From: Schlesneria paludicola DSM 18645
GTDB taxonomy: Bacteria > Planctomycetota > Planctomycetia > Planctomycetales > Planctomycetaceae
Direction: 5' to 3'
DNA: 50,947 nucleotides
NCBI GenBank assembly: GCA_945876035.1
Contig: CAMCMU010000035.1
Span: forward strand, 1 to 50,947
In this document: positions 1 to 50,947 of the stretch, piece after piece
Layout of the letters: each line of letters begins with the position of its first letter
Numbering within the stretch: the first letter of the stretch is position 1
The notes under the pieces: generated by a model
What the model saw: the letters and a program-made list of their open reading frames with translations, nothing else
Databases searched by the model: none
Told to the model about the DNA's origin: nothing
Translations under genes and position numbers: made by a program

Positions 1-472
1 CGAACGAGTGCTGTGACTCGAATGCGAAACATCGCCCCCACGACGCGTCGAGGATTGACTAGGCCAAGCTCATGACGCGGGTGGGAGGAGGAGTTTCCCC
101 ACGCGTGTCCGAGTTGCGGCGGCGACATCCGGCTGATCGCGTTCATCACAGAGCCTGCACCCATCCGCAAGATCCTCGCTCATCTCGGTGAGCCGCTGCA
201 ACCGCCTTCCGTTTCTCCCGCCAACCGACTGGGGCGAGCTCGTCTAGACCCATGACGACCGGGACATCTTCGAGGCGTCGCCCGACGAGTTTCCCGTGAT
301 CGACATCCACAGCCTCTGTCAATCGCTCCGCCTCTTGGCCGGATTGAGAAACGGACTGCGTTGAGCGTGAAACTCAACCTGGCCAGCGGTGGTTGGGGGG
401 ATTTTCAGGGCTTGGGGCAGGGCCCGCGGCGTCTCCAACGGGCCCATGCGCGAAGAATCAGCCGCTTGTCGC
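1..472 (+). pseudogene. IS91-family transposase C-terminal remnant (copy A)
   Basis: Broken frames on the + strand spell the C-terminal end of an IS91-type (HUH, Y2) transposase. The recognisable pieces are a CPSCGGDIRLIAFI-like zinc-ribbon end (here read as CELRRRH plus DIRLIAFI across a frameshift), then EPAPIRKILAHLGEPLQPP, and a tail ending near a DIHS motif at about 300-315. Homology to the second copy at 8090-8823 continues through non-coding DNA and stops at GCCGCTTGTCGC (461-472), so this is probably the 3' end of the element. Frameshifts and an in-frame TAG near 245 rule out function. The 5' portion lies outside the window or is lost. The family call rests on my memory of IS91 C-termini; the copy-to-copy match is seen directly. 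Confidence 0.75.
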
Positions 473-525
473 TATCCCATCCATGACCGTAGTGCCGGTG
501 ATCTGGCTATCCTTTCCTTATCCTT

Positions 526-1728
526 TTATCGCCTTGCCTTATCGAAGTGCCATTCAGAACTGAACCCTTTTTGGAGGCTGTTAAGCACTTTGGCAAAATC
601 TTCGTTGTCGGCGGATTCCTCTTGAAGGATTTCGTGGCTGCCGTTCTCGAGGTCCGCGAGTACGTCGTCCGGAAGCTGTCGCAACTCCTGGCCGTAAACG
701 ACCCGAAGGTCACGCAAGCACGCACTATTTTTCTTCTGTAGTCGCTGGCGGGAATCTCGCACGTTGGCAATTTGTGAGGACCGGATTGCGGCTAATTCCG
801 ACGGCGAGAACCGATCGGTCCGGTAGAAGAGGAACGAAATGGTGGCAGGGGACTGCCAGGGCGTCGTGTAGTAATACTGGACGCCGGTTGCCGCGATCCC
901 TGCCGAATAAATCAAATTGCTGTCTATGCAAGGGGTGACGAATTCTGCGGCTTGGAGTTCACAGGTTCCGAATATCAAGCCGTCTTCCGGACAATTGTCA
1001 CCGCTTAACTCCCCTTTGAAGCCGGCGATGATATTGGCCACGCTTCCTCCGACAGCTCCAATGAAACTCATTTGTGGGTACGCTCTCTGCATCGCTTGCT
1101 GCCCGAATCCGAAAGTCCGCATCAAGAAACCCGTTGAATAGTTTTCCTTGGTCAGATCGATCTTGCTCATCCCGGCGGATTGTGCGGCGTTTGCGACAAC
1201 CGGCACGACTTCCAGGCAACGATGATATCCGTATTCGTGAACCATGATGTGCTTGAGCAGGTCAAGCCCGCCCCCATGGGTCAGCCATTCGAGATAACAT
1301 TCCACGTTTGGTCCGAAGGGAATGCTCTCTCCGTAAAGCCGGAGCACATCATCCAATGCGGGAATGCCCGATTTTTGGAGGACCAGAATATCGATGCCCA
1401 TGTCGATCTGGCCCGCATTGACAGCATTGAGTATTCCTGTGCCAAAGGAAGGCGATGCGTAGGAAACCTTCAGACGGGAGCGTCTTTGAAGTGCGTCAAC
1501 GAATTCTTGAACGCCTTCCCCAAGCGTATTCGGCAACGGCGCAAATCGGCTGTCGAGGACCACCGTTCGCGGGGCCGTTCGGCGTGGTCCGGCGCTGCTC
1601 GATGTGACCGGAAGCATTCCCGCGGCAGCAACCGCCCCAAAGCCGCACAGCCGCAGCGCTTCGCGGCGGAAAATCGGATTTGAACAATTGTCCTTGGTTG
1701 AATTTTTGGAGTTGATGTTGTTACGCAT
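526..1728 (-). CDS. TRAP-type transporter substrate-binding protein (DctP-like), orphan
   Basis: A 400-residue exported solute-binding protein of the TRAP (DctP) type, which would deliver a carboxylic acid or similar solute to a DctQM permease. Residues 20-42 form a Tat-like signal (FRREALR followed by a hydrophobic stretch ending near Ser-Ser-Ala-Gly). Typical features include a segment on forming a product list from residues 70-110 (ASPSFGTGILNAVNAGQIDMG), a domain-swap-like W/Y-rich middle, and a long helical C-terminus with ELRQLPDDVLADL. The start is the only ATG near the Tat motif and has no clear Shine-Dalgarno site. No DctQ or DctM gene is adjacent, so the permease must be elsewhere or absent. 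The gene follows the dockerin gene on the same strand and carries a similar upstream block (1738-1813). The ligand is unknown. Confidence 0.72.
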   Translation of the reverse strand: MRNNINSKNSTKDNCSNPIFRREALRLCGFGAVAAAGMLPVTSSSAGPRRTAPRTVVLDSRFAPLPNTLGEGVQEFVDALQRRSRLKVSYASPSFGTGILNAVNAGQIDMGIDILVLQKSGIPALDDVLRLYGESIPFGPNVECYLEWLTHGGGLDLLKHIMVHEYGYHRCLEVVPVVANAAQSAGMSKIDLTKENYSTGFLMRTFGFGQQAMQRAYPQMSFIGAVGGSVANIIAGFKGELSGDNCPEDGLIFGTCELQAAEFVTPCIDSNLIYSAGIAATGVQYYYTTPWQSPATISFLFYRTDRFSPSELAAIRSSQIANVRDSRQRLQKKNSACLRDLRVVYGQELRQLPDDVLADLENGSHEILQEESADNEDFAKVLNSLQKGFSSEWHFDKARR

Positions 1729-1737
1729 AGGAATCCC

Positions 1738-1813
1738 GGTAACGTCCTAACCTTAGTTGAAAACGGGTTGGTGAAAAGAATTATTCAGGCGGCCTTTGAA
1801 CCTTTTGTAAGCC
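1738..1813 (-). promoter_or_regulatory. Leader element shared with the dockerin gene (copy 1)
   Basis: Read on the minus strand, this block aligns without gaps to 2851-2928 over about 70 bp. Shared words in order are AGGTTCAA, ATAATCTTTT/ATAATTCTTTT, CACCAAC, TTTCAACTAA and GGACGTT. Within it TTACAA and AATAAT lie 19 bp apart, which could be a sigma-70-like promoter with a long spacer. It ends about 10 bp from the TRAP binding-protein start. Similarity fades on both sides, so the block itself is what is conserved or duplicated. Confidence 0.55.
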
Positions 1814-1930
1814 TAGATTGGTGACTGTCAGTCAATCTCAATCGGGAGCCACTGGACACGCCGCCCGCTCTATTTATTGAGGCCCTGATTTCGGAGGATT
1901 GCAACCCACGCGTTTTTCCCTCAAATGCTC

Positions 1931-2752
1931 TCAGTCGCGGTCGCCTTTCGATGTGTGGTGTTTCTCCCGGATCAGGCGTTGGATTTCCTTCACATCGCGG
2001 CTGTCGATCTTGCCGGTATTATTGAAATCCCCAGCGGCGATCTGACTCGGTGTCAGATCGAGTGCGTCTTTGGACAACCGTCGCGCCAGCTCGGAATCGG
2101 CATGGTTCAGGACTCCATCCCCATTCACATCGCCGGGGAAATACTTGTCGTCCGTCAAAAAAGAAGAGTCCACCGCAAAATAACTTTCCACGTTCACGTT
2201 CCCCCGTCCGTTTCGGCCCCGGATCAGCTTCGACAGGGAAATGTCGGTGAAACGCGCGCCGGGTGGGATCTCGCCGTCGGTCAGCAGGATGAATTTGCGG
2301 TCCTTGGAAATGGTGATCTTCTGGAAGATGTCGGAGATGACCTGCTGGTCTCCGGTCACATCGCCAAAAATCGCCTCGGTCGGCGCCCCGCGGTCAAAGA
2401 TGTATTCCGGGTCGTCGTTTCCAGTTTCCACGGCCGTTCCCACGATGCGCAGCGCTAGACCGGTCATGGTGTGGTCCGTGTCGTTCTCTATGTTGTAAAT
2501 ATTGTGAACCGGATCGCTCGGGTAACCCACGCCGTAGGTATACACTTCGCCCGGCTCCGCAAGAAACCAGCTGACCGGCCACAAGTTGATGTCGTTTTCA
2601 TCGTAGGGAACCTGATTGATGACGGGTTCCATCATCACACCCAACGGCGCTCGGGCTGACGACGCACTGCACAGCGCAGCCACCGCAAACGCCAGCGTGC
2701 AGAGAATGGGACGTAGACCGAGTAAGGATGTATGTCTCAATAAATCGTTCAT
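1931..2752 (-). CDS. Secreted protein with C-terminal type I dockerin-like repeat pair
   Basis: A 273-residue exported protein. Residues 1-35 are a signal peptide (hydrophobic LCTLAFAVAALCSAS then ASSARA). The body (40-200) is not assigned; it resembles secreted planctomycete proteins with acidic, Gly-rich beta-type sequence. The C-terminus holds two EF-hand-like repeats: DVNGDGVLNHADSELARRL (about 208-226) and GDFNNTGKIDSRDVKEIQRL (about 243-262), the spacing and calcium-ligand pattern of a type I dockerin. Such modules occur widely in planctomycetes without a classical cellulosome, so binding to a cohesin partner is inference. The gene lies upstream of the TRAP binding-protein gene on the same strand with a 202-bp gap that carries a second leader copy, so the two are probably transcribed separately. 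Confidence 0.7.
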   Translation of the reverse strand: MNDLLRHTSLLGLRPILCTLAFAVAALCSASSARAPLGVMMEPVINQVPYDENDINLWPVSWFLAEPGEVYTYGVGYPSDPVHNIYNIENDTDHTMTGLALRIVGTAVETGNDDPEYIFDRGAPTEAIFGDVTGDQQVISDIFQKITISKDRKFILLTDGEIPPGARFTDISLSKLIRGRNGRGNVNVESYFAVDSSFLTDDKYFPGDVNGDGVLNHADSELARRLSKDALDLTPSQIAAGDFNNTGKIDSRDVKEIQRLIREKHHTSKGDRD

Positions 2753-2850
2753 AATTTTTCTTTAAACGGGTAAGGAATTTAGTGCTCGAGAAAAAGTGAA
2801 GGCTGCGCAATTTCTGCTCATTTGCTAGGCTTCAAACTGAGGGTTGGGTT

Positions 2851-2928
2851 TGGGAACGTCCCGCGGTTAGTTGAAAGTGTGTTGGTGAAAAAGATTATCA
2901 TCCAGACTCTTGAACCTGTTGCAAGACT
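2851..2928 (-). promoter_or_regulatory. Leader element shared with the TRAP binding-protein gene (copy 2)
   Basis: Partner of 1738-1813. On the minus strand it contains TTGCAA and GATAAT separated by 19 bp, then CACCAAC, TTTCAACTAA and GGGACGTT. It lies about 100 bp upstream of the dockerin-gene ATG, further than copy 1 is from its gene, so a fixed distance to the start codon is not conserved. Confidence 0.55.
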
Positions 2929-3169
2929 CGTCCTCAAATAAGCGAACATTTAGCGGTTGAGGAAATTCCGTCTGCGCGTAGAGCGTCAATCGCGGTTTAT
3001 CGCGATGTTTGAATCGAGTTGATTGTTATGCATTGGTCGTTGTTTCTGTCGGTGGATTTCTATTTGGGAGCGGCTTGCCGAAGACGTCCTGATCTGCGGC
3101 TTTTGTGTCGAGCTGTTTCCAGTTCGACGTCACATGGCTAAATCTGCGGACTGTCGCACAATCGAAAGA

Positions 3170-3928
3170 ACGCCGGTGTCAGATCGGTCCAGTTCAGCGG
3201 GCGATAGACGGTCTTGCGAGCATGCCGGATGATCTGACACGGCACATGGATCATCTAGTCGAGAACGGTTCGAAACTCCATCGTCAGCAGTCGTGTGCGT
3301 TCTGCTTCGTGCCTTGGTCGGTGGCGTAGTGACGCCGGCAGCAGCAGAGCGGACACGCTTTCAGCGTCCATGCCAGGGACGTCATCTGCCTGTATGCACC
3401 GTTGCTCAGCAAGTTGTCCGTGGGAGCACACAGCGAGCGAACACCGCTCTTCAATTGCGCGATCAGGTTCTCCTGATCACATCGCTTGTTGCCATGGAAC
3501 ACGATCTGTTCGGGCGTGACGGACTTGCCATCGTTGCTGATGTAGAACCGGTAGCGAATCTCATCGAACAGCACAGTCTCACCCTTTTCCTTCGTGATGT
3601 TCTTCCGGACGACAATCATCCGATAACTGCGATGGCAGGCCGTCGGCCTGTATTCGAACTCAGCGACATCTTCGCGTTCCAGTTCCAGATGTTCATAGCC
3701 GCGTTGACGAATGACCTGCCGTTTGACATTCACGGGTTTCGCTCGTTCGGTTGTCGCGATGGTCCGCTCGGATCGCTTCAGCGATTTCCATGCGGATTCC
3801 GGCAAATCTTCGGCCAGAGCCTTGAGATTTGCTCGGTTCTCGTAGCCGAAATTGAACTTCACACCCTGCTCATTCCAACGATCCAGATGCTCGGTCTGAC
3901 TGAAACTTGCAGTCGCCTCGCATTAGCC
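3170..3928 (-). pseudogene. IS1380-family transposase remnant
   Basis: The C-terminal part of an IS1380-type DDE transposase. Motifs seen in order are FSQTEHLDRWNEQGV and FGYENRANLKAL near the 5' end (about 3830-3920), then EIRYRFYISND, the strongly typical RCDQENLIAQLKSGV, and SLAWTLKA. The main open frame ends at 3284. Similarity goes on in another frame (KQNAHDC against EAERTRLLTMEFRTVL), then meets an in-frame TAG at 3255-3257, then continues as MIHVPCQIIRHARKTVYRPL to about 3170. The N-terminal half and the terminal inverted repeats were not found. One frameshift plus one nonsense codon make it non-functional. Confidence 0.85.
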
Positions 3929-4080
3929 TGAGACGCCAAACGAGTGCACTGTCAACAATGAAACGCGGAGAGCAGCGTTGGAAAGTGGTCCGGAATTAAT
4001 ATTGCGGAGCACCCTTGGGAACAGTGACCTGATGGTTTCAGCCCCCGTTTTCAAGCTTGAGGAGACCAGCAACAACATCT

Positions 4081-4539
4081 TCATTGCGGAGAAAACAAAC
4101 ATCGACCGGATTCACGACAGACATCGCAGCCGGTGGCGGTGTTTGGCGAAAGGGCCTGTTCCCGGCAGTGTTGGATGCGGTCGTTGATGATAGTGAGCAT
4201 TCCCGGGTGCAGACCAAAGGGAGCCGTCACAAGCCAGCGAACCTCGGGATGGAGTTTGGCGGCGTTTTTCACGAGGGCTGGAATATCTTCAGTCCAGTGG
4301 CGGCCAGGAGATAGAAAATACGGAAAGACGATGATTTCCATGGCACCGCGCGCGACGCATTTCGTGAAAGCTTGAGCAATCGTCGGCTCGGCAAGTTCCA
4401 TATGCGCGGGTTCAACGATCGCGTACTGGGACTGGGTAGCAAAACGATCGGCGGCGGTGTGGAGCATCTGATTGCTCTCACGGCGGCGCGAGCCGTGATC
4501 GACGATGATGATTCCGGTGATAGAGGATGGATCAGGCAT
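4081..4539 (-). CDS. CbiX/SirB-type sirohydrochlorin chelatase-like protein
   Basis: A 152-residue protein of the short class II chelatase family, whose members insert cobalt or iron into sirohydrochlorin for cobalamin or siroheme synthesis. The N-terminus carries IIIVDHGSRRRESN with the catalytic-type His near residue 15. It is followed by VEPAHMELAEPTI (second conserved His near 46) and the active-site loop FPYFLSPGRHWTEDIP (about 72-87). The C-terminus has three cysteines spaced C-x2-C-x5-C (GCDVCRESGRC). Some CbiX proteins carry a Cys-rich metal or Fe-S motif at the C-terminus, so this could be a small metal site (inference). No other cobalamin or siroheme gene is close. Single domain length fits CbiX-short or SirB halves. 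Start at the first ATG; no clear ribosome-binding site. Confidence 0.75.
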   Translation of the reverse strand: MPDPSSITGIIIVDHGSRRRESNQMLHTAADRFATQSQYAIVEPAHMELAEPTIAQAFTKCVARGAMEIIVFPYFLSPGRHWTEDIPALVKNAAKLHPEVRWLVTAPFGLHPGMLTIINDRIQHCREQALSPNTATGCDVCRESGRCLFSPQ

Positions 4540-4701
4540 TTTCTGGACGATGTATTTTCTGGAACATGTAACTGTCGAGAGATTTGTGAGAATTTAGCTT
4601 GCCGAGGATTGATAAAATCGCTTGAGTCTCGCACACAGGTTTTTCCCGGCTTGTCATGCATGCGACGCCGTTGCTGCAACTTGCCGTTCGCCAATGAGAG
4701 A

Positions 4702-5150
4702 CTAGGCTGGGACTGCGACGCTGTCCAGTAGTGCTTTCAGGATCTGTGCGGCGTTCTGGCAGTAGCCTTGACGAAGGACTCGGCGGCACACGATTCGATG
4801 AGCCGGAACGGGGATCGCGACCTGCTCAATGTCCTCCGGGATCACGTAATTGCGGCCTTCGACATACGCCATTGCCTGAGTCGCTCGATAAAGTGTCAAG
4901 CCTCGTCGAGTGCTCACATCGAGCGTCCATTCATGATGAGACCGAGTGCGCGTTGTGAGCTCAAGCATGTCTTCGGCTTGAGATTGATCAACAGTAACGG
5001 CTTGGACCTGTTTCTGCAGTTCGAGAACTTCGTCAGCGTTGGTCACTGCAAGTCGGCCGTCCGCAGCCTGACCGGACCGATGTCGCTGCTGGATTTCGAA
5101 ATCTGTCTAGCGATCGGGATAGCCAACGCTCAGACACATCATAAAACGAG
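4702..5150 (-). pseudogene. MoxR-family AAA ATPase, C-terminal relic with in-frame stop
   Basis: The minus strand encodes the AAA lid domain of a MoxR ATPase. From the broken end it reads RFMMCLSVGYPDR, then TAG (5107-5109), then TDFEIQQRHR, LELTTRTRSH, DVSTRRGLTLYRATQAMAYV, EGRNYVIPEDIEQVAIPVPAHRI and a short tail ending at 4702. The frame holds on both sides of the TAG, so the stop replaces a residue that MoxR proteins usually have as Gln or a similar residue. Walker A, Walker B and sensor regions are missing upstream of about 5150. The truncation point adjoins unrelated sequence, so the gene was cut by a rearrangement and then decayed. No BatA or VWA partners are nearby. Confidence 0.75.
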
Positions 5151-5455
5151 TGTGTGGCACGCCCAGAATCCTTGATGGGCGTGGTGCTTACCAAAACTCC
5201 ACGGACTCCCTCAAGTCTCACCCCCGGCGAGCCCGGTCGGTCACCGAAGAGACCGTTAGAAGCGGCCCTGCATGGCTCACGACTACGCTCGATGGCGATT
5301 GATGCTGTTTGTATTATTGACCATCGGCTTGATCTTTCTTGTACTAAGCACTGAGCTTGAAGCAAACTGGGTCACCCCGCGTCTGTTCGATGCCCCGCCG
5401 TTCATCCGGCGTTTTTTGCATCAGGGCCACCTCAAAAAATCAAAGCTCTGCAGCC

Positions 5456-5703
5456 CCGCTGCGTCCCGTCGCTACGAGCGTCGCCGGTCCGAGAAGACGC
5501 CGCTCGACAAGATCGTCACCGAACAAATCGAGAGCGAGCTCGAATGGTGAAGCGTTCATGAGCGGCCCTTTTTGTCACACGCCGAGGAGGAGTTTCGGGG
5601 GTCTCTGCAGTGCGGCATCCTCTGCTTCAGGTTCGCACGAGCGCGGTGCACGGGGTGCTGCAGGGGATTCGTTGTGGCGTTTTCGTGTCAGGGCAGCGGG
5701 GTT
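5456..5703 (+). pseudogene. IS91-family transposase N-terminal fragment
   Basis: One + frame reads RRYERRRSEKTPLDKIVTEQI, then ESELEW, a TGA (5548-5550), then SVHERPFLSHAEEEFRGSL, QCGILCFRFARARCTGC and FVVAFSCQGSGV. This matches the N-terminal domain and Cys-rich zinc motif of IS91-type transposases, in which a CPSC motif would come next. The match stops at about 5703, within a few bases of the stop codon of the convergent hydrolase gene (5704). A short membrane-like ORF from 5272 runs into it in the same frame, but its N-terminal part is not recognisable as IS91 and may be chance. The middle, tyrosine-containing part of the transposase is absent. Confidence 0.72.
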
Positions 5704-6951
5704 TTAAGGACTGACGCTCTGTGGTGTCTGCGCACGCATGGAATCAAACCATTTCTTCCACTCTGCCACGGCTCGGGCATATGTGCCGCGATGATTCGCA
5801 TCAGCCCCAGAGCTGATTGCTTCGACCTGAGTGTTGCCCATGGCGCGCTGGTAGATGGAAGGTAGTCGAGCTAAATCATTAGTTAGGCACTCATCGATTT
5901 CGCCATAGTACATCCGAACGTTCGTCTTCACTTGCCAGCGGTAGGCGTACAGTTTCTGAATGAGATTTCCATAAGCAGTTCCGGCAAAGTAGTTTGGGTC
6001 GAAATACTCCTTGCGAATCAACTTATGCAGATCGCCTGGCCATGGTTCAGTATAGGCCTCTTTCATGTAGATCCGGCGGGCCAACTCGTATTGTTCCTCT
6101 GTAAACAACGCTTTGGCTAATCCGGGAACGCCGTAGTACTCCTCGTAGGAGAACGCGGTCAGGATGAACATGGCGGACACCCACGGCGCGTCGATGGGGC
6201 GCGGATGATTCAGGAACCCGCTCAGCATCACAAATCCATCGCATTGGGCACATGCCGTGCTCGCCGCGGCAACAGCAATGTTGTTCTTCTCAAGGGTTTC
6301 GAGGAAGCCCATACTTACGACGCCGCCCTGGGACCAGCCAGTAAGAAAGAGTTGCTTCATGGCAATTCCTTCGTTGGCAAGTACCGCAAGCGAGGCGCGG
6401 TACATATCCATGCACGCTTGCTGATGGCTTGCCATGACCATGTAGCCATCCTGTTCAGTGGATGTCCCCAGTCCGAAGCAGTCGGCTCCGATGACGACGT
6501 ACCCCTGACCGGCAAACTGTGAGATCATCAACTGCGTCTCGGGAGACTGTTCGTGGAACGAAGGAACAGATAGTTTTTCCATCACGGTTCCGTGTTGGTA
6601 GGAGACCATCGGCAGCGACTTCTCAGTCGTCTCTGGAATCACAATCAATCCGGATGCAACGGTCGGGCGATTGTTGCGTTCTGGAATTACCGAGGGATAG
6701 GTGATTCGATACATTCGCACCGCGTTGCGTGCGGGCGTGTAGGTCACTGGCATGTGCGTGAACGTTGGAGCGTCCGTCGTCAATATCTGATTGAGACGGT
6801 CGACCTCGTAGCGGCCAATAAATTCGTACTGAACTCCCGCCGCCACCGGCACAGGTTTCGTATCCTCACGACAGGAATTCGGTACCTGAGCAACTGCGGC
6901 AAGCAGGGGGATTTCAACGAACGTCATGAGGATGTGCAACGCGTACTTCAT
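5704..6951 (-). CDS. Secreted alpha/beta hydrolase (secretory lipase/esterase-like)
   Basis: A 415-residue exported hydrolase starting at MKYALHIL, the ATG that gives a proper signal peptide (hydrophobic about 4-22); an earlier in-frame ATG would add 13 residues before it. The alpha/beta-hydrolase core includes SGLIVIPE, YQHGT, GYVVIGADCFGLG and the nucleophile elbow GWSQGG with Ser near residue 207. A late Asp in YYGEIDEC and a His in DANHRGTY complete a plausible Ser-Asp-His triad. The layout fits bacterial relatives of secretory lipases that act on esters outside the cytoplasm; the substrate is unknown. It is a single gene: the convergent IS91 fragment abuts its 3' end and there is no gene for about 1.1 kb upstream. 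It appears intact in an otherwise eroded region. Confidence 0.72.
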   Translation of the reverse strand: MKYALHILMTFVEIPLLAAVAQVPNSCREDTKPVPVAAGVQYEFIGRYEVDRLNQILTTDAPTFTHMPVTYTPARNAVRMYRITYPSVIPERNNRPTVASGLIVIPETTEKSLPMVSYQHGTVMEKLSVPSFHEQSPETQLMISQFAGQGYVVIGADCFGLGTSTEQDGYMVMASHQQACMDMYRASLAVLANEGIAMKQLFLTGWSQGGVVSMGFLETLEKNNIAVAAASTACAQCDGFVMLSGFLNHPRPIDAPWVSAMFILTAFSYEEYYGVPGLAKALFTEEQYELARRIYMKEAYTEPWPGDLHKLIRKEYFDPNYFAGTAYGNLIQKLYAYRWQVKTNVRMYYGEIDECLTNDLARLPSIYQRAMGNTQVEAISSGADANHRGTYARAVAEWKKWFDSMRAQTPQSVSP

Positions 6952-8089
6952 AGTCAATCTGATGGTTCTTGGCCCGGTGGCGGCTGGCATGTTCTAATGG
7001 CCAATTCCCATCAGAAAACGGATCGGTTAAGCCGTGAATTTGGAAATCTTTCCAACGTGGGTATGGTATCCCAAAATTTTCCGGGGCGATGGTTTATTTT
7101 CATTGGGATCGCGGTGAGTGATTTGTTGATCCAAGTGCGGACCTGTTCACAATTTTGTCAAGATTTGCACACTCGCCCCATTTTTCACTGGCCGATTTTT
7201 TTAATGTCCCGGAAAAATGTTTCGCCATTCGGGACTGGCCCCCCAAAGATCCGTGGGTCCACTCACGGGACATGGATTCAAAGGCCCTCTCCATCCTCGT
7301 CACCAGTTCTTCCGGTTTCATCAGAACCCACGTCGTCCGGCATCTGGACGCCATAGTAGACTTGTTGACAGCACTCGACGGAATGCCGCCGTAATAACCG
7401 CTCCCCGCAGGAGTCAAATTCTACGGGTGCGACATCCGTCAAACGGCGTCGCGGAGGGCATCGATAATCGTAGCGATTGACTGAGCGGTGGTCTGCTGAT
7501 CGGTTCTGACCGTGACGCGGTCGTGGCAGAGTTCGTCGCTCCTGCGGGCGAGTCCAAGAAGTCGGCTCTCCACGCCGCCATCGCCTCTGAAGGATTCTCG
7601 TCGCTCGAGTTCTTCGAGGGAGCACAGTGACGCCGAAGAAGAGAACGCGGAGAAGTTCCGCGGACAACAATTCCTGTGGGCGTTTGCCTCCCCGTCACTA
7701 GGGCGCACATCAACCAATGGCTCACGAGTGATCACGGGTGCCGCGGGAGACAACACGACAACCATAGCGAACGAAAGGAAGATACGAATGGCACAGGGGC
7801 TCACGCGGTTCACAAATGTGAAGAATCGGTAGGGGCTCAGCCGTCGGTTGCTGGGGAAATGTTTTGATTCGTTCCAGACCAAGATCACCGACTGTAGGCG
7901 GGTGCTGCCGAAGGCCGAGAGGGAGGATGATCGGTATTTTGAGCCGTTGTCCGCAGTGTTTGGCGCGCCAAGAAAGCTACCGGAACAGCGGAACGAATTC
8001 CTGAACGTGGTGGTAGAGATGGCTACCGATTACGGCGCGGCACGGCTGAGAAAGGCGATGGCCGGGGTGCCGATGATGTGGGTGGACTG
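6952..8089. other. About 1.1 kb without a recognisable gene
   Basis: Open frames occur on both strands (for example 7439-7888 minus, with a signal-peptide-like SFAMVVVLSPAAP stretch, and 7848-8090 plus, ending MAGVPMMWVD), but none shows a family signature. Base 7848-8090 runs straight into the IS91 copy B. The sequence is probably decayed genic DNA; I see no clear repeat, RNA gene or terminator in it. Confidence 0.4.
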
Positions 8090-8823
8090 AATCGGCACCA
8101 CGCGGCCGGGTGAGAATGGCGTCGTGGAACTCTCGCCGTTTGAGTTTCTTGACAGTTGGGCGGACCTGATACCGCCGCCCCGGACGCATCGGCACCGCGA
8201 CCAGGGGGCGTTCACGCCGAATCACCCGCTGCGGCCTGCCGTCACAGCACCGGCGATTGGCAACGCCGCGAAGCAGGGGGACGAGCCACCATGCGGGCAT
8301 GCGGGGCGGACCCAAGCCGCATACGCATACTGCGACTCGGGCGTTAAGCCACCCCCCACGGACACGTCGCGAATTGCTTGGGCCAAGCTCATGGCGCGGG
8401 TGGGGGAGGAGTTTCCCCTCGCGTGTCCGAGTTGCGGCGGCGACATCCGGCTGATCGCGTTCATCAACGAGCCTGCACCCCCTCCGCAAGATCCTCACGC
8501 ACCTCAGTAGGCCGCTCCAGCCGCCTCCCGTTTCTTCGGCTCACGCGGGCCGCCCACCGACTGGAACCAACGCGTGCTGGCGCATGACGAGCGGGAGATC
8601 TGTCAGTCATCGCCCGACGCGCTGCCCGCGATCGACATCCACAGCTTGTGACCAATGCCACGGCGAGTCCGGCGAGTCACAATCGCCCCGCTTCTTGGCC
8701 GGATTGAGAAACGGACTGCGCCCAGCGTAAAAATTAACCAGGCCAGCGTGTTGTTTGGGGGGAATTTCCAGCGCTCGCGGCGCCGCCGACGGCCCCGTGC
8801 CCGACGCATCCGCCGCTTGTCGC
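8090..8823 (+). pseudogene. IS91-family transposase C-terminal remnant (copy B)
   Basis: From about 8090 the frame reads TTRPGENGVVELSPFEFLD, then ADLIPPPRTHRHR, NHPLRPAVTAPAIGN, TSRIAWAKLMARVGEEFPLA, CPSCGGDIRLIAFINEPAP, and is then broken near 8480-8510 before the usual RKILTHLGEP region. These are hallmark IS91 C-terminal motifs. The sequence from 8384 to 8823 aligns with 72-472 (copy A), including non-coding DNA with GGCCGGATTGAGAAACGGAC, and both end at GCCGCTTGTCGC (here 8812-8823). This marks the likely 3' end of the element 49 bp before the next gene's ATG. The transposase start and middle are missing. Confidence 0.82.
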
Positions 8824-8871
8824 GAGCCCCTACATTGCCGAACTGCCATTAACAGGGCTATCCTTAAAGCT

Positions 8872-10704
8872 ATGGATTCCGCGCTCGAGTGTTTGCAAAG
8901 ATCTGAGCTGTTCAAAGAGGTTGCTCCGGCGCGGATGGTTCGTCTGCTAGGTGCCGCGGAACCGGTCGAGTTTGCAGCGGCTGATGTCGTCTTTCGTGCG
9001 GGTGACAAAGCTAGGGGTGTTTACGTTTGGGAAAAGGGTCGAGTTCGACTGACAACTCCCACAGGGAAGGAAGTCGAAGCGGCAGCGAGAGCTTGCGGTG
9101 AGGAACTAGCGGCTGGACTGCAGCAGCACGCCCTTATAGCCACCGCCAACGAGCGACTGGTTGGCTGGATGATTCCTCGCGAAGCGCTCCAGACTTTCCT
9201 TCAGGAGCAACCGCTGTGCGGCCAGCGAGCCGTCGCCCTGCTTGCTTCCCGTCTCGCGGGAGAGTCACTGCCGATCATGCCCGGCATCAAGTCTCCCCAA
9301 AAAAAAATCCAAGCAGGCTGGCTGGAGCTGGTCGGTTGGGCGATGACGATCGGTTTGCCTCCGCTGGTTTATTTCTTACTCCTGCAAGCGGAAGCGACTG
9401 TCCAAGCGGCCATCACTGCGGCGATTTGTACGGCGATGATCCTGCTCTGGGGGTTTTCCCTGCTGGATGAATTCATCCCACCGCTGGTGGCGATGGTCGC
9501 CACGCTGTTCATCGGACTCGCGCCGCCAGAAGTGGCTTTGGCCGGTTTTTCCTCACCTGGTTTGATCACACTGCTGGGTGTGTTTGCTCTTGCAGCGATC
9601 ATCACGACTTCCGGATTGAGTTACCGGATCATGCTCTGGTTGTTGCTCAGGCTACCTGACCGCCCCTTCTTTCATCAGTTGGTGGTGCTCTTTGGCGGTT
9701 ATCTACTCTCCCCGATTACACCCTCGGGAAACAACCGCATTGCGCTCCTGCTGCCGCTGTATCGCGACATGCTCGAAGGACTGAGACTGGCGCGAGGCGG
9801 TACGGCTGCAACGGCTCTGATGGCAGCGACATTTTCTGGAGCGATGTTGATGTCGCCGATGATGTCGACCAGCAAGTCGGCCAATATCGCCGCGGTCAAT
9901 CTGTTGCCTGTGCAGATTCGGGAAGAGTTCATTGGGCTGTTCTGGCTCATGGCGGCAGGGGTTGCTGCGGTTGGCGTCACCCTGTTTCATGGGTTGGTTT
10001 CGGCTCAATTATTTTCATCGCCCGAGGCTCAGCCGCTTCCCAAGCGGCGCATTGCCCAGCAGCTGCGACTCCTCGGACCGCTTTCGTCGAGCGAGTGGTT
10101 GTCTGTAGCCGGTTTTCTGTTTTTTCTAGTCGGCGCGGCGACCTACTCCTGGCATCACGTTCCGCCTTTTTTGCTGGCGGGCTGTGTTCTCGTGGGCCTG
10201 TTACTCTCCGGACAATTTTCCAAACGGGACTTCCGCCAGCAGATTGATTGGCCGATGCTGTTCTTCCTGCTCGGAGTCGACAGTATTACGCGGGTGATGG
10301 ATTATCACGGGTTACAATCCAGCCTCGCCGAAGCGATCGCCGGCTACTTCGGATTTATCAATGGGCGGATCGACCTGTTTATCCTTGCCGCGCTCGCCAC
10401 GACCCTGATCGTTCGGCTCGCCCTGCCTGTCACCGCGGGGATGCTCGTCTCGGTTGTCGTCCTTCTGCCGGTCGCTGCGGCACATGGAATACACCCGTGG
10501 ATTTGTGTCTTCCTGACAGCCATGTTCAGCGATATCTGGTTTCTGCCGTATCAAAGTTCTGTTTACCTGCAGGTTCTGTTTCAAGGCTGCGGCGAGACTT
10601 TTGATCCGCCTCGTTTTTTTCGCTATAACCTCTGGATGAACCTAGCTCGCGTCGTTGTCGCCTACGCGTCCATACCTTGGTGGAACTGGTTAGGATTGCA
10701 CTGA
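8872..10704 (+). CDS. SLC13-type (DASS) carrier with N-terminal cNMP-binding-like domain
   Basis: A 610-residue fusion. Residues 1-135 resemble a cyclic-nucleotide-binding (CRP-type) beta-barrel: CLQRSELFKEVAPARMVRLL, ADVVFRAGDKARGVYVWEKG and WMIPREALQTFLQEQP. The phosphate-binding cassette is short (CGEELAAGLQQ), so nucleotide binding is doubtful. Residues about 150-610 form a multi-helix carrier of the SLC13/divalent-anion family with paired substrate-loop motifs, SPITPSGNNRIALLLP and MLMSPMMSTSKSANIAAVN. These carriers take up carboxylates or sulfate with sodium. The ATG at 8872 is chosen because codons upstream in this frame are IS91 tail sequence. The stop overlaps the next gene's ATG (TGATG), so the two are translationally coupled. 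Any control of transport by the N-domain is inference. Confidence 0.8.
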   Translation: MDSALECLQRSELFKEVAPARMVRLLGAAEPVEFAAADVVFRAGDKARGVYVWEKGRVRLTTPTGKEVEAAARACGEELAAGLQQHALIATANERLVGWMIPREALQTFLQEQPLCGQRAVALLASRLAGESLPIMPGIKSPQKKIQAGWLELVGWAMTIGLPPLVYFLLLQAEATVQAAITAAICTAMILLWGFSLLDEFIPPLVAMVATLFIGLAPPEVALAGFSSPGLITLLGVFALAAIITTSGLSYRIMLWLLLRLPDRPFFHQLVVLFGGYLLSPITPSGNNRIALLLPLYRDMLEGLRLARGGTAATALMAATFSGAMLMSPMMSTSKSANIAAVNLLPVQIREEFIGLFWLMAAGVAAVGVTLFHGLVSAQLFSSPEAQPLPKRRIAQQLRLLGPLSSSEWLSVAGFLFFLVGAATYSWHHVPPFLLAGCVLVGLLLSGQFSKRDFRQQIDWPMLFFLLGVDSITRVMDYHGLQSSLAEAIAGYFGFINGRIDLFILAALATTLIVRLALPVTAGMLVSVVVLLPVAAAHGIHPWICVFLTAMFSDIWFLPYQSSVYLQVLFQGCGETFDPPRFFRYNLWMNLARVVVAYASIPWWNWLGLH

Positions 10705-11825
10705 TGAACCAGCTGCGAGGAATCCTGATTGCCTGTTTCGCGGTCGGTGGGCTGCTCGCACTCGTCTGGTTCAACCTCAATCGCCCACGGATTCTTGTCC
10801 TGCATTCTGGCAGCGAACGAGGATTATGGGTCCGAGATGTCGATCGAGGCATGGAGCAGCATCTGGAACGCAATCGTCGACCGATTAACCTCGAGCGGCA
10901 TTATTTGCGACTCGACGAACCAGGGCTCAGTCCCGAATCGATTCGCTTGCGGGTGCAGGATGCGCACCGCACGGTGGCGCGTCTTCGCCCAGACATCCTC
11001 ATCGCAGTCGACGACGAAGCGAATGCGCTCGTGGCCAAGGATTATCTTGGTCGCGCCACACCCAAGCTGCTGTATATTTCCATCGACCAGCCGCCAGAGA
11101 TGTATGGCTACCGTGCCAGCCAGCAAGTCACCGGTATCAGTGAGGAACTGCCGCTCGCAGCGGTCCGTAAAGTTTTGGGGGACCTCCAGCCGGCTCCGTC
11201 TGTAGGAGTCGAGTCGCCGACGACTGCTCCTGCTTCCGAGCGGGTCACAGCCTCGATTCGCTTCCCTGAAAATCGCTTGTCGCCGGAACGTTCGCTTCGA
11301 ATCGTGGCTTTGGCTCGCGATAGTGAAACAGGACGGGCGGAGCTGGCTCAGGTTCAGCAATTCGATTGGTCTCCGCATCGACTCGGTCCAGTCAAAGTAG
11401 TCCGCTCTCTGCTTGAGTGGCAGTCGGAGAGCCGATCGCTAGCGGCAGAGTCTGATGTTCTTCTGGTTCTTAGCTATCGAGGACTTAAGCGGAGTTCCGA
11501 GTCTGCGGAACTGGTTCCGGGTACGGAACTGGCAAAGTGGTTGGAGACAGAGTCAGTGCCGCTGCCGATAGGATTGCATGTCGATTACGTTGTCGATGGT
11601 GGTGGCCTGAGTCTTGCGCCGGCACCAACGGACTACGGTTTGAATGCGATGCAAATGGCGTTCGAGTGGTTGGAACCGGCTCGCAAAGCGGTGTTGCCCG
11701 AGCCGCGGCGGTCGCCTCACTTCGACGTCGCACTCCGCGCTGAACGACTGCGGCAGCGAGGTTTGACTTTGCCGCCAATCTATGCCGAAGCGGCTCGGGC
11801 CGGTGATGATTACTACGAGCGATGA
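10704..11825 (+). CDS. Membrane-anchored periplasmic-binding-like protein
   Basis: A 373-residue protein starting at the ATG that shares its A with the TGA of the carrier gene. Residues 4-24 are one hydrophobic segment (LRGILIACFAVGGLLALVWF), a signal anchor. The next part looks like an ABC_sub_bind-type (LptE-unrelated, type I periplasmic-binding) fold: RPRILVLHSGSERGLWVRDV, ARLRPDILIAVDDEANALVA and KLLYISIDQPPEMYGY, with alternating strands and helices. The C-terminal third is basic and poorly conserved-looking. A binding protein coupled to a sensor-carrier fusion suggests that it presents or senses the carrier's substrate (inference). No ABC permease or ATPase is adjacent. It could instead be a lone sensory binding protein. 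Confidence 0.55.
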   Translation: MNQLRGILIACFAVGGLLALVWFNLNRPRILVLHSGSERGLWVRDVDRGMEQHLERNRRPINLERHYLRLDEPGLSPESIRLRVQDAHRTVARLRPDILIAVDDEANALVAKDYLGRATPKLLYISIDQPPEMYGYRASQQVTGISEELPLAAVRKVLGDLQPAPSVGVESPTTAPASERVTASIRFPENRLSPERSLRIVALARDSETGRAELAQVQQFDWSPHRLGPVKVVRSLLEWQSESRSLAAESDVLLVLSYRGLKRSSESAELVPGTELAKWLETESVPLPIGLHVDYVVDGGGLSLAPAPTDYGLNAMQMAFEWLEPARKAVLPEPRRSPHFDVALRAERLRQRGLTLPPIYAEAARAGDDYYER

Positions 11826-12653
11826 GCGATGTGGCTGCTGCCGTTCCAGCAGTGGTACTGGGGGAGCCGAGGACTTATTGCTAGGGCCTTGGCTTCAGCC
11901 TCGTGTCGTTGCAGCTCGACCGAAAGTCGTTGTCTCAAATCTAACCGCTCGCGGGCGATATCCTCATATCGTAGCAGCCGTGGCAATGCTCCTTGAGCAA
12001 CGGCTGGAACCGGTGCACGCAAAACGTCTTCGAAAACAGCCAAGAGCGCTGGCCGAATGCCTCTAAACTGTTGGTCTGTCGAGCGGCAGCCACATTGAGG
12101 GGGCGTCCGCTGTTCGGCGTTCACCTTTTCATCACACTCGGCGAGAGCCTCGGGATTCGACGCGGGAAAGAAGCATGTGAGTTTATCGACTTGTTCGCGA
12201 TGGACTGGAATGTCGGAAAGGATCATCGCAGGCAACTGCCGCGATTGCCGAAAAATGATGGTTTGTTGCCTCGTTGTGTGTCACATCTGTTGAGTCTCGC
12301 ATCGCGGCAGATCTGGCGAAGTATTTGATCCCTCCGGCGTCACACACCCGCCATTTGTCGCAGACGGATGGTCAGAATGAGTTGGAGTGTGCCGTCCGCA
12401 AGGTGGCGACATCAGCGGCGGAATCGCTCACGCCGCCACGGACGACATTAATTTTCATGCAGTGAAAGATCGTCACGACGTGACGGATTTGACTGCGACC
12501 GTGCTCCATCAACGGAAACTCGATGCGTGTCGCCTTGATATCCTTGGCCAACAGAGACTGGTCCTAGACTTCGGCATGCCGATTCAGGCTGTGCTGTCGG
12601 CCTGGGCGATTCTTGCGAACTGTCATAATTCCTGTGGCACGGTTATCACGGTT
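11826..12653. other. About 0.8 kb without a recognisable gene
   Basis: The longest open frame is a 140-codon minus-strand ORF (11813-12235) with a coiled-coil-like stretch (RLDLRQRLSVELQRHEAEAK). It overlaps the end of the preceding gene and matches no family I know. Both strands are otherwise broken into short frames, as expected for decayed DNA. Confidence 0.4.
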
Positions 12654-12693
12654 GTCAGGGTTGTGCCAATCAGGTTGTTGCCACAACCCTGAC
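12654..12693. promoter_or_regulatory. Perfect 12-bp inverted repeat upstream of the DapA-family gene
   Basis: GTCAGGGTTGTG and its exact reverse complement CACAACCCTGAC are separated by 16 nt. The loop contains a third, related word (TCAGGTTGTTG). There is no T-run on either side, which argues against an intrinsic terminator. It sits 107 bp before the next ATG and could be an operator or an mRNA stem-loop. The repeat is seen directly; the role is inference. Confidence 0.5.
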
Positions 12694-12800
12694 TGATGAT
12701 TTTTCACCACATGAAACACCGCTTCAGGTCGATTCGCGCAGTAGATTTATCCCAGCTGTCGGAAACACACACAAACCTACACAACTCAGCGAGTCTCACT

Positions 12801-13829
12801 ATGCCGTCAAAAGGCAAGCTTCAGGGAATTTTCACTCCAAATATCGTCCCCCTTGACTCTAAGGGAGAGATTCACGAGAGCGAGTTGCGGCGGTACATCG
12901 ATTGGCTGATCAGCAAAGGAGTGCATGGTCTGTATCCCAACGGATCGACGGGCGAGTTCACTCGTTTCACCGCCGACGAACGAATTCGCATCATGGAAAT
13001 TATCTGCCATCAGGTGCGTGGACGGGTCCCCGTATTGGCCGGTGCGGCAGAAGCAAACGTCAAAGAGACCGTGCGCGCCTGCGAAAAGTATTACGAGATG
13101 GGCGCAACTGCGGTCGCTATCGTGGCTCCCTACTATTACAAACTCAGCCCCCGATCGGTTTATGCCTATTTCAAAGAAATAGGCGACAATACACCGATTG
13201 ATGTGACTCTTTATAACATTCCCATGTTTGCCAGCCCCATCGATGTTCCAACGCTGACGCGTCTGGCTGATGAATGCCCAAAAATCATTGGGATCAAGGA
13301 TTCCTCTGGCGATATTCCGCACATGATCCGCATGATCCAAGCGGTTCGCCCTATGCGTCCGGATTTCAGCTTCCTCACAGGCTGGGATTCCGTACTGATG
13401 CCGATGCTACTCATTGGCTGCGACGGAGGAACCAACGCCAGTTCCGGCGTCGTTCCAGAACTGACTCGAAAACTCTATGACTTGACCATTTCGCATCGGA
13501 TTGACGAGGCGCGGCAGCTTCAATTCGACATCGTCACAATTTTCGATGCGATGCTTTATTCGGCAGAATTTCCAGACGGATTCCGAACTGCCGTCCGTCT
13601 TCGCGGCTTCGACACGGGAGTCGGTCGTCAGCCGCTATCGGAGGAGCAGCACACAGATCTCTTAACGCTTGCCAACAAACTTCAATGCATGCTGTCTGAG
13701 CATGGTTTCTTGGACGAACCGATTTGTGGCTGCACGTTGCCTGGAGTTGCGAATGGTTCCAGTCCCGAAGAGGTGGCAGCCATCGTGCAAGCAGTCGTTT
13801 CTGAATTGAAACGACGCGGTCAGGCCTAA
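12801..13829 (+). CDS. Dihydrodipicolinate synthase/N-acetylneuraminate lyase family aldolase
   Basis: A 342-residue class I aldolase of the DapA/NanA superfamily, a TIM barrel that forms a Schiff base with pyruvate-type substrates. Seen are [11 protein letters not shown] at the start, [19 protein letters not shown] (the GSTGE phosphate/carboxylate loop, about 43-60), the catalytic-type Tyr in TLYNIPMF and the Schiff-base Lys in [10 protein letters not shown] (about 160). GGTNASSG follows the barrel's late glycine loop. A C-terminal extension of about 40 residues with CGC ([14 protein letters not shown]) is longer than in classical DapA. The ATG at 12801 puts the core at residue 6; the open frame extends 35 codons upstream but with no family match. 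It is probably not lysine-pathway DapA; a sugar-acid or sialic-acid aldolase is likelier. No partner gene is adjacent. Confidence 0.78.
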
Positions 13830-13869
13830 ACACGGAAAGAAGATCACCCGATCCTGATTTCATCCGTGT
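13830..13869 (+). terminator. Possible terminator after the aldolase gene
   Basis: ACACGGA and TCCGTGT form a 7-bp stem separated by 26 nt, starting one base after the aldolase stop codon. The loop includes GATC-ACCC-GATC, which could extend the pairing. The following CTTTCCC is only weakly T-rich, so this is tentative. Confidence 0.3.
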
Positions 13870-14308
13870 CTTTCCCATTCAGAGACATCGGCCCCTGAAC
13901 AAATCCTCCGAGAGAATGTCACCCGTTCGCCGGCCGAGTTTGAACTCGTCTGGCGGTGGTGAATTATTCCCGCCAAACACCACGGCATGTCGGATTCTGT
14001 GCACGGTCATGGACTGTCATCAAGGCATCCTGTGGCCTCGTCGATACGGAGGATGGTCCCTGCCTTGAAAGCGTGATGTCACGAGCCCGCTGTGGCGAGA
14101 AACTACGCATACAATTCACCGAGGTCGGCGAATAGGTTTCCGTTTAAGGCCTTCCATTGGAAACTTTTTATGGTCACTTTGAGACCGATTTCCATCAGGC
14201 TCGGCACCGGCGTTCCCCTTCGGGAGCAATCACGGATGCCGTAGCAACGTCAGCGGGGGCAGGGCAGACCAATCGTCACCTGATCAACGGCCGGCGCGAT
14301 CCATTCGG
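13870..14308. other. About 440 bp between convergent genes, no gene seen
   Basis: This lies between the aldolase (+) and glcF (-). Short frames only; no repeat or RNA gene recognised. Confidence 0.4.
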
Positions 14309-15553
14309 CTATGGATCCGAGTTTCTGACGGTCAAGGATTCGCCGGGATCCAGCAACTGGATGACGTGAGAAATTTTGAACGGACGCTTCACGATTCCGG
14401 TTGCGCGGGCCGAATTCCATTGCATCATGCAGACATGATTCGACGTCGCAAGCACAACCGGATTTCCCTCGGCCGTGTTGAGAAACTCTGATTTGCGTCT
14501 GAGAATTTCTTGTGAATTTGCCGGTTTCTCGATGTTGTAAATTCCACCCGAGCCGCAACAATCGCGGGCGGCGGGGGCAAGTTCCCAACGATATCCGGTT
14601 GCATCTAACACATTGGATGGAATACCAGAGGCCTTCTGGCCGTGGATCAAATGACAGGGCAGATCGACGTAGACTCGCGTTTCATCAGGGTTGCGTCTCC
14701 GACAAACGGGCTGGATCTCTCCGAGAAAACCCAACACATCTCGAACGGGGACCTGATCCTTGAGCGTTTTGCCGAGCGCCAATCCACATCCAGCCGAGTT
14801 ACTGACAACGGCATCCAGTTTCAGCTCTCCAAATATTTTACGGTTGTGCTGACGCAGGACATCAACGCCATCTAGGCCCGAGTGCTCTTGGAACGCGCCG
14901 CAGCAGCCTTGATCCGGAGGCACGACAACCTGAACGTTGTTTTCGATCAGAACCCGCACTGTGGCGAAGTTGATCTCACGAAACAAAGCCTCCATCAGGC
15001 AGCCCGTGAGCAATGCCACTCGAGGCCCCTGAGGGCGGTGCTGCTGCATCAATTCGCGCGCGTACGTGGATGTCGACTTCAGGACCACTGGACGGCCCGG
15101 AAAAACAAATCGATGAGGGAGCAGACCTGTTCGTCGGAGAATGCGGGCGGGAAGCAGTGCCAGATTGAACAACGCGGGATACCGGATTGCGGCAGCCGCC
15201 AAGCGAATCATCCGCTTGGGCTTGAAACGTCCTGCGGCAACGTGTGTATGACGGACTTGCTCAAAGATTTCGCCATAGGGCACGTTGGCCGGGCAGGCGG
15301 ATTCGCAGGCCAAGCATCCGACACACTCCGAGGTATAAAAGTCGGTCCAGGGATCCTGCTTCAGACGCCCGTCTGCTTCCTCGCGCCACAGTCGTAAGCG
15401 GCCGCGTGGCGAATTATTTTCATCACCGGTCAAAGTGTATGTGGGACAGACCTCGAGGCAGAAACCACAGTGGACACAACTCGCAAGCAGGTCATCACGA
15501 TGGGCGTTGTCCGGAACCGCATCGTCCGTCGACTGGATGGCGTGGGTATTCAC
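14309..15553 (-). CDS. glcF: Glycolate oxidase iron-sulfur subunit GlcF
   Basis: The Fe-S subunit of glycolate oxidase, passing electrons from the flavin subunit to the respiratory chain (414 residues with the chosen start). Two [4Fe-4S] motifs are visible: CVHCGFCLEVCPTY (about 27-40) and CVGCLACESACPAN (about 78-91). Two CCG-type domains follow, with GCLMEALF and DQGCCGAFQEHSG, and later DLPCHLIHGQ and RDCCGSGGIYN. The start is taken as GTG at 15553, because GTGA overlaps the glcE stop by 4 bp and AAGGAAG lies about 10 bases ahead; ATG codons further upstream would give a deep overlap with glcE. It is the last gene of glcD-glcE-glcF on the minus strand. The Fe-S motifs are intact, so the complex can be functional. 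Confidence 0.9.
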   Translation of the reverse strand: MNTHAIQSTDDAVPDNAHRDDLLASCVHCGFCLEVCPTYTLTGDENNSPRGRLRLWREEADGRLKQDPWTDFYTSECVGCLACESACPANVPYGEIFEQVRHTHVAAGRFKPKRMIRLAAAAIRYPALFNLALLPARILRRTGLLPHRFVFPGRPVVLKSTSTYARELMQQHRPQGPRVALLTGCLMEALFREINFATVRVLIENNVQVVVPPDQGCCGAFQEHSGLDGVDVLRQHNRKIFGELKLDAVVSNSAGCGLALGKTLKDQVPVRDVLGFLGEIQPVCRRRNPDETRVYVDLPCHLIHGQKASGIPSNVLDATGYRWELAPAARDCCGSGGIYNIEKPANSQEILRRKSEFLNTAEGNPVVLATSNHVCMMQWNSARATGIVKRPFKISHVIQLLDPGESLTVRNSDP

Positions 15554-16617
15554 TGAAATGTCGCTTCCTTTGCCAAGATTGCCGTCCATTCGGCTTCGAT
15601 GGGGGAGAGGGGGAATGGTCTGAGATGGCGAGAATTCCAATCGCCACCTAATGTATGAAGTTCGGGGGTTGTCTGCCTCACAAGAGCCTCAATCAGTGCA
15701 ACGCGTCCCGCCCCCTCCTGAATGTAAACGTGAACAACTCCGTTATGACACAGGCCAACGCACAGCACGCCGCCATGCTTTCCCAATTTCTCAGCCAGAT
15801 CGACGACGCGGTCTGGTGTCGTTTTTAAAGTGAGGTCAGGGCATCCATCAAACGGCGGGGAGGCTTCCTGCAAAATATCCAATCGCAAAGTCTGCTGGGC
15901 CGCGAACGAGGAGAGGTACTGCTCAAACAGCGGCCATTCTGTCGCCGGGCAATGCACCGCAATGCGCAAGAAAGATTGGCCTGATTCCGAAAGGAAATCG
16001 ATCGAGTCAAACCAGTGCATCCAAGAACTTTGCAGCAAGAATGGCACGGCTCTCCGAACATCATCAGCCGTACCTTGCAATCGACAAATTTGGGAACAAT
16101 CACAGACCGGCCGCAAACGCAAGACATAGTCCAAGGGCCGTCCGAAACGGTTGCCAGAGTGCAGCAGAAAACGAAACAAATCATATCCCGTCGTGGTTTT
16201 GACGACACGCTCACCGATGCGGACGATGCGTCCGTCCGGGCGTTTCCAATTCATGCCGAGAATATTGTCGCAGTAGGGTCCGAAACGCGATGAGGCCGGA
16301 GCGAAACCGGTTGCCTCGACCTGTTGCACCAAGGAGGCATTCGGATCTAGGATCAACGGATATCGCAGCTTGTGTGGCTCGGCGATCGCCGCAATATCAG
16401 CGGCTGTCGCATCGGCAGAGAGACACATCACCCCATCAATCGGATCGATGAAGCGTTCGAACAGCCGTGATTCGTTTGCGGGCTGTTCAGTCGGATCAGG
16501 GATCTGTGTGGGGATCTTCGCCGGACTATGACCAAGGCAGCCGGCCTCCGAACCGATACCCATCGATTGGGCGACAACAGGTTTTTCTGTGCCGGTCTCA
16601 AACAGTTCCGAGTTCAT
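15550..16617 (-). CDS. glcE: Glycolate oxidase FAD-binding subunit GlcE (short N-domain)
   Basis: The second flavin-type subunit of glycolate oxidase (355 residues). Its best signature is ERVVKTTTGYDLFRFLLHSG (about 135-155), matching the GlcE pattern in which a Lys-Thr/Asn segment precedes GYDL. An N-terminal PCMH-like half with DATAADIAAIAEPHKLRYPL and LDPNASLVQQVEATGFAPAS is present. The usual glycine-rich FAD loop (GxGT/S) is not obvious, and residues 1-55 look like an unrelated, Pro-rich leader. It may therefore bind FAD weakly or only help assembly (inference). Its ATG overlaps the glcD TGA by 4 bp (ATGA), and its own stop overlaps glcF by 4 bp, so all three proteins are probably made together. 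Confidence 0.82.
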   Translation of the reverse strand: MNSELFETGTEKPVVAQSMGIGSEAGCLGHSPAKIPTQIPDPTEQPANESRLFERFIDPIDGVMCLSADATAADIAAIAEPHKLRYPLILDPNASLVQQVEATGFAPASSRFGPYCDNILGMNWKRPDGRIVRIGERVVKTTTGYDLFRFLLHSGNRFGRPLDYVLRLRPVCDCSQICRLQGTADDVRRAVPFLLQSSWMHWFDSIDFLSESGQSFLRIAVHCPATEWPLFEQYLSSFAAQQTLRLDILQEASPPFDGCPDLTLKTTPDRVVDLAEKLGKHGGVLCVGLCHNGVVHVYIQEGAGRVALIEALVRQTTPELHTLGGDWNSRHLRPFPLSPIEAEWTAILAKEATFQ

Positions 16618-18053
16618 CGAGTGAAACGTCTTTCTGAAAAGACCTTGAGCGGGTTCAATTGGTGCTGCGGATTAAAGACGGCGGGGATCGCCAACTGCAT
16701 ACGGATCATTTCCGGATCGAAGACCATCGGCATATACGCAGCTTTGTCGTTGCCGATTCCATGCTCTCCGGAAAGCGTTCCCCCGACATCCACCACCCGC
16801 TGCATCAGTCGTTTTCCGATGTGTTCAATCTTTTCGAGTTCCCCGGGGATGCGGGAATCAAACAGAAAATTGGGATGCAGATTACCGTCGCCGGCATGAA
16901 ACACGTTGACGACTCGCAGCCCTGCCGCATCCGCTTCGTCGTACACTAATTGTAAGATCTCTGCCAGTGCTCGCTTGGGGATCACGGCATCTTGCACGAC
17001 AAAGTCTGCGCTCAGTTGACCCATGAGTCCGCCCGCCGCTTTGCGCGCTTTCCAAAGTTTCTTGCGCTGTTCTTCTTGGTCGCTATAAACCACATCCTCC
17101 GAACCAGCGCGACGCAGAATTTGGGCGACAGTCTCGACGCGCGCATCGACCAGAGCGGCGGGACCCTCAATTTCCGTGAGCAACATGAAGGACTCTTTTG
17201 GCAGTCCCACAGCCATCGGACTGTTTTCCACCATGGCAACGCAACGCGGGTCCATCAGTTCGATCGCCACCGGAAACGACGAATGCCCGACCAGATCATG
17301 AATTGCCTTTTCGGAAGTGATTAAGTCGGGAAACGTCGCCCGAAACGTCCAGATCTTCTCCGGACGAGGCAGCACCCGGAGCCAGAATCGAGTAAACGCT
17401 CCGAGGGTTCCCTCGGAGCCGATCATGAATCGCTTCCAGTCTTCACGCCATGGGCCGCGTCCACCGGCGGGACCACCGAATTGGTGAAGGCTACCGTCGA
17501 GAAGAATCACTTCAACTCCAAGAACGTAGTTGCTGGTCACGCCATAGCGAAAACAATGTGCGCCACCCGCGTTGGTGGCCACATTGCCGCCCAGAGTACA
17601 AACCGGTCCACTGGAGGGGTCCGGAGGATAAAAAACTCCCTGAGATTTGAGAGCCTCATCCAACTGATTGAGCGTGACCCCACACTCGACTTCGCACCAC
17701 AGTCCTTCCCTGCAGATGTTGCGAATGGCCCGCAACGCGGACGTATGAACGATCACGCCCCCCTGCGCTGCAACGGGGCCACCCGACAGGGACGTTCCGG
17801 CTCCACGAAGACACAGTGGCACACCCAATTGACGGGCAGACCGTAACAAGCCTGCCATTTCCTCAACGTCCGCCGGAATCACAACGGCATCGGGGCGGAA
17901 GGTCTTATAACCGAGGCCATCGGCATCGTAACCGGCCAACTGCGCCGGCGCCGTCATAACACGCCCTCTGATCACGCACTTCTTCAACAGACCGTCAAGT
18001 TCAGCAGAATCTGTCGCGGACAGCATGGGAGTTCCATTCGTTGCGGGCGTCAT
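16614..18053 (-). CDS. glcD: Glycolate oxidase catalytic FAD subunit GlcD
   Basis: The catalytic FAD subunit, oxidising glycolate (or D-lactate in some relatives) to glyoxylate (479 residues). Motifs are VPLCLRGAGTSLSGG (FAD pyrophosphate loop, about 78-92), NVATNAGGAHCFRYG, FMIGSEGTLGAFT, and the C-terminal HAGDGNLHPNF and GGTLSGEHGIG. All are typical of the FAD-linked oxidase type 4 family (GlcD, D-LDH, VAO fold). The ATG at 18053 is chosen over a TTG at 18086: GGAA lies just ahead and family similarity begins soon after. It follows the esterase gene by 62 bp on the same strand, so the two may share a transcript. Photorespiration is not implied; glycolate is a common carbon source in aquatic habitats. 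Confidence 0.9.
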   Translation of the reverse strand: MTPATNGTPMLSATDSAELDGLLKKCVIRGRVMTAPAQLAGYDADGLGYKTFRPDAVVIPADVEEMAGLLRSARQLGVPLCLRGAGTSLSGGPVAAQGGVIVHTSALRAIRNICREGLWCEVECGVTLNQLDEALKSQGVFYPPDPSSGPVCTLGGNVATNAGGAHCFRYGVTSNYVLGVEVILLDGSLHQFGGPAGGRGPWREDWKRFMIGSEGTLGAFTRFWLRVLPRPEKIWTFRATFPDLITSEKAIHDLVGHSSFPVAIELMDPRCVAMVENSPMAVGLPKESFMLLTEIEGPAALVDARVETVAQILRRAGSEDVVYSDQEEQRKKLWKARKAAGGLMGQLSADFVVQDAVIPKRALAEILQLVYDEADAAGLRVVNVFHAGDGNLHPNFLFDSRIPGELEKIEHIGKRLMQRVVDVGGTLSGEHGIGNDKAAYMPMVFDPEMIRMQLAIPAVFNPQHQLNPLKVFSERRFTR

Positions 18054-18115
18054 CGTTTCCGTTGGACTGTCCGCGGTTCGCCTCAAACGAATAACCGCTG
18101 TGGATCACTTGGGGC

Positions 18116-19015
18116 CTAAGGCAACAACAACTGGGCCATGAGAAACTCGCTCAGGCCGGTGTACTCTTCGGAGTTCGAGAAACCGGGGATCAGCAGATGG
18201 CATTCGTGGCCACACGCGTCAGACTTCTGTTTGAGTTTCATACCGAGAAGCGGATGATGAATGCCGTGGCCCGCATCCCTTGCGGGGAGAGTCATTTCCG
18301 GCTCATAGGACATCAACAATGGAGGATCTTCGGAATCGACATGATTGATCGGTGAGAATTCGAAGTAGATCGCGTGGTATTTGTCGTAATCCAGGATCAC
18401 CTCGTCCATTGTTTTTCGACCGACAGCCATGTTGATCATGCGATGCTTCAAAACGTTCGGCCCCAGCCAACCTTCAACGGTCTTCGGGTCGAGGCATGTT
18501 TGCCCCACCGAAACGGCTGCGGCGCAGACTCGTGACGATTCACGCAGGACCGGATCCGTCGCCTGCGGATCGGCCACGTCATCGTGCAGTAGCAGCCACA
18601 TCGACGTGCAGGCGCCGGCACTGACACCTGTCAAGGCAATATGATTTGTCTCAATGTTCCATTCGGCGGCTTTCCAGCGAAGGAACTGAATGGATCGTGC
18701 GGCATCGTGGACCGGTGCTGGCAGGGGATTGTCAGGCGTCAGACGATAGTGGATCGCCGCCACCGAAATCCCCTTGTCCAAAAATGTCTGAATTGCCGGC
18801 CCTCCCTGTCGTTTGTCTCCGCCTGTCCAGCCACCCCCATGAATATAGACCAGCAGTGGTCGCCGACCAACGCCGTCAGCCCTCCAAAAGTCGAGTACGT
18901 TTCGCACGTGGGGTCCATAGGAAACGTCGGAGTATGTCGGTACCGGTTGCTGTGGCTCTTCGGCAACAAGAACCGAGCCAACCGAAAGAAACAACAATGT
19001 GATTCCGATTTTCAT
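18116..19015 (-). CDS. Secreted alpha/beta hydrolase, esterase/acetylxylan-esterase-like
   Basis: A 299-residue exported esterase. MKIGITLLFLSVGSVLVAEE is a signal peptide, which fixes the start at 19015; 53 more codons are open upstream but give no family match. The oxyanion motif LVYIHGGGWTGGDKR (about 58-72), the nucleophile elbow GVSAGACTS (Ser near 136) and a late His in DACGHECHLL are visible; the Asp is probably in VDSEDPPLL. This is the pattern of BD-FAE or HSL-like esterases (alpha/beta hydrolase_3), common in planctomycetes next to sulfatases and glycoside hydrolases. Here it sits upstream of glcDEF. A role in removing acetyl groups from polysaccharides is inference. No lipobox is seen. 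Confidence 0.75.
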   Translation of the reverse strand: MKIGITLLFLSVGSVLVAEEPQQPVPTYSDVSYGPHVRNVLDFWRADGVGRRPLLVYIHGGGWTGGDKRQGGPAIQTFLDKGISVAAIHYRLTPDNPLPAPVHDAARSIQFLRWKAAEWNIETNHIALTGVSAGACTSMWLLLHDDVADPQATDPVLRESSRVCAAAVSVGQTCLDPKTVEGWLGPNVLKHRMINMAVGRKTMDEVILDYDKYHAIYFEFSPINHVDSEDPPLLMSYEPEMTLPARDAGHGIHHPLLGMKLKQKSDACGHECHLLIPGFSNSEEYTGLSEFLMAQLLLP

Positions 19016-19095
19016 CGTTGACGCCTTAATCTCGTTGGTAGACCGATGATCTGTTTCGAATTTATCGACCTGATGGCTAGGAGTTGTCTTCCCCC

Positions 19096-19821
19096 CTATG
19101 CCCTCAAATCTTGGTCTCTGGATCGCCAACCAAGGATGATAGCAGTTGCGATGATAAAGGCACCAATCACACACCCTCCAAACAAAAGGACGACACGTCC
19201 ACTAATGGCCCGAAACGGATTGACTTCGGAGGGCTCGTGTGTCGCTTCCCGCAGAACATTCAGGACTCGCTGCAAAGGCATCCATTTTGGCTGAACACTC
19301 GTTTTGTTGAGGGGGATGAGGGCCTCGAACGGTATTCTTTCGTGCCTAGCAGACAGACCTTCAACGGCGATTTTGTCGAACAAAAGCGAGTTCCTCATTG
19401 TGGAAGCGTACACATTCCACCAACGAGTGACCTCGCCTACGAAGCAAATCTCGTCACAACGGCAGCCTGCGCATTGCAACGCGTGCATGACACCAGCGAA
19501 TTCGATGACCTGATCATCGGAGAACTCTGACTTCTGAAGCTGGCGACTCACCATTCCAAAAAAACAGCCCGTTTCCACCTTTCGTTTTTTCCACTGGCGA
19601 AGTCCGTGACACCGTCCCCGCTGAAACTCGCTGGCAGTAACAGGTCTGCTGGAAATCAATCGGGCGTGGACCGTTCGTTGAAACTGCGACTCTGATCGCA
19701 GAGGACTGGCCCGCCAAAAGCATAGCGGTCGACGAAAGTCTGGCGAGCCTGAATGGACACCCGTTCCCACGTCTGCGCCAATCAGCAAACCCTCAGCTGG
19801 CAGAATCACTGAAGCGGCCAT
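19096..19821 (-). CDS. Protein of unknown function with C-terminal membrane segment
   Basis: An open frame of up to 241 codons that I do not recognise. It ends in a clear transmembrane helix (VVLLFGGCVIGAFIIATAII) followed by a short basic tail (LGWRSRDQDLRA), the form of a tail-anchored protein. The middle has a Cys-rich segment (ALQCAGCRCDEICF) and a soluble part that looks protein-like. The first 80 codons are compositionally odd and may not be translated; MVSRQLQKSEFSDDQV (ATG at 19554) is a plausible real start, leaving about 152 residues. It lies on the same strand as its neighbours, with gaps of 80 and 200 bp. It could be a planctomycete-specific small membrane protein, or chance below residue 90. 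Confidence 0.45.
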   Translation of the reverse strand: MAASVILPAEGLLIGADVGTGVHSGSPDFRRPLCFWRASPLRSESQFQRTVHARLISSRPVTASEFQRGRCHGLRQWKKRKVETGCFFGMVSRQLQKSEFSDDQVIEFAGVMHALQCAGCRCDEICFVGEVTRWWNVYASTMRNSLLFDKIAVEGLSARHERIPFEALIPLNKTSVQPKWMPLQRVLNVLREATHEPSEVNPFRAISGRVVLLFGGCVIGAFIIATAIILGWRSRDQDLRA

Positions 19822-19876
19822 CCGCCACGAGAGGATTCGCTAGCCTTCGTACCAATATCCGCGGAAGAAGGTACCG

Positions 19877-19892
19877 TTTCATTGCAATGAAA
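19877..19892. promoter_or_regulatory. 16-bp perfect palindrome
   Basis: TTTCATTGCAATGAAA is its own reverse complement. It lies in the 201-bp gap between the DUF1080 gene and the unknown membrane-protein gene. This fits a dimeric-repressor site, but no regulator gene is nearby. Confidence 0.35.
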
Positions 19893-20022
19893 GTGGGCGA
19901 GACGGTAATTCGGGATTTGTGTGTCATGCGTGTTCGTCACCACCGTGGGCCAGAAGAAATGGATTCACGAGCAACCACTCTGGAGGGAATCGAACCTCTT
20001 GTCTGACGCAGAGTGCAATCGA

Positions 20023-21087
20023 TTATTTTTCTTTAACCCAGATATTCCGGAATCGAACCGGGCAGTCGTGTGCTTGAAGGTGAATCGGGCTTGCCATTTG
20101 TTCCCGACTAGGTTCCTTCTCACCGCCTGGTGGAGCGGAAGGCATGACATATCGATCAAAGACGACGACTCCATTCTGCCGCACCGTGTAAAATGCGGGC
20201 TTCGTCTTCCGACCTCCTGCATCAAATTTTGCCGCATCAAAATCGAGATCGAATGTTTGCCAAGACAACGGAGGCAAGCACATATTCAGCCGCGGGACCG
20301 CCATTTTCATCAGACTACCACAACGCCCCTGTAACGAAAGTCTTTCAAACTGTCGATTCTCGGCTGTCCAGCCAAATGAATCGCCAATCTGGATTTCCCA
20401 ACCCTTGAGATACACTCCGCTGTTTCCTCGATGGGTCCCCTGAGCCGTTGGCATGAAGGGTATGCAAAACTCCAGATGCAGTTGAATGCTCTGAAAATGG
20501 CGTTTTGAATCGGTACCATTATTCAACAAGTTTCTCTCAACGATCACGCCCTTGACCCATTCGTCGACATTCTGGCCGTCAAACAAGACAATGGCACCCT
20601 GGGGAGGACGAGCCCCCAGCGTCGGCGATTCTCTGTAAACCTTCTTCATGTGAAACACGGAATCATCCACCACGTTTAAAAACATGTCCGCGTTTCCGCT
20701 GAAATCTCCATTCTGCAATGTTCCCATAAAATTGGAGTTGTCGAATTTCAACCGCTCACCATGCAAACCGACAAAACTGGTGACGCCGTCCTTTGATTCG
20801 CCGCGAAAATGAAATTGGGTCCGTTCGTCCCAACCTGCCCCCGGCAGTCCGCCGCCATAAAGCACGCCATCAAACTTGCCATCGCCCATGGCGATCACCT
20901 GTGCCGCAATCGAATGACTGCCTCCGACGATTCCCACATATTCGCCCTGCACGTCGAAATCCGGTCCTGCTTTTGTCGGATCGGTAAACGCCGGAAAATC
21001 CTCCGCAACCACGACGCGGTTTACGCCAATCCGATCCCCAAACACGAGAGTGCCTGTCACGGCCAGCATCAGAACAATTCGCATCAT
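20023..21087 (-). CDS. DUF1080 (3-keto-disaccharide hydrolase-type) secreted protein
   Basis: A 354-residue protein with a signal peptide (residues 1-30, RIVLMLAVTGTLVFG). Residues 35-150 form an N-terminal beta domain of unknown role. From about 160 on it is DUF1080: AIVLFDGQNVDEWVKG, then FCIPFMPTAQGTHRGNSGVY, KGWEIQIGDSFG, PRLNMCLPPLSWQTFDLDF and a closing LQAHDCPVRFRNIWVK. DUF1080 proteins include enzymes that hydrolyse 3-keto-glycosides after C3 oxidation of a sugar. The start is supported by GGGAG seven bases before the ATG. It lies downstream of an MFS carrier and a decayed Gfo/Idh/MocA oxidoreductase on the same strand, a grouping that fits a 3-keto-sugar route. The stretch around ENRQFERLSLQGRCGS differs from the usual NNECGGIY pattern and may be altered. 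Confidence 0.82.
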   Translation of the reverse strand: MMRIVLMLAVTGTLVFGDRIGVNRVVVAEDFPAFTDPTKAGPDFDVQGEYVGIVGGSHSIAAQVIAMGDGKFDGVLYGGGLPGAGWDERTQFHFRGESKDGVTSFVGLHGERLKFDNSNFMGTLQNGDFSGNADMFLNVVDDSVFHMKKVYRESPTLGARPPQGAIVLFDGQNVDEWVKGVIVERNLLNNGTDSKRHFQSIQLHLEFCIPFMPTAQGTHRGNSGVYLKGWEIQIGDSFGWTAENRQFERLSLQGRCGSLMKMAVPRLNMCLPPLSWQTFDLDFDAAKFDAGGRKTKPAFYTVRQNGVVVFDRYVMPSAPPGGEKEPSREQMASPIHLQAHDCPVRFRNIWVKEK

Positions 21088-21258
21088 CGGACGTCTCCCT
21101 ATTCACCGCTGTCTCGAACAGTTGTATGACTTATGTGTCGGACTTCTAACCACGATGATGCGGGCACACGGACCGGCATAAGACCAATACGCCTAGATTG
21201 AGTCGTATCGGTGACGGTTCCGCACCTGACACGTGAAACAGAAGTCGGAGACGCATGG

Positions 21259-22578
21259 TCACGCCTCGTCCTCCAAGGATTGACCGGCCGTATTGGGGGC
21301 AAACCAAATCACGATCAAGCCCAATGAATACACCAGACCGCAAAGGGCCCCTGTGAGCGCCATGGCCCGAGAGGGATCGTTGTCCACGAAGGGTTTCAGG
21401 CTTACCAGAAGTCCTCCCGCCAATAACACGCCGATTGCCGTGGCAAATCGGCCGACATTGTAGGACAGGCCCATTCCAGTCGCACGAGCCCGCGTGGGGA
21501 ATAGCTCCGGCAAATACATCGGCAGCCAACCAAAAAACAGGGTGGACGCGAAGCCCTGTGCAAACACGATTTTCAAAAATTCCGGCTTCAGCGGTTCCGT
21601 CATTTGAAACATGACCCACGTCAGAGACACCGCGGACAGACTGATAATAAAGTAACTCCATCGACGGCCCAGCCAAACGGCAATATGCGCCCCCAGAAAG
21701 CTTCCCAGAATGGCACCCAAAGCCCAATAAAACTGGACTGCCCCCTTGTAGCCTTTGAAATGGGCGATCGTGGTAGCATCACTGCCATCGTAAGCGGCCA
21801 ATGCCGCAGTCGCGATTTTATCGGTCCAAGGAACCATCCACTTGGAGGCGGCCCAAGCACCAAGCAGTGGAATTGCACCCAACAGAATTCCCAAAATTGT
21901 GACTCGCAACAGCCGGCCACGAAAGAGTTCCATGAGGGAAATCGAGGATCCTTTTGACCGGCCACGATTCGCAATCCACGTCGGGGATTCCGGCAAAAAC
22001 AGCAACGAAAATATCCCCAGTAGGGCTGGCATCGCCGCAATTTTGAAAACCCAACGCCATGATTCTGCGTCAACAGGATAAAATTGTGTGGTTTGTCCGA
22101 ACAGTAAGATACCGACATTGATGCCCGCTCCCATGATCCCCGCAATGACAACCCGCGAGGCATTCGGCCAACATTCGGAAACCAAGGCCACTCCATTCGG
22201 AAGCATGCCTCCCGTCCCCATACCCACAAAGAACCTGAGCATTAGCATTTGCTCTTGAGTATTCGCCCACGCGCCCAGACCTGCAAATGCGGAATAGATG
22301 ATGATGCTTAGTGACATGGCCCGACTTCGCCCCCATCGATCACCGAGATTTCCTAGGACGATGCCACCACAAGCCGCGCCGAGCATGAGACTTGCCGTGT
22401 ACCACGCAAACCATTGTGGACCGTGTGCGTCCGCATACTCCTTCCCCATCAAGTCGACTGTCACGGGGAGCGACGCCTGAGGCATCAGCCCCAACTCAAA
22501 TCCGTCGAACACAAGGCCGCTGAATGCCACCACAAGAACCAAGACACGCTGAGAAAAGGTGAGCGAAGGCGAGTTCAT
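21259..22578 (-). CDS. MFS transporter, metabolite:H+ symporter-like
   Basis: A 439-residue, 12-helix major facilitator. MNSPSLTFSQRVLVLVVAF is chosen as start; the open frame before it is non-homologous. Helix 1-2 holds FDGFELGLMPQASLP. The loop 2-3 signature is GNLGDRWGRSRAM (about 80-92), followed by RFFVGMGTGGMLPNGVALVSE and GWLPMYLPELFPTRARATG, the second signature-like loop. The pattern fits the aromatic acid/metabolite:H+ symporter group, in which an Asp in helix 1 (FDGFE) matters. It lies between the Gfo/Idh pseudogene and the DUF1080 gene, 171 bp before the latter, so uptake of a sugar or sugar acid for that route is reasonable (inference). No clear ribosome-binding site precedes the ATG. 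Confidence 0.85.
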   Translation of the reverse strand: MNSPSLTFSQRVLVLVVAFSGLVFDGFELGLMPQASLPVTVDLMGKEYADAHGPQWFAWYTASLMLGAACGGIVLGNLGDRWGRSRAMSLSIIIYSAFAGLGAWANTQEQMLMLRFFVGMGTGGMLPNGVALVSECWPNASRVVIAGIMGAGINVGILLFGQTTQFYPVDAESWRWVFKIAAMPALLGIFSLLFLPESPTWIANRGRSKGSSISLMELFRGRLLRVTILGILLGAIPLLGAWAASKWMVPWTDKIATAALAAYDGSDATTIAHFKGYKGAVQFYWALGAILGSFLGAHIAVWLGRRWSYFIISLSAVSLTWVMFQMTEPLKPEFLKIVFAQGFASTLFFGWLPMYLPELFPTRARATGMGLSYNVGRFATAIGVLLAGGLLVSLKPFVDNDPSRAMALTGALCGLVYSLGLIVIWFAPNTAGQSLEDEA

Positions 22579-22837
22579 CAATGTGTCTCGTGAAGTCTTG
22601 ACAAATGCGGAGCGTTTGAATCTGACGGTTGCCCGAGTCGTGCGTGGCTCGTGAACGGTTTGCGAGGCAACAACGGTACCCGCAAGAGGCGAAGGTTCCG
22701 TGAAACTCGCGGCCGATATCGCCACAGATGAACTTCGGATTATGCGAAAAACTCCCGAAGTCTGCAACGCGCAGGCGGTGCACATCGTCCCCGGGGTGAT
22801 GTGTCAACTGAGGACAACTCTCTACTTTCAGAGGGTT

Positions 22838-23850
22838 GGTCATTCGAAACCCTTTCCGGACTCGCGAGAAAGAAATGTGGTTGCCTCCTGATCCTGTGGA
22901 AACGTTTCGGTTTTGGGATCGAAGACCAGTCGCCGACCGGTACGGAAAGCGATATGACCGAGGCGGCTGAGCAGGGAGGAGTCGTGTCCAGTCTCGATAT
23001 CTGTCCGCCGATTTTCTCGATTGCGATTCTTGATCGCCGTCCATGTAATTTTGATCGCCTGATGTCATGCCGCTCCCCGTCTGTTGCCATTCGAGTCCCT
23101 TTTCATTCTTAAAAAACGCGGTATCCGTCTCGGTCAATCATCAGATCTCCCCTGTCGCCTGAGACAATGTGATCGTTGTCGAGGTGGTGGATCCTGCATC
23201 CAACAGGGCGTGAAGTCCCGTGGTTCAAAAACATACAGCACATCTTTCGTGTTCCCCTGCGACGATCATCGTGGCGGGTGTCTCCTGAAGATCTCCACGG
23301 GAACCACGTTTGGCTCCACTGCAGGAGACGACATCGGACGCCTTCAGTCCGGTCGTCAGGTGTCCGATGTCGATCTGATGAACGCTGGCATTTCCCAGAT
23401 CACCGGTCCCGTAATCCCACATTCAATGCCAAGCCGCATAGAACCGATTTCAAATGAATGGCCGTGGGAGTGCCGGTCCCTACTGCAAAGCGTAATTCAA
23501 ACCAGCGGGCATTGGTTCGGCGTCCATGGGGTGGCAGCCGTCCCCGTCATTAAGATTATTGATTGCCTTGACACTCATCAGCTTGCCGATGATACCGTCT
23601 CTGAAAAGCTTTGCGGCTTCGAGAGCCTGTGGTGAACCGCGGCGGTTGGTTCCGTGTTGAACGGTCCTGCCGTATTTCCGAGCCATCCAGACTGCGATTC
23701 GTCCTGCGGCCATGTTGTGCGAGACAGGTTTTTCGTGGTGAATTTTGACTTGCTTGTTCCCCAAGACACGCAATAACGAGTCACGAAAGGAGTCTTCGAA
23801 AATTTCGATCACATCGCACGCAGCAGCAGCACTCCTCACAACGGAAGGCA
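22838..23850 (-). pseudogene. Gfo/Idh/MocA-family oxidoreductase, decayed
   Basis: The minus strand holds, in order and in changing frames, family pieces: HHEKPVSHNMAAGRIAVW, ARKYGRTVQHGTNRRGSPQA, AKLFRDGIIGKLMSVKAI, then NYALQ, TAG, GPALPRPF, stop, NRFYAAWH, stop, MWDYGTGDLGNASVHQIDIG. Further on come ITWTAIKNRNRENRRTDIET, SRLGHIAFRTG, RRLVFDPKTETFPQDQEAT and FLSRVRKGFE. At least three in-frame stops and several frameshifts are visible, while the EKP motif and the GDLGN-x-x-VHQIDI motif are still clear. The N-terminal NAD(P)-binding part is missing or unreadable upstream of about 23850. The intact gene would have oxidised a sugar, perhaps feeding the DUF1080 protein downstream. Confidence 0.85.
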
Positions 23851-24363
23851 ACCTTCGGGCCAACCGGCCCATCCATCGAACTGAGGTGACCGCTTCCGGC
23901 AAGCGGTTGAGGTTCTTTCGCTTGCGTCGCCTGCGGTGCTGTGCCACAGTCGTCAGAGACGTGAGATTCTCCCGATTCTCCCGACCAAAACAATTTTGCA
24001 AAATTCCATTTTTTGGTCATTTCTGACGGCCTACGGCTGTCGTCAGGCACAATTCAAGCGGTCTCGAGCAAAATATCCTGACAAAGACATTTTGCTCGGC
24101 AGAAGGACTTGCAACGTACACTGACGATGCTCGTCATGAGCGGTCTCATTCTGAAAACGATCCGGCGTGATCGAAAAGACGAAGAGGGTTGAAAGCGTTT
24201 GTCGTAAGAGGTGGCATAAAATCAATGACGGAAGAATGGACATCGTCGTTCCACGCGAAACAACTCCGATAAGTTTTCTGCGATATCGCGGGGACCCATC
24301 CCATGGCACCGGCTTGCCTCACCCGCTCTCCAGCGAAACCCTCCCGCCAATAAAGACTCAACA
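23851..24363. other. Upstream part of the oxidoreductase relic and intergenic DNA
   Basis: This is the divergent space between the Gfo/Idh relic (-) and the propeller gene (+). Minus-strand frames continue toward 24050 without recognisable N-terminal motifs; the rest shows no gene. A promoter for the propeller gene is expected here, but I could not point to one. Confidence 0.35.
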
Positions 24364-25626
24364 ATGCCAATCTGGAAAATCTCACTGCTGATTCTTTTGA
24401 TTGTTCCCGGACTCTCTCCGGCCGAGAACTGGCCCGGATGGCGGGGCCCTCGTGGCGACGGAAGCAGTACCGAGACAAATCTCCCGCTCCAGTGGGATGC
24501 CACCAAGAATGAGAACATCGCGTGGCGGACCGCGGTGCCGTACGCCGGCCACTCCTCGCCGATCGTGTGGGACAACCGCATCTTCGTCACGGGTGCAGAC
24601 GAGATCCAGCAACGACGAATGTTATTGATGTTTGATCGGACCAGCGGTGCGTTGCTCTGGGAGCGAGAAGTCGCCAAGTCGCCTCTCGGAAGAAAGCACA
24701 AGCTGAACAGTTGGGCTTCCGGCACCCCCGCCACAGATGGCAGGCGGGTTTATGTCACGTTTTTGGAGGGACACGAAATGCTGATCACCGCTTTCGATCT
24801 CGAAGGACTCAAACAATGGACCGTGAGGCCGGGAGTCTTCTCCAGCGTTCACGGTTACGCCAGTTGTCCCGTGTTGTTTGAGAATCTCGTAATCGTCAAC
24901 GGTGACCATGATGGTGAGGCGTATCTGGTGGCTCTCGATCGCGAGACAGGCCAGACCATCTGGAAGACCCCGCGTGACAACAAGACACGGAGCTATTGCA
25001 CGCCCCTCATCCGCGATATCGATGGCCGGACGCAAATGATTCTTTCGGGAAGCAAATGCGTTGCCAGTTACGACCCTCGGACAGGCCAACGCCATTGGAT
25101 TCTCAACGGTCCAACACAGCAGTTCGTCGCGTCTCCTGTCATGAACAAGGGCTTGGTCTTGATTACCGGCGGCTATCCGGACAAACATATTCTCGCCATC
25201 GACCCTCGTGGTTCGGGGCAGATTACCGAAGAGAGCCATGTCAAGTGGCATCATCTCAATAAGGGTGTCTCTTATATCCCCTCGCCCGTCGCCGCCGACA
25301 TTTTTTTCTACTGCGTGTCGGATGGAGGTGTCGCCAGTTGCTTTGATGCGGTGACCGGTCAGGTGATCTGGCAAGAGCGACTCGGCCGTCGTCACACTGC
25401 GTCACTCGTCGCGACAGAGAGTCACGTCTACTCTCTCGACGATGATGGAATCACTCACGTTTTTAAAACAGGATCGGAATTCAAGGTTGTCGCCACAAAC
25501 CCACTCGGCGAGGCGAGCTCTTCGTCGCCAGCGACCACCAACAACCAGATCCTGATCCGAGGCGAGAAGCATCTGTTTTGCATCAGTCGCAGCAACGACA
25601 AGACGACGAACAGTAACTGCGATTGA
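24364..25626 (+). CDS. PQQ-like beta-propeller repeat protein, secreted
   Basis: A 420-residue exported protein with a signal peptide (MPIWKISLLILLIVPGLSPA) and a mature N-terminus NWPGWRGPRGDGSS, which is typical of planctomycete PQQ-like propeller proteins. Blades are marked by repeating patterns such as FDRTSGALLWEREV, FDLEGLKQWTVRP, LDRETGQTIWKTP, YDPRTGQRHWIL and FDAVTGQVIWQERLG (aromatic-D-x-x-x-G-x-x-x-W). The fold resembles BamB and alcohol dehydrogenase propellers, but conserved PQQ ligands are not evident, so a binding or scaffold role is as likely as catalysis. It precedes rnr on the same strand by 151 bp. The ATG is the first in frame and lacks a clear Shine-Dalgarno site. Confidence 0.8.
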   Translation: MPIWKISLLILLIVPGLSPAENWPGWRGPRGDGSSTETNLPLQWDATKNENIAWRTAVPYAGHSSPIVWDNRIFVTGADEIQQRRMLLMFDRTSGALLWEREVAKSPLGRKHKLNSWASGTPATDGRRVYVTFLEGHEMLITAFDLEGLKQWTVRPGVFSSVHGYASCPVLFENLVIVNGDHDGEAYLVALDRETGQTIWKTPRDNKTRSYCTPLIRDIDGRTQMILSGSKCVASYDPRTGQRHWILNGPTQQFVASPVMNKGLVLITGGYPDKHILAIDPRGSGQITEESHVKWHHLNKGVSYIPSPVAADIFFYCVSDGGVASCFDAVTGQVIWQERLGRRHTASLVATESHVYSLDDDGITHVFKTGSEFKVVATNPLGEASSSSPATTNNQILIRGEKHLFCISRSNDKTTNSNCD

Positions 25627-25777
25627 TGAACCGAATGATTCACACACTTGACGAATAACAGAACCCGATGATTCTGAAGGAATCGAAGGCACGAACGTCT
25701 CTCAACGGCAGTCTTTTTTATCAGCGGCACGGTGGGCGACTTGTCCACTGTTCGCCGCGGGAACGGTCTCCAAAATC

Positions 25778-28378
25778 ATGATGCGTGATTTCCAGTCTCT
25801 CATCCGGGTCTACTTTGCGGCCCCACTCGCCAAGCCGCTCCGATCAAAGGACTTGGCGCAGGCGTTAGGAATCGGTAAGCGGGACTTGAAGCGATTTCAA
25901 AATGTCGTCCAAGAGCTCCTCATCGACGGCTGGCTGATGTTAGGGAAAAACAAGTTCATCCGAGCGGCGCCCGCGGCAGACACGATCGCCGGAACCATGA
26001 AACGGACAGGCAAGGGGACCGGGTATTTTCGGCCACACGATCCGACGACACTCACTCCTGACGAGTCACTGTACATCTCTCCCGAGGATTTGAAGGACGC
26101 CTTCTCGGGAGATGAGGTGCTCGTGCAGTTGCTCATGCGTCGAGAGCGAGGGCAGCGTTGCGGGCGAGTGCTGGAGGTTATCTCACGCGGTTCCAAGGCG
26201 TTTGTGGGGACTTACATCGAACAACGCAATCGCGGTTTCGTGCGGATCGATGGAAACCAGTTTGAAGGTCCGGTCTCAGTCGGTGACCCCGGCGCAAAAG
26301 GGGCTCTCCCAGACGACCGCGTTGTTGTCGAAATGCTTCGTTTTCCCAGTCGCAACGAGGCCGGCGAGGCCGTCATCACGAAGGTCCTTGGACCGCGAGG
26401 CATGCCGGGAGTTGACCTGCAAACGATCATTGCCGAGTTCAATCTGCCCGATGAATTTCCCGAAGCGGTACTCGAAGAAGCGCGTTTGCAGGCACAGCAA
26501 TTTGATGAAACCCAACTCCAAGGCCGGCTCGATCTGACCAACGAACTGATCATCACGATTGATCCGCTCGATGCACGAGATTTCGATGATGCCATCTCCC
26601 TGACACGAGAGTCCGACGGCAACTGGAGGCTAGGGGTTCACATCGCCGACGTGGCGTACTTCGTACAACCCGGCACGCAACTCGACCGCGAGGCCCGGAA
26701 CCGGGGAACCAGCGTCTATTTGCCCGAGAAAGTGCTTCCGATGCTCCCGGAAGTGATCTCGAACGCGTTGGCCAGTCTTCAACAAGGAAAGGTTCGCTTG
26801 ACAAAGTCGGCCTTCGTAACCTTCAACCCGGAGGGAACACCGCTGCACTCCGAATTTGTTAATTCCGCGATCCAGGTGACTCAACGCTTCGCCTATGAGC
26901 AGGTGATGCCACTTCTGGCGAACTCCGAACAGCAAGCCCCCCACGACGATGCCTCGGCTTCGTCGTCTTGCCACTCCTTACTCGATGTTCCGTGTCTCGA
27001 AATCGCGCACGCTTCAAGCCTTAAAGTTGCACCACGCGTCCTCGAACTGCTCCAGCAAATGCACACTCTGGCGATGATCTTGCGGAAGCGACGATTCCAT
27101 CACGGGGCACTCGATCTGAATCTGCCCGAGATCAAGATCGACATGACTCACGATGGTCACGTGGCCGGCGCGCATCGAGTCGGCCACGATGAAAGTCATC
27201 AAATCATTGAGGAGTTTATGCTGGCGGCCAACATCGCTGTGGCGACGAAATTGGCCGACAACGGCCACCCTTTTTTGCGTCGCTCTCATGCCGCTCCCGA
27301 TCACCGGAAACTCGTCGTCTTGGGCGAGTTCGCGGAATCACTGGGCTACAACGTCCGACGTGAGCCGGGACGAGCCGATCTCCAAAAGTTGCTCAAGGAA
27401 GTGCAGGGAACTCCGCACGAGTATGCCATCAGTTACGCGATCCTCCGCAGCATGAAGCAGGCGACATACAGCCCCGTCGATGACATCGGCCACTATGCGC
27501 TCGCTGAAGACAATTACAGTCACTTCACCAGCCCGATCCGTCGCTATCCCGATTTAACCGTGCATCGCTTGCTGGAACGCATTATTTTCAAACACCATAC
27601 CCGATCTCTCACCGTCGCGGAGACAGACGCGGAAATCCTTGAAACGGTCGCCGAAGTGAGTGATCCACCCGAAGAGTCGCGTTCCTCGGAGTGTCATGCC
27701 CTATGGACACCGGAAATGCAGACAAACGATTCTGGAAGCGGGACCACTGTGGTTCACGAGACCGAGACCAACCGTGCGTTGCGGAAAAAAAAGAAGAAAT
27801 CGCCCCTCGCCGATTCCTCTCCGAAAGCAGCGGGACGGCGGGACCATGCGATTTTTGCGGGGCCTCGTTCGCCGGGAAGGACACAACGCGAGACACAGGG
27901 CAACTTCAGTCAGCAGAGCCTTCCCCCAGAACTCGTTCAGTTGGGACTGTGGTGTTCGATGACGGAACGACGTGCCCAAGACGCCGAACGAGAACTCATC
28001 AAACTGAAGTTGTTGACATATCTCGGCGAACGCATCGGCGAGGAACTGGAGGCGACGATTACGGGCGTTGAAAAATTCGGACTGTTCTGCACCGGAATCG
28101 CGATTCCGGCCGAGGGCCTGATTCACATCAGCACGATGGGCGACGATCACTACGACTACGATGACCGTTCACACACTCTGATAGGTCGACGCAACAACCA
28201 GACATTTCGTCTGGGCGATCGACTGCGAGTCACCGTCGCCAAAGTTAATCTCGCCGAACGAAAACTGGAGATGCGACTAGTGGCCGGGGAACGCCGGGGG
28301 GTCTCCGAATCGCTGCGGGGTCGAAAGGCTCCGCGACGTGAATCACGGAATCCACCCAAACGTCGCCAGCGTCGTTAA
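25778..28378 (+). CDS. rnr: Ribonuclease R (RNB-family 3'-5' exoribonuclease) with inserts
   Basis: An 866-residue RNase II/RNase R enzyme, degrading structured RNA 3' to 5'. An N-terminal winged-helix region (LAQALGIGKRDLKRFQNVV) and cold-shock/OB segments (PDDRVVVEML) precede the RNB core. The catalytic cluster is IDPLDARDFDDAISL (about 264-278), then VHIADVAYFV, YLPEKVLPMLPEVISN, SHQIIEEFMLAANIAVA, and HFTSPIRRYPDLTVHRLLER. After this comes an insert of roughly 100 residues (about 606-720) rich in Ser, Arg and Lys (RALRKKKKKS). The domain then resumes with LWCSMTERRAQDAERELI. An S1 domain (GVEKFGLFC, EGLIHISTMGDDHY) and a very basic tail follow. A second, smaller insert is near 382-410. 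Two adjacent ATGs make the start uncertain by one codon. Confidence 0.92.
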   Translation: MMRDFQSLIRVYFAAPLAKPLRSKDLAQALGIGKRDLKRFQNVVQELLIDGWLMLGKNKFIRAAPAADTIAGTMKRTGKGTGYFRPHDPTTLTPDESLYISPEDLKDAFSGDEVLVQLLMRRERGQRCGRVLEVISRGSKAFVGTYIEQRNRGFVRIDGNQFEGPVSVGDPGAKGALPDDRVVVEMLRFPSRNEAGEAVITKVLGPRGMPGVDLQTIIAEFNLPDEFPEAVLEEARLQAQQFDETQLQGRLDLTNELIITIDPLDARDFDDAISLTRESDGNWRLGVHIADVAYFVQPGTQLDREARNRGTSVYLPEKVLPMLPEVISNALASLQQGKVRLTKSAFVTFNPEGTPLHSEFVNSAIQVTQRFAYEQVMPLLANSEQQAPHDDASASSSCHSLLDVPCLEIAHASSLKVAPRVLELLQQMHTLAMILRKRRFHHGALDLNLPEIKIDMTHDGHVAGAHRVGHDESHQIIEEFMLAANIAVATKLADNGHPFLRRSHAAPDHRKLVVLGEFAESLGYNVRREPGRADLQKLLKEVQGTPHEYAISYAILRSMKQATYSPVDDIGHYALAEDNYSHFTSPIRRYPDLTVHRLLERIIFKHHTRSLTVAETDAEILETVAEVSDPPEESRSSECHALWTPEMQTNDSGSGTTVVHETETNRALRKKKKKSPLADSSPKAAGRRDHAIFAGPRSPGRTQRETQGNFSQQSLPPELVQLGLWCSMTERRAQDAERELIKLKLLTYLGERIGEELEATITGVEKFGLFCTGIAIPAEGLIHISTMGDDHYDYDDRSHTLIGRRNNQTFRLGDRLRVTVAKVNLAERKLEMRLVAGERRGVSESLRGRKAPRRESRNPPKRRQRR

Positions 28379-28536
28379 TATTGCAACGGCACGGATATTC
28401 AACACACGACACCGAGGCGGATTGCAGGATGGTCATCCGCCTCATGAGTTCAGCGCCGTCGTTCCCAGTGGTGCGCTATCAACGGTCCTGACCTTGGCAC
28501 CCCTCGTGCTTCCACACAGATCGCCCGTCTCTAGAA

Positions 28537-28564
28537 TTGAAGTTGTCCGAGTGATCTCTATAAT
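28537..28564 (+). promoter_or_regulatory. Sigma-70-like promoter of the sdhCAB set
   Basis: TTGAAG (28537-28542) and a perfect TATAAT (28559-28564) are 16 bp apart, about 93 bp upstream of the sdhC start. It is the best housekeeping-type match I noticed in the window, and the position fits. Confidence 0.5.
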
Positions 28565-28656
28565 GCCCACGACTGTCATTTTACCGTTTTTTCGGGCAGA
28601 GACCGTCCGCCATCTGCGGACGACAGATCGCGGCGGACGCCGTAGGGAGTGATCAC

Positions 28657-29391
28657 GTGTCGGAATCGGCAATTGCGGCACCAAGGGCGAGGCTGATTGA
28701 TCGTCTGGGAATGCGTTGGTTCTTGCGGTTTTTATCCTCATCAATCGGCCGCAAAATGGTCATGGGGCTGACCGGATTGTTACTCTGTGGGTTTGTGGCT
28801 GCACATCTCGCGGGCAACTTAAAACTGTTCGTTGGAGCCAAAGCCTTTAATGAATACGCCCATTTTCTGCACAGCTTAGAGATCCTTCCTGTTGCGGAAG
28901 CGGGATTGCTGCTCCTGTTTGTGGCACACGTTTATCTTGCGTTCGTCACTGCGGCCGGGAATACGGCGGCTCGACTCGATGACTATTCGATGAAGCAATC
29001 AAAACAACCTCGAGGTCTGCTGGTCGCCAATCCAAGTACCTGGATGTTTGCGTCGGGGGCTGTGGTTCTCGGATTTATTGTTTTGCATCTGATTGACCTA
29101 AAATTTGCACTGCGACCGGACATCCGATATCTGGACGAACACGATTTTGCCGCACCATTCGCCAACACCATGGCAGTGCTGAGTAATCCCGTGAGTCGCG
29201 TGTGCTATGTGCTTGGAGCAATCGTGCTTGGTTTTCATTTGTCGCATGGTTTTCCGAGCGCGTTCCAGTCGTTGGGGCTGAATCATCCTAAGTATACGCC
29301 GTTCATCAAGATTGCAGGTCGTCTTTTTGGTTTGGCAATCGCTGTGGGATTTGCAAGCCTCGCCTTATTGATCCCCAACCTGCAGAAGTAA
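28657..29391 (+). CDS. sdhC: Succinate dehydrogenase cytochrome b558 subunit
   Basis: A 244-residue, five-helix membrane anchor of the b558 type that carries heme and quinone sites for complex II. The start is GTG at 28657, supported by GGGAG with a 7-base spacer. Helices lie near residues 33-51, 77-98, 128-150, 180-200 and 215-238. Candidate heme-ligand histidines fall in AHLAGNLKLF, HFLHSLEI, AHVYLAFV, LHLIDLKFAL and GFHLSHGFPSAFQSLG, the pattern seen in single-subunit b558 anchors (Bacteroidetes, Epsilonproteobacteria, planctomycetes). With a single anchor, no sdhD is expected and none is seen. sdhA begins 82 bp downstream. It heads the sdhC-sdhA-sdhB set. Confidence 0.93.
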   Translation: MSESAIAAPRARLIDRLGMRWFLRFLSSSIGRKMVMGLTGLLLCGFVAAHLAGNLKLFVGAKAFNEYAHFLHSLEILPVAEAGLLLLFVAHVYLAFVTAAGNTAARLDDYSMKQSKQPRGLLVANPSTWMFASGAVVLGFIVLHLIDLKFALRPDIRYLDEHDFAAPFANTMAVLSNPVSRVCYVLGAIVLGFHLSHGFPSAFQSLGLNHPKYTPFIKIAGRLFGLAIAVGFASLALLIPNLQK

Positions 29392-29473
29392 ATCGATCAG
29401 AGCTAGGGAATGATTCGCAAAGCGATAGCCAAGCGGCAGTGATCTGCCGCTTCCAGAGAAGGACAAGGCCAGC

Positions 29474-31405
29474 ATGGTGACAGTTGCCGAGACCCCGCTC
29501 GATGGACGTTGCCCCTCGGGGGACATTGCGACGCGATGGGACCGCCACAAATTCGATCTGAAGCTTGTGGCCCCACACAACAAACGTAAGCACACGATCA
29601 TTGTCGTCGGCACCGGGTTGGCCGGAGGCTCGGCTGCCGCGTCGCTCGCTGAGTTGGGCTACAATGTGCTGTCGTTTTGCATTCAGGACTCACCTCGTCG
29701 CGCTCACAGTATCGCCGCCCAAGGGGGAATCAATGGCGCGAAGAACTATGCCAACGACGGCGACTCGGTACGTCGACTATTTTACGACACCGTAAAAGGG
29801 GGAGAGTGGCGGGCGCGGGAGTCCAATGTTTACAGACTCGCAACCCTCAGCACCTCGATCATTGACCAGTGCGTCGCCCAAGGGGTCCCCTTCGCCCGCG
29901 AATACGGCGGCTCGCTGGCGAACCGTTCATTCGGCGGGGCACAAGTTTCCAGAACCTTTTACTGCGCCGGCCAGACCGGGCAGCAACTCTTGATCGGCGC
30001 GTATCAGGCGTTGATGCGCCAGGTGCATTCCGGACATGTCACGCTGTTCACACGACGTGAGATGCTCGACGTGGTCGTTGTCGATGGCGTCACGCGAGGA
30101 ATCGTGACCCGAAACCTCGTGACAGGCAAGTTTGAGACATTTGCTGCGGACGCTGTGGTGCTTTGTACGGGCGGGTATGGCAACGCGTACTATCTGTCGA
30201 CGAATGCCAAGACCTGCAATGTCACGGCCGCGTGGAGATGCCACAAGCGGGGGGCCTTCTTTGCCAACCCGTGTTATACGCAGATTCATCCGACTTGCAT
30301 TCCCGTCAGCGGGACCCATCAATCCAAACTGACGCTGATGAGTGAAAGTCTTCGAAACGATGGCCGCGTGTGGGTTCCACGGAGCCAGGGAGACACTCGC
30401 TCGCCCGATCAGATTACCGAGTCCGAACGCGACTATTACCTGGAACGGCGATATCCGGCATACGGAAATCTCGCGCCTCGTGATGTCTCTTCCCGCGCCG
30501 CCAAGGAACGCTGCGACGCAGGCTTCGGGGTTGGTCCGTCGGGGATGTCTGTCTATCTTGATTTCGCAGCCGCGATCAAACGCGATGGTGAAAATGTGGT
30601 TCGAGCCAAGTACGGCAACCTGTTCCACATGTATGAAAAAATCACTGCCGAAAACCCCTACAAGGTCCCGATGCGGATCTATCCCGCTGTGCATTACACG
30701 ATGGGTGGACTGTGGGTGGACTACAACTTGCAAAGTAACCTGCCAGGCCTGTACGTTCTCGGCGAAGCGAACTTCTCGGACCATGGATCTAACCGCCTCG
30801 GCGCGAGCGCCTTAATGCAGGGGCTAGCCGACGGCTATTTCGTGATCCCCTATACCATCGGAGATCACATTGCGACTCGCAGCCTGAAGACTGTTTCCAC
30901 GGACGCTCCGGAGTTTGGGCAGGCATTGGCAGCGGCGAAATCTCGCGTCGAATCCATCTTACAGGTGAACGGAAAACGCAGCGTCGAGCAGTTCCATCGA
31001 GCCCTTGGACAAATTATGTGGGATCACGTGGGAATGGGTCGCAATGCACAAGGATTGCTCCACGCGATCGATTCGATCAAACAGTTGCGTGAGGAATTTT
31101 GGCAGGACGTGACGGTACTGGGAAGCGGTGACACATTCAACCAAAATCTGGAACATGCCGGGCGCGTCGCCGACTTCTTAGAATTCGCTGAGTTACTGGC
31201 CCGTGATGCGTTGCATCGCGGTGAATCGTGTGGTGGCCACTTCCGCGAAGAACATCAAACGAGCGACGGAGAATGTGCCCGCAACGACGATAAGTTTTGC
31301 TACGCTGCCGCATGGGAGTTCCAAGGTGTCGGCGGCGACTCAATCCTGCATCAAGAATCTCTGACGTTCAACGACTGCCCGCTGGGAACCAGAAGCTACA
31401 AATAA
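29474..31405 (+). CDS. sdhA: Succinate dehydrogenase flavoprotein subunit
   Basis: The FAD-binding catalytic subunit of complex II, converting succinate to fumarate (643 residues). The Rossmann motif is [19 protein letters not shown] (about 45-63). The flavin-linking His is His78 in [14 protein letters not shown]. Other motifs are FVREYGG-like [25 protein letters not shown]-like [24 protein letters not shown], the active-site Arg region [14 protein letters not shown] and the C-terminal [32 protein letters not shown]. The length and loops fit the non-classical (b558-type) SdhA. The ATG follows a purine-rich AGAAGGACAAGG. The C-terminal end after [11 protein letters not shown] is complete. It is probably co-transcribed with sdhC and sdhB. 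Confidence 0.95.
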
Positions 31406-31572
31406 AATCCCCGCTCGGCGCAAGTCACCAGACCCCGCCGAACCCGACTCCAAATTCCTCCTCGGCCCTGTTGGTGATGTGGGGGGAAGGAGACGCCGAA
31501 CGCGGCGTTAGTAAAGTTGTGCCGGCTCATTCAGATGATCGCGTAACAAGACCGTGACCAACGAGACCAAAC

Positions 31573-32346
31573 ATGAACTCCTCCGCATCGAAGACCTTGA
31601 ACCTGACACTGAAAATTTGGCGACAGACCGGGCCAAACAACCCCGGAGCGTTTAAATTGTACGACCTCAACGAGATCTCGACCGACATGTCATTTCTGGA
31701 AATGCTGGACGTGCTGAACGAGCAGCTGATCACCAGAGGCGAGGAGCCGGTCGCATTCGATCACGACTGTCGTGAAGGGATCTGTGGAACGTGTGGTGTG
31801 ATGATCAATGGCCAGGCGCATGGTCCGGAGAATGCCACCACGACCTGTCAGCTTCACATGCGCCGGTTTAACGATGGTGACACGATCCTGATCGAGCCTT
31901 GGCGTGCGAAGGCTTTTCCGGTGGTGCGTGATCTTGTTGTCGACCGTTCGGCATTTGATCGGATCATCCAGTCTGGCGGTTACGTCTCGGTCAACACGGG
32001 TAACGCGCCCGAGGCCAATTCGATTTCGGTCCCTGGACACATTCAACAACAAGCGATGTCGGCGGCCGCCTGCATCGGTTGCGGCGCGTGTGTCGCCTCC
32101 TGTAAAAACGCCTCCGCCATGCTTTTTGTCTCCGCTAAGGTCTCGCATCTCGCCAGCCTGCCGCAGGGGCAAACGGAACGCAGCAAACGGGTTCTCAGCA
32201 TGGTCGCCACGATGGACAAAGAACAGTTCGGCAACTGTACGAATACCGGTGAATGTGAAGCGGCCTGCCCCGCGGAGATCAAGCTGACCAATATCGCCCA
32301 ACTCAACCGCGAGTACATCAAGGCCGTATTGTTCTCCCATGACTGA
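31573..32346 (+). CDS. sdhB: Succinate dehydrogenase iron-sulfur subunit
   Basis: The Fe-S subunit of complex II, carrying electrons from FAD to the b558 anchor (257 residues). The plant-type [2Fe-2S] site is [19 protein letters not shown] (about 56-74) with a later Cys in [11 protein letters not shown]. The second domain has [15 protein letters not shown] (about 165-179) for [4Fe-4S] and [15 protein letters not shown] for the [3Fe-4S] or second cubane site. All cysteines needed are present. It lies 167 bp after sdhA, longer than a typical operon gap, and the gap shows no terminator, so read-through is expected. Confidence 0.95.
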
Positions 32347-32579
32347 CACTGCTATTTGACATCGTGGGACAAATGACGGCCAAAAATTAACCACGAGACC
32401 TGACGGAGCGACTTCGAATCTTGAGTAAACCATCGCCTGAGGCGACAGATTGTCAAATAAATTCGAGCATTTTATGGCAACCCGTGGAAAACTCGTCGTT
32501 CATGGCAGCACGGTCGAGTTGATCTTTCCCAGCTCTGATGTAGGACTCCGATCGTCATTCAGTCCTCAGGAATACCACG

Positions 32580-33719
32580 ATGAATCAAGTCCCTTCCGCG
32601 TTGCTCCGTACGCCGCTCTATGACTGGCACGCCGCGCACAACGGTCGCCTCGTGGAGTTTGGTGGCTGGGAGATGCCGGTTCAGTACAGCAGCATCGTGG
32701 AGGAGCATCAGGCCGTGCGGCAGTCGGCCGGATTGTTTGACATTTCACATATGGGACGACTGACATTCAGTGGCCTCGATGCCGAGTCTCTGTTATCGCA
32801 TCTCCTGACGTGTCGGGTCGACAATCTCGTCGATGGACAAATCCGATACGGGCTGATTTGCAACGACGGGGGTGGGATCCGGGATGACGTGCTCGTCAAT
32901 CGTCTGAACGCGATGAATTTTGGCCTCGTGGTCAATGCCAGCAACCGCCTAAAAATTGTCGAGCGTATTCAAACGTGTGTTTTGGAGATTGATCCTCCGA
33001 ACCGTGCCCGCGATCTGGAATTTGACGATCAGACGACGGAGACGGCAATGATTGCCATTCAGGGACCACAGGCGGTGTCGATTCTATCCCGATTGACGAC
33101 ATGCGATGGAGAACTGAAATCGCTCAAGTATTACACAGGCTGCCCTGGTCAGGTTGCCGGGTGCGAAGCGTTCATCAGCCGCACCGGCTACACGGGGGAG
33201 GACGGCTTCGAAATCATCGTGGCCCAAGACGCGCCGGGAACGATCTCACTGTGGCAACGACTGTTGGACGAAGGACGCGGGGAGGGATTGATTCCCTGCG
33301 GACTTGGTTGTCGTGACACGCTGCGGCTCGAAGCGGCGATGCCGCTTTATGGACACGAGCTTTCGGAGATCATCGATCCTTTGACGGCGGGTTTGTCGTT
33401 CGCCGTTAAACTCGACAAGCCAAGCTTCATCGGTCGCGAATCGCTGCTCACGAAGAAGGCTGTGGGGCCGCAACAGGTTCGTGTGGGTTTGCAACTCACT
33501 TCGAAGCGAATTGCCCGAGAACATACCGAGGTTTATGTCGGCAGCAGGCACGTTGGTGACGTTTCGTCGGGGACGTACTCACCGACATTGCAGAAGTCCA
33601 TTGCCATGGCGTATGTGGATCGGGCCTACTCTTCGGCAGGGACATCTGTGGATGTTGACATACGAGGCAAGCGGGAGTCCGCCATCGTCGTCGCTCTACC
33701 ATTTTACAAGCGTCCGTGA
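32580..33719 (+). CDS. gcvT: Aminomethyltransferase, glycine cleavage T protein
   Basis: The T protein of the glycine cleavage system (379 residues), moving the methylene group from lipoyl-bound aminomethyl to tetrahydrofolate. Seen are TPLYDWHAAHNGRLVEFGGW (about 11-30), LFDISHMGRL, LSHLLTCRVDNLVDGQIRYG, AMIAIQGPQA, ISRTGYTGEDGFEI and PCGLGCRDTLRLEAAMPLYG, all core GcvT motifs. The C-terminal barrel has FIGRESLL and VSSGTYSPTLQKSIAMAYV. AGGA lies about 9 bases before the ATG. gcvH and gcvP are not adjacent; the next gene is a small protein of unknown role 105 bp away. The length is usual for the family (360-380), and no key motif is missing. Confidence 0.93.
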   Translation: MNQVPSALLRTPLYDWHAAHNGRLVEFGGWEMPVQYSSIVEEHQAVRQSAGLFDISHMGRLTFSGLDAESLLSHLLTCRVDNLVDGQIRYGLICNDGGGIRDDVLVNRLNAMNFGLVVNASNRLKIVERIQTCVLEIDPPNRARDLEFDDQTTETAMIAIQGPQAVSILSRLTTCDGELKSLKYYTGCPGQVAGCEAFISRTGYTGEDGFEIIVAQDAPGTISLWQRLLDEGRGEGLIPCGLGCRDTLRLEAAMPLYGHELSEIIDPLTAGLSFAVKLDKPSFIGRESLLTKKAVGPQQVRVGLQLTSKRIAREHTEVYVGSRHVGDVSSGTYSPTLQKSIAMAYVDRAYSSAGTSVDVDIRGKRESAIVVALPFYKRP

Positions 33720-33824
33720 AGCCCGGAAGGCACCATCCCGCTTTACCTTTTTTAACGCAACACCGTCCATGATCCGATAACGGGAGGACGGTCATCACCC
33801 GTTACTTCCAGTGAAGGACCTGTC

Positions 33825-34136
33825 ATGGCTCAACGCGATCTGTCCAGATATCAGGAAAAAGTCATTAAGCGGTACTACGAGAACCGCCCCGCATTGGACG
33901 CCGAGCGTCTGAGTGACCTTGTTGCTGAACTGTATCTTGCGAGCGACAAGAAAAAGCCCAAGTTGTGGGAGTCTACGGCAGAAATCATGCTGCGTCTGGG
34001 CACCCCGCAATCGCGAGTCGATCACGTTTTGAAGTCCGCCGATCCGATCCTCCTCGCCGAAGTTGTCAAAGACGTTCAATCCGGAAAAATTCGTCCCAAG
34101 CCCGCCGAAAAGAGGCCTAGCGGATCGGCGGAATGA
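33825..34136 (+). CDS. Small soluble protein of unknown function
   Basis: A 103-residue protein, Lys/Glu rich and predicted helical, with no signal or membrane segment. It starts MAQRDLSRYQEKVIKRYYEN, continues LSDLVAELYLASDKKKPKLW and ESTAEIMLRLG, and ends in a basic, Pro-rich tail (KIRPKPAEKRPSG). AAGGA six bases before the ATG supports translation. I recall similar short proteins in planctomycetes but can name no family. It follows gcvT on the same strand, so it may be co-transcribed. Two tandem-repeat arrays lie between it and the convergent MFS gene. Confidence 0.65.
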   Translation: MAQRDLSRYQEKVIKRYYENRPALDAERLSDLVAELYLASDKKKPKLWESTAEIMLRLGTPQSRVDHVLKSADPILLAEVVKDVQSGKIRPKPAEKRPSGSAE

Positions 34137-34283
34137 TCCTGCGTCACATTCCGGCGGGGACCGTCACAACTCGGGACGCGGGATCTCTTTTTCAAGCGAT
34201 GATCGGCGATCGTGTTCTGTGCAGCGGGACATGGAAATCGCTTCGCGGCGGTTTCAAACAGTATTGCTCAAGCGCACTGCTGC

Positions 34284-34399
34284 CGCTCAGTCGCTCAGTC
34301 GCTCAGTCGCTCAACACCGATGACAGAATGTACCCTCTCAGCGCGGCGGAAGTCTGGCTCAGCGCGGCGGAAGTCTGGCTCAGCGCGGCGGAAGTCTGG
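34284..34399. repeat. Two tandem arrays: 8 bp x3 and 21 bp x3
   Basis: The first array is CGCTCAGT three times (34284-34307) plus a degenerate fourth unit. The second is a 21-bp unit beginning CTCAGCGCGG and ending AAGTCTGG, three exact copies (34337-34399). Both share a CTCAG core and lie in the convergent gap between the small gene and the MFS gene. The identical copies suggest recent expansion by slippage. Confidence 0.85.
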
Positions 34400-34436
34400 C
34401 CTGGACGTTTTCACCACGCGGCCAGATCAACTTCAG

Positions 34437-35654
34437 CTAGGCTCTGGACGATAGATCCGCCTCTTGGTCTGGGTAACGTCGAGCGATCCAGATGTAGATC
34501 AGCATCATCGTCAGGGCGATTCCGCTGGTTGTCAGGTACATCACCATGAAGCCGTATTGCACAATAATACGACCCAGAAGCGGGGCGAAGAGGAGTGATC
34601 CGACATCGGTGAAACCGAGAATAATGGCGGTTCCAGCACCACGACACTCCTTCGGAAAAGCTCCCGAACCGAGTGAGACCACCGCCGGAAAGAGCAGGGC
34701 GTGACCGAATCCGCACAGGATCGAGGCCGGAATAAATTGCCAGCTTGTGCTGACGAAGGCCAGCAAGGCGTGGCCGACCGCCTGACCGCACAGGCCACTC
34801 ACCAGCATCCAATGGCGACCGAGCGTGCGGCTCCAGTGTTGCACCAGAAGCCGAAACATGAACGCGGAAATTGCATAGCCCGTAAAGAAAACGCCAATCT
34901 CTCGAATGTGATGCGATGTCGCATACCGCGTGAGAAACGTTTGCGTTGCCGTGACTGCCATTCCCATGATCATGGCCACCAGTACCACGGTTCCTGGCCA
35001 AAAACGAAACAGCTGCTGGTAGGCTGGAGGAGTTCCGCCGCTGCGAGTGTGTCGTTGATCGCGTGTTAACAGAATCACGATCGCCAGGTAGGCCACGCCA
35101 ATCACCGCTGCGCCGCCAAAGAGAATCACGAATTGAGTCCGCTTGTCATTGACTGCCCCCAGGATCCAGTCACCGAGGTTTGATCCAAGAACCATTCCCA
35201 CGAATCCGGAACTGCCCAGATTCCCAATAATTTCCGTACGTCGTTCGGGGGGAACGTGGTTTTGGATATGGGTCATCGAGCACGCGAACATTCCCGTCAG
35301 ACCCACAAAGAACGCTGCACGGGCCGCGTACATGACCCACGACAGTTGAGTCAACACCAGAAACGTCACGCAGCCCGCGATGAACAGCAGGGTGCAGGCT
35401 GGCCACAGTCGCCGGGTCCCATAATCGTCGAGTACATGTGACACACTCAGACGCAGGACCACTGCCACCGCTGTCCCAAACGCCACAATGTCTCCCGCAG
35501 TGCTTTCCGATCCCCCCAGATGATGCACAAGTTCGGCAAATCGAAAGGTCAGCGAACTTGCCAAGATGAGTGCGGAATTTGCCAGATAGGCCAGCCAAAA
35601 CGTGCGGCCATACACACCCGACATTGGCTCATCAGCGGACATACCGTCGGTCAT
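34437..35654 (-). CDS. MFS transporter
   Basis: A 405-residue, 12-helix major facilitator of unknown substrate. The ATG at 35654 (MTDGMSADEP) is preferred to a GTG 39 bases upstream. Helices begin near residue 18 (RTFWLAYLANSALILASSLT). The loop 2-3 motif is altered (SHVLDDYGTRRLWPA in place of GxLxDRxGRR), and a middle loop has DQRHTRSGGTPPAYQ. Late helices show GSGAFPKECRGAGTAIILGF, a typical C-half loop (like EFFPxxxRGxG). Drug or siderophore efflux or nutrient uptake are all possible. It follows the ABC permease gene on the same strand with a 90-bp gap, and could be in one transcript with it. The convergent gap on its 3' side has tandem repeats. Confidence 0.85.
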   Translation of the reverse strand: MTDGMSADEPMSGVYGRTFWLAYLANSALILASSLTFRFAELVHHLGGSESTAGDIVAFGTAVAVVLRLSVSHVLDDYGTRRLWPACTLLFIAGCVTFLVLTQLSWVMYAARAAFFVGLTGMFACSMTHIQNHVPPERRTEIIGNLGSSGFVGMVLGSNLGDWILGAVNDKRTQFVILFGGAAVIGVAYLAIVILLTRDQRHTRSGGTPPAYQQLFRFWPGTVVLVAMIMGMAVTATQTFLTRYATSHHIREIGVFFTGYAISAFMFRLLVQHWSRTLGRHWMLVSGLCGQAVGHALLAFVSTSWQFIPASILCGFGHALLFPAVVSLGSGAFPKECRGAGTAIILGFTDVGSLLFAPLLGRIIVQYGFMVMYLTTSGIALTMMLIYIWIARRYPDQEADLSSRA

Positions 35655-35743
35655 CACGTCCCAGTTTCTGATCGAAAAGCAGCAGAATTCCACCCGAACA
35701 CGGCCGAATCACTCTTCCAACGAACAAGATCAACCACGGCTTG

Positions 35744-36577
35744 TCAGCCTCCGTAAGCACTGTATCGCCTCAAGCCTCGTGCCAGCGTCAAGCGGTTGAG
35801 TAGATACAGAATCATCACCCAGGCAATACCAAGTTCGACTTCGACCGCCAATTGAGCGTGATTGTACTTCTGCAAAAATACCGCCGCAGGAACAAAGGCG
35901 AGGTACTTAAACGGCAGCAGGCGAATCCAGTCACTGTACGGCGAGGGAAGCCAGTCGAGAGGGAGCATGTGACCTGACAGCAGGTAACTACACAACATGT
36001 ACACAAAGACCAGCGAACTGACCTCCAAAAACCAAAACGCGCAGAGTCCCATCAAGCTTTCGATCAGAAATCCAATCAAGAACGCAATCAGCAGTAAGAC
36101 GCACCCCCCGGCCAGTGTCCAAGCATCGGGCCAACCGCGGAAATAGTCACGGCACAACCAGAACACGAGGGCAAACGGTACGCATGCCATGACGTAATAA
36201 ACAATTTTATGAGCGACGCGATGCCAGAACAGGTAGTCCAAAATGTCGATCGGCTGAATCAGAAATTTCTTGATCGATCCGTCGCGAATATCGCGTGCAA
36301 TTCCCGTTGTCAGGCCGGGCATGGAAGAGAAGGCACGTCCCAACATGACCAATAGCGAATAAGCCACCATGTCGCCATAGGTGTAGGAATTGATGATCTT
36401 CGAAGAGTGCGGGCCACTGGCATCATAGATCGCCCCCCACAAAAAGACCTGCGTGATGATCGGCAGAAAACGGACCAGAGTTGCGAATGCAAAATCGGCT
36501 CGATAGACAAGTCGCTCTTCGATGCATGTTCGAAGAATGCACCATTTGATACGGAGAGATGAAGGCATGTTGAGCAT
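35744..36577 (-). CDS. ABC-2 type transporter permease
   Basis: A 277-residue membrane protein with six predicted helices, of the ABC-2 (ABC2_membrane_6-like) type. Seen are [20 protein letters not shown] (about 27-46), [25 protein letters not shown]-like [20 protein letters not shown] (about 96-115, the conserved cytoplasmic loop of this family), [13 protein letters not shown] and [20 protein letters not shown]. It would pair with the upstream ATPase as an exporter. Such systems usually have two permease genes; only one is found here, so a homodimer or a distant partner is needed. The ATG at 36577 falls inside a 14-bp tandem repeat; a second ATG at 36568 is equally possible. Confidence 0.85.
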
Positions 36578-36611
36578 TCGTCATTGAGCATTCGTCATTG
36601 AGCATTCGTCG
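36570..36611. repeat. 14-bp unit repeated three times at the ABC gene junction
   Basis: On the + strand TTGAGCATTCGTCA occurs at 36570-36583, 36584-36597 and, with one change, 36598-36611. The array spans the end of the ATPase gene, the gap and the permease start. On the coding strand each unit is two 7-mers (AATGACG, AATGCTC) and brings its own ATG and TGA, so copy number sets both the ATPase C-terminus and the permease start. Confidence 0.85.
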
Positions 36612-37590
36612 CCGGTCTCTGCCGTGCGAAAAGTTCGGCAATGGCATCCTCCAGCGGACGTTCTTGAACGCCCACATCCTCAATCGTATAACGGTCCAAA
36701 AGAGCGGCGAGAACCTTGGGAATGTCTTGCCGAGGAACTTCGATCTTCACTCGCGGAGGCATTCGTTCAACAATCTTTCCGTAACGTTCCAAGTCCGCGG
36801 GAATGTCGGCTCCCGCGAATTGAAGTTGAATCTGCTTGACGCTGCTGAACCGATCAACGATCTCGGCCAAAGGCCCGTCGTGTTTGATCTCACCTTCATT
36901 GATGATGATCGCCCGACGACACAGCACTTCGACATCCTTCATGTAATGGCTCGTCAGCAACACCGTCATCTGCTGCTGCTCCTGGTAGTGCCGCAGGAAA
37001 CCTTGCACACGTCTTTGCGAAACCACGTCTAGTCCGATGGTCGGTTCATCGAGAAGCAGCACTTCAGGTGAGTGCAGCAGCGCGGCAATCAGTTCCATGC
37101 GCATCCGCTCACCGAGTGACAATTCCCGCACAGGCTGGCCAACCAGTTTGCGAACTTCAAGAAGATCGGTCAGTTCATCCACTCGACGTTGGAATTGCGA
37201 GGCTTCGATTCCATAAATTTCACGGTGAAGAATAAATGAATCTTGCGCGGGAAGATCCCACCACAGTTGGTTCTTCTGACCCATGACCAGAGAAAACCGT
37301 CGGCGATAAGCGTTGTCACGCTCCCAGGGGACGTAACCCAAAACACTCACCGTTCCCGATGTCGGATAGATCAGACCGCTCAAGATCTTCAGAGTTGTTG
37401 TCTTGCCGGCACCATTGGGGCCGAGAAAGGCAACCATCTCACCGCGCTGGATGTTGAAGCTGACATCTTTCACCGCTTCAATAAGGTTATAATCGCGGTG
37501 AAATAAACCTTTCAGGGATGCTTTCCAACCCGGCGGCTTGCGATAAACGCGGTAATGTTTGGCGAGGCCTTGAACTTCAATGATCGGCAT
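36595..37590 (-). CDS. ABC transporter ATPase (ABC-2 exporter type)
   Basis: A 331-residue nucleotide-binding subunit. Walker A is [16 protein letters not shown] (about 55-70), the Q-loop is [14 protein letters not shown], the signature is [18 protein letters not shown] (LSLGE, about 155-172), Walker B is [12 protein letters not shown] and the H-loop is LLTSHYMKD. The order and spacing are normal. A C-terminal domain of about 80 residues follows ([11 protein letters not shown] to ELFARQ), as in ABC-2 drug and polysaccharide exporters (DUF4162-like). The ATG is at 37590. The gene ends 18 bp before the permease ATG, inside the 14-bp tandem array, so the last residues (TNAQ) come from a repeat unit. 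With the permease it forms a probable exporter of unknown substrate. Confidence 0.92.
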
Positions 37591-37665
37591 GGTGATCGAT
37601 CATAACGAGGATCCGCTCATTTTCAACTTGCCGGAAGCGGTGTCAGCAGTCATCGCCACATCGCC

Positions 37666-37704
37666 AAAAAAACAGCCCCAAACCTGAGGCCAGGCTCGGG
37701 GCTG
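37666..37704 (-). terminator. Intrinsic terminator after the tail-specific protease
   Basis: On the minus strand CAGCCCC pairs with GGGGCTG (7 bp), with an inner CCTG/CAGG pair in the loop, and is followed at once by seven T residues. It lies 34 bp past the protease stop codon and separates it from the downstream ABC genes. Confidence 0.8.
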
Positions 37705-37737
37705 ACGTTACGATTTATCATCTTCCGGATTGAGGAG

Positions 37738-39795
37738 TCAGCGTCCGGCCGTATTGACGGCCTTCAGTTGAGCCGAGTAATCCACGGCGATGTGCAGAAC
37801 TTCGTCATTGTATTCCGACTTGGCGAATACAGGCAACTCTTCAGACTTCGTCTCATGCTCCTCCTCCTCCTTCTCGACTTCCTTCGCAGCCTTATCTTCT
37901 TCGCGTTCCCGAGTCAGTTGTTGTTCGTTGAGCGAAACTGATTTGCGATTTTTGCGAGCGAGAAACCGATCGATGTCCCTCTGAATCTGTTGAAATTTGG
38001 GATCGGACGCGACTCGCTTCCGACTGGCATCTTTCAATTCAGAGACGATTTCTGGACTCGCCATGTTGTACGACGCATGTTTGGCGGATGGAATGTGATC
38101 GAATGCAAGGGCATTTTCCATGAAGGACTCCCCCAAGTCCATATGATCGATCAGGGAGGGAATCACGATATCGGATTCGACGCCGCGATTCTGAGTACTG
38201 TCTCCGTTGACCCGATAGAACTGGTTGATTGTCAACTTAACGGCGCCACGGTCTTTACTCCCTCCGCCGAGAACACCAAACATTTGGCTGCTGACGGGCA
38301 TCACATTCTGAACCGTTCCCTTACCATGCGTCGTTGTGTCACCAACGACGATTCCACGCCCGTAATCCTTGATGGCCGCAGCAAAAATTTCCGACGCGGA
38401 TGCCGACAGACGATTACAAAGCACGACGAGTGGTCCGGAGTAATCCGATCCGCCCTCGTCATCATCGTGACTCTTCGTGCGACCATTCGACTCCTTGATT
38501 TGAACCACTGGACCGTGATCGATGAACAATCCAGAAACCTCAATGGCTTCACTCAATGCACCACCACCGTTCATCCGTAGATCGACGATGACACAGTCGA
38601 CGCCCCCTTGATCGCGAAAGTCTTCCAGCACTTTTCTGACGTCGCGGGCCGTGCTCTTGAAATCATCTTTACCCTGCTGTGCGCCGCCGAAATCACGATA
38701 GAAAGAGGGGATATTAATGATACCCACACGCTGCTTGGTGCCGGAGATCCGCTCATTCGATTGAATGATCTCCCCCTTGACCTCCTGAGACTTGAGCTCA
38801 ATCGTCTGACGGGTCAAGGCATAGACGGCGGTTTCACCCGTCTCTTTCACGACTCGCAATCGAACGTTGGTCCCTCCTTGGCCTCGAATCAGTCGGACAA
38901 CGCGGTTCAATTTCATTTCCACGATGTCCTGAAAGTCTCCTTCCTCCTGTGCGACAGCCGTGATTTTATCACCGACCGTCAGCCGGCCATCTTTTTCAGC
39001 CGCGCCACCCGCCACAATTTGTTTGACGACCGTGACGCCATCCTCCGATTGCAACGCCGCTCCGATGCCTTCCAAACTCAGCCTCATCTGAATCTCAAAA
39101 TCTTCCACGGTCTGCTTCGACATGTAACTGGAATGCGGATCAAAGCAGTGAGCCATTGAGGAAAGGTACATCTCCAGAACCTCACTGTCCTCCATTTCAT
39201 GAGCAGTCCGTCTGAGTGTGTCGTAACGCTTATGGAGTCGTTCGCGAGCCTTTTCTGAGGCGATCTTATCCAGTTGCAAGGTCAATAATTCGTACTTCAC
39301 CTTCTTACGCCAGCGTTCGTTGACTTCTTTTAGATCGATAGACCAGGACAATTTTTCGCCATCGATATCTAGGTTTTCGTCATTGGTAAAATCTTGTGGT
39401 GTGTCGATGAATTTGTGGGCGGTCACGATACGTTCATCGAGACGCTTGACATACAGTAAGAACAATTCATGAGCGAATTTGACGTCCCCCATCTTCAACA
39501 AGTCATCCAGATGATCGCGATATTTTGCTAGGTCATCGATGTCACCCTGCAGAAAATAAAATTTCTGAGGATCGAGTTCCTTCACAAAGCGTTGCAGGAG
39601 CATTGCGGAAATTCGGTCATCCAGCGGCTTCTGACTGATGTGGTACTTTTTAATCATATTGCTGACCAACTTGGCGGTTTCCTGTTCCGCTGGCGAAGCC
39701 GAAGAAAGTTGTTGAGCAAAAATCGTCGTTCCGACGAGAACCATCAATCCTACTGTCAACGCAGCCCGAGCCCGCAGGAAAGGAGTGAACTTCAT
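37738..39795 (-). CDS. prc: Tail-specific carboxy-terminal processing protease (Prc/CtpA, S41)
   Basis: A 685-residue exported protease that trims or degrades envelope proteins from the C-terminus. The ATG at 39795 gives a signal peptide (ARAALTVGLMVLVGTTIFAQ). An N-terminal Prc domain (FVKELDPQKFYFLQGDID) precedes a PDZ domain (SLEGIGAALQSEDGVTVVKQ, AGGAAEKDGRLTVGDKI, about 190-260). The S41 core follows, with DCVIVDLRMNGGGALSEAIE, the catalytic Ser region NRLSASASEIFAAAIKDYG and the catalytic Lys in THGKGTVQ. A long charged C-terminal tail (REREEDKAAKEVEKEEEEHE) matches the Prc C-terminal domain. All catalytic motifs are intact. It stands alone with its own terminator; 1.2 kb without a gene lies upstream. 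Confidence 0.93.
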   Translation of the reverse strand: MKFTPFLRARAALTVGLMVLVGTTIFAQQLSSASPAEQETAKLVSNMIKKYHISQKPLDDRISAMLLQRFVKELDPQKFYFLQGDIDDLAKYRDHLDDLLKMGDVKFAHELFLLYVKRLDERIVTAHKFIDTPQDFTNDENLDIDGEKLSWSIDLKEVNERWRKKVKYELLTLQLDKIASEKARERLHKRYDTLRRTAHEMEDSEVLEMYLSSMAHCFDPHSSYMSKQTVEDFEIQMRLSLEGIGAALQSEDGVTVVKQIVAGGAAEKDGRLTVGDKITAVAQEEGDFQDIVEMKLNRVVRLIRGQGGTNVRLRVVKETGETAVYALTRQTIELKSQEVKGEIIQSNERISGTKQRVGIINIPSFYRDFGGAQQGKDDFKSTARDVRKVLEDFRDQGGVDCVIVDLRMNGGGALSEAIEVSGLFIDHGPVVQIKESNGRTKSHDDDEGGSDYSGPLVVLCNRLSASASEIFAAAIKDYGRGIVVGDTTTHGKGTVQNVMPVSSQMFGVLGGGSKDRGAVKLTINQFYRVNGDSTQNRGVESDIVIPSLIDHMDLGESFMENALAFDHIPSAKHASYNMASPEIVSELKDASRKRVASDPKFQQIQRDIDRFLARKNRKSVSLNEQQLTREREEDKAAKEVEKEEEEHETKSEELPVFAKSEYNDEVLHIAVDYSAQLKAVNTAGR

Positions 39796-41022
39796 GAAGA
39801 TGTTCCAGACGAAGGAAGTTGAATAGAGAACGTCAGCCCCGCACAACCTACGGCAATATCGACCGAAGCGCGATCGTAGCGGAACCCTTGAAATCAGACA
39901 AGAGGCGGCGACAGTTCCGACGAGAAGCGTTCCACGCCCATTTCGGCCAATCTTCGGAAGACGATCAGGCACAGGGAATCATTCTGGTGTCTCGTGTTGA
40001 TGTCCATGCCGGGCGGAATTTATCGGGGGGCCGCGCTGCCGATTCGCGTTAAGCTTCAGACGCCCGACATTGCTCCGGACCGACCTCGAAACAAACTTGG
40101 CCAACAAACGGTGGGGGTGCGGACGTTGTGCTTCCCTAAAAAGGCCTGGCAATCCGCCCTTCATGACTCGTGGGCCACGGCTAACCCGAGCCTTCCGATG
40201 GAGGCGCAGGCGAAGGCCACAACTGGTCACGATCCCGCAGCAACAAACGGCGCAAGGCTCTCTCCAATTACCCGGCGAGTCTGTCCGAAAAAAAATGGAG
40301 GACGGCACAGCCAATGCGGATCACCGCAAAAGAGGCGTTGGTTCCTTGGTGACATTGTCCGAGGTGTCTCTGTTGGCAGCATGCTGCGACAGTCGATCGA
40401 CTCACATTTCCAGAGTCTGGCCACCAAAACAATGACTCTTGCTGCCCGTTGAACGCCTTCGACACCGGTCGATCGGCAGCGTGTCATTTTAAATGACACG
40501 TCCGTACCCTAGAATTTAAGACAACCGATACGAAGACGACACCCTGCAACGGGTGGAAACCTCGCGACAACGGAGATCGGTGGGGGCTTGGCTTGTTCGG
40601 CACGACAGGTAATCTGAAGCTAGGCATCGCCTGACATCGACGTGAGTGCTGAGGTTTAAGGAGTCGTCAGAATCGGACGCGGTGGCTATGGGAGATGTGG
40701 TATTCAGACGGTCTCGGCAATGCAACACCTCGTGGAACGTCGTCGTCACGCGAAACCGAGGGTACGTGTTATCTCGGCAATTCGGAGTGAACGTTTCAGA
40801 CGCGTCCTCGAGTGTGTTTTATGAAAGGGTACCATTGGAATCGACACCGTTTCGAAACTTGCCGTTGGCGCAGCAACAGACCCAATCCTCGACATCAAAC
40901 AGACGGCCTGCCGCGAGGTGACAGGCAGAGGCCGTCGAGCCAAGGAGCGGCGGCGTTTGTGACCGTCACACAGCAGTCGTTCTGACGAACCGGCTCGCTA
41001 CTCAACATTCCGGAGATCCTCG
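39796..41022. other. 1.2-kb divergent intergenic region
   Basis: This lies between the protease (-) and the first Tat paralogue (+). Open frames on both strands are short and unlike any family. It contains one strong palindrome at 40480-40500, listed separately. No tRNA or small-RNA fold was recognised by eye. Confidence 0.4.
40480..40500. promoter_or_regulatory. 21-bp near-perfect palindrome (10-bp arms)
   Basis: CGTGTCATTT, one T, then AAATGACACG: the arms are exact reverse complements. The AT-rich centre and 10-bp arms fit a dimeric regulator site. It lies 523 bp before the Tat paralogue gene and 685 bp from the protease start, so the controlled gene is not evident. Confidence 0.45.
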
Positions 41023-42273
41023 ATGCTGACACGACGCCGTTTTCTGGGCGCGATGAGTGCCCTGCCTTGGGGGATTTCTCGATCGACATCCGGTCAGGAA
41101 GTCGCTCCCAAGCGCATCGCAATCATTGCGACCGTCTGGAAATATCTGTCTCACGCTCAACATATGGGCGACCGATTCCTCATCGGCTATCCACGGCAGG
41201 GAACATGGCATAAGCCACGGATCCAAGTCGTCTCGTTGTATGTCGACCAAACTCCAGAGGGTGATCTCAGCCAATCTCGAGCATCCGAGCATGGCTTCAA
41301 GGTTTATCCCACGATCGCGGAGGCGTTGCGTTGTGGAGGCGACACGCTCGCGGTGGACGGAGTCGTCATCATTGGCGAGCATGGCGACTATCCACAGAAC
41401 GAGAAGGGGCAGACCCAGTATCCTCGCTTCGAATTTTTCCAACAGGTGATGGGGGTTTTTGAAACAGATCATCGTGCCGTCCCCGTGTTCAACGACAAGC
41501 ATCTCTCCTACAGCGGAGAAAAGGCCCGTATGATGGTTGAGGACTCAAAAAGATTGCAGTTTCCATTCTTGGCAGGTTCGTCGTTACCGGTCACATGGCG
41601 TTTGCCAGAGGTGGACATTCCTGATGGTGCAAAGATCCAGGAGGCCTTGATGGTCGGCGTCGGTGGCTCGGACGCCATGGACTATCACGCTCTCGAAGCC
41701 ATGCAATGCATGGTCGAACGGCGAAAGGGAGGCGAAACCGGCGTCAAATCCGTTCAGTTCCTACAAGGGGACGACGTCTGGCGAGCCGGCGAAGAAGGAC
41801 GATGGTCAAAGGACCTACTCGAAAACGCTCTATCCAGATCCGATTCCCTGCTGGGAGATTCTGATCTCGATTCGAGACCTCAGAACTTCGTTCAGAACGG
41901 CCAGCTGCCAACGTTGGTTTCGAACCCGGCAGCCTATCTGATTCAGCGCAGGGATGGTCTGTGCACGACACTCTTGATGTTGAACGGTGCCCTGCAGGAC
42001 TACAACTTCGCGGCAAAACTGCAGGGGGGCGAAGTCGTCTCGACACAATTCTTCCTGCCACCCACCCCGAATGTGACGTATTCGGGCAACCTTGTGTCTC
42101 AAATCGAAGAGATGATCCTCACCGGGCGTGCTCCCTATCCTGTGGAGCGAACGCAAATCGCCAGCGCGATACTCGATCGTTGTCTGGATTCGAAGCAGCA
42201 GGGCTCACAGTGTCTCGAGACCCCTGAACTCGCGATCTCGTACTCGGCCCCCCCTCGAGTCGCGATTCGGTGA
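41023..42273 (+). CDS. Tat-exported protein of unknown function, paralogue 1
   Basis: A 416-residue protein with a Tat signal (MLTRRRFLGAMSALPWG). GGAG seven bases ahead supports the ATG. It aligns along its whole length with the gene at 43973. Shared blocks are LAVDGVVIIGEHGDYPQNEK, KGQTQYPRFEFFQQVM, VPVFNDKHLSYSG, SKRLQFPFLAGSSLPVTWR, DYHALEAMQCMVERRKGGE and YPVERTQIASAI. The N-terminal half has a Rossmann-like order (strand-helix from KRIAIIATVWKYLSH; then TIAEALRCGGDTLAVDGVVI) recalling Gfo/Idh/MocA proteins, but no EKP motif is present. The His/Asp-rich block NDKHLS may be a metal or active site. Function is unknown. An aldo/keto reductase lies between the two paralogues, suggesting a link to sugar oxidation (inference). 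Confidence 0.7.
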   Translation: MLTRRRFLGAMSALPWGISRSTSGQEVAPKRIAIIATVWKYLSHAQHMGDRFLIGYPRQGTWHKPRIQVVSLYVDQTPEGDLSQSRASEHGFKVYPTIAEALRCGGDTLAVDGVVIIGEHGDYPQNEKGQTQYPRFEFFQQVMGVFETDHRAVPVFNDKHLSYSGEKARMMVEDSKRLQFPFLAGSSLPVTWRLPEVDIPDGAKIQEALMVGVGGSDAMDYHALEAMQCMVERRKGGETGVKSVQFLQGDDVWRAGEEGRWSKDLLENALSRSDSLLGDSDLDSRPQNFVQNGQLPTLVSNPAAYLIQRRDGLCTTLLMLNGALQDYNFAAKLQGGEVVSTQFFLPPTPNVTYSGNLVSQIEEMILTGRAPYPVERTQIASAILDRCLDSKQQGSQCLETPELAISYSAPPRVAIR

Positions 42274-42671
42274 GCGAACGATCGAGTGCCGCAGCGATCC
42301 CGGAAACACTCAACGCAGATTTTGAGTCGCCCATCCGATTCAAAATCGTTGGCGGGCGAAGCCCTTCGACCGACCACTCGTCGACCTGCGAGTCTGGTTT
42401 CTCGACGACGACATCGACGGCACGAACGCCGTTGGTCGTGACGAACTGATTGGGCGCAGACAGATACGCCTCAATCGCTGGCAAGCCAACGGAAGCAACA
42501 CCAAACCCGGAAATCAGCGGGAGGCGATGCGCTCGACAAACTCCTGGACCGATTCGAGAGAAACTCCGAAGATTTTGTGAGGCCCTCGCAGCGGTTCCCT
42601 GAGGCCCTTTTGTCGTGCCTTCCAGATCGAGGATGCGTAGAAACCGTCGAAATCCCCAGCGTCAGACTTGC
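42274..42671. other. About 400-bp gap with a possible small minus-strand ORF
   Basis: Between 42514 and about 42686 the minus strand has a stretch that reads protein-like (SDAGDFDGFYASSIWKARQ, then GPHKIFGVSLESVQEFVERI) and ends at a TGA (RC at 42514-42516). No ATG, GTG or TTG starts it in frame, so it may be a relic of a downstream gene. Otherwise no gene is seen. Confidence 0.35.
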
Positions 42672-43613
42672 TCAGGCCTGTGAATCATTATTTTCAGGCC
42701 TGCCCTCCCTGTAACGCCAGTTGTGGATCGGCTTGAGGATTGTTTGTACTTCGGCCAAGAGCTGTTGGTCGAGCGGCTCGCCCGCCCACTTCGCCCATTC
42801 GCCGACTCGTTCGGGGCGGGCGGAGCCAGTCACGCAGGTGGTCATCTCCGGATGGGCAAGGGAGAATTGCAGGGCCAGCTTGGCGATATCGCTGCCGCGC
42901 GCGGCACAGTGATCGGCCGCCGCTTTGGCAAGGCGTCGGACCTCCACAGTGGCCTTGTGCCAGCTGGGGAGCGGGTCGTTGGTCAGCAACCGCGCCGAAA
43001 AGGGGGCCGCATTCATGATCCCCACGTGTTTCGACTTCAGGTAGGGAACGAGATCACCGTACATCGTGTTCTGAAGCGTATAGTGATTGTAAGATAGAAC
43101 CACATCAAGACTGGTCTGATCGAGGATCAACTTGAATATTTTCAGGGGATAGCCCGAGACGCCGACGAACCGAACTTTGCCCTGCTGCTGCACTTTCCTT
43201 AACGCAGGAAGCGTTTCATTGAGAATCTGCTGCCTTTCGACAAACTCGATGTCGTGGCACAGGCAGATATCGAGGTACTCAACTCCGAGGCGATGCAGGC
43301 TGACATCGACACTCTCGACGACGCGTCGGGCCGAGAAATCGAAGTGTGTTTTGTCGTAGCGGCCCAGTTTCGTTCCGAGAATGTATGTGTCGCGTGCGAT
43401 ACCTCGTAACGCGACACCGAGCAACACTTCCGACATTCCGCGGCCGTAGAACGGCGACGTATCGATGAAATTTAAGCCGACATCCAGTGCGGCCCGCACG
43501 GCCGACATCGCCTCCACAATCTCAACGGATCGGAACTCGGCTCCGAGCGACGAGGCACCAAAACTGAGGGCGGAGAGCTGAAGGCCGGTCTGTCCCAGCG
43601 GGCGGTATTCCAT
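42672..43613 (-). CDS. Aldo/keto reductase, L-galactose dehydrogenase-like
   Basis: A 313-residue NAD(P)-dependent oxidoreductase with a TIM barrel. The ATG at 43613 (MEYRPLGQTGLQLSALSFGA) is the family start; the open frame extends 31 codons upstream without match. The tetrad is visible: Asp and Tyr in FIDTSPFYGRGMSEVLLG (about 51-68), Lys in YILGTKLGRYD, His in DICLCHDIEFVERQQ. Sequence words such as FDFSARRVVESVDVSLHRLG and CHDIEF are typical of L-galactose dehydrogenase and L-fucose dehydrogenase-like enzymes, which oxidise a sugar at C1. It is transcribed against the two flanking Tat paralogues. Its role as partner of those proteins is inference from position only. Confidence 0.85.
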   Translation of the reverse strand: MEYRPLGQTGLQLSALSFGASSLGAEFRSVEIVEAMSAVRAALDVGLNFIDTSPFYGRGMSEVLLGVALRGIARDTYILGTKLGRYDKTHFDFSARRVVESVDVSLHRLGVEYLDICLCHDIEFVERQQILNETLPALRKVQQQGKVRFVGVSGYPLKIFKLILDQTSLDVVLSYNHYTLQNTMYGDLVPYLKSKHVGIMNAAPFSARLLTNDPLPSWHKATVEVRRLAKAAADHCAARGSDIAKLALQFSLAHPEMTTCVTGSARPERVGEWAKWAGEPLDQQLLAEVQTILKPIHNWRYREGRPENNDSQA

Positions 43614-43972
43614 GGAAGCAGCCATTCGCGGATTGGAATCAAAGACACATAGGCGTTTTAACGGTGACACGCAGCGTGGCTCCACGTTAGCTCTCTCGCC
43701 CTGCAAGTGGTAGCGAGGGGATTCCGTTGATGTCTGGTCATCGTTGCATTACACCCTATCGAGGCCACGCAGCCATCAGCCATCAGCACCGCACAAGACC
43801 GCGGACAACCGAGGCACAACACGCCGAGGACCTCGCGGCCACACCAAGGAAAGATCAAGCGTCCCACGGGTTCCTAGACCCCATAGCCGATCTCTGTCAC
43901 GCAGAGGCGTCGACAGAGATCCTGACGGACTCTTTTTTCACCGCTGACCACTTGAGAGCCAGGAGTTTTCGC
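43614..43972. other. Divergent promoter region, about 360 bp
   Basis: This separates the aldo/keto reductase (-) from Tat paralogue 2 (+). The + frame is open through it (from 43727), but the translation is not protein-like and the Tat motif starts only at 43973. No clear -35/-10 pair stands out. Confidence 0.35.
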
Positions 43973-45250
43973 ATGCTACGACGACGGAATTTTTTAGCTT
44001 CCACCGCGGGACTTATCGCATCCACCGTACTCCCGAATTTTATCAACGCCGCACCCGCGTTACCCGAAGTCAAAAAGAAAATTGCGTTCCTCGGCACGGT
44101 GGCCTTCCAGCACTCCCATTCCCAACACTTTCTCGACCGACTGACAGTCGGTTACACTTGGCGTGGAGCCTGGCAGAGTCCCCGGCTCGATGTGGCATCT
44201 GTCTATCTCGATCAGTTCCCCGAAAACGATCTGGGACGGCAGCGGATTGAAAAGTACAGGCTCAGACAATTCGGCAGCATTCGGGAAGCATTGACGTTGG
44301 GGGGTGAATCCCTCGCCGTCGATGGTGTTGTGATCATCGCCGAGCATGGCGATTACGAACACAACAACAAGGGCCAAAAGCTGTATCCGCGTTACAAGTG
44401 GTTCAAGGAAGTGGTCAAGGTTTTTGAGGAGAGTGGGCGATCCGTCCCGGTTTTTAACGACAAGCACCTCTCCACCGACTGGCACGAATGCGTCGAAATG
44501 GTCAACGACTGCAAACGACTGCAGTTTCCAGTCCTCGCCGGTTCGTCACTGCCGGTCACTCTGCGCCATCCCGCAATCGACCTACCTCATGACTGTGATC
44601 TGAGGGAAAGTGTGTGTGTCGCCTATGGCGGAATCGACAGCTATGACTTTCATGCCTACGAGACGGCTCAGTGCATGTCTGAACGCCGCCGCGGAGGCGA
44701 GGTCGGAATCAGCAGCGTCCACGGATTGCAGGGCGAACTGTTGTGGCGAGAATTGGAATCCCCTGATCGAAGTCGCACGCGAGAGTTGTTTCTTGCTGCA
44801 CTCTGCCGTAGCCACAACCTTCCCGTCGAAGGCGGGTTTCCGACGGCAAAGATCAGCTACGAGTGGGCGAAAGCGACGCTGCCGGAGACCACCGGCTTCT
44901 TTGTTCAGCATCGCGACGGATTCCGTACCACCGTCTTCCTCAGCGGGATTCGCGACTTCAATTATGCCGGATTGATCGGCTCAACCGGTGAGATCGTCAC
45001 CTGCCAGATGTATCTGCCAATGCCGGGTCATGGGTCAACAACAGCCGACTTCTTCAATCCGCTAGCACGGCACATCGAGGAACTTGTTCTAACGAGAAAA
45101 GCTCCCTACGCCTTGGAGAGAACTCTGCTGACCTCCGGAATGGTCATCGGGGGTGTAGAATCCTTGCATGCCGGCCAAACACGATTCGAAACACCCGAGA
45201 TGGCTGTCGCCTATCATTCTCAAAAAGAATCAACGTTCTGGCGTGATTGA
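43973..45250 (+). CDS. Tat-exported protein of unknown function, paralogue 2
   Basis: A 425-residue protein with Tat signal MLRRRNFLASTAGLIASTVL; AGGAG eight bases before ATG 43973 fixes the start. Paralogue of 41023-42273. Shared blocks: LAVDGVVIIAEHGDYEHNNK, KGQKLYPRYKWFKEVV, VPVFNDKHLSTDW, CKRLQFPVLAGSSLPVTLR, DFHAYETAQCMSERRRGGE, QHRDGFRTTVFLSG, APYALERTLL. Differences cluster in the N-terminal strand region and between 280 and 320. The conserved HGDY, NDKHLS and ERR-x-GGE motifs are candidates for an active site. The family has no name known to me. Both paralogues keep intact signals and motifs, so both are probably in use, perhaps on related substrates in the periplasm. Confidence 0.7.
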   Translation: MLRRRNFLASTAGLIASTVLPNFINAAPALPEVKKKIAFLGTVAFQHSHSQHFLDRLTVGYTWRGAWQSPRLDVASVYLDQFPENDLGRQRIEKYRLRQFGSIREALTLGGESLAVDGVVIIAEHGDYEHNNKGQKLYPRYKWFKEVVKVFEESGRSVPVFNDKHLSTDWHECVEMVNDCKRLQFPVLAGSSLPVTLRHPAIDLPHDCDLRESVCVAYGGIDSYDFHAYETAQCMSERRRGGEVGISSVHGLQGELLWRELESPDRSRTRELFLAALCRSHNLPVEGGFPTAKISYEWAKATLPETTGFFVQHRDGFRTTVFLSGIRDFNYAGLIGSTGEIVTCQMYLPMPGHGSTTADFFNPLARHIEELVLTRKAPYALERTLLTSGMVIGGVESLHAGQTRFETPEMAVAYHSQKESTFWRD

Positions 45251-45538
45251 ATTGTTTCACCGCGTGTGTCTGACTCGCTCCCTTCACAATCCGAATCCAC
45301 CGCTGAAATCGGCGGTCTCGGGCCGAAGACTCACGACCGACCGTTGGTACGGCATTCCCTATAAAAACGCGAGCATGCCTCCGGCTGGGGAATGTCTATG
45401 AAACCGTGGAGTGCGGGCCGGTCGCGAGTACCTCGTGAGGGATCGCATGTCATTCGCCTTTGCGTCAGTGGAAAGCTCTCTGTAACATAAACCCCGTTCG
45501 TTGATTGCTCGAAATTGAATGCCCGCGGAAAATTCTTG

Positions 45539-46507
45539 ATGGCGCTGCAAGGATGCACTCTTGAAGCCGATTTGGTCTCACTGCGTGAGACGATCCATAC
45601 GCAGCTGGAGAACTACGTTTCGGCCGCTTCCAACCCTGGCCTCGGGGATTGTCCCGAGACGTTGCGTGAATCCGTCGCCTACAGCTTGCTTGCGGGGGGA
45701 AAGCGTTTGCGGCCGGTTTTGGTTCTTTTGGCCTGTGAGGCTTGCGGGGGGGACGTTGACGCCGCGTTACCTGCGGCCTGTGCAATCGAAATGGTTCATA
45801 CCTATTCCTTGATTCATGACGATCTTCCGGCCATGGATAATGATGACTATCGACGCGGGCGACTCACGAATCACAAAGTGTTTGGCGAAGGGTTGGCAAT
45901 CTTGGCTGGTGATGCGTTGCTGACACTGGCCTTTGAAATCATTGCCAAGGAAATTCAGCCCGGATCGGTTGCGGCGGCATGTTGTGCCGATCTGGCCTCG
46001 GCTGCGGGTTGGTGCGGAATGGTGGCTGGCCAAGTTGCGGATATTGAGGCAGAGAATCGGGAGGGGACGTTGAGTGGCGAGCATGTGTTGCAGGAGGTCA
46101 GCGACGATAATCTGATTCGTTCTGCTGCTCTGGCCCAACTGGAATCGATCCACCGGCGTAAGACGGGCCGGCTCTTAAGTTCGGCGGTGACTCTGGGGGC
46201 GCGAATTGCCCAGGTGAGTCAGGAATCGCTGCATCGATTGGAGCAGTTTGGAAATCGTATTGGTTTGGCGTTTCAGATCGCCGACGATTTGCTGGACGTC
46301 ACCGGCGACGCCAAAAAACTTGGCAAGGGGGTGCGCAAGGACGCCTCACTCGGTAAGATGACCTATCCGAAACTGTTGGGGATCAACGAAAGTCGACAGA
46401 GGGCTGAAGCGTTGATCGCCGAAGGGTGCCAATTCTTGACACCCTTCGGTGATCGAGCAGGCAAACTCATAGCACTCGCTCAGTTCGTAACGCAGAGAGA
46501 CCATTAA
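45539..46507 (+). CDS. ispA: Polyprenyl (farnesyl/geranylgeranyl) diphosphate synthase
   Basis: A 322-residue trans-isoprenyl diphosphate synthase, joining IPP to allylic diphosphates. Motifs are LLAGGKRLRPVLVLLACEA (about 49-67), the first Asp-rich motif IHDDLPAMDNDDYRRG (about 93-108; DDxxxxD form), GDALLTLAFE, MVAGQVADIEAE, KTGRLLSSAVTLGA and the second motif IADDLLDVTGDAKKLGK. The two-residue insert in the first Asp-rich motif is usual in bacterial FPP synthases (IspA type). The ATG at 45539 is chosen; a TTG at 45515 is in frame but less likely. It lies 139 bp upstream of dxs on the same strand, the common ispA-dxs arrangement, so the pair makes isoprenoid precursors. Confidence 0.92.
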   Translation: MALQGCTLEADLVSLRETIHTQLENYVSAASNPGLGDCPETLRESVAYSLLAGGKRLRPVLVLLACEACGGDVDAALPAACAIEMVHTYSLIHDDLPAMDNDDYRRGRLTNHKVFGEGLAILAGDALLTLAFEIIAKEIQPGSVAAACCADLASAAGWCGMVAGQVADIEAENREGTLSGEHVLQEVSDDNLIRSAALAQLESIHRRKTGRLLSSAVTLGARIAQVSQESLHRLEQFGNRIGLAFQIADDLLDVTGDAKKLGKGVRKDASLGKMTYPKLLGINESRQRAEALIAEGCQFLTPFGDRAGKLIALAQFVTQRDH

Positions 46508-46646
46508 TGAACCGTCGGCAAGTTGTCCATGTTTTGATTTTCGTCCTGTTTGCGACAGCGCATTGACTCCTGCTTTTCTTTCACCGAGTGCGAGTCTGAT
46601 CACCGAAGGGAAGCGAGAATGATTCCTCGCACCGTAAGGAATGACG

Positions 46647-48560
46647 ATGAATTTTGAGTATCTTCCGCAGATTAAGTCGCCTCGAGATTTGCGCGGGTTC
46701 ACGGATCCACAATTGATCCAGGTGGCCGAAGAAATTCGCGAAGCCTTGTGCAATCTTGTCCAAGAGCGTTCCGCTCATTTCGCAAGCAACCTCGGCGTCG
46801 TCGAGTTATGTCTTGCGTTGCACCTTGTTTACGATTTTTCAAAAGATCGATTGATTTGGGATACCGGTCACCAAATTTATCCGCACAAACTGATCACGGG
46901 GCGGTTTGATCAGTTTCGCTCAATTCGGACAAAGGGGGGCCTGATGGGGTTTCCCAATCCGAAGGAGAGTGAGTACGACCTGTTCATGACGGGTCATGCG
47001 GGAGCCAGTATTTCCACAGTGCTTGGCCTGAAGGCTGGTGACGACTTGATGGGCCAAGGCAATCGCAAATCAGTGGCCGTCATTGGTGACGGAGCATTGC
47101 CATCCGGCGTCGTCTTTGAAGCAATGAACAACGCGGCCGAACTTAAGAAGGATCTGCTCGTCATCTTGAATGACAACAAGATGGGGATTTGCCCGCGTGT
47201 CGGAGGCTTGGCCAAATATTTGGACAAGGCCCGTGTGGCTCCATTCTATAATGGGCTAAAACGCGATGTGAACTGGCTGCTGAATAAACTTCCAGTCCTC
47301 GGTCAACCGTCGCGTCACGCCATTTCCCAATTCAAAGAGGCGGTGAAGGGGTTCCTGCATGGAGGAATGCTTTTTGAAGAATTGGGATTCCGATACATCG
47401 GACCGTTCGACGGCCACGATCTCTTGGGCTTGCGGCATGCGTTGGAAATGGTCAAAGATGTCCGTGGACCGGTGTTGATGCACGTCTTTACCCAAAAGGG
47501 ACAGGGCTTCGAACCCGCCTGCGAAGATCCGGTGATGTTCCATGCGCCGCCGCCTTTCGAACGCTGTTCGCGTCACGAAGTTCGTTCCGTCAAAACGTCG
47601 TCGTCGAAGGCCTATACGAATACGATGAGTGACGCGATTTTCGATGTTCTGCGTCGTGACCCGCGGGCTTGTGTCTTGACTGCGGCCATGTGTGAAGGAA
47701 ACAAACTCGGGCGGATTCGGAACGACTTTCCTGAACGTTTTTTTGATACGGGAATTTGCGAATCACACTCGGTTGCCTTCGCAGCGGGAATGGCGAAATC
47801 AGGGATGCGGCCGATCGTGAACATCTACAGCACGTTTTTGCAAAGAAGCTTTGACCACATCTTTCAAGAGGTCGCGCTCCAAAACCTGCCGGTGACATTT
47901 TGCCTAGACCGAAGCGGCCTCGCGGGCCCCGATGGCCCGACTCACCATGGTGTCTTCGATACGTCCTACATGCGTGTCTTCCCGAACATGACCGTGATGG
48001 CCCCCGGCGACGAAATGGATGTCGCTCCGATGCTGGACTTTGCTCTGTCTCATTCCGGTCCTGTTTCCATTCGCTACCCCAAGGCCAACGTTGAAAATAT
48101 TGATCGCCCCGAGACTCCCATCGCATGGGGCAAGGCCGAAGTGTTGCAGTGGGGTCTGGACGGGATGTTCGTCGCATTTGGTGCACTCCTTCCGGCCTGC
48201 GTCCGTGCGGCAGAACGTTTGCGAGAACAGGGGCTTGATATCGGAGTGATGAATGCTAGATTCGCCAAACCGATCGACTCAGAGACGATCTTTCGTGCCC
48301 TCAGTGAATCCGGATTCGTGATCACCGTTGAAGAAAACACGCTGTGTGGCGGCTTCGGTTCCGCTGTCATGGAATCTGCCAGCGCTGCAAGTATCAGCAC
48401 CGACAATCTGTTGTGCTTGGGAATACCAGACCGGTTTATTGAACATGGCGAACGGGAGGAGCTGCTTGCCGATCTTGGGCTGGATGTTGACGGCCTGATT
48501 GCCTCGGCGCAGAGCATGTTCCAGAAAAAAAAATTAACACTGCCGAGTGGAGTAGACTGA
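46647..48560 (+). CDS. dxs: 1-deoxy-D-xylulose-5-phosphate synthase
   Basis: A 637-residue thiamine-diphosphate enzyme that condenses pyruvate and glyceraldehyde 3-phosphate, the first step of the MEP isoprenoid route. The ATG at 46647 (MNFEYLPQIKSPRDLRG) has AGGA six bases ahead, better placed than the ATG two codons upstream. Seen are WDTGHQIYPHKLITGR, TGHAGASISTVLGL, the TPP motif GDGALPSGVVFEAMNNAA with NDNKMGI, FRYIGPFDGHD, the transketolase pyrimidine-domain block DRSGLAGPDGPTHHGVFDTS and the C-terminal EENTLCGGFGSAVME. All catalytic motifs are complete and the length is typical (620-640). A hairpin lies just past the stop. Confidence 0.95.
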   Translation: MNFEYLPQIKSPRDLRGFTDPQLIQVAEEIREALCNLVQERSAHFASNLGVVELCLALHLVYDFSKDRLIWDTGHQIYPHKLITGRFDQFRSIRTKGGLMGFPNPKESEYDLFMTGHAGASISTVLGLKAGDDLMGQGNRKSVAVIGDGALPSGVVFEAMNNAAELKKDLLVILNDNKMGICPRVGGLAKYLDKARVAPFYNGLKRDVNWLLNKLPVLGQPSRHAISQFKEAVKGFLHGGMLFEELGFRYIGPFDGHDLLGLRHALEMVKDVRGPVLMHVFTQKGQGFEPACEDPVMFHAPPPFERCSRHEVRSVKTSSSKAYTNTMSDAIFDVLRRDPRACVLTAAMCEGNKLGRIRNDFPERFFDTGICESHSVAFAAGMAKSGMRPIVNIYSTFLQRSFDHIFQEVALQNLPVTFCLDRSGLAGPDGPTHHGVFDTSYMRVFPNMTVMAPGDEMDVAPMLDFALSHSGPVSIRYPKANVENIDRPETPIAWGKAEVLQWGLDGMFVAFGALLPACVRAAERLREQGLDIGVMNARFAKPIDSETIFRALSESGFVITVEENTLCGGFGSAVMESASAASISTDNLLCLGIPDRFIEHGEREELLADLGLDVDGLIASAQSMFQKKKLTLPSGVD

Positions 48561-48564
48561 GTTG

Positions 48565-48608
48565 AACGATTGCGACCAATCCCAACCAATTTGGTGGAAT
48601 TGATCGTT
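48565..48608 (+). terminator. Possible terminator hairpin after dxs
   Basis: AACGAT pairs with ATCGTT around an inner imperfect stem containing AACCA/TGGT, four bases past the dxs stop. Following TAGAATTGTTT is only partly T-rich, so termination may be weak. Confidence 0.4.
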
Positions 48609-48705
48609 AGAATTGTTTAAAAGACCGCCTGAATTCTTCTGGCGTACAGGTCGTACGATCGAAGCTTTCTGCAACCTATCCGCGTGAATACTGGGAGCTT
48701 CCGTG

Positions 48706-50070
48706 ATGATTGTTGGCCGTCGCGCGACATGTTGGATTTTGATAGGAATCCTTGCTAGCTGCGTTGAATCGCTGGCTGCGACTGCGGCCGAGAAATACAA
48801 ACTCGAAGAACCTGTGGACGACTCTCGAATTTTTGGTGTGGGAACACGGGTTGATGTGACCGGTAAGACGCAACCTTCTCCCAAGGTTGAGCCGCTGACT
48901 TTGACCGCGGCCGCCACGATTTCTTATCGAGAGCGTCGATTGTTGGGACCTGGGAGCAACACCGAATCATTTCGTTCCGTCCGCGAATATGACACGACTC
49001 AATCGAACATCGACGCGGGAGGAGAAAAGTCTTCCTCCCGGCTGAGTGAGCATCTGAAGGTGATCGTCGCTCAGGGCCGAATCGAGGGTGTGGAGCTTTA
49101 CAGCCTCGGGGGAGCATTGACCTCGAATGAACTCGACCTGATTCGCACTCCTGCTGATAGCCTGGCTCTGATCGCTCTGCTTCCCGCGAAGGAGGTCGAG
49201 ATCGGTGAGACATGGAACGTTCCCGAATGGGCGGTTCAAATGATCACCTCTCTCGACGCGATTTCCAAAGGGACAATGACCTGCCAGTTGGTTTCTATAA
49301 AAAAGCAGGTGGCTCACATAAAACTGGCAGCGACCGTACAGGGGGCTTCGTTGTCGGCGGTGAGTGACGTCACGATCAACGGTTTCTTCGAGTATGATTT
49401 GCAAAGCCGCTGTATCAATCAGGGGGACTTCACACAATTCGAGAAACGGGGCTTCGGACCGGTATCCCCCGCCTTTGAGTTCACCGCCCGAATTCGTCTG
49501 CTTCGAAAACCGGCTTCTCTGCCGGGGCGTCTGGTCGAACAACAAATCCTCGAACTTGCAAACACGGAGCCAAAGGCGAATGCGACGGTTCTGCGATTCG
49601 ATTCCCCGTGGAACATCGGCTTGGAGTATCCGCGGCACTGGCACCTTTGGAAAATACAAGACAAATCGGCGGTCTTCCGACTACTCGATCAGGGCAATTT
49701 TATTGCTCAGTGCGATCTCGCTCCGATCGCGCCCGCAAAAGCAGGCGAACATCTTTCGGAGCAGCAATTCGAACAGGATATCCGTCAGGCGCTTGGTGAT
49801 CGTTTGAAAGAGCTCGATCGAGGCCAAGTGATCCCAACCGCAAACCGGCACTTCGTCTATCGAATTTCAGGATCGGGAGCCGATGGGGAGCGAAAACTGA
49901 CGTGGATTTTCTACCTCATCGCCGACCCTTCTGGTCGTCAGGCGTCTCTCTCCATCACCGCCGACACGCCGCTCATCGAAACGCTCGCCAATCGCGAACG
50001 AGATCTGATTGACAGTTTGCGTTTCGGCCCGGCGCCTCCATCACCCGCGTTGCGCACCACCGAGAGGTGA
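48706..50070 (+). CDS. Secreted protein of unknown function
   Basis: A 454-residue exported protein. Residues 1-27 are a signal peptide (CWILIGILASCVESLAATA). GGGAG eight bases before the ATG at 48706 supports it; a GTG one codon earlier is possible. The mature part is beta-rich in its first half (VDVTGKTQPSPKVEPLTLT, LPAKEVEIGETWNVPEWAVQ, GFFEYDLQSRCINQGDFTQF). A C-terminal part from about 300 has FDSPWNIGLEYPRHWHLWKI and ends in TPLIETLANRERDLIDSLRF. The last part recalls PsbP/MOG1-like or DUF1795-type domains (about 150 residues, with a PRxWH-like motif), but that is a guess. It follows dxs by 145 bp on the same strand with a possible terminator between. I cannot assign a function. Confidence 0.65.
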   Translation: MIVGRRATCWILIGILASCVESLAATAAEKYKLEEPVDDSRIFGVGTRVDVTGKTQPSPKVEPLTLTAAATISYRERRLLGPGSNTESFRSVREYDTTQSNIDAGGEKSSSRLSEHLKVIVAQGRIEGVELYSLGGALTSNELDLIRTPADSLALIALLPAKEVEIGETWNVPEWAVQMITSLDAISKGTMTCQLVSIKKQVAHIKLAATVQGASLSAVSDVTINGFFEYDLQSRCINQGDFTQFEKRGFGPVSPAFEFTARIRLLRKPASLPGRLVEQQILELANTEPKANATVLRFDSPWNIGLEYPRHWHLWKIQDKSAVFRLLDQGNFIAQCDLAPIAPAKAGEHLSEQQFEQDIRQALGDRLKELDRGQVIPTANRHFVYRISGSGADGERKLTWIFYLIADPSGRQASLSITADTPLIETLANRERDLIDSLRFGPAPPSPALRTTER

Positions 50071-50576
50071 ACGGGAAACGCCTGCCCAAACACAGGCCGA
50101 GGGCGGTCAATGGATGCGTTGAAAGGCAATCGACAGACGACTCTCTTCACGCCCCCGATTTGGTGAAAGATTATCGCTGAATTTTTCAATCGGTGATTGA
50201 GTCCGCTAGGGGACCACGGCACCGGATCGGACTGTTTGGGCATCTGCCGAAATGCGGGATTTTTTCGATGACGCAACCCTAGCCCGCGGCATTAAATCAA
50301 CGAACCCTCACGGACGCTCTCTCCCAAAAACGCTGATTTTCAGACTAATTTCCACACGGTTTGCCGTGACCCGATTTGTGTCGTTAAATAGGCATCGACA
50401 CCCGATCTTGCTGTTGGTGACAATCTGTACCGTTCTCGGCAGGCGTCTCACAAAGTCAACGTCACCATCCACTCAAAAAGGGCCGTCAATAAGCCAATCT
50501 GGACCCTGTCTGTTCCGAACCGCGAGGCAGTCGTCGCTGGTCCAACGAGCCTCCTGAAAATATCGTTAATCTTTCG
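50071..50576. other. About 500-bp convergent gap, no gene seen
   Basis: Only short frames on both strands; no repeat, RNA gene or strong hairpin recognised. Confidence 0.4.
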
Positions 50577-50947
50577 TTAGCGGCGCGGTGTCGTCTGCTT
50601 TTGTTCGGACAATGATTCGTAAAATTTTTTCACGAGATTTTCGTACTTCGGCAACATGCGTTCACCGTATGTGTTAAGCAACTGTTCTCGCAAGTGCGGT
50701 GGTAGATGACCCCAGACGTCCATTTCCAATTTTTTCTTTCGTGCCGCTTCGGCACGCATCTGTCGCTCCGCGTCATGGCGTTCCTGGGAACCCTCTGCGT
50801 CTTTTCGTTCTTTCCCGCCTTGCTCAGCGTCACCGTTTCTTGATGGTTGATCTGGAGTACCCTCCGACGGCAGACGCGTTCCCCCGCGATGACCACTTTT
50901 TTTCTTGCGACTGCTTCCGCCTGATGCCGATGAATCACCACCACCCC
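50577..50947 (-). CDS. C-terminal end of a low-complexity protein (gene runs off the window)
   Basis: The minus-strand frame ending at 50577 stays open to the window edge, giving 122 C-terminal residues. The visible N-terminal part is low complexity and charged (GGDSSASGGSSRKKKSGHRG, then KERKDAEGSQERHDAERQMR). The last 60 residues are well structured: LEMDVWGHLPPHLREQLLNT, YGERMLPKYENLVKKFYESL. I recall this kind of tail (VWGxLPxxxRExxLxx then LPKYExLIxxYY) ending large planctomycete membrane proteins near MoxR/VWA genes, but cannot confirm it here. A second, shifted frame through the same DNA is open too, but only this one ends in a protein-like tail. Confidence 0.6.
   Translation of the reverse strand, partial: GGGDSSASGGSSRKKKSGHRGGTRLPSEGTPDQPSRNGDAEQGGKERKDAEGSQERHDAERQMRAEAARKKKLEMDVWGHLPPHLREQLLNTYGERMLPKYENLVKKFYESLSEQKQTTPRR

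Follow-up and report, generated by a model that had tools for sequence, protein, structure and literature searches.

The Locus and Its Gene Family

Two paralogous genes of the forward strand flank an oppositely oriented reductase gene in the window, by which we mean the whole stretch of 50,947 nucleotides analyzed here. Gene 1 (P0001; 41023..42273, + strand) encodes 416 aa and gene 2 (P0002; 43973..45250, + strand) 425 aa; by eye, both proteins begin with a Tat-type signal (MLTRRRFLGAM... and MLRRRNFL..., respectively), followed in gene 1 by a predicted, divergent Gfo/Idh/MocA-fold domain and in gene 2 by the same fold. The start of gene 2 was placed at the ATG at 43973 (MLRRRNFLAST...), rather than at the TTG farther upstream (43727) that opens a mechanical 507-aa ORF. 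Full-length, intact paralogues sharing long identical blocks had been predicted, and both ORFs are indeed complete, with all four quoted blocks found in each; the proteins are 41% identical (174/422 positions, E = 1e-109), far above chance. Between them, on the opposite strand, lies the aldo/keto reductase of the L-galactose dehydrogenase type that had also been predicted (P0003; 42672..43706, − strand), recognized by PF00248 (E = 2.1e-44) and by PDB matches.

The source genome holds nine copies of the family, including the window pair (of the ten rows from a genome search, two are fragments of a single C13 frame). For comparison, we used 76 loci picked by hand, and thus nonrandomly, from the search hits (60 regions, a further 8 and 7 loci, and the window). 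With a simple gene caller, 71 of these yielded members, and 81 members entered the conservation counts; the loci L056, L059, L061, L127, and L160 hold hits yet are absent from the member counts and the tree. In that tree (FastTree, midpoint-rooted, without support values, with groups taken from the leaf order), gene 1 falls among genes that form the downstream partner of tandem pairs, and gene 2 among genes that often lie near a creatininase-family gene. Paralogue pairs in the family include tandem genes, and at three loci an intact copy is followed by a shorter, degenerate one. These three partners, left out of the 81 members, have all lost the EHG and DKH motifs in a full-length alignment, and one of them (L055) retains R198, H227, R239, D315, G316, and R383.

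The family is unnamed in the curated databases that we searched, and it is strongly conserved. Searched at E values up to 1, Pfam and NCBIfam return nothing for gene 1 and only TAT_signal (E = 0.13) for gene 2. Across the 81 members, the best E value is 0.0096 in Pfam (DUF2849, in 6/81) and 0.031 in NCBIfam; PF01408 is touched by a single member (E = 0.11) and by neither window protein, which leaves the family short of the curated Pfam cut-off. The view that the pair fits no family therefore holds for curated models (Pfam, NCBIfam) and fails for the fold, which is predicted to be of the Gfo/Idh/MocA type. Since neither Pfam nor NCBIfam recognizes a family that reaches nine copies per genome, its genes are probably labelled hypothetical. 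Titles and abstract openings in the literature searched do not describe it, although we do not claim its absence from print. A plasmid search gave one match, at 31%, on a plasmid of Arthrobacter sp. Hiyo8, which is uninformative on function. Some members are fused to other sequences: the N-terminal part of the L060 protein, whose glycosidase-like look is only an impression, matches nothing in Pfam or among PDB sequences, the fusion part of L062 has no PDB match, and the long reading frames called at L015 and L061 cannot be trusted.

Export was predicted for the whole family. The window pair does look exported by eye, with RRxF in both proteins; PF10518, the TAT_signal model, reaches only E = 0.13 in gene 2 and has no match in gene 1. 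RRx[FLM] precedes the domain in 49/81 members, a lower bound because others have RR with a different residue, and several members start at the Rossmann strand in the gene calls. Judged from sequence, export is thus not constant across the family, although most members would be exported.

A Divergent Branch of the Gfo/Idh/MocA Superfamily

AlphaFold models of gene 1 (pTM 0.82) and gene 2 (pTM 0.81), both with a pLDDT near 81 (80.7 and 81.6), share a predicted two-domain fold: an N-terminal Rossmann domain, in keeping with the Rossmann-like first half originally proposed, followed by an alpha/beta substrate domain. Foldseek against the PDB gave best E values of 9.7e-13 (gene 1) and 1.7e-13 (gene 2), with TM scores of ∼0.5 to 0.6 (∼0.43 to 0.56 by query length), a moderate structural match, and rmsd values of 6 to 11 Å over long gapped alignments at 9 to 14% identity. 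Among the titles of the best 50 of 279 and best 50 of 305 PDB chains (E up to 0.001, one set per model) are inositol dehydrogenases, GenD2, KanD2, sulfoquinovosidases, glucose-fructose oxidoreductase, and similar proteins; the remaining ones are titled merely “putative oxidoreductase,” and we take these to be Gfo/Idh/MocA members too. The structural check proposed with the original prediction returned a known fold.

Profile comparisons point the same way. In the PDB, the family profile picks up 6z3b (E = 0.0035), with the match lying on the EKP helix. With signals removed, local hhalign against 29 ordinary Gfo/Idh/MocA proteins encoded in the source genome gives 90% (87% with a larger alignment), confined to 121 columns of the N-terminal domain; the controls, which cover this comparison only, do not exceed 0.5% for 20 column shuffles and give 0.2% for a reversed profile. 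The bridge is a set of proteins that we call the GLDTSH group: it matches the family at 97.7% over 266 columns (275 under a looser setting), where DKH lines up with DKP, AGSSLP with SSSSLR, and FHAYE with VHGVE, and it matches ordinary Gfo/Idh/MocA members at 99.6%. On these models and profiles, and through this bridging group, fold and homology to Gfo/Idh/MocA proteins appear close to certain.

Conserved residues give the branch its character. At the EKP-motif position lies Asp163-Lys164-His165 of gene 2 (44459..44467, + strand), where D and K are found in 81/81 members and H in 78/81, the register being taken from profile alignments; by comparison, [ED]KP occurs anywhere in the sequence in 25 of the 29 ordinary members. 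The EKP motif had been called lacking and the NDKHLS block likened to an active site: by profile alignment the block looks like EKP altered to DKH, so the first statement appears wrong, and the second looks right. His227 (44651..44653, + strand), present in 81/81 members, aligns with the superfamily's substrate-domain His via the GLDTSH group; beside it, position 222 is D or E in all 81, whereas position 230 is E in 78 members, with D in the remaining 3. The loop after beta-1 (residues 41 to 49, GTVAFQHSH; 44093..44119, + strand) takes the place of the GxGxxG dinucleotide loop, and GxGxx[GA] occurs in 0/81 members (one of which is cut before the loop) vs. 19 of the 29 ordinary proteins. Invariant in 81/81 are E124, G126, D163, K164, G190, S191, R198, H227, R239, G316, and R383, and H49 (80/81, one cut) and H125 (80/81) are nearly so. 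Position 80, after beta-2, where an acidic residue usually contacts the cofactor ribose, is D in 63/81 and E in 11/81. An extra EHGxYPxNxxGQ segment has no counterpart in the aligned ordinary members. A predicted Gfo/Idh/MocA fold with an altered EKP, a kept His, and no GxGxxG seen makes the family a divergent branch of the superfamily. Its placement there yields a putative active site (Lys164, His227, and Asp/Glu222) and raises the question of what, if anything, replaces the cofactor in a protein without the glycine loop.

The Intervening Reductase

With E values up to 1e-20, nine PDB sequences match the reductase; the five strongest, among them 9w6y (1.2e-93) and 7ezi (3.9e-89), bear the name L-galactose dehydrogenase. 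Translation probably begins at Met28 or Met32 of a 344-aa ORF, and no signal peptide is seen by eye, at odds with a place in an exported unit. Ten orthologues had been flagged for a single in-frame stop each, which suggested selenocysteine, a candidate that we rejected: the alignments of 10/10 show no in-gene stop. In G395 (L143/L157), the stop falls at position 23 of the query, ahead of the likely start, and the in-frame stops of the other nine are probably the gene's own end.

That the two paralogues and this reductase form a periplasmic sugar unit was the central idea of the original prediction, and it draws on their adjacency in the window and on the reductase's L-galactose dehydrogenase type. 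The reductase is on the opposite strand, however, and tblastn (E up to 1e-5) finds it in the window only, among 68 loci of which the other 67 are family loci. In the four genomes whose gene 2 orthologues are closest (70 to 76% identity), reductase and gene 2 lie on separate contigs; the nearest reductase/family pair is ∼0.5 Mb apart in G394, which is one contig, and ∼270 kb apart in G373. Co-occurrence, which had been proposed as a check, holds in a loose sense: 27 of 40 relatives carry both genes somewhere, 6 the reductase alone, 3 the family alone, and 4 neither (Fisher p = 0.05, with related genomes treated as independent). This leaves a loose genome-level association and no conserved linkage. 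As a conserved linked unit the proposal is already refuted, and a real periplasmic sugar unit of the three genes is very improbable; we judge the reductase to be an incidental neighbor, outside the system.

Possible Functions

We consider it an even chance that the family is a mostly exported enzyme branch of the Gfo/Idh/MocA fold acting on sugars or glycosides, the best overall explanation. Its parts differ in strength: that the substrate is a sugar or polyol is somewhat probable, redox chemistry with a bound nicotinamide cofactor is conceivable but falls short of an even chance, and 3-keto-glycoside chemistry in particular is a tentative suggestion. On this reading, a catalytically active enzyme would be exported folded by Tat in the source genome and would bind its sugar or glycoside substrate in the interdomain cleft, where Lys164, His227, and Asp/Glu222 would act on a carbinol carbon by moving a hydride or proton, as in relatives. 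In the likeliest version, a tightly held cofactor would be loaded before Tat export, as in glucose-fructose oxidoreductase, and the reaction would be C3-oxidation or other 3-keto-sugar chemistry alongside DUF1080-type hydrolases.

The hint of 3-keto-sugar chemistry comes from one lineage fused to a 3-keto-disaccharide hydrolase domain: a C-terminal PF06439 (DUF1080) is present in 3/81 members (L126, L128, and L129; E = 2e-33 to 2e-43), three adjacent leaves, so that the fusion looks like one event. Adjacency in the source genome was rejected as a signal, with 1/9 members near a DUF1080 match (C1, ∼1.8 kb) among 16 such matches, about chance level. In its available text, PMC9007349 describes DUF1080 proteins as 3-keto-glycoside hydrolases and also names an endo-xanthanase/lichenase with DUF1080 architecture, so the domain is apparently not solely 3-keto-specific. 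If this chemistry is right, a mostly exported branch would be added to planctomycete oxidative glycan breakdown.

The preferred reading competes with one in which the same fold has given up NAD(P) and catalyzes a nonredox lyase, epimerase, or hydrolase reaction through its His/Asp/Glu cluster, possibly with a metal, in line with the original suggestion of active or metal sites at HGDY and NDKHLS. The glycine loop, seen in no member, is the reason that a nicotinamide cofactor may fail to bind, and the dense conserved polar set (H49, E124, H125, D163, H165, and H227) and the additional EHGxYP-type segment fit such a change. Weighing against it are the mostly acidic position 80, the retained Lys of EKP and substrate-domain His, and the ability of ordinary members to bind NAD(P) even where the loop is imperfect (the strict pattern is missing in 10 of the 29); we regard cofactor loss as unlikely, if a serious contender. 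Its boldest form, a large Gfo/Idh/MocA-fold family without nicotinamide that carries out a new, probably nonredox or metal-assisted reaction, mostly extracytoplasmic and often as paralogue pairs, is more doubtful still.

For the gene 2 group, the sugar reading may not apply at all: its members could degrade a small nitrogen-containing compound in concert with a creatininase-family amidohydrolase. Creatininase (PF02633) lies within three genes at 5/14 loci of this group vs. 1/67 others (Fisher p = 4e-4, for a pattern seen before it was tested, at hand-picked, related loci with some contigs cut). The copy at L052 matches PF02633 at 1.9e-60; at L014, a creatininase, an MFS transporter, a gene 2-type gene, and a degenerate copy follow one another; and at L012 an amino-acid permease is nearby, which with the creatininase link could mean a nitrogen compound. 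The source genome itself has two adjacent creatininases of the same type elsewhere, 54 to 60% identical to the linked ones. Even so, the gene calls show none near the window pair, most of the family is without such a link, and the functions of creatininase-family proteins vary widely, so we give this explanation roughly one chance in four.

Comparison with Known Systems

The window reductase resembles the L-galactose dehydrogenases of the aldo/keto reductase type (9w6y and 7ezi, E < 1e-88). It is bacterial, unlike the solved enzymes, which we take to be from plants, and its substrate specificity is putative.

Pathways of 3-keto-sugars (LgdA; BT2157 and other DUF1080 hydrolases) include a Gfo/Idh/MocA dehydrogenase, LgdA, and one lineage of the family is fused to the DUF1080 domain; the fusion is found in just 3/81 members, and the family's part in such pathways is putative. 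According to the available text of the respective papers, LgdA carries out the 3-dehydrogenation of levoglucosan (PMC7676230) and is a Gfo/Idh/MocA member (PMC10066097).

Tat signals are known from sugar-converting enzymes with this fold, as the available text of PMC4628093 indicates. Zymomonas glucose-fructose oxidoreductase and Caulobacter aldose-aldose oxidoreductase (Foldseek matches 1h6d and 5a02) resemble the family in its predicted fold and the window pair in its apparent signals; they bind nicotinamide, have known activities, and are ∼10 to 13% identical to it in structural alignments.

With the Gfo/Idh/MocA superfamily at large (PF01408 with a C-terminal PF02894, PF19051, or PF22725), the family has in common the full-length predicted fold, the Lys of EKP, the substrate-domain His, and the N-terminal profile match; it differs in its unseen GxGxxG, the change of EKP to DKH, the inserted EHGxYPxNxxGQ, and, as we read the models, a shorter interdomain link. 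The GLDTSH group (e.g., L053 9287-10330) is the closest profile found, and it is present in 38/40 relatives (E up to 1e-10) and absent from the source genome. Unlike the family, it keeps the Pro of DKP, is without the EHGxYP segment, and still touches PF01408 (9e-5; 23.6 bits vs. a cut-off of 24), whereas DK(P/H), SSL, H..E, and SH after beta-1 are common to both.

Results

Gene 1 (41023-42273, +) and gene 2 (43973-45250, +; start placed at the ATG at 43973, an earlier TTG not being used) are both intact. Their products share 41% identity across 422 positions (E 1e-109), and all the sequence blocks of the original prediction are present in both. The reductase between them (42672-43706), on the opposite strand to both, matches PF00248, and its assignment to the L-galactose dehydrogenase type is borne out by its five best solved relatives, all of which carry that name. 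No hint of a sugar operon comes from the flanking tail-specific protease upstream or the polyprenyl synthetase (45515-46507) and DXP synthase (46641-48560) downstream. Between the protease and gene 1 lies a 152-residue ORF (39994-40452, +) without a Pfam match, possibly spurious.

Neither protein matches a curated family, and among 81 members scanned, taken from hand-picked loci, the top Pfam and NCBIfam matches reach only E 0.0096 and E 0.031. The genome itself holds nine copies; at least one member occurs in 34 of 392 genomes of the phylum sample (own genome counted), including 20/28 of the same taxonomic family, and in 30 of 40 near relatives. Three of the seven loci of one homologue set come from records titled Verrucomicrobia. 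A relative 31% identical, annotated as a conserved hypothetical protein, lies on the Arthrobacter sp. Hiyo8 plasmid pHiyo8-1, typed as conjugative, and was the sole family match in the plasmid collection searched.

AlphaFold models (nine sequences each; pTM 0.82 for gene 1, 0.81 for gene 2) gave 305 (gene 1) and 279 (gene 2) Foldseek matches against the PDB at E up to 0.001, and the proposed structural check found Gfo/Idh/MocA-type structures for both proteins. The 50 matches listed per model are of this type by title or, for some chains without a telling title, presumably so; the fit is moderate (TM ~0.43-0.56 by query length, rmsd 6-11 Å). Independent sequence support for the predicted fold is provided by a family profile match at the EKP helix of the Gfo/Idh/MocA oxidoreductase 6z3b (E 0.0035; 0.0048 with a larger alignment) and by hhalign, which, with signal peptides removed, scored 90% (local) and 97% (global) against 29 ordinary Gfo/Idh/MocA proteins of the same genome; 20 shuffled and one reversed control, run in local mode only, all scored ≤0.5%. 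The family is real, conserved, and absent from the libraries searched, as originally proposed, yet in fold it is a branch of a known superfamily.

A bridge is formed by a gene adjoining a gene 2 relative (L053), whose product has IGLDTSH behind its first strand, together with FIDKP, SSSSLR, and YGVHGVE. This GLDTSH group (13 sequences) matches ordinary Gfo/Idh/MocA members at 99.6% and the gene 1/gene 2 family at 97.7%, the aligned stretch of 266 to 275 columns being almost full length. The alignment assigns NDKH to the EKP site, AGSSLP to the next strand, and FHALE to the substrate-domain His, and so speaks against the view that the EKP motif is lacking, placing DKH there as its altered form. 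GLDTSH-group proteins at L174 (1486-3540), L170, L172, L178, and L179 reach lengths of 679-733 residues in several relatives, and that of L174 has apparent WD40 repeats ahead of the GLDTSH domain, seen in one sequence.

Eleven residues (gene 2 numbering: E124, G126, D163, K164, G190, S191, R198, H227, R239, G316, and R383) are invariant in all 81 members; 80 members keep H49 and 80 keep H125, and every member has D or E at position 222. None of the 81 members (one is truncated ahead of the loop) shows the dinucleotide loop pattern, vs. 19/29 ordinary Gfo/Idh/MocA proteins. Since this conservation persists at identities to gene 2 down to 31%, the sequences argue for a working rather than decayed enzyme, with an altered loop. 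Structure prediction and alignment together show the modeled fold, the homology, the kept Lys and His, and the absence of the glycine loop.

Gene 1 is one of ten adjacent tree leaves; each of the other nine, unlike the window copy, follows a second family member at a distance of one or two genes on its downstream side. In these pairs (L045, L064, L117, L122, L125, L057, L158, L159, and L163) the orientation is the same and the gene 1-type copy is downstream in 9/9, a recurrence that hints at a heteromeric enzyme. At three further loci a gene 2-type gene is overlapped or directly followed by a shorter copy of 358-392 residues (L054, 9389-10465; L014, 9272-10360; L055, 1274-2452). EHG and DKH are gone from all three, and that of L055 still has R198, H227, R239, D315, G316, and R383; such copies may be non-catalytic partner subunits.

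Creatininase-family genes (~58-64% mutual identity) lie near members at L014, L012, L051, L052, L053, and L058, five of these six loci belonging to the gene 2 group (5/14 members vs. 1/67 others). In three members of a single lineage the C-terminus is a 3-keto-disaccharide hydrolase domain (PF06439, DUF1080). This domain has 16 matches in the window's own genome, and a 354-residue protein with it is encoded in the window (20026-21087, -), ~20 kb from the gene pair. L062 has a propeller-like N-terminal extension (weak Pfam matches below cut-off), and L060 encodes 1,012 residues (5205-8243, -) with the family domain C-terminal and no match among Pfam families or PDB sequences for the first ~600. 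RRx[FLM] precedes the domain in 49/81 members; some others have no sequence ahead of the Rossmann strand and are apparently cytosolic.

Discussion

The original prediction joined paralogues and reductase in one unit. Of 40 relatives, 27 do have both somewhere in the genome (reductase only, 6; family only, 3; neither, 4; p 0.05, the genomes being related), but linkage at the gene level was not found: tblastn with the reductase across 68 loci matched the window only, leaving 67 without it; in the four genomes whose gene 2 orthologues are closest to the window's, it lies on a separate contig from gene 2; and in two single-contig relatives the distance is ~0.5 Mb (G394) and ~270 kb (G373). As a linked partner of the family, the reductase is thus rejected.

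A sugar-like substrate would bind in the interdomain cleft, where Lys164 and His227 may move a hydride or proton, and a cofactor would be loaded ahead of Tat export, by analogy with Gfo/Idh/MocA relatives bearing Tat signals, as described in PMC4628093. A role in 3-keto-sugar chemistry, the narrowest reading that the data permit, is put forward tentatively because of the hydrolase-domain fusion and published roles: PMC9007349 describes DUF1080 proteins as 3-keto-glycoside hydrolases but also names a xanthanase/lichenase of that architecture, and LgdA, a Gfo/Idh/MocA protein according to PMC10066097, 3-dehydrogenates levoglucosan (PMC7676230). The family differs from PF01408 in dinucleotide loop and Pfam match, both tested and found absent, and for this reason we do not file it there; it probably works like a sugar enzyme of the Gfo/Idh/MocA superfamily.
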